Origin: Nitrosopumilaceae archaeon
GTDB taxonomy: Archaea; Thermoproteota; Nitrososphaeria; Nitrososphaerales; Nitrosopumilaceae
Direction of reading: 5' to 3'
Length of the DNA stretch: 10,078 nucleotides
Assembly: GCA_007571225.1 (NCBI GenBank)
Contig: RKRU01000024.1
Location: forward strand, 1-10,078
The position numbers were made by a program, and so were the translations under genes. Numbering within the stretch: position 1 is the stretch's first letter; every line of letters begins with the position of its first letter. The notes under the pieces were generated by a model. The model saw only the letters and a program-made list of their open reading frames with translations, was not told where the DNA came from and did not search any database. This document shows positions 1 through 10,078 of this stretch, piece by piece.

Positions 1-112
1 AAATAATCACCTGACAGTCCATTATGGTACGGTCTTTTAGCCGTCCTTCATATGTGGCTAGAGGTAAAATGGTGACGCCAGATAGTGGACATGCGAGATT
101 GTATAGAAAGCA

Positions 113-119
113 CATAAAT
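113..119 (+). promoter_or_regulatory. TATA-like box of the aldolase/phosphatase gene
   Basis: The AT-rich stretch cataaat is centred 26 bases before the ATG at 142. Archaeal transcription normally starts about 22-28 bases downstream of the TATA centre, so the mRNA would begin at or within a few bases of the start codon. No purine-rich ribosome binding site lies upstream of the ATG, which agrees with a leaderless transcript. The match is by eye only. Confidence 0.5.
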
Positions 120-141
120 CAAAGGCATCCAGAGCCCTACC

Positions 142-1311
142 ATGAGAGTTTCTGTATCTGTCATAAAGGCAGACGTAGGCGGAGTCGGAGGCCATACAAG
201 GCCCAGTGACGCACTGCTTGACGCCGTAAAAAGTACCATATCTGATGCAGGTGACCTGCTTCTTGACAACTATATCGGTTATTGCGGTGACGATGTACAC
301 ATTGTAATGTCACACACACAGGGCGTAGATAACGAGCGCATACACGGCCTAGCATGGGACGCATTCATGGCAGGCACCGCAGTGGCAAAAGAGGAGGGCT
401 TGTATGGGGCAGGACAGGATCTTCTAAAGGACTCCTTCTCAGGTAATGTAAAGGGAATGGGCCCAGGCGTGGCCGAGATGGAGTTTGAGGAGAGGCCCAA
501 CGAGGCATTCACCGTGTTTGCAGCAGACAAGACAGAGCCGGGCGCATTCAACTATCCCATATACAGAATGTTCGTAGACTCGCTGAGCAACACCGGCCTG
601 ATCGTAAACAAGAGCTTGGCGGGGGGCGTGATAATCAACATCATGGATGTAGAAGAGGGAAGGACTGCAGGTCTGAAACTCTGGCAGGATAAGCCGATAC
701 TGGAAGCGGCCCTTATGTATCCGGGTAGGTATGTAGTGGACTCTGTTGTGACAAAGGACGGGGAGCCGATCCTTGCAGCATCGACAGATCGGTTGCACAA
801 CATAGCCGGCACCTACGTGGGCAAGGATGATCCAGTCTGTATGGTCAGGACACAAAAGCTCTTTCCCGCCACAGAAGAGGTGGGAAGCGTCTTTAACAAC
901 CCGCACTACGTTGCAGGAAACACGCGCGGAAGCCACAATATGCCGCTCATGCCGGTAAAACTAAACTCAGCTGCCACGATCAACTTTTGCATTCCAATAG
1001 TAGAGGCGCTAGTCTTTAGCATGCACAATGGAAGGTTTACAGGACCCTTCGACGGATTCTCCACGCCCGACTGGGACTTTGTCAGGGAGAACGCGGCAAG
1101 AAAAGCCATGGACATGAGGAGCCAGGGGTTCATACATCCTGCAACCCTTGTCCCATCCGAACTAGAGTATGCAGAAGGGTACAAGTCAATTATAGAAAGG
1201 CTGAATGAAAAGATGGTTGATATGGATGACGAGGGTAGCCGCAGGAGGAGGGATGCTGCGGCCGAATCACTGCAATCTGCAAACGGTAGGGCCTACGAAG
1301 ACCCAGACTAG
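142..1311 (+). CDS. fbp: Fructose-1,6-bisphosphate aldolase/phosphatase (archaeal bifunctional FBPA/P)
   Basis: This 389-residue cytosolic enzyme joins dihydroxyacetone phosphate and glyceraldehyde 3-phosphate and then removes the C1 phosphate, giving fructose 6-phosphate, so it commits carbon to gluconeogenesis. The family signature is present along the whole length: SVIKADVGG (5-14), CGDD (48-51), GLYGAGQDLL (86-95), the block around MGPGVAEMEFEERP (106-119), ADKTEPGA (128-135), and TYVGKDDP (224-231). Y225 and K228 match the known aldolase Tyr/Schiff-base Lys pair. D11, H18, D50, D51, Q92, D129, D229 and D230 match the Mg-binding acidic set. The start fits the family, whose members begin a few residues before SVIKAD. 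The last ~30 residues, with an RRRR run and an acidic end, look like a poorly conserved tail. The gene stands alone behind its own TATA-like box. All assigned catalytic residues are intact. Confidence 0.95.
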   Translation: MRVSVSVIKADVGGVGGHTRPSDALLDAVKSTISDAGDLLLDNYIGYCGDDVHIVMSHTQGVDNERIHGLAWDAFMAGTAVAKEEGLYGAGQDLLKDSFSGNVKGMGPGVAEMEFEERPNEAFTVFAADKTEPGAFNYPIYRMFVDSLSNTGLIVNKSLAGGVIINIMDVEEGRTAGLKLWQDKPILEAALMYPGRYVVDSVVTKDGEPILAASTDRLHNIAGTYVGKDDPVCMVRTQKLFPATEEVGSVFNNPHYVAGNTRGSHNMPLMPVKLNSAATINFCIPIVEALVFSMHNGRFTGPFDGFSTPDWDFVRENAARKAMDMRSQGFIHPATLVPSELEYAEGYKSIIERLNEKMVDMDDEGSRRRRDAAAESLQSANGRAYEDPD

Positions 1312-1561
1312 ACAGACCATCCATACATGACAACATACCCAAAATGTGGCTTGCTGATGATTGCCGATCTCCAGATATTATCTTTGGCCAGATTATCACA
1401 GCTGTGATGAACAACTAGGTAAAAGATGTGATCTGTCCCGTCTTTGTAGTTGGTACGATATAGTCTCTTCAGATATCAAGAATTAGAATCCGCCTGCGGT
1501 ATCATGCGGCAGCCAAATATGTAAGCTGTTATTTTGCGGCTGCATGCAGTGATAATGGCGC
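1312..1561. other. Intergenic spacer between convergent genes, with GC-rich dyads
   Basis: No credible gene is seen. The right half, just past the 3' end of the minus-strand gene, holds inverted repeats: GCAGCC (1509-1514) pairs with GGCTGC (1538-1543) across an AT-rich loop, and CTGCATGCAG (1540-1549) is a perfect 10-bp palindrome. These could form a 3' hairpin on the transcript of the 1562-1792 gene, but there is no strong T-run of the kind that ends archaeal transcripts, so terminator function is only a guess. Confidence 0.35.
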
Positions 1562-1792
1562 CTACTCTTTTCGGACCAGTGTGACAGTCGAGCGCACCTT
1601 GGCCATATTCTTTATGTTCCATGTTATGATCTCCCGCACCTTTTCAAAGTTTTCAGTCTCCAGACGGACTAGCATGTCGTGTGCCCCTATGGTCTCGTAC
1701 ACATCAACTACGTTATCCAACCTCTTGAGATTCTCTGCAATTTCGGCTTCTGCACCAAGTTCACAATTCAACATAACATACGCGATCGTCAC
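1562..1792 (-). CDS. Stand-alone Lrp/AsnC-type ligand-binding (RAM) domain protein
   Basis: This 76-residue protein is a lone C-terminal Lrp/AsnC effector domain with no helix-turn-helix. Seen: the beta-alpha-beta-beta-alpha-beta pattern, with the opening strand AYVMLNCEL (4-12), a helix AEAEIAENLKRL, the strand VVDVYETIGAHDMLVRLE with the family's typical GxxD-V turn (36-41), a helix NFEKVREII, and a closing strand RSTVTLV. Such stand-alone domains, common in archaea, form dimers or octamers that bind amino acids and may modulate full-length Lrp regulators; that role is from family knowledge. The start is GTG at 1792, chosen because a TATA-like box sits 30 bases upstream. It is transcribed divergently from the SDR gene, and the shared 170-base region between them has several dyads. 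The ligand cannot be told from sequence. Confidence 0.85.
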   Translation of the reverse strand: MTIAYVMLNCELGAEAEIAENLKRLDNVVDVYETIGAHDMLVRLETENFEKVREIITWNIKNMAKVRSTVTLVRKE

Positions 1793-1817
1793 GACTATAT
1801 GGTTTCCTTCTTTGTAG

Positions 1818-1825
1818 TTTAAATA
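1818..1825 (-). promoter_or_regulatory. TATA-like box of the Lrp-domain gene
   Basis: On the minus strand this reads tatttaaa, centred about 30 bases before the GTG at 1792, again fitting a leaderless or near-leaderless mRNA. The sequence is close to self-complementary, so it could also direct transcription to the right, starting near 1850. Confidence 0.5.
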
Positions 1826-1829
1826 TGTA

Positions 1830-1845
1830 ACAGATCAGCATCTGT
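1830..1845. promoter_or_regulatory. Perfect 6-bp inverted repeat next to the Lrp-domain promoter (possible operator)
   Basis: ACAGAT (1830-1835) and ATCTGT (1840-1845) are exact reverse complements separated by four bases. The dyad lies just upstream of the minus-strand TATA-like box, at the place where a regulator could help or block TFB binding. No regulator can be named. Confidence 0.35.
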
Positions 1846-1855
1846 AGTAAGGGAT

Positions 1856-1919
1856 AAGATGCTCCATTGGAGGGCCAAGAAGGACAAGACAAGCGGCCAT
1901 AATGGACAGGACGCATCTT
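1856..1919. other. Nested inverted repeats upstream of the SDR gene (possible structured RNA or operator)
   Basis: Three pairs nest in order: AAGATGC (1856-1862) with GCATCTT (1913-1919); TCCATT (1863-1868) with AATGGA (1901-1906); and GGCC (1873-1876) with GGCC (1895-1898). Folded as RNA they would form one long interrupted stem-loop. The stem is upstream of the predicted SDR transcription start, so it would not be part of that mRNA. It could be a separate small RNA started from the symmetric TATA-like element at 1818-1825, or protein-binding dyads. No known RNA family is recognised. Confidence 0.3.
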
Positions 1920-1931
1920 GTAGATCAATCC

Positions 1932-1940
1932 AAATAAATA
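1932..1940 (+). promoter_or_regulatory. TATA-like box of the SDR gene
   Basis: The stretch aaataaata is centred 27 bases before the TTG at 1963. This spacing decides the start choice: the ATG at 1947 lies only ~11 bases from the box, is in another frame, and meets a stop after ten codons. Confidence 0.5.
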
Positions 1941-1962
1941 TCAAGCATGTCGACCCCTGTTA

Positions 1963-3777
1963 TTGAAATTCCAAGGTAAGACGGCCGTAATAACAGGAAG
2001 CGGGACAGGCATCGGTCTGGCCATTGCAAAAAAGTTTGCAGAGAACGGTGCAAGTCTGATTATACTTGGAAGGCGCAGAGAGCCCCTAGAGGCCGCTGCA
2101 CAAGAACTGCAGGCCATAATGCGCAAGAGCAACAATCTAGATGGTGCAACCGTAAGGGTATTTTCTGGAGTGGATGTGGCAGACGAGAAGACCGTAAACG
2201 GGATGTTTGATCAGCTTGAGGCAGATGGTGTGGAGATAGATTACATGATTAACAATGCAGGAGTATCCGGACCAGTAAAATGCTTTGTAAGCGCCCCCAT
2301 AGACGACTTTCGAAGCACCATACACATACACCTGACAGGAACGTTCTGGGGGTCGGTACAGGCGCTGCGCGTAATGCGGCGCGGTGGAAAGATAATTACA
2401 ATATCCACATTCTTTACAGAGGAGAGGCCGCTAGAGCAGAGGCCGTACAGGTTTAGAAGCCCATACACTGCATCGCAGGGGGCAAAGAACAGGCTGGCCG
2501 AACTACTCTCATGGGAACTTGTCGGGACAGGCATCACATCCATAGCAACAAATCCAGGGCCGGTCCACTCAGACCGCATATACAAGACCGTATATCCAAA
2601 GGCCGCAGCCGAGTTCATGAGGGTGTCCGGGTTTGAGGAGATGACCCCATCAGAGGTTGCAGATGCATCGGCAGATCTGCTACCGCTGCTAGGCGAGGAC
2701 CCCGGTACGATATCAAACGGGATTAAAGCAGTAGCCGCAAGGGTGGCCGCAGGCAAGGAGGAGGACACAACGCCGGAGGCTGTTGCAAGCAGACTCACAG
2801 GACTGTTGGAGAAGATACAGACCATTGCAGAGAAGGTTCAGAAGAATACGTCGCGCATGATTGCAAACCAAGAGTTTCTCTCCCAAGCACAGGTGGCCGA
2901 GTCGGTACTCAACTTGTGTGATGATTCCATATCGGCCATACTTGACGGCAAGGTGGTTCCAGGCGACAGGGTATTTTATCCGGTAAAGCCACATGTAGGT
3001 GGAGCCCCCCTTCTCCCTCCGTCATTTAAGGCAGAACCAGACCTTGCAGGCAGTACGATACTGCTAGCAGTCGATCCGTCAGACGACACTGCAGATACAG
3101 AAAAGATAGAATATATGATAAACCACATACGAAAAGACTGCGGCGCCAAGGTAGTCTGCTTTATATCCAAATCCACGCCCGACGGCACGGCCAAAAGCAT
3201 ATCAAACCTAGTACACTCCCACGTCATAGATCTCAGTGATCCAGATGAGGTATCAAGGTGGTTCAATACAGCCCAGGCCAAGATGGGAAAGGTTGCCGGG
3301 TTGGTCCACATTACAGGCAGGCTTCCAGACATTCTAGAGATGGCAAAGGTGTCACGCAGCGAGTGGAACGAACTGGTAGAAAAATTCATCACAAGGCCTG
3401 CAATTACCACACAAAAAGCGCTCGATCTCTTTGTACCCGGCGGAGGCGAGGATCCGCGCCTCTTCAAGGATTCAGACGGCGTCGTGATGATTGTGGGTCC
3501 AGAGCTCCCCTCAGGCAGGAAGGTTACGGGCGCCAAAAGGGCGCAGACTGAGGTATTCCGCGGGGCGCTAAGGCCATTTACTGCTACTGTCAATCAGGAA
3601 CTAGGTGATGTCCTTGGTTCCAACATACGCGTCTTTACTGCACTGCCAGGATCAGTTACAGGGGCAGCAGCGGATCCACAGAAGATAGTCGATCTCTTTG
3701 ATCTGCTGCTGATGTCAGGCGAACCCGTATCCTCACTCTCCACTGTAATATTCTGCACCGACGAGGCACGACGCTAG
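1963..3777 (+). CDS. Two-domain short-chain dehydrogenase/reductase, related to the N-terminal half of Chloroflexus malonyl-CoA reductase
   Basis: The N-terminal domain (about 1-260) is a classical SDR: TGSGTGIG (11-18) binds NAD(P), NNAG is at 97-100, S148 and Y168 are at the catalytic positions, and NPGP is at 197-200. Residues ~355-604 form a second Rossmann-like domain with no glycine motif, so probably non-catalytic. The two-domain plan and the stretch SPYTASQ to PGPVHSDRIYKTVY resemble, from memory, the N-terminal half of Chloroflexus malonyl-CoA reductase, which reduces malonate semialdehyde to 3-hydroxypropionate. A role in the archaeal 3-hydroxypropionate/4-hydroxybutyrate cycle is therefore possible but is inference; a different, iron-dependent alcohol dehydrogenase is the reported enzyme for that step in Nitrosopumilus. 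Odd: Q172 (codon cag, 2476-2478) replaces the Lys of the YxxxK motif. The start is TTG, chosen because MKFQGKTAVITG is a normal SDR beginning and the TATA spacing fits. SDR membership is certain; the substrate is not. Confidence 0.88.
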   Translation: MKFQGKTAVITGSGTGIGLAIAKKFAENGASLIILGRRREPLEAAAQELQAIMRKSNNLDGATVRVFSGVDVADEKTVNGMFDQLEADGVEIDYMINNAGVSGPVKCFVSAPIDDFRSTIHIHLTGTFWGSVQALRVMRRGGKIITISTFFTEERPLEQRPYRFRSPYTASQGAKNRLAELLSWELVGTGITSIATNPGPVHSDRIYKTVYPKAAAEFMRVSGFEEMTPSEVADASADLLPLLGEDPGTISNGIKAVAARVAAGKEEDTTPEAVASRLTGLLEKIQTIAEKVQKNTSRMIANQEFLSQAQVAESVLNLCDDSISAILDGKVVPGDRVFYPVKPHVGGAPLLPPSFKAEPDLAGSTILLAVDPSDDTADTEKIEYMINHIRKDCGAKVVCFISKSTPDGTAKSISNLVHSHVIDLSDPDEVSRWFNTAQAKMGKVAGLVHITGRLPDILEMAKVSRSEWNELVEKFITRPAITTQKALDLFVPGGGEDPRLFKDSDGVVMIVGPELPSGRKVTGAKRAQTEVFRGALRPFTATVNQELGDVLGSNIRVFTALPGSVTGAAADPQKIVDLFDLLLMSGEPVSSLSTVIFCTDEARR

Positions 3778-3932
3778 TGCGGGCCGCCCTTAGTTGCAGT
3801 TATGTGGTGGTGTCAGGTATCGCATGTCATGGGATACTGTAGGTTCGATGTTAACAATCTGCCGAATTTGTACAGAATTAGATATTCAGGTGTGAAGGAC
3901 ATATAGTTAATCATTGTACACGGCCATACAAT
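3778..3932. other. Short spacer between convergent genes
   Basis: This 155-base stretch separates the 3' ends of the SDR and exporter genes. GTATC (3818-3822) and GATAC (3834-3838) could form a small hairpin. No T-run strong enough to call a terminator and no gene were seen. Confidence 0.3.
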
Positions 3933-4715
3933 TCAGGATCCTCCCCAGAGCGCATCATAAAACATCTTTGCTGCTGCAACTACAATTACACCACACGTCA
4001 GGATGCGCAGATTCCTCTCCCGGGCCTCCACGGACAGCTTTGCCCCCACTATCCCGCCGGCAAAGGCTCCTAGGGCCATAAATGAGGCCTGCAGAAGATC
4101 AGGATTACCAAGAAGTCCGTGTACCATTATGCCCGACATAGATACAAAGAGTAGTATCATCTGTGAGGTCGGGGCGGCCTGCTTTATCGCCATTCCAAGT
4201 CCTGCTACCATAAGGGGCACGAAGATTATACCCCCTCCGATCCCAAAGAAGGACGAGGTTAGTCCTGCAAAGAAGCTTGTGGCAGCTACAAAGACCATCC
4301 AGAGTCCAGAGAGGTGATCCAGCGCGGGCCTACCTTTGGATTTATCTTGTCTGACCAGCCGGCCCCTGATTATGAGGTATGCGGCCGAGACGACAAGTAC
4401 AATTCCAAACAGAAACCGAAAGATCTCATGGGCCAGATCTGTAGTTACGATGGCCCCCACAATGGTTCCAGGCAGCGAGAGTAGTGCGAGCTTGAGTCCC
4501 AGCTTGTACTCTATTCTTCTCTGCCTTGCATATGACATAGTCGATGCCACGGCGTTGCTGAATGTGGCCAAAAGGCTGTTGCTTGCTGCAAGCGTGTGAG
4601 GAAATCCCAGAAAGACCATTACAGGTACCGTAATTATTCCCCCCCCAAGGCCTGTCATTGAACCCAAAAGTCCGGCTGCAAATCCTAGGGGTATGAGCCA
4701 AAGATGCTCAAGCAT
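3933..4715 (-). CDS. TauE/SafE-family membrane anion exporter
   Basis: This 260-residue integral membrane protein belongs to the sulfite/organosulfonate exporter family (DUF81). The two family half-repeats are clear: GLLGSMTGLGGGIITVPVM (15-33) near the N-terminus and FFGIGGGIIFVPLM in the second half, each a glycine-rich loop followed by a VPVM/VPLM helix. About seven to eight hydrophobic segments alternate with short loops, and a basic central loop (around RGRLVRQDKSKGRP) separates the halves. Length is normal for the family. Members export sulfite, sulfoacetate or similar small anions; the substrate here is not known. The gene is monocistronic: its 3' end faces the SDR gene and a TATA-like box lies ~28 bases before the ATG. 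No sulfur-metabolism gene is adjacent, so context does not refine the function. Confidence 0.92.
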   Translation of the reverse strand: MLEHLWLIPLGFAAGLLGSMTGLGGGIITVPVMVFLGFPHTLAASNSLLATFSNAVASTMSYARQRRIEYKLGLKLALLSLPGTIVGAIVTTDLAHEIFRFLFGIVLVVSAAYLIIRGRLVRQDKSKGRPALDHLSGLWMVFVAATSFFAGLTSSFFGIGGGIIFVPLMVAGLGMAIKQAAPTSQMILLFVSMSGIMVHGLLGNPDLLQASFMALGAFAGGIVGAKLSVEARERNLRILTCGVIVVAAAKMFYDALWGGS

Positions 4716-4738
4716 TGTTATCTGTTTGAGTATGACTG

Positions 4739-4746
4739 TTTATTAA
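4739..4746 (-). promoter_or_regulatory. TATA-like box of the exporter gene
   Basis: On the minus strand this reads ttaataaa, centred about 28 bases before the ATG at 4715, consistent with a leaderless mRNA. Confidence 0.5.
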
Positions 4747-4905
4747 GACAGGTGCCTTGCGTGGTGGGACTGCTAAAGCTCTGGCTGAAGAAACACCGCA
4801 ATATCAGTGAGTGGCACTTTGAACTGTACGTCAAGACATTTCAGTTTGTACATAGCCATCGTCACTACGCAACTGTTTACGTCCCCCCCCCCTCCCACAC
4901 CACCA

Positions 4906-4964
4906 CCTGAATGACCGATTCTAAGCACAAATTTGGCAAATCGTTTACGCTAGGCGTAAACAGT
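4906..4964 (+). repeat. Dispersed 59-bp repeat, copy A
   Basis: This copy begins cctgaatgaccgatt and ends gtaaacagt. It is 53/59 identical, by hand alignment, to the reverse complement of copy B. Its distal part is the 19-bp near-palindrome gtttacgctaggcgtaaac (4943-4961). Similarity to copy B continues leftward through the C-run to about 4866, so the related block may be ~95 bp. Confidence 0.8.
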
Positions 4965-5052
4965 CGATCACAGATACTGCAACATCAAATACACAAAGAC
5001 AGCATGATTTCAAAGCAAGTCATCCCATCATAAAATCAATTGAACCATCGTA

Positions 5053-5111
5053 ACTGTTTACGTCAAGTGTAAACAATTTGTCAAATTTGTGCTTATAATC
5101 GGTCATTCAGG
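5053..5111 (-). repeat. Dispersed 59-bp repeat, copy B (inverted relative to A)
   Basis: This is an inverted copy of A with six mismatches, 88 bases away, so A and B form one large inverted repeat. The internal palindrome keeps its arms, GTTTAC (5056-5061) and GTAAAC (5069-5074), while the centre has changed. Related sequence continues rightward to about 5134 (a GGGGG run followed by cataaacggt). Confidence 0.8.
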
Positions 5112-5249
5112 CGTGGGGGACATAAACGGTAACGAACCATCCATGGTACCTATTGGATCCTAACCTACAACACAATCCAGCCAAGTTCTACCATCTTTTT
5201 AAAAGTCGTTATCTGATTGCTAGGTCACGTATTTTGAAGAAAATTCACG

Positions 5250-5308
5250 CCTAAATGACTGATCCCAAGCACGAATTCTGCAAATTATTTACGCCTAATC
5301 TAAATGAT
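5250..5308 (+). repeat. Dispersed repeat, diverged copy C
   Basis: This copy is about 41/59 identical to copy A with no gaps. The palindrome arms have changed together: ATTTA (5287-5291) faces TAAAT (5301-5305), where A and B have GTTTAC/GTAAAC. It lies 75 bases before the zinc-ribbon gene. Confidence 0.65.
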
Positions 5309-5352
5309 TGTGTGTGGAGAGAGTAACCTGTAACCGGACAGACTCCATAACG

Positions 5353-5360
5353 TATAATTT
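5353..5360 (+). promoter_or_regulatory. TATA-like box of the two-gene operon
   Basis: The stretch tataattt is centred ~28 bases before the ATG at 5384. Between box and start, TTTGGTG (5358-5364) and CACCAAA (5378-5384) are exact inverted repeats 13 bases apart, spanning the expected initiation site, and could be an operator for a dimeric repressor. Confidence 0.5.
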
Positions 5361-5383
5361 GGTGTCGCATATAACACCACCAA

Positions 5384-5761
5384 ATGCCCGAGTTCAAACT
5401 GTATGGTTCTGGCGGCCATGTGCTAGCAGACCTCACTAGCAGCCAGGCAAAGGAAGCTGACTTGGGAGTCGGAAAACTCTTTCTGGCGCCCGTAGGCAAG
5501 CTGGACACCTCGACGTTTGTAAACTATTACTGTAACACCTGTAAGACCGAGGCCACGGGCGCCCCCACAATACGGCCAGAACAGAACGGCGAGGGAGGGA
5601 ACGATGGCGGGCCAGAGAGGGTGTCAGAAAATCTTCTGCTTGTAGAGCGCGGCCAGTATGTCTGCAATAACTGTAACGCAACACTAGGCGAGTACAGGGT
5701 CTTTTCAAAGGACGGCGCGTATGCAGGACTTGCAATACCTACAGACGGATGGGGTCCATAA
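5384..5761 (+). CDS. Hypothetical zinc-ribbon-like protein
   Basis: I do not recognise this 125-residue protein. Two CxxC knuckles, C50-NT-C53 and C94-NN-C97, each sit in a short aromatic context (NYYCNTC and QYVCNNC) and would make one Zn(Cys)4 ribbon. The 40-residue loop between them holds a Gly/Asn/Glu-rich, probably disordered segment (68-79). The N-terminal ~45 residues, with ADLTSSQAKEADLGVGKLFLAPVGKL, look like a small folded beta/alpha part. No signal peptide or membrane segment is seen, so it is probably cytosolic and could bind nucleic acid or protein. The stop TAA overlaps the next gene's ATG by one base, so the two are almost surely co-transcribed and translationally coupled. Coding status is supported by the promoter, the Cys pattern and this junction. 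Confidence 0.75.
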   Translation: MPEFKLYGSGGHVLADLTSSQAKEADLGVGKLFLAPVGKLDTSTFVNYYCNTCKTEATGAPTIRPEQNGEGGNDGGPERVSENLLLVERGQYVCNNCNATLGEYRVFSKDGAYAGLAIPTDGWGP

Positions 5762-6270
5762 TGACAAAGACATCAGAACAGATGAAGTCCCTTGTAGAGG
5801 GGTTTATCAGGATAACCAAGATAAAGTACGAGGATCAATCGTTGATAGTCCGTAGCAAAAACAAGAACATAGACTGGCAGTTTCATGTCGGGGACAACGT
5901 CATAGTCAGCAAGAGTGCAAACCGCGAGGACAGAATCCACATAAACGTAAACATGAGGTTTATGCCCGAGGACACCAAGTTTCTGACTACAACCAACCCC
6001 GCATTCACAAAAGCCGCATTTGAGATAAGCGAGATCTGCACAATATGCAGCGTGGGACATCAGTGGGTAAATGCCGGAAACGAGGTGGCGGGACTTGCAG
6101 TATTCTCACATGTAGACGAGGAGGTTCTAGACAGGGTCACGTTTCACAATACATGGGATAATGTGGCCAGGGTGGTAGGACATGTACAGAGGGTTTTGCG
6201 CGCCAATTTTACCGGCCTCTCAAAAAATACGGCCTCAGGAGACACATCAGGCAAATCGTTTTACGGCTAG
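5761..6270 (+). CDS. Conserved-looking hypothetical protein, possibly DUF2299-like
   Basis: This protein has 169 residues from the ATG at 5761; an in-frame ATG at 5749 would add four residues, but the TAATG junction favours 5761. It has an amphipathic N-terminal helix (SEQMKSLVEGFIRI), then strands DWQFHVGDNVIVSKS and RIHINVNMRF, a mixed central region with two cysteines (CTIC), and a C-terminal helix DNVARVVGHVQRVLRAN. The order of helix, WxFHV-type strand, 'R-hIxVxhxF' strand and long C-terminal helix is loosely like the archaeal DUF2299 family and related chaperone-like folds, but that is a weak match from memory. The Ser/Thr/Gly-rich tail (156-169) is probably flexible. It is the second gene of an operon with the zinc-ribbon protein, so the two may work together. 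No function is proposed. Confidence 0.75.
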   Translation: MTKTSEQMKSLVEGFIRITKIKYEDQSLIVRSKNKNIDWQFHVGDNVIVSKSANREDRIHINVNMRFMPEDTKFLTTTNPAFTKAAFEISEICTICSVGHQWVNAGNEVAGLAVFSHVDEEVLDRVTFHNTWDNVARVVGHVQRVLRANFTGLSKNTASGDTSGKSFYG

Positions 6271-6352
6271 GCCACGATTGCAGCAGCAAGTAGTGGCAGT
6301 ACGTACAGACTGCAACAAAAAATCACCAGACATGTTGCACAATTAAAAGGCA

Positions 6353-6411
6353 GCCGTCTGGATCAAGCGTAAGCAGCCTGCCTAATTTGTGACCAGAATC
6401 GGTCATTTGGG
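6353..6411 (-). repeat. Dispersed repeat, diverged copy D (inverted relative to A and C)
   Basis: Read on the minus strand, its first ~51 bases match copy A at about 36 positions, including aatgaccgattct and acaaatt. The palindrome is lost here: one arm is gcttacgct and the other does not match. It lies 83 bases past the two-gene operon, so with copy C it encloses that operon as an inverted pair. Confidence 0.6.
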
Positions 6412-6498
6412 GGCAGTGGAACTAAACAGGCCAGATTCCATTCATAACAGGAACCGAGTTCGTGGTATGTGCCCGTCCACACCAAATGGACTGCCACG

Positions 6499-6533
6499 CC
6501 GTCTGAAGCCATATCAGTCGGCTACATTGTAGC
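6499..6533. repeat. 35-bp direct repeat, first copy (intergenic)
   Basis: It is identical over 35 bases to 6570-6604. It ends in the dyad GCTACA-t-TGTAGC (6521-6533). This copy lies outside any gene. Confidence 0.9.
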
Positions 6534-6569
6534 GCATTAACGGCTGCCCTCCTCCTTTAGTCTTGATGT

Positions 6570-6604
6570 CCGTCTGAAGCCATATCAGTCGGCTACATTG
6601 TAGC
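6570..6604. repeat. 35-bp direct repeat, second copy (overlaps the argS 3' end)
   Basis: This copy covers the last three codons and the TAG stop of argS (6593-6604) plus 23 bases downstream of the gene. Its dyad GCTACA-t-TGTAGC spans the stop codon. The two copies start 71 bases apart, and flanking sequence outside the 35 bases does not match. Confidence 0.9.
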
Positions 6605-8911
6605 AGGGGCCTCTATTCCGATTAGTCCAAGCGCCCTCTCAATCGTGAGCCGGAACATTGAAACTAGGTAGAGTCTGGCATCCTCCAAATTATGATCTTC
6701 AAGTCCCAAGACCCTGTTCTTCTCATAGAATATGTTGAATCCGACTGCTAGATCATGACAGTAACGAGCGGCCACCTTGGGAGAGAGGTTTGTGACAGCA
6801 TCATGGACGTACGTGTCAAAGGACCCAATCAGCCTGATCAGGTTTCTTTCAGACGGTTCTGTCAGCAACCTGTAGTCTATGTGTGACGGCAGTTGCCTCT
6901 TGGCCTTTTCTAGTATGCGCGATGCTCTTGCCCCCGCATACTGTATGTATGATGCCGTGTCGCCTTCTAGGCTTAGTGAACGAGTGAGATCAAATGTGAT
7001 AATCTTGTCAAGATCCTGCCTTATCATCTCGTACCGTATGGCACCGACAGACAGGGCATGGGATATGCTCTCCACTTTTTGTTTCTTCATGTCAGGATGG
7101 CGCTTTTGCGTTTCAGATGTGGTCTTTTTGCGCAGTATCTCATATACGGAATCGGCATCCACGTATATTCCTCGGCGGCCAGACATATGCGCTTGGCGTC
7201 CCTCAGTATCCATCCCTAGGGCCGCTGCGGTTTCAGGACTTAGCGTAACCGACTCGTACCCCAGATGAATGTAGGCATCATCATTGTTGTTATTGCTGTC
7301 AGTATCGTTGTTATTATTACCACCACCTTCAACACCACTGTTAACACCACCGTCATTGCCGCCGTCATTGCCGCCGTCATTGCCGCCGTCATTGCTGCCA
7401 CTATAGTCATTGCTGCCACTATAGTCATTGCTGCCACTATAGTCATTGCTGCCACCACCATCACCATCACCACCACCATCACCATCACCACTATCATCAC
7501 CATCACCATTATCATCACCACTATCATCACCATCATGCAAGCCAAACCTAAAGCGACGCATCAGCCCGGCCACAATCTTTTGCAGGCCGGACTGGCGGTA
7601 GTCAACTACCGTAATGACTCGTGTGCCGGCAAAGCTTATCGTTTTAGCTCCATCATGCTTTAGCGTGGTCTGCCACAAGACGCCAGTACCCGGCTGTTCC
7701 CTGTCACTATATGCAACGTATGAAAATGGATCATCTAAAAGTCCGAGCTTCCATGCCGCGTACGGGATATCCTTTGCAATGTATGTTGCAGTACCATTGC
7801 TTCGGACCAGTACCTTGTCATTGTTGTTATCATCATTATCGTCATCGTTGCCACTAGCGTCATCGTTGCCACTACCGTCATCACTATTGTTGCTGTTGCT
7901 GTTATTATTGTCGCTGTTGTCGTTGCCGCTGCAATCCACATTGTCCCCGCCGGAGCCGTCGTTATTTTTTCGTCTGCCCCTGCCTGCCGCGCCTATATCG
8001 TCCCCTCCGGGTATGACCCAGCAACCCTTGTTTCTACCGCCCGTTCTCAGCTCGATCACTTCTGCATCCTTTAACTTTTCAAATACCGCACCCCACAGTC
8101 CAGAATGTATTATCTGTGACTCAAAGTTCAGACAGTCATAATATACAGAAAGGTTCCAGCATGTCTCAAGCTGGTCGGCAAGTACGCGCCGCGTTATCAC
8201 ATCTGCAAATCTTGCAGTCTCCGAGCCAGCATCCTCAATCTCCTGCAGCGTCTCCTTTCTTATACCTTCAAGGCTCCCGTCTGATTCGTACCTTTTGACC
8301 GTATTGACGTACACATCGTCCCCGCAGTACTGTGCAAACTTTTTGCCCGGCGGGGGCTCCATGCCAAACCCTAGATGCCAGAACCCGACTATAATATCGG
8401 CGACTTGGAGTCCAGAGTCGTCGACATAATTGAGAACGTTCACGCGGTATCCTGCTTTGCGCAGTATTCGGGATATGGTATCCCCAATTACGATGTTTCT
8501 GATGTGTCCTATATGCAGGGCCTTGTTGGGGTTCACGCTCGTATGTTCCACCGTTATTATAGTGCCGTCTCCCATATTGACACTGCCTGCAGTCTCCAGA
8601 CGGGCCCCGTCAAGTATGACACCAGAAAGGCTATCCCAGTCGGCAAAAAAGTTTACGTATCCTGACGGATGCGGTTTCGAGTACGACACCAATCCGCCGG
8701 ACCTCTTCTCTGCATTGTAGCGGGCCGATATCGTTGTGGCAATCTCGCGAGGGCTCTTTTTGAGTACGCCGGCAAGCAAAAACGCCACATTGGAGCTTGC
8801 ATCGCCGAATTCGGGCCTTGCAGCAGGTACTACGCTGAACTCCACATCAGGATTGGCAACCAGCGCATCCAGTCCTTTTCTAATCTCATCAAGCAAAAGT
8901 CGAAAGGACAT
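6593..8911 (-). CDS. argS: Arginyl-tRNA synthetase with two low-complexity insertions
   Basis: This class I synthetase charges tRNA-Arg with arginine. Seen in order: an N-terminal tRNA-binding domain with EFGDASSNVAF (34-44), TSVNPNKALHIGHIRN carrying the HIGH motif (133-136), NYVDDSGLQ (161-169), VLVRSNGTATYIAKDI (367-382), HMSGRRG as the archaeal KMSKS equivalent (575-581), and a helical anticodon-binding domain (~645-772) with YIQYAGARA. At 772 residues it is well above the usual ~560-630. The excess is two Asn/Asp/Gly/Ser-rich blocks, residues ~303-365 and ~459-546, each in a position expected to be a surface loop, while the catalytic motifs on both sides remain intact and in frame. The ATG overlaps the stop of the phosphatase gene by one base (TAATG), so translation is coupled. 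The protein is expected to be functional, since no second argS or stop is seen here. Confidence 0.96.
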   Translation of the reverse strand: MSFRLLLDEIRKGLDALVANPDVEFSVVPAARPEFGDASSNVAFLLAGVLKKSPREIATTISARYNAEKRSGGLVSYSKPHPSGYVNFFADWDSLSGVILDGARLETAGSVNMGDGTIITVEHTSVNPNKALHIGHIRNIVIGDTISRILRKAGYRVNVLNYVDDSGLQVADIIVGFWHLGFGMEPPPGKKFAQYCGDDVYVNTVKRYESDGSLEGIRKETLQEIEDAGSETARFADVITRRVLADQLETCWNLSVYYDCLNFESQIIHSGLWGAVFEKLKDAEVIELRTGGRNKGCWVIPGGDDIGAAGRGRRKNNDGSGGDNVDCSGNDNSDNNNSNSNNSDDGSGNDDASGNDDDNDDNNNDKVLVRSNGTATYIAKDIPYAAWKLGLLDDPFSYVAYSDREQPGTGVLWQTTLKHDGAKTISFAGTRVITVVDYRQSGLQKIVAGLMRRFRFGLHDGDDSGDDNGDGDDSGDGDGGGDGDGGGSNDYSGSNDYSGSNDYSGSNDGGNDGGNDGGNDGGVNSGVEGGGNNNNDTDSNNNNDDAYIHLGYESVTLSPETAAALGMDTEGRQAHMSGRRGIYVDADSVYEILRKKTTSETQKRHPDMKKQKVESISHALSVGAIRYEMIRQDLDKIITFDLTRSLSLEGDTASYIQYAGARASRILEKAKRQLPSHIDYRLLTEPSERNLIRLIGSFDTYVHDAVTNLSPKVAARYCHDLAVGFNIFYEKNRVLGLEDHNLEDARLYLVSMFRLTIERALGLIGIEAPATM
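7274..7537 (-). repeat. Tandem-repeat DNA coding for ArgRS insertion 2
   Basis: It codes for residues ~459-546. On the plus strand a 12-bp unit cgtcattgccgc occurs about four times (7351-7398, coding NDGG), followed by three perfect 18-bp units cactatagtcattgctgc (7399-7452, coding YSGSND), then irregular cac/cat trinucleotide tracts to ~7537. All unit lengths are multiples of three, so expansion or loss keeps the frame. Confidence 0.85.
7817..8005 (-). repeat. Low-complexity DNA coding for ArgRS insertion 1
   Basis: It codes for residues ~303-365, a basic start (RGRRK) followed by Asn/Asp/Ser/Gly runs such as SDNNNSNSNN. Repetition is less regular than in insertion 2, suggesting an older or more mutated expansion. 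It ends directly before the DKVLVRS strand of the catalytic domain. Confidence 0.75.
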
Positions 8912-9603
8912 TATAGATCCGAGAGTCTCGGCGCTAATTTATCTAGCGCCTCCAAGACACCATAACCAGAGTCTGAAGATACCGTCATTGTGGCCTCTGT
9001 CCTTACCTCTGCTGATGCATTTCCAAGCGCCACGCTGGTTCCTGCCACGTCAAACATCGGAATGTCAGTAGCGCTGTCCCCTATTGCAATCGTATCTGAC
9101 GGATCAACTGCCAGCATCTGCATGGCACGGGCCAGTCCTGCACCCTTGTCTACTCCAGGCGAGTTGACATGATATGCAAATTGGCTGTCAGAGAGCCGCA
9201 CCCTGCTGCCACGGCCGGCAAGCAACCGCCTGGCCGCATCAATATCAAAGGTGCGCTCCAAAACCACCTCGGTCATTCTGGGAAAGACATGCTTTTGTCT
9301 GGCCTCCGGTATGTCCTCCTGTATCATCTCAAATGCCTCCATACATTCGGACATGCTGCCAATCTTGGTATGCGTGTCGGGTCCCGACGTTATGCAACCG
9401 CCGTTCTCCCCCACAGCAAACGGGGTCGTGCCCCCAAAGACTGCAAGTATGAATCCCTCTACTGACGAGCGGCCCGTAACGTAGATTACTGTATGGCCGT
9501 CCGCCTCAAGCCGCCTCAGAGCCCCCAGTGCATCTAGGTGTATGCGCCCGCCGCCATTCTCAGTTATCGTGCCGTCTATATCCACTGCAAAGAGCTTTGG
9601 CAT
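8911..9603 (-). CDS. Phosphoglycolate phosphatase, archaeal HAD type
   Basis: This 230-residue HAD-superfamily enzyme of the archaeal/SPP-like cap type hydrolyses 2-phosphoglycolate to glycolate; in the cell it detoxifies phosphoglycolate. Motif I is FAVDIDGTIT with nucleophile D8 and acid/base D10; motif II is YVTGRS with T43; motif III is K153 in GVDKGAG; motif IV is IGDSATDIPMF with D176 and D180. The cap domain lies between ~85 and ~150. GENGG (65-69) is also typical. Start: an upstream TTG at 9624 would add seven residues, but it falls inside the TATA-like box, so the ATG at 9603, directly before PKLFAVDIDGT, is chosen. It is the first gene of an operon with argS. Other SPP-like sugar phosphatases share these motifs, so the exact substrate is a family inference. 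Confidence 0.92.
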   Translation of the reverse strand: MPKLFAVDIDGTITENGGGRIHLDALGALRRLEADGHTVIYVTGRSSVEGFILAVFGGTTPFAVGENGGCITSGPDTHTKIGSMSECMEAFEMIQEDIPEARQKHVFPRMTEVVLERTFDIDAARRLLAGRGSRVRLSDSQFAYHVNSPGVDKGAGLARAMQMLAVDPSDTIAIGDSATDIPMFDVAGTSVALGNASAEVRTEATMTVSSDSGYGVLEALDKLAPRLSDL

Positions 9604-9622
9604 GGCACTGCCACCCCGGGGC

Positions 9623-9630
9623 AATAATAA
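9623..9630 (-). promoter_or_regulatory. TATA-like box of the phosphatase-argS operon
   Basis: On the minus strand this reads ttattatt, centred about 24 bases before the ATG at 9603. No further box was seen directly before argS, so argS probably depends on this promoter. Confidence 0.5.
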
Positions 9631-9819
9631 GATGTTTGCACTGTAGGATGTAGCCGTGCTCTTCTGCTGTTATGATATGGATATTAAGTACAAGACCTCT
9701 TGGCATGTACGGCGCATTCACACCGAAGAACCAACAGCCGCCGCATGCCTGCCGCACCCACACTTCTGGTCACCACCATCACACACGTACAAACACATTA
9801 GATTTTCTGATACTTTGTT

Positions 9820-9870
9820 TGTAGGAACTGGGGTGTAGGAACTGGGGTGTAGGAACTGGGGTGTAGGAAC
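9820..9870 (+). repeat. 14-bp tandem repeat, array 1
   Basis: Three perfect units of tgtaggaactgggg (9820-9833, 9834-9847, 9848-9861) are followed by a partial unit ending at 9870. The unit length is not a multiple of three, which argues against a coding role. Confidence 0.95.
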
Positions 9871-9906
9871 AACGTGAACCATTGCACCGTGATTACATCT
9901 TAAGAC

Positions 9907-9945
9907 GTAGAAACTGGGGGGTAGAAACTGGGGGGTAGAAACTGG
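9907..9945 (+). repeat. 14-bp tandem repeat, array 2
   Basis: Two full units of gtagaaactggggg plus a partial unit. It is a variant of array 1 (shared core GTAGRAACTGGGG) 36 bases further right, with the change G to A fixed in all its units, so the two arrays expanded separately from a common ancestor. Confidence 0.95.
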
Positions 9946-10078
9946 AAACTCACAACTGTCAGTTCTCGCACATGTACAGGCACGCCCTGCGACCGTACAC
10001 GTACCAAAATTGAATAATCCAACACAGGATCTTCTCCTCCTCCTCCCCTCGCATACTCGTCCTTCCCACCCCCTTCTG

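Follow-up and report, generated by a model that had tools for sequence, protein, structure and literature searches.

The closest described systems come from Plasmodium, whose proteome is pervaded by low-complexity stretches (PMC7534687) and whose apicoplast PfMetRS carries a 35-residue low-complexity insertion in CP1 (PMC4828885). We analyzed a 10,078-nucleotide stretch of DNA from a Nitrosopumilaceae archaeon, hereafter the window, in which argS, the gene for arginyl-tRNA synthetase (ArgRS), contains inserts of a similar kind. The window is the entire contig C17 of a genome, G000, that comprises 1,288,408 bases in 214 contigs and is 69% complete.

The inserts share with those of Plasmodium that they are hydrophilic low-complexity stretches inside conserved essential enzymes, including aminoacyl-tRNA synthetases, and that many conserved proteins of the genome carry them (12 of 301 sampled open reading frames [ORFs]; 36 of 183 proteins compared with an ordinary relative, G021). 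Asparagine dominance and an AT-rich genome are absent from G000: whereas the Plasmodium inserts are Asn runs in an AT-rich genome, the window's archaeon has a GC content of 50% in our sample, and its inserts mix Asn, Asp, Gly, and Ser according to one codon class, RRY (purine-purine-pyrimidine), which codes for these four amino acids only. In this sense, the window's insert works in the manner of the Plasmodium low-complexity inserts, without being one of them.

In the titles and abstracts surveyed, with most subscription journals and preprints lying outside the survey, we found no report that inserts of this type occur in the synthetases of archaea, or in the present archaea at all. The words “disordered” and “synthetase” do not occur in the main text of a study of Thaumarchaeota in sponges, according to which 7 of 11 sponge-associated genomes have GC contents of 47 to 67% (PMC7848895). 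A scan of genome contigs with one relative of the window's ArgRS, P0013, gave one locus, which came from a Thaumarchaeota bin. For the window's archaeon, a plausible home would be among sponge symbionts with high GC contents.

The argS gene and its two inserts

The argS gene (8911-6593, minus strand) encodes a full-length ArgRS of 772 residues and contains no internal stops. Its ORF exceeds the cut-off of the TIGR00456 argS model (320 bits vs. 261.65) and stays below that of the longer ArgRS model NF002447 (372.4 vs. 460), and the Pfam families found above cut-off were Arg_tRNA_synt_N, DALR_1, and tRNA-synt_1d, the last over residues 114 to 241 only. The HIGH motif (8504-8515, minus strand; residues 133 to 136) and the KMSKS-type MSGR loop (7175-7186, minus strand; residues 576 to 579) can both be recognized, and the invariant columns of 24 ArgRS rows include H133 to H136, I134 and G135 excepted, and M576 to R579. 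Judging from the sequence, catalysis is probably normal despite both inserts. The window's argS is the single ArgRS match in G000, at the completeness given above. A perfect 35-bp direct repeat (6499-6533 and 6570-6604, 71 bp apart) is found at the 3′ end of the gene, with its second copy spanning the end of argS and the stop codon.

The reported insert, at a position that we call site 2, occupies 7277-7537 on the minus strand (residues 459 to 545) and is an RRY-coded N/D/G/S tract, 86 residues beyond the usual loop. The original prediction had placed a block of about 88 residues at 7274-7537; the block is present, but it starts at 7277 and has 87 residues. Of these, 79 are Asn, Asp, Gly, or Ser (28 Gly, 23 Asp, 17 Asn, and 11 Ser) and 24 are acidic, with no Lys or Arg. 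RRY codons make up 79 of the 87, compared with 101 of 635 in argS outside both inserts. Chance does not account for these runs: the longest pure RRY run in argS reaches 31 codons, whereas in 2000 codon shuffles the longest runs averaged 5.1 and never exceeded 11, and the window contains 51 overlapping matches to ten consecutive RRY triplets, compared with none in 200 dinucleotide shuffles.

Several tandem arrays, all read on the minus strand, make up much of the site 2 insert: a 12-bp array (7350-7399; 4.2 copies, 97% identity) of GGND units, an 18-bp array (7388-7455; 3.8 copies, 100% identity) of SNDYSG units, and GGT/GAT-rich arrays (7452-7535) with periods of 12, 18, and 30 and identities of 80 to 92%. 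The perfect repeats that had been claimed for both of the first two arrays are therefore confirmed for the 18-bp array only. Across the units of that array the third bases are identical too, which indicates recent duplication at the DNA level. The expectation of a recent-looking expansion that preserves the frame within a loop of the catalytic domain was borne out. The insert separates the helix that follows VVDYRQ from the strand YIHLGYESV, a position that by the logic of the class I fold should be opposite the active site. Its predicted pLDDT is 25 to 33, a value that is not diagnostic, since conserved segments, those with HIGH and MSGR among them, also fall below 50. Most likely, the insert is a tolerated, disordered loop of the ArgRS catalytic domain.

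An ORF on the other strand (7265-7663, plus strand) overlies the site 2 insert and would encode 132 residues of Ile, Thr, Val, and Ala. This composition follows from RRY being RYY when read backwards, and the ORF is probably not a gene.

The second insert, overlooked in the original prediction, fills the site 1 loop (7817-8011, minus strand; residues 301 to 365). It is also RRY-coded, most densely at 7817-7930, and 45 of the 51 codons over 7817-7969 are RRY. Site 1 has a single 18-bp tandem array (7840-7882, minus strand) of 2.4 copies at 96% identity and looks older than site 2.

Loop lengths among relatives

Two protein searches gave 3984 and 4054 matches, and we collected the best 120 of each, together 170 different proteins, from a database whose entries are representatives of 90% clusters. 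Adding 29 genome loci (L002 to L030), a further locus (L112), and the window brought the set to 201 proteins, whose loops we measured from anchor motifs. Among the matches listed, site 2 could be anchored in 193 proteins, with 22 residues in 191 of them, 23 in one, and 108 in the window; eight of the 201 measured proteins, each of 628 aa, were without the site 2 anchors. The relatives' argS genes, whose comparison the original prediction had suggested, thus share no insert of fixed length at this site, and none of the 192 other anchored proteins among the matches listed has an insert there at all.

Site 1 could be anchored in 192 proteins among the matches listed, 173 with 7 to 11 residues and 19 with 38 to 65, the window having 65; nine of the 201, of 627 to 630 aa, were without these anchors. 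A third site (LWQTTL to FAGERVITV) was anchored in 200 proteins among the matches listed, with 8 to 9 residues in 195 and 12 to 40 in five. Long inserts at site 3 occur in P0011 (710 aa; Ala-rich), P0122 (with an Asp run), and P0121, and the window has none. Three loops of the catalytic domain therefore accept insertions, and site 2 is used by the window alone among the measured proteins. The ordinary Nitrosopumilus-type ArgRS of about 628 aa and the Pyrococcus horikoshii ArgRS (2zue) differ from that of the window: in those ordinary proteins that were measured, all three loops are short.

In a tree of 26 ArgRS rows, built with the variable loops excluded and midpoint-rooted for drawing only, 18 rows including the window separated from 8 others with support of 100/99. 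All 18 rows on the window's side have long site 1 loops, and the window's ArgRS is at most 71% identical to every other row of the tree. The other members of this clade (those around P0001 to P0013, and L002, the ArgRS of the sister genome G029) resemble the window in their long, variable, hydrophilic site 1 loop, which is N/D/G/S-rich in some, such as P0001, but differ from it in having no insert at site 2. Nine close clade members, 91.1 to 96.2% identical outside site 1, have site 1 lengths of 39 to 57 residues that differ in 35 of their 36 pairs. Length variability is thus established for the site 1 loop, the neighbor of the reported site 2. One protein that groups with the other 8 rows, P0029 (667 aa), has about six NEKDR repeats at site 1; since it lies outside the window's clade, site 1 has probably been filled at least twice.

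RRY tracts and insertions across genomes

We searched for RRY tracts in samples of three genomes: 80 contigs of G000 (27 reading N were omitted, leaving 426,400 bases); twenty stretches, 147 kb in all, of G029, which belongs to the same genus and has an ArgRS in the window's clade; and forty stretches, 800 kb in all, of G021, a one-contig genome of the same genus with an ordinary ArgRS. At a score of 12, the G000 sample had 27 tracts, the two ArgRS inserts included, compared with 8 for G029 and none for G021; at a score of 8, the counts were 51, 18, and 1. Codon-class shuffles gave a mean of 0.0 tracts in each genome (for G021, in the first 400 kb). The tracts are thus widespread in sampled G000 and in its sister G029 and nearly absent from the one ordinary relative, G021. 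GC content in these samples is 50% in G000, 59% in G029, and 38% in G021, but it is not an obvious cause of the tracts, because transitions shift GC without altering the purine and pyrimidine classes.

Within the G000 sample, 13 tracts fall in 12 of the 301 ORFs. The original prediction had called such a tract unusual for an essential enzyme; for this organism the sample gives no support to that view, as many of its other genes have comparable tracts, and the ArgRS inserts are the most extreme case of the genome's repeat-expansion habit. According to Pfam, NCBIfam, and reading of the ORFs, the hosts include ValRS, CysRS, HisRS, ProRS, UreD, and a PP-loop protein; terminal tracts occur in the C-terminal tail of ribosomal L24, at the N-termini of MCM and a UbiX-family protein, and at the C-terminus of an Mre11-like protein that scores under the cut-off of its NCBIfam models. 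Five of 13 synthetase ORFs (12 from three family searches plus ArgRS) have tracts, the other eight being named by ORF reading. The ValRS of G000 extends about 60 residues beyond five relatives and about 45 beyond G029, and its UreD about 82 residues beyond G013 and G009 and about 75 beyond G029, with no match in three other genomes; the HisRS and ProRS inserts appear in comparison with G021. The long tail of L24 (L075:8308-8985, plus strand) contains a run of Thr and Ala as well as DDDDNDGTS blocks, which recur up to the contig end. The ValRS match of G021 (L186; C1:235273-237084) has one TGA within its matched frame.

Internal insertions of at least 8 aa were also counted, independently of any tract, in reciprocal-best-hit protein pairs. 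Relative to G021, 36 of 183 G000 proteins had insertions (48 in total), with an RRY fraction of 0.33 vs. 0.16 in aligned codons; in the reverse direction, 8 of 183 G021 proteins had 15 insertions (RRY 0.12 vs. 0.15 aligned). G029 compared with G021 gave insertions in 14 of 62 proteins (RRY 0.34 vs. 0.16), and the reverse in 1 of 62. Between the two sisters, insertions occurred in 10 of 75 proteins either way, those of G029 with an RRY fraction of 0.34 and those of G000 hardly enriched (0.20 vs. 0.16). G000 and G029 thus both exceed G021 in insertions, whose codons are enriched in RRY but include many others. This weak enrichment of G000 against its sister, together with the two thirds of its inserted codons relative to G021 that are not RRY, suggests that RRY slippage explains only part of the insertions.

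Most tracts inside ORFs of at least 120 aa use the sense RRY frame (G000: 13 of 17, P = 9e-8; G029: 5 of 8, P = 0.005; 1/6 expected), in a test whose result is inflated both by how the ORFs were selected and by the RRY codons already present in genes. ORFs of this size leave about 20% of the sequence uncovered, and 10 of the 27 G000 tracts are located there; at least two of the ten belong to real genes, one encoding the beta subunit of a urease and the other a Rieske protein. Tracts outside genes favor a mutational source, and the in-frame excess favors a filter.

Proposed origin, alternatives, and other features of the window

Any transition turns an RRY codon into another RRY codon, and a stop codon is at least two transversions away. 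We consider it probable that the ArgRS insert is an in-frame expansion that arose by RRY slippage or unequal recombination, in a lineage that keeps such tracts widely. In the proposed sequence of events, period-three RRY DNA would slip, or recombine unequally, and give in-frame low-complexity expansions, which the genome of this lineage would make and retain widely. Each tract could then grow and drift while always coding for a hydrophilic loop, with stops remote; this closure under transitions and distance from stops may explain why the tracts survive. Two loops of the ArgRS catalytic domain would have been filled in this way, an older one at site 1 that is length-variable in the clade and one at site 2 whose gain is seen in the window's sequence only. 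The survivors would for the most part have kept the frame and persist as tolerated loops, acidic and probably disordered. The tracts that we observe, with their codon class, their in-frame bias, and their spread over relatives and the sampled genome, can in this manner be read as products of slippage, with tolerance as the likely reason for their retention.

The main alternative with a biological role is that the tracts are selected, as strongly acidic flexible spacers that serve solubility, tRNA or partner binding, or the pacing of translation, the last following a tRNA-sponge idea proposed for Plasmodium (PMC10813123). The recurrence of tracts in translation proteins and the prevailing N/D/S/G frame of those within ORFs (the 13 of 17 and 5 of 8 above) are consistent with such a role, but tolerance predicts the same frame bias, tracts also occur outside ORFs, and sequence, length, and site are unconserved, with site 2 private to the window and site 1 differing between near-identical proteins. 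We therefore regard selected function as unlikely. That the insert is an artefact of assembling or binning short repeats from a fragmented metagenome is less likely still: repeats assemble poorly, the genome is incomplete and in many contigs, and the site 2 insert is in no second sequence among the matches listed, but the frame stays open through the tract's 258 bases and the sequence on either side, similar tracts occur in at least 12 of 301 sampled ORFs and in the separate genome G029, and 18 other proteins have long site 1 loops. The exact number of units may nevertheless be off.

We give hardly any credence to an intron, an intein, or another element that is removed before the enzyme matures. 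A conserved domain is indeed interrupted, and an insert at site 2 is seen in the window's sequence only; against this, the insert is open in frame and built of simple RRY repeats, and RNA folding is slightly poorer than in shuffled sequences (z of 1.30 at site 2 and 2.25 at site 1). Inspection by eye showed no intein motif, and the Pfam and NCBIfam matches include no intein model. We also rejected the idea that the insert holds a structured RNA, a riboswitch, or an intron, as the fold is not unusual and the window has no Rfam match at gathering thresholds.

Two further candidates were set aside. Loss of the NucS mismatch endonuclease was considered as a cause, and its family, PF01939, is unmatched in G000; however, it is matched in just 1 of 18 relatives of the same genus, so that its absence does not set the lineage apart, and that sole match, in the 9% contaminated genome G009, has a stop within its frame. 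The other candidate was a copy of an element present in other places: searched as a protein in 21 genomes, the insert hit only itself, under a scoring that is weak on low-complexity sequence, and a plasmid DNA search gave one match (3%).

In-frame expansion from RRY DNA, if it is indeed the source, turns one odd enzyme into a sign of a lineage-wide mutational habit, with RRY as a simple coding rule to explain the survival of such inserts. More tentatively, and with one ordinary relative sampled genome-wide, it is possible that a Nitrosopumilus-like lineage has passed through a genome-wide expansion of RRY trinucleotide repeats, probably still in progress, by which N/D/S/G loops enter essential enzymes, as an archaeal, GC-balanced counterpart to the low-complexity proteome of Plasmodium in which transition closure and distance from stops govern survival. 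Sister and ordinary relatives make the supply of mutations and selection testable against each other for low-complexity invasion, outside AT-rich eukaryotes.

Elsewhere in the window, an ORF of 604 residues (1963-3777, plus strand) has two stretches that match short-chain dehydrogenase models and is apparently a fused double-domain protein. Near the contig end, two 14-bp tandem arrays (9820-9870 and 9906-9945) consist of related units, TGTAGGAACTGGGG and GTAGAAACTGGGGG, with 100% identity inside each array.
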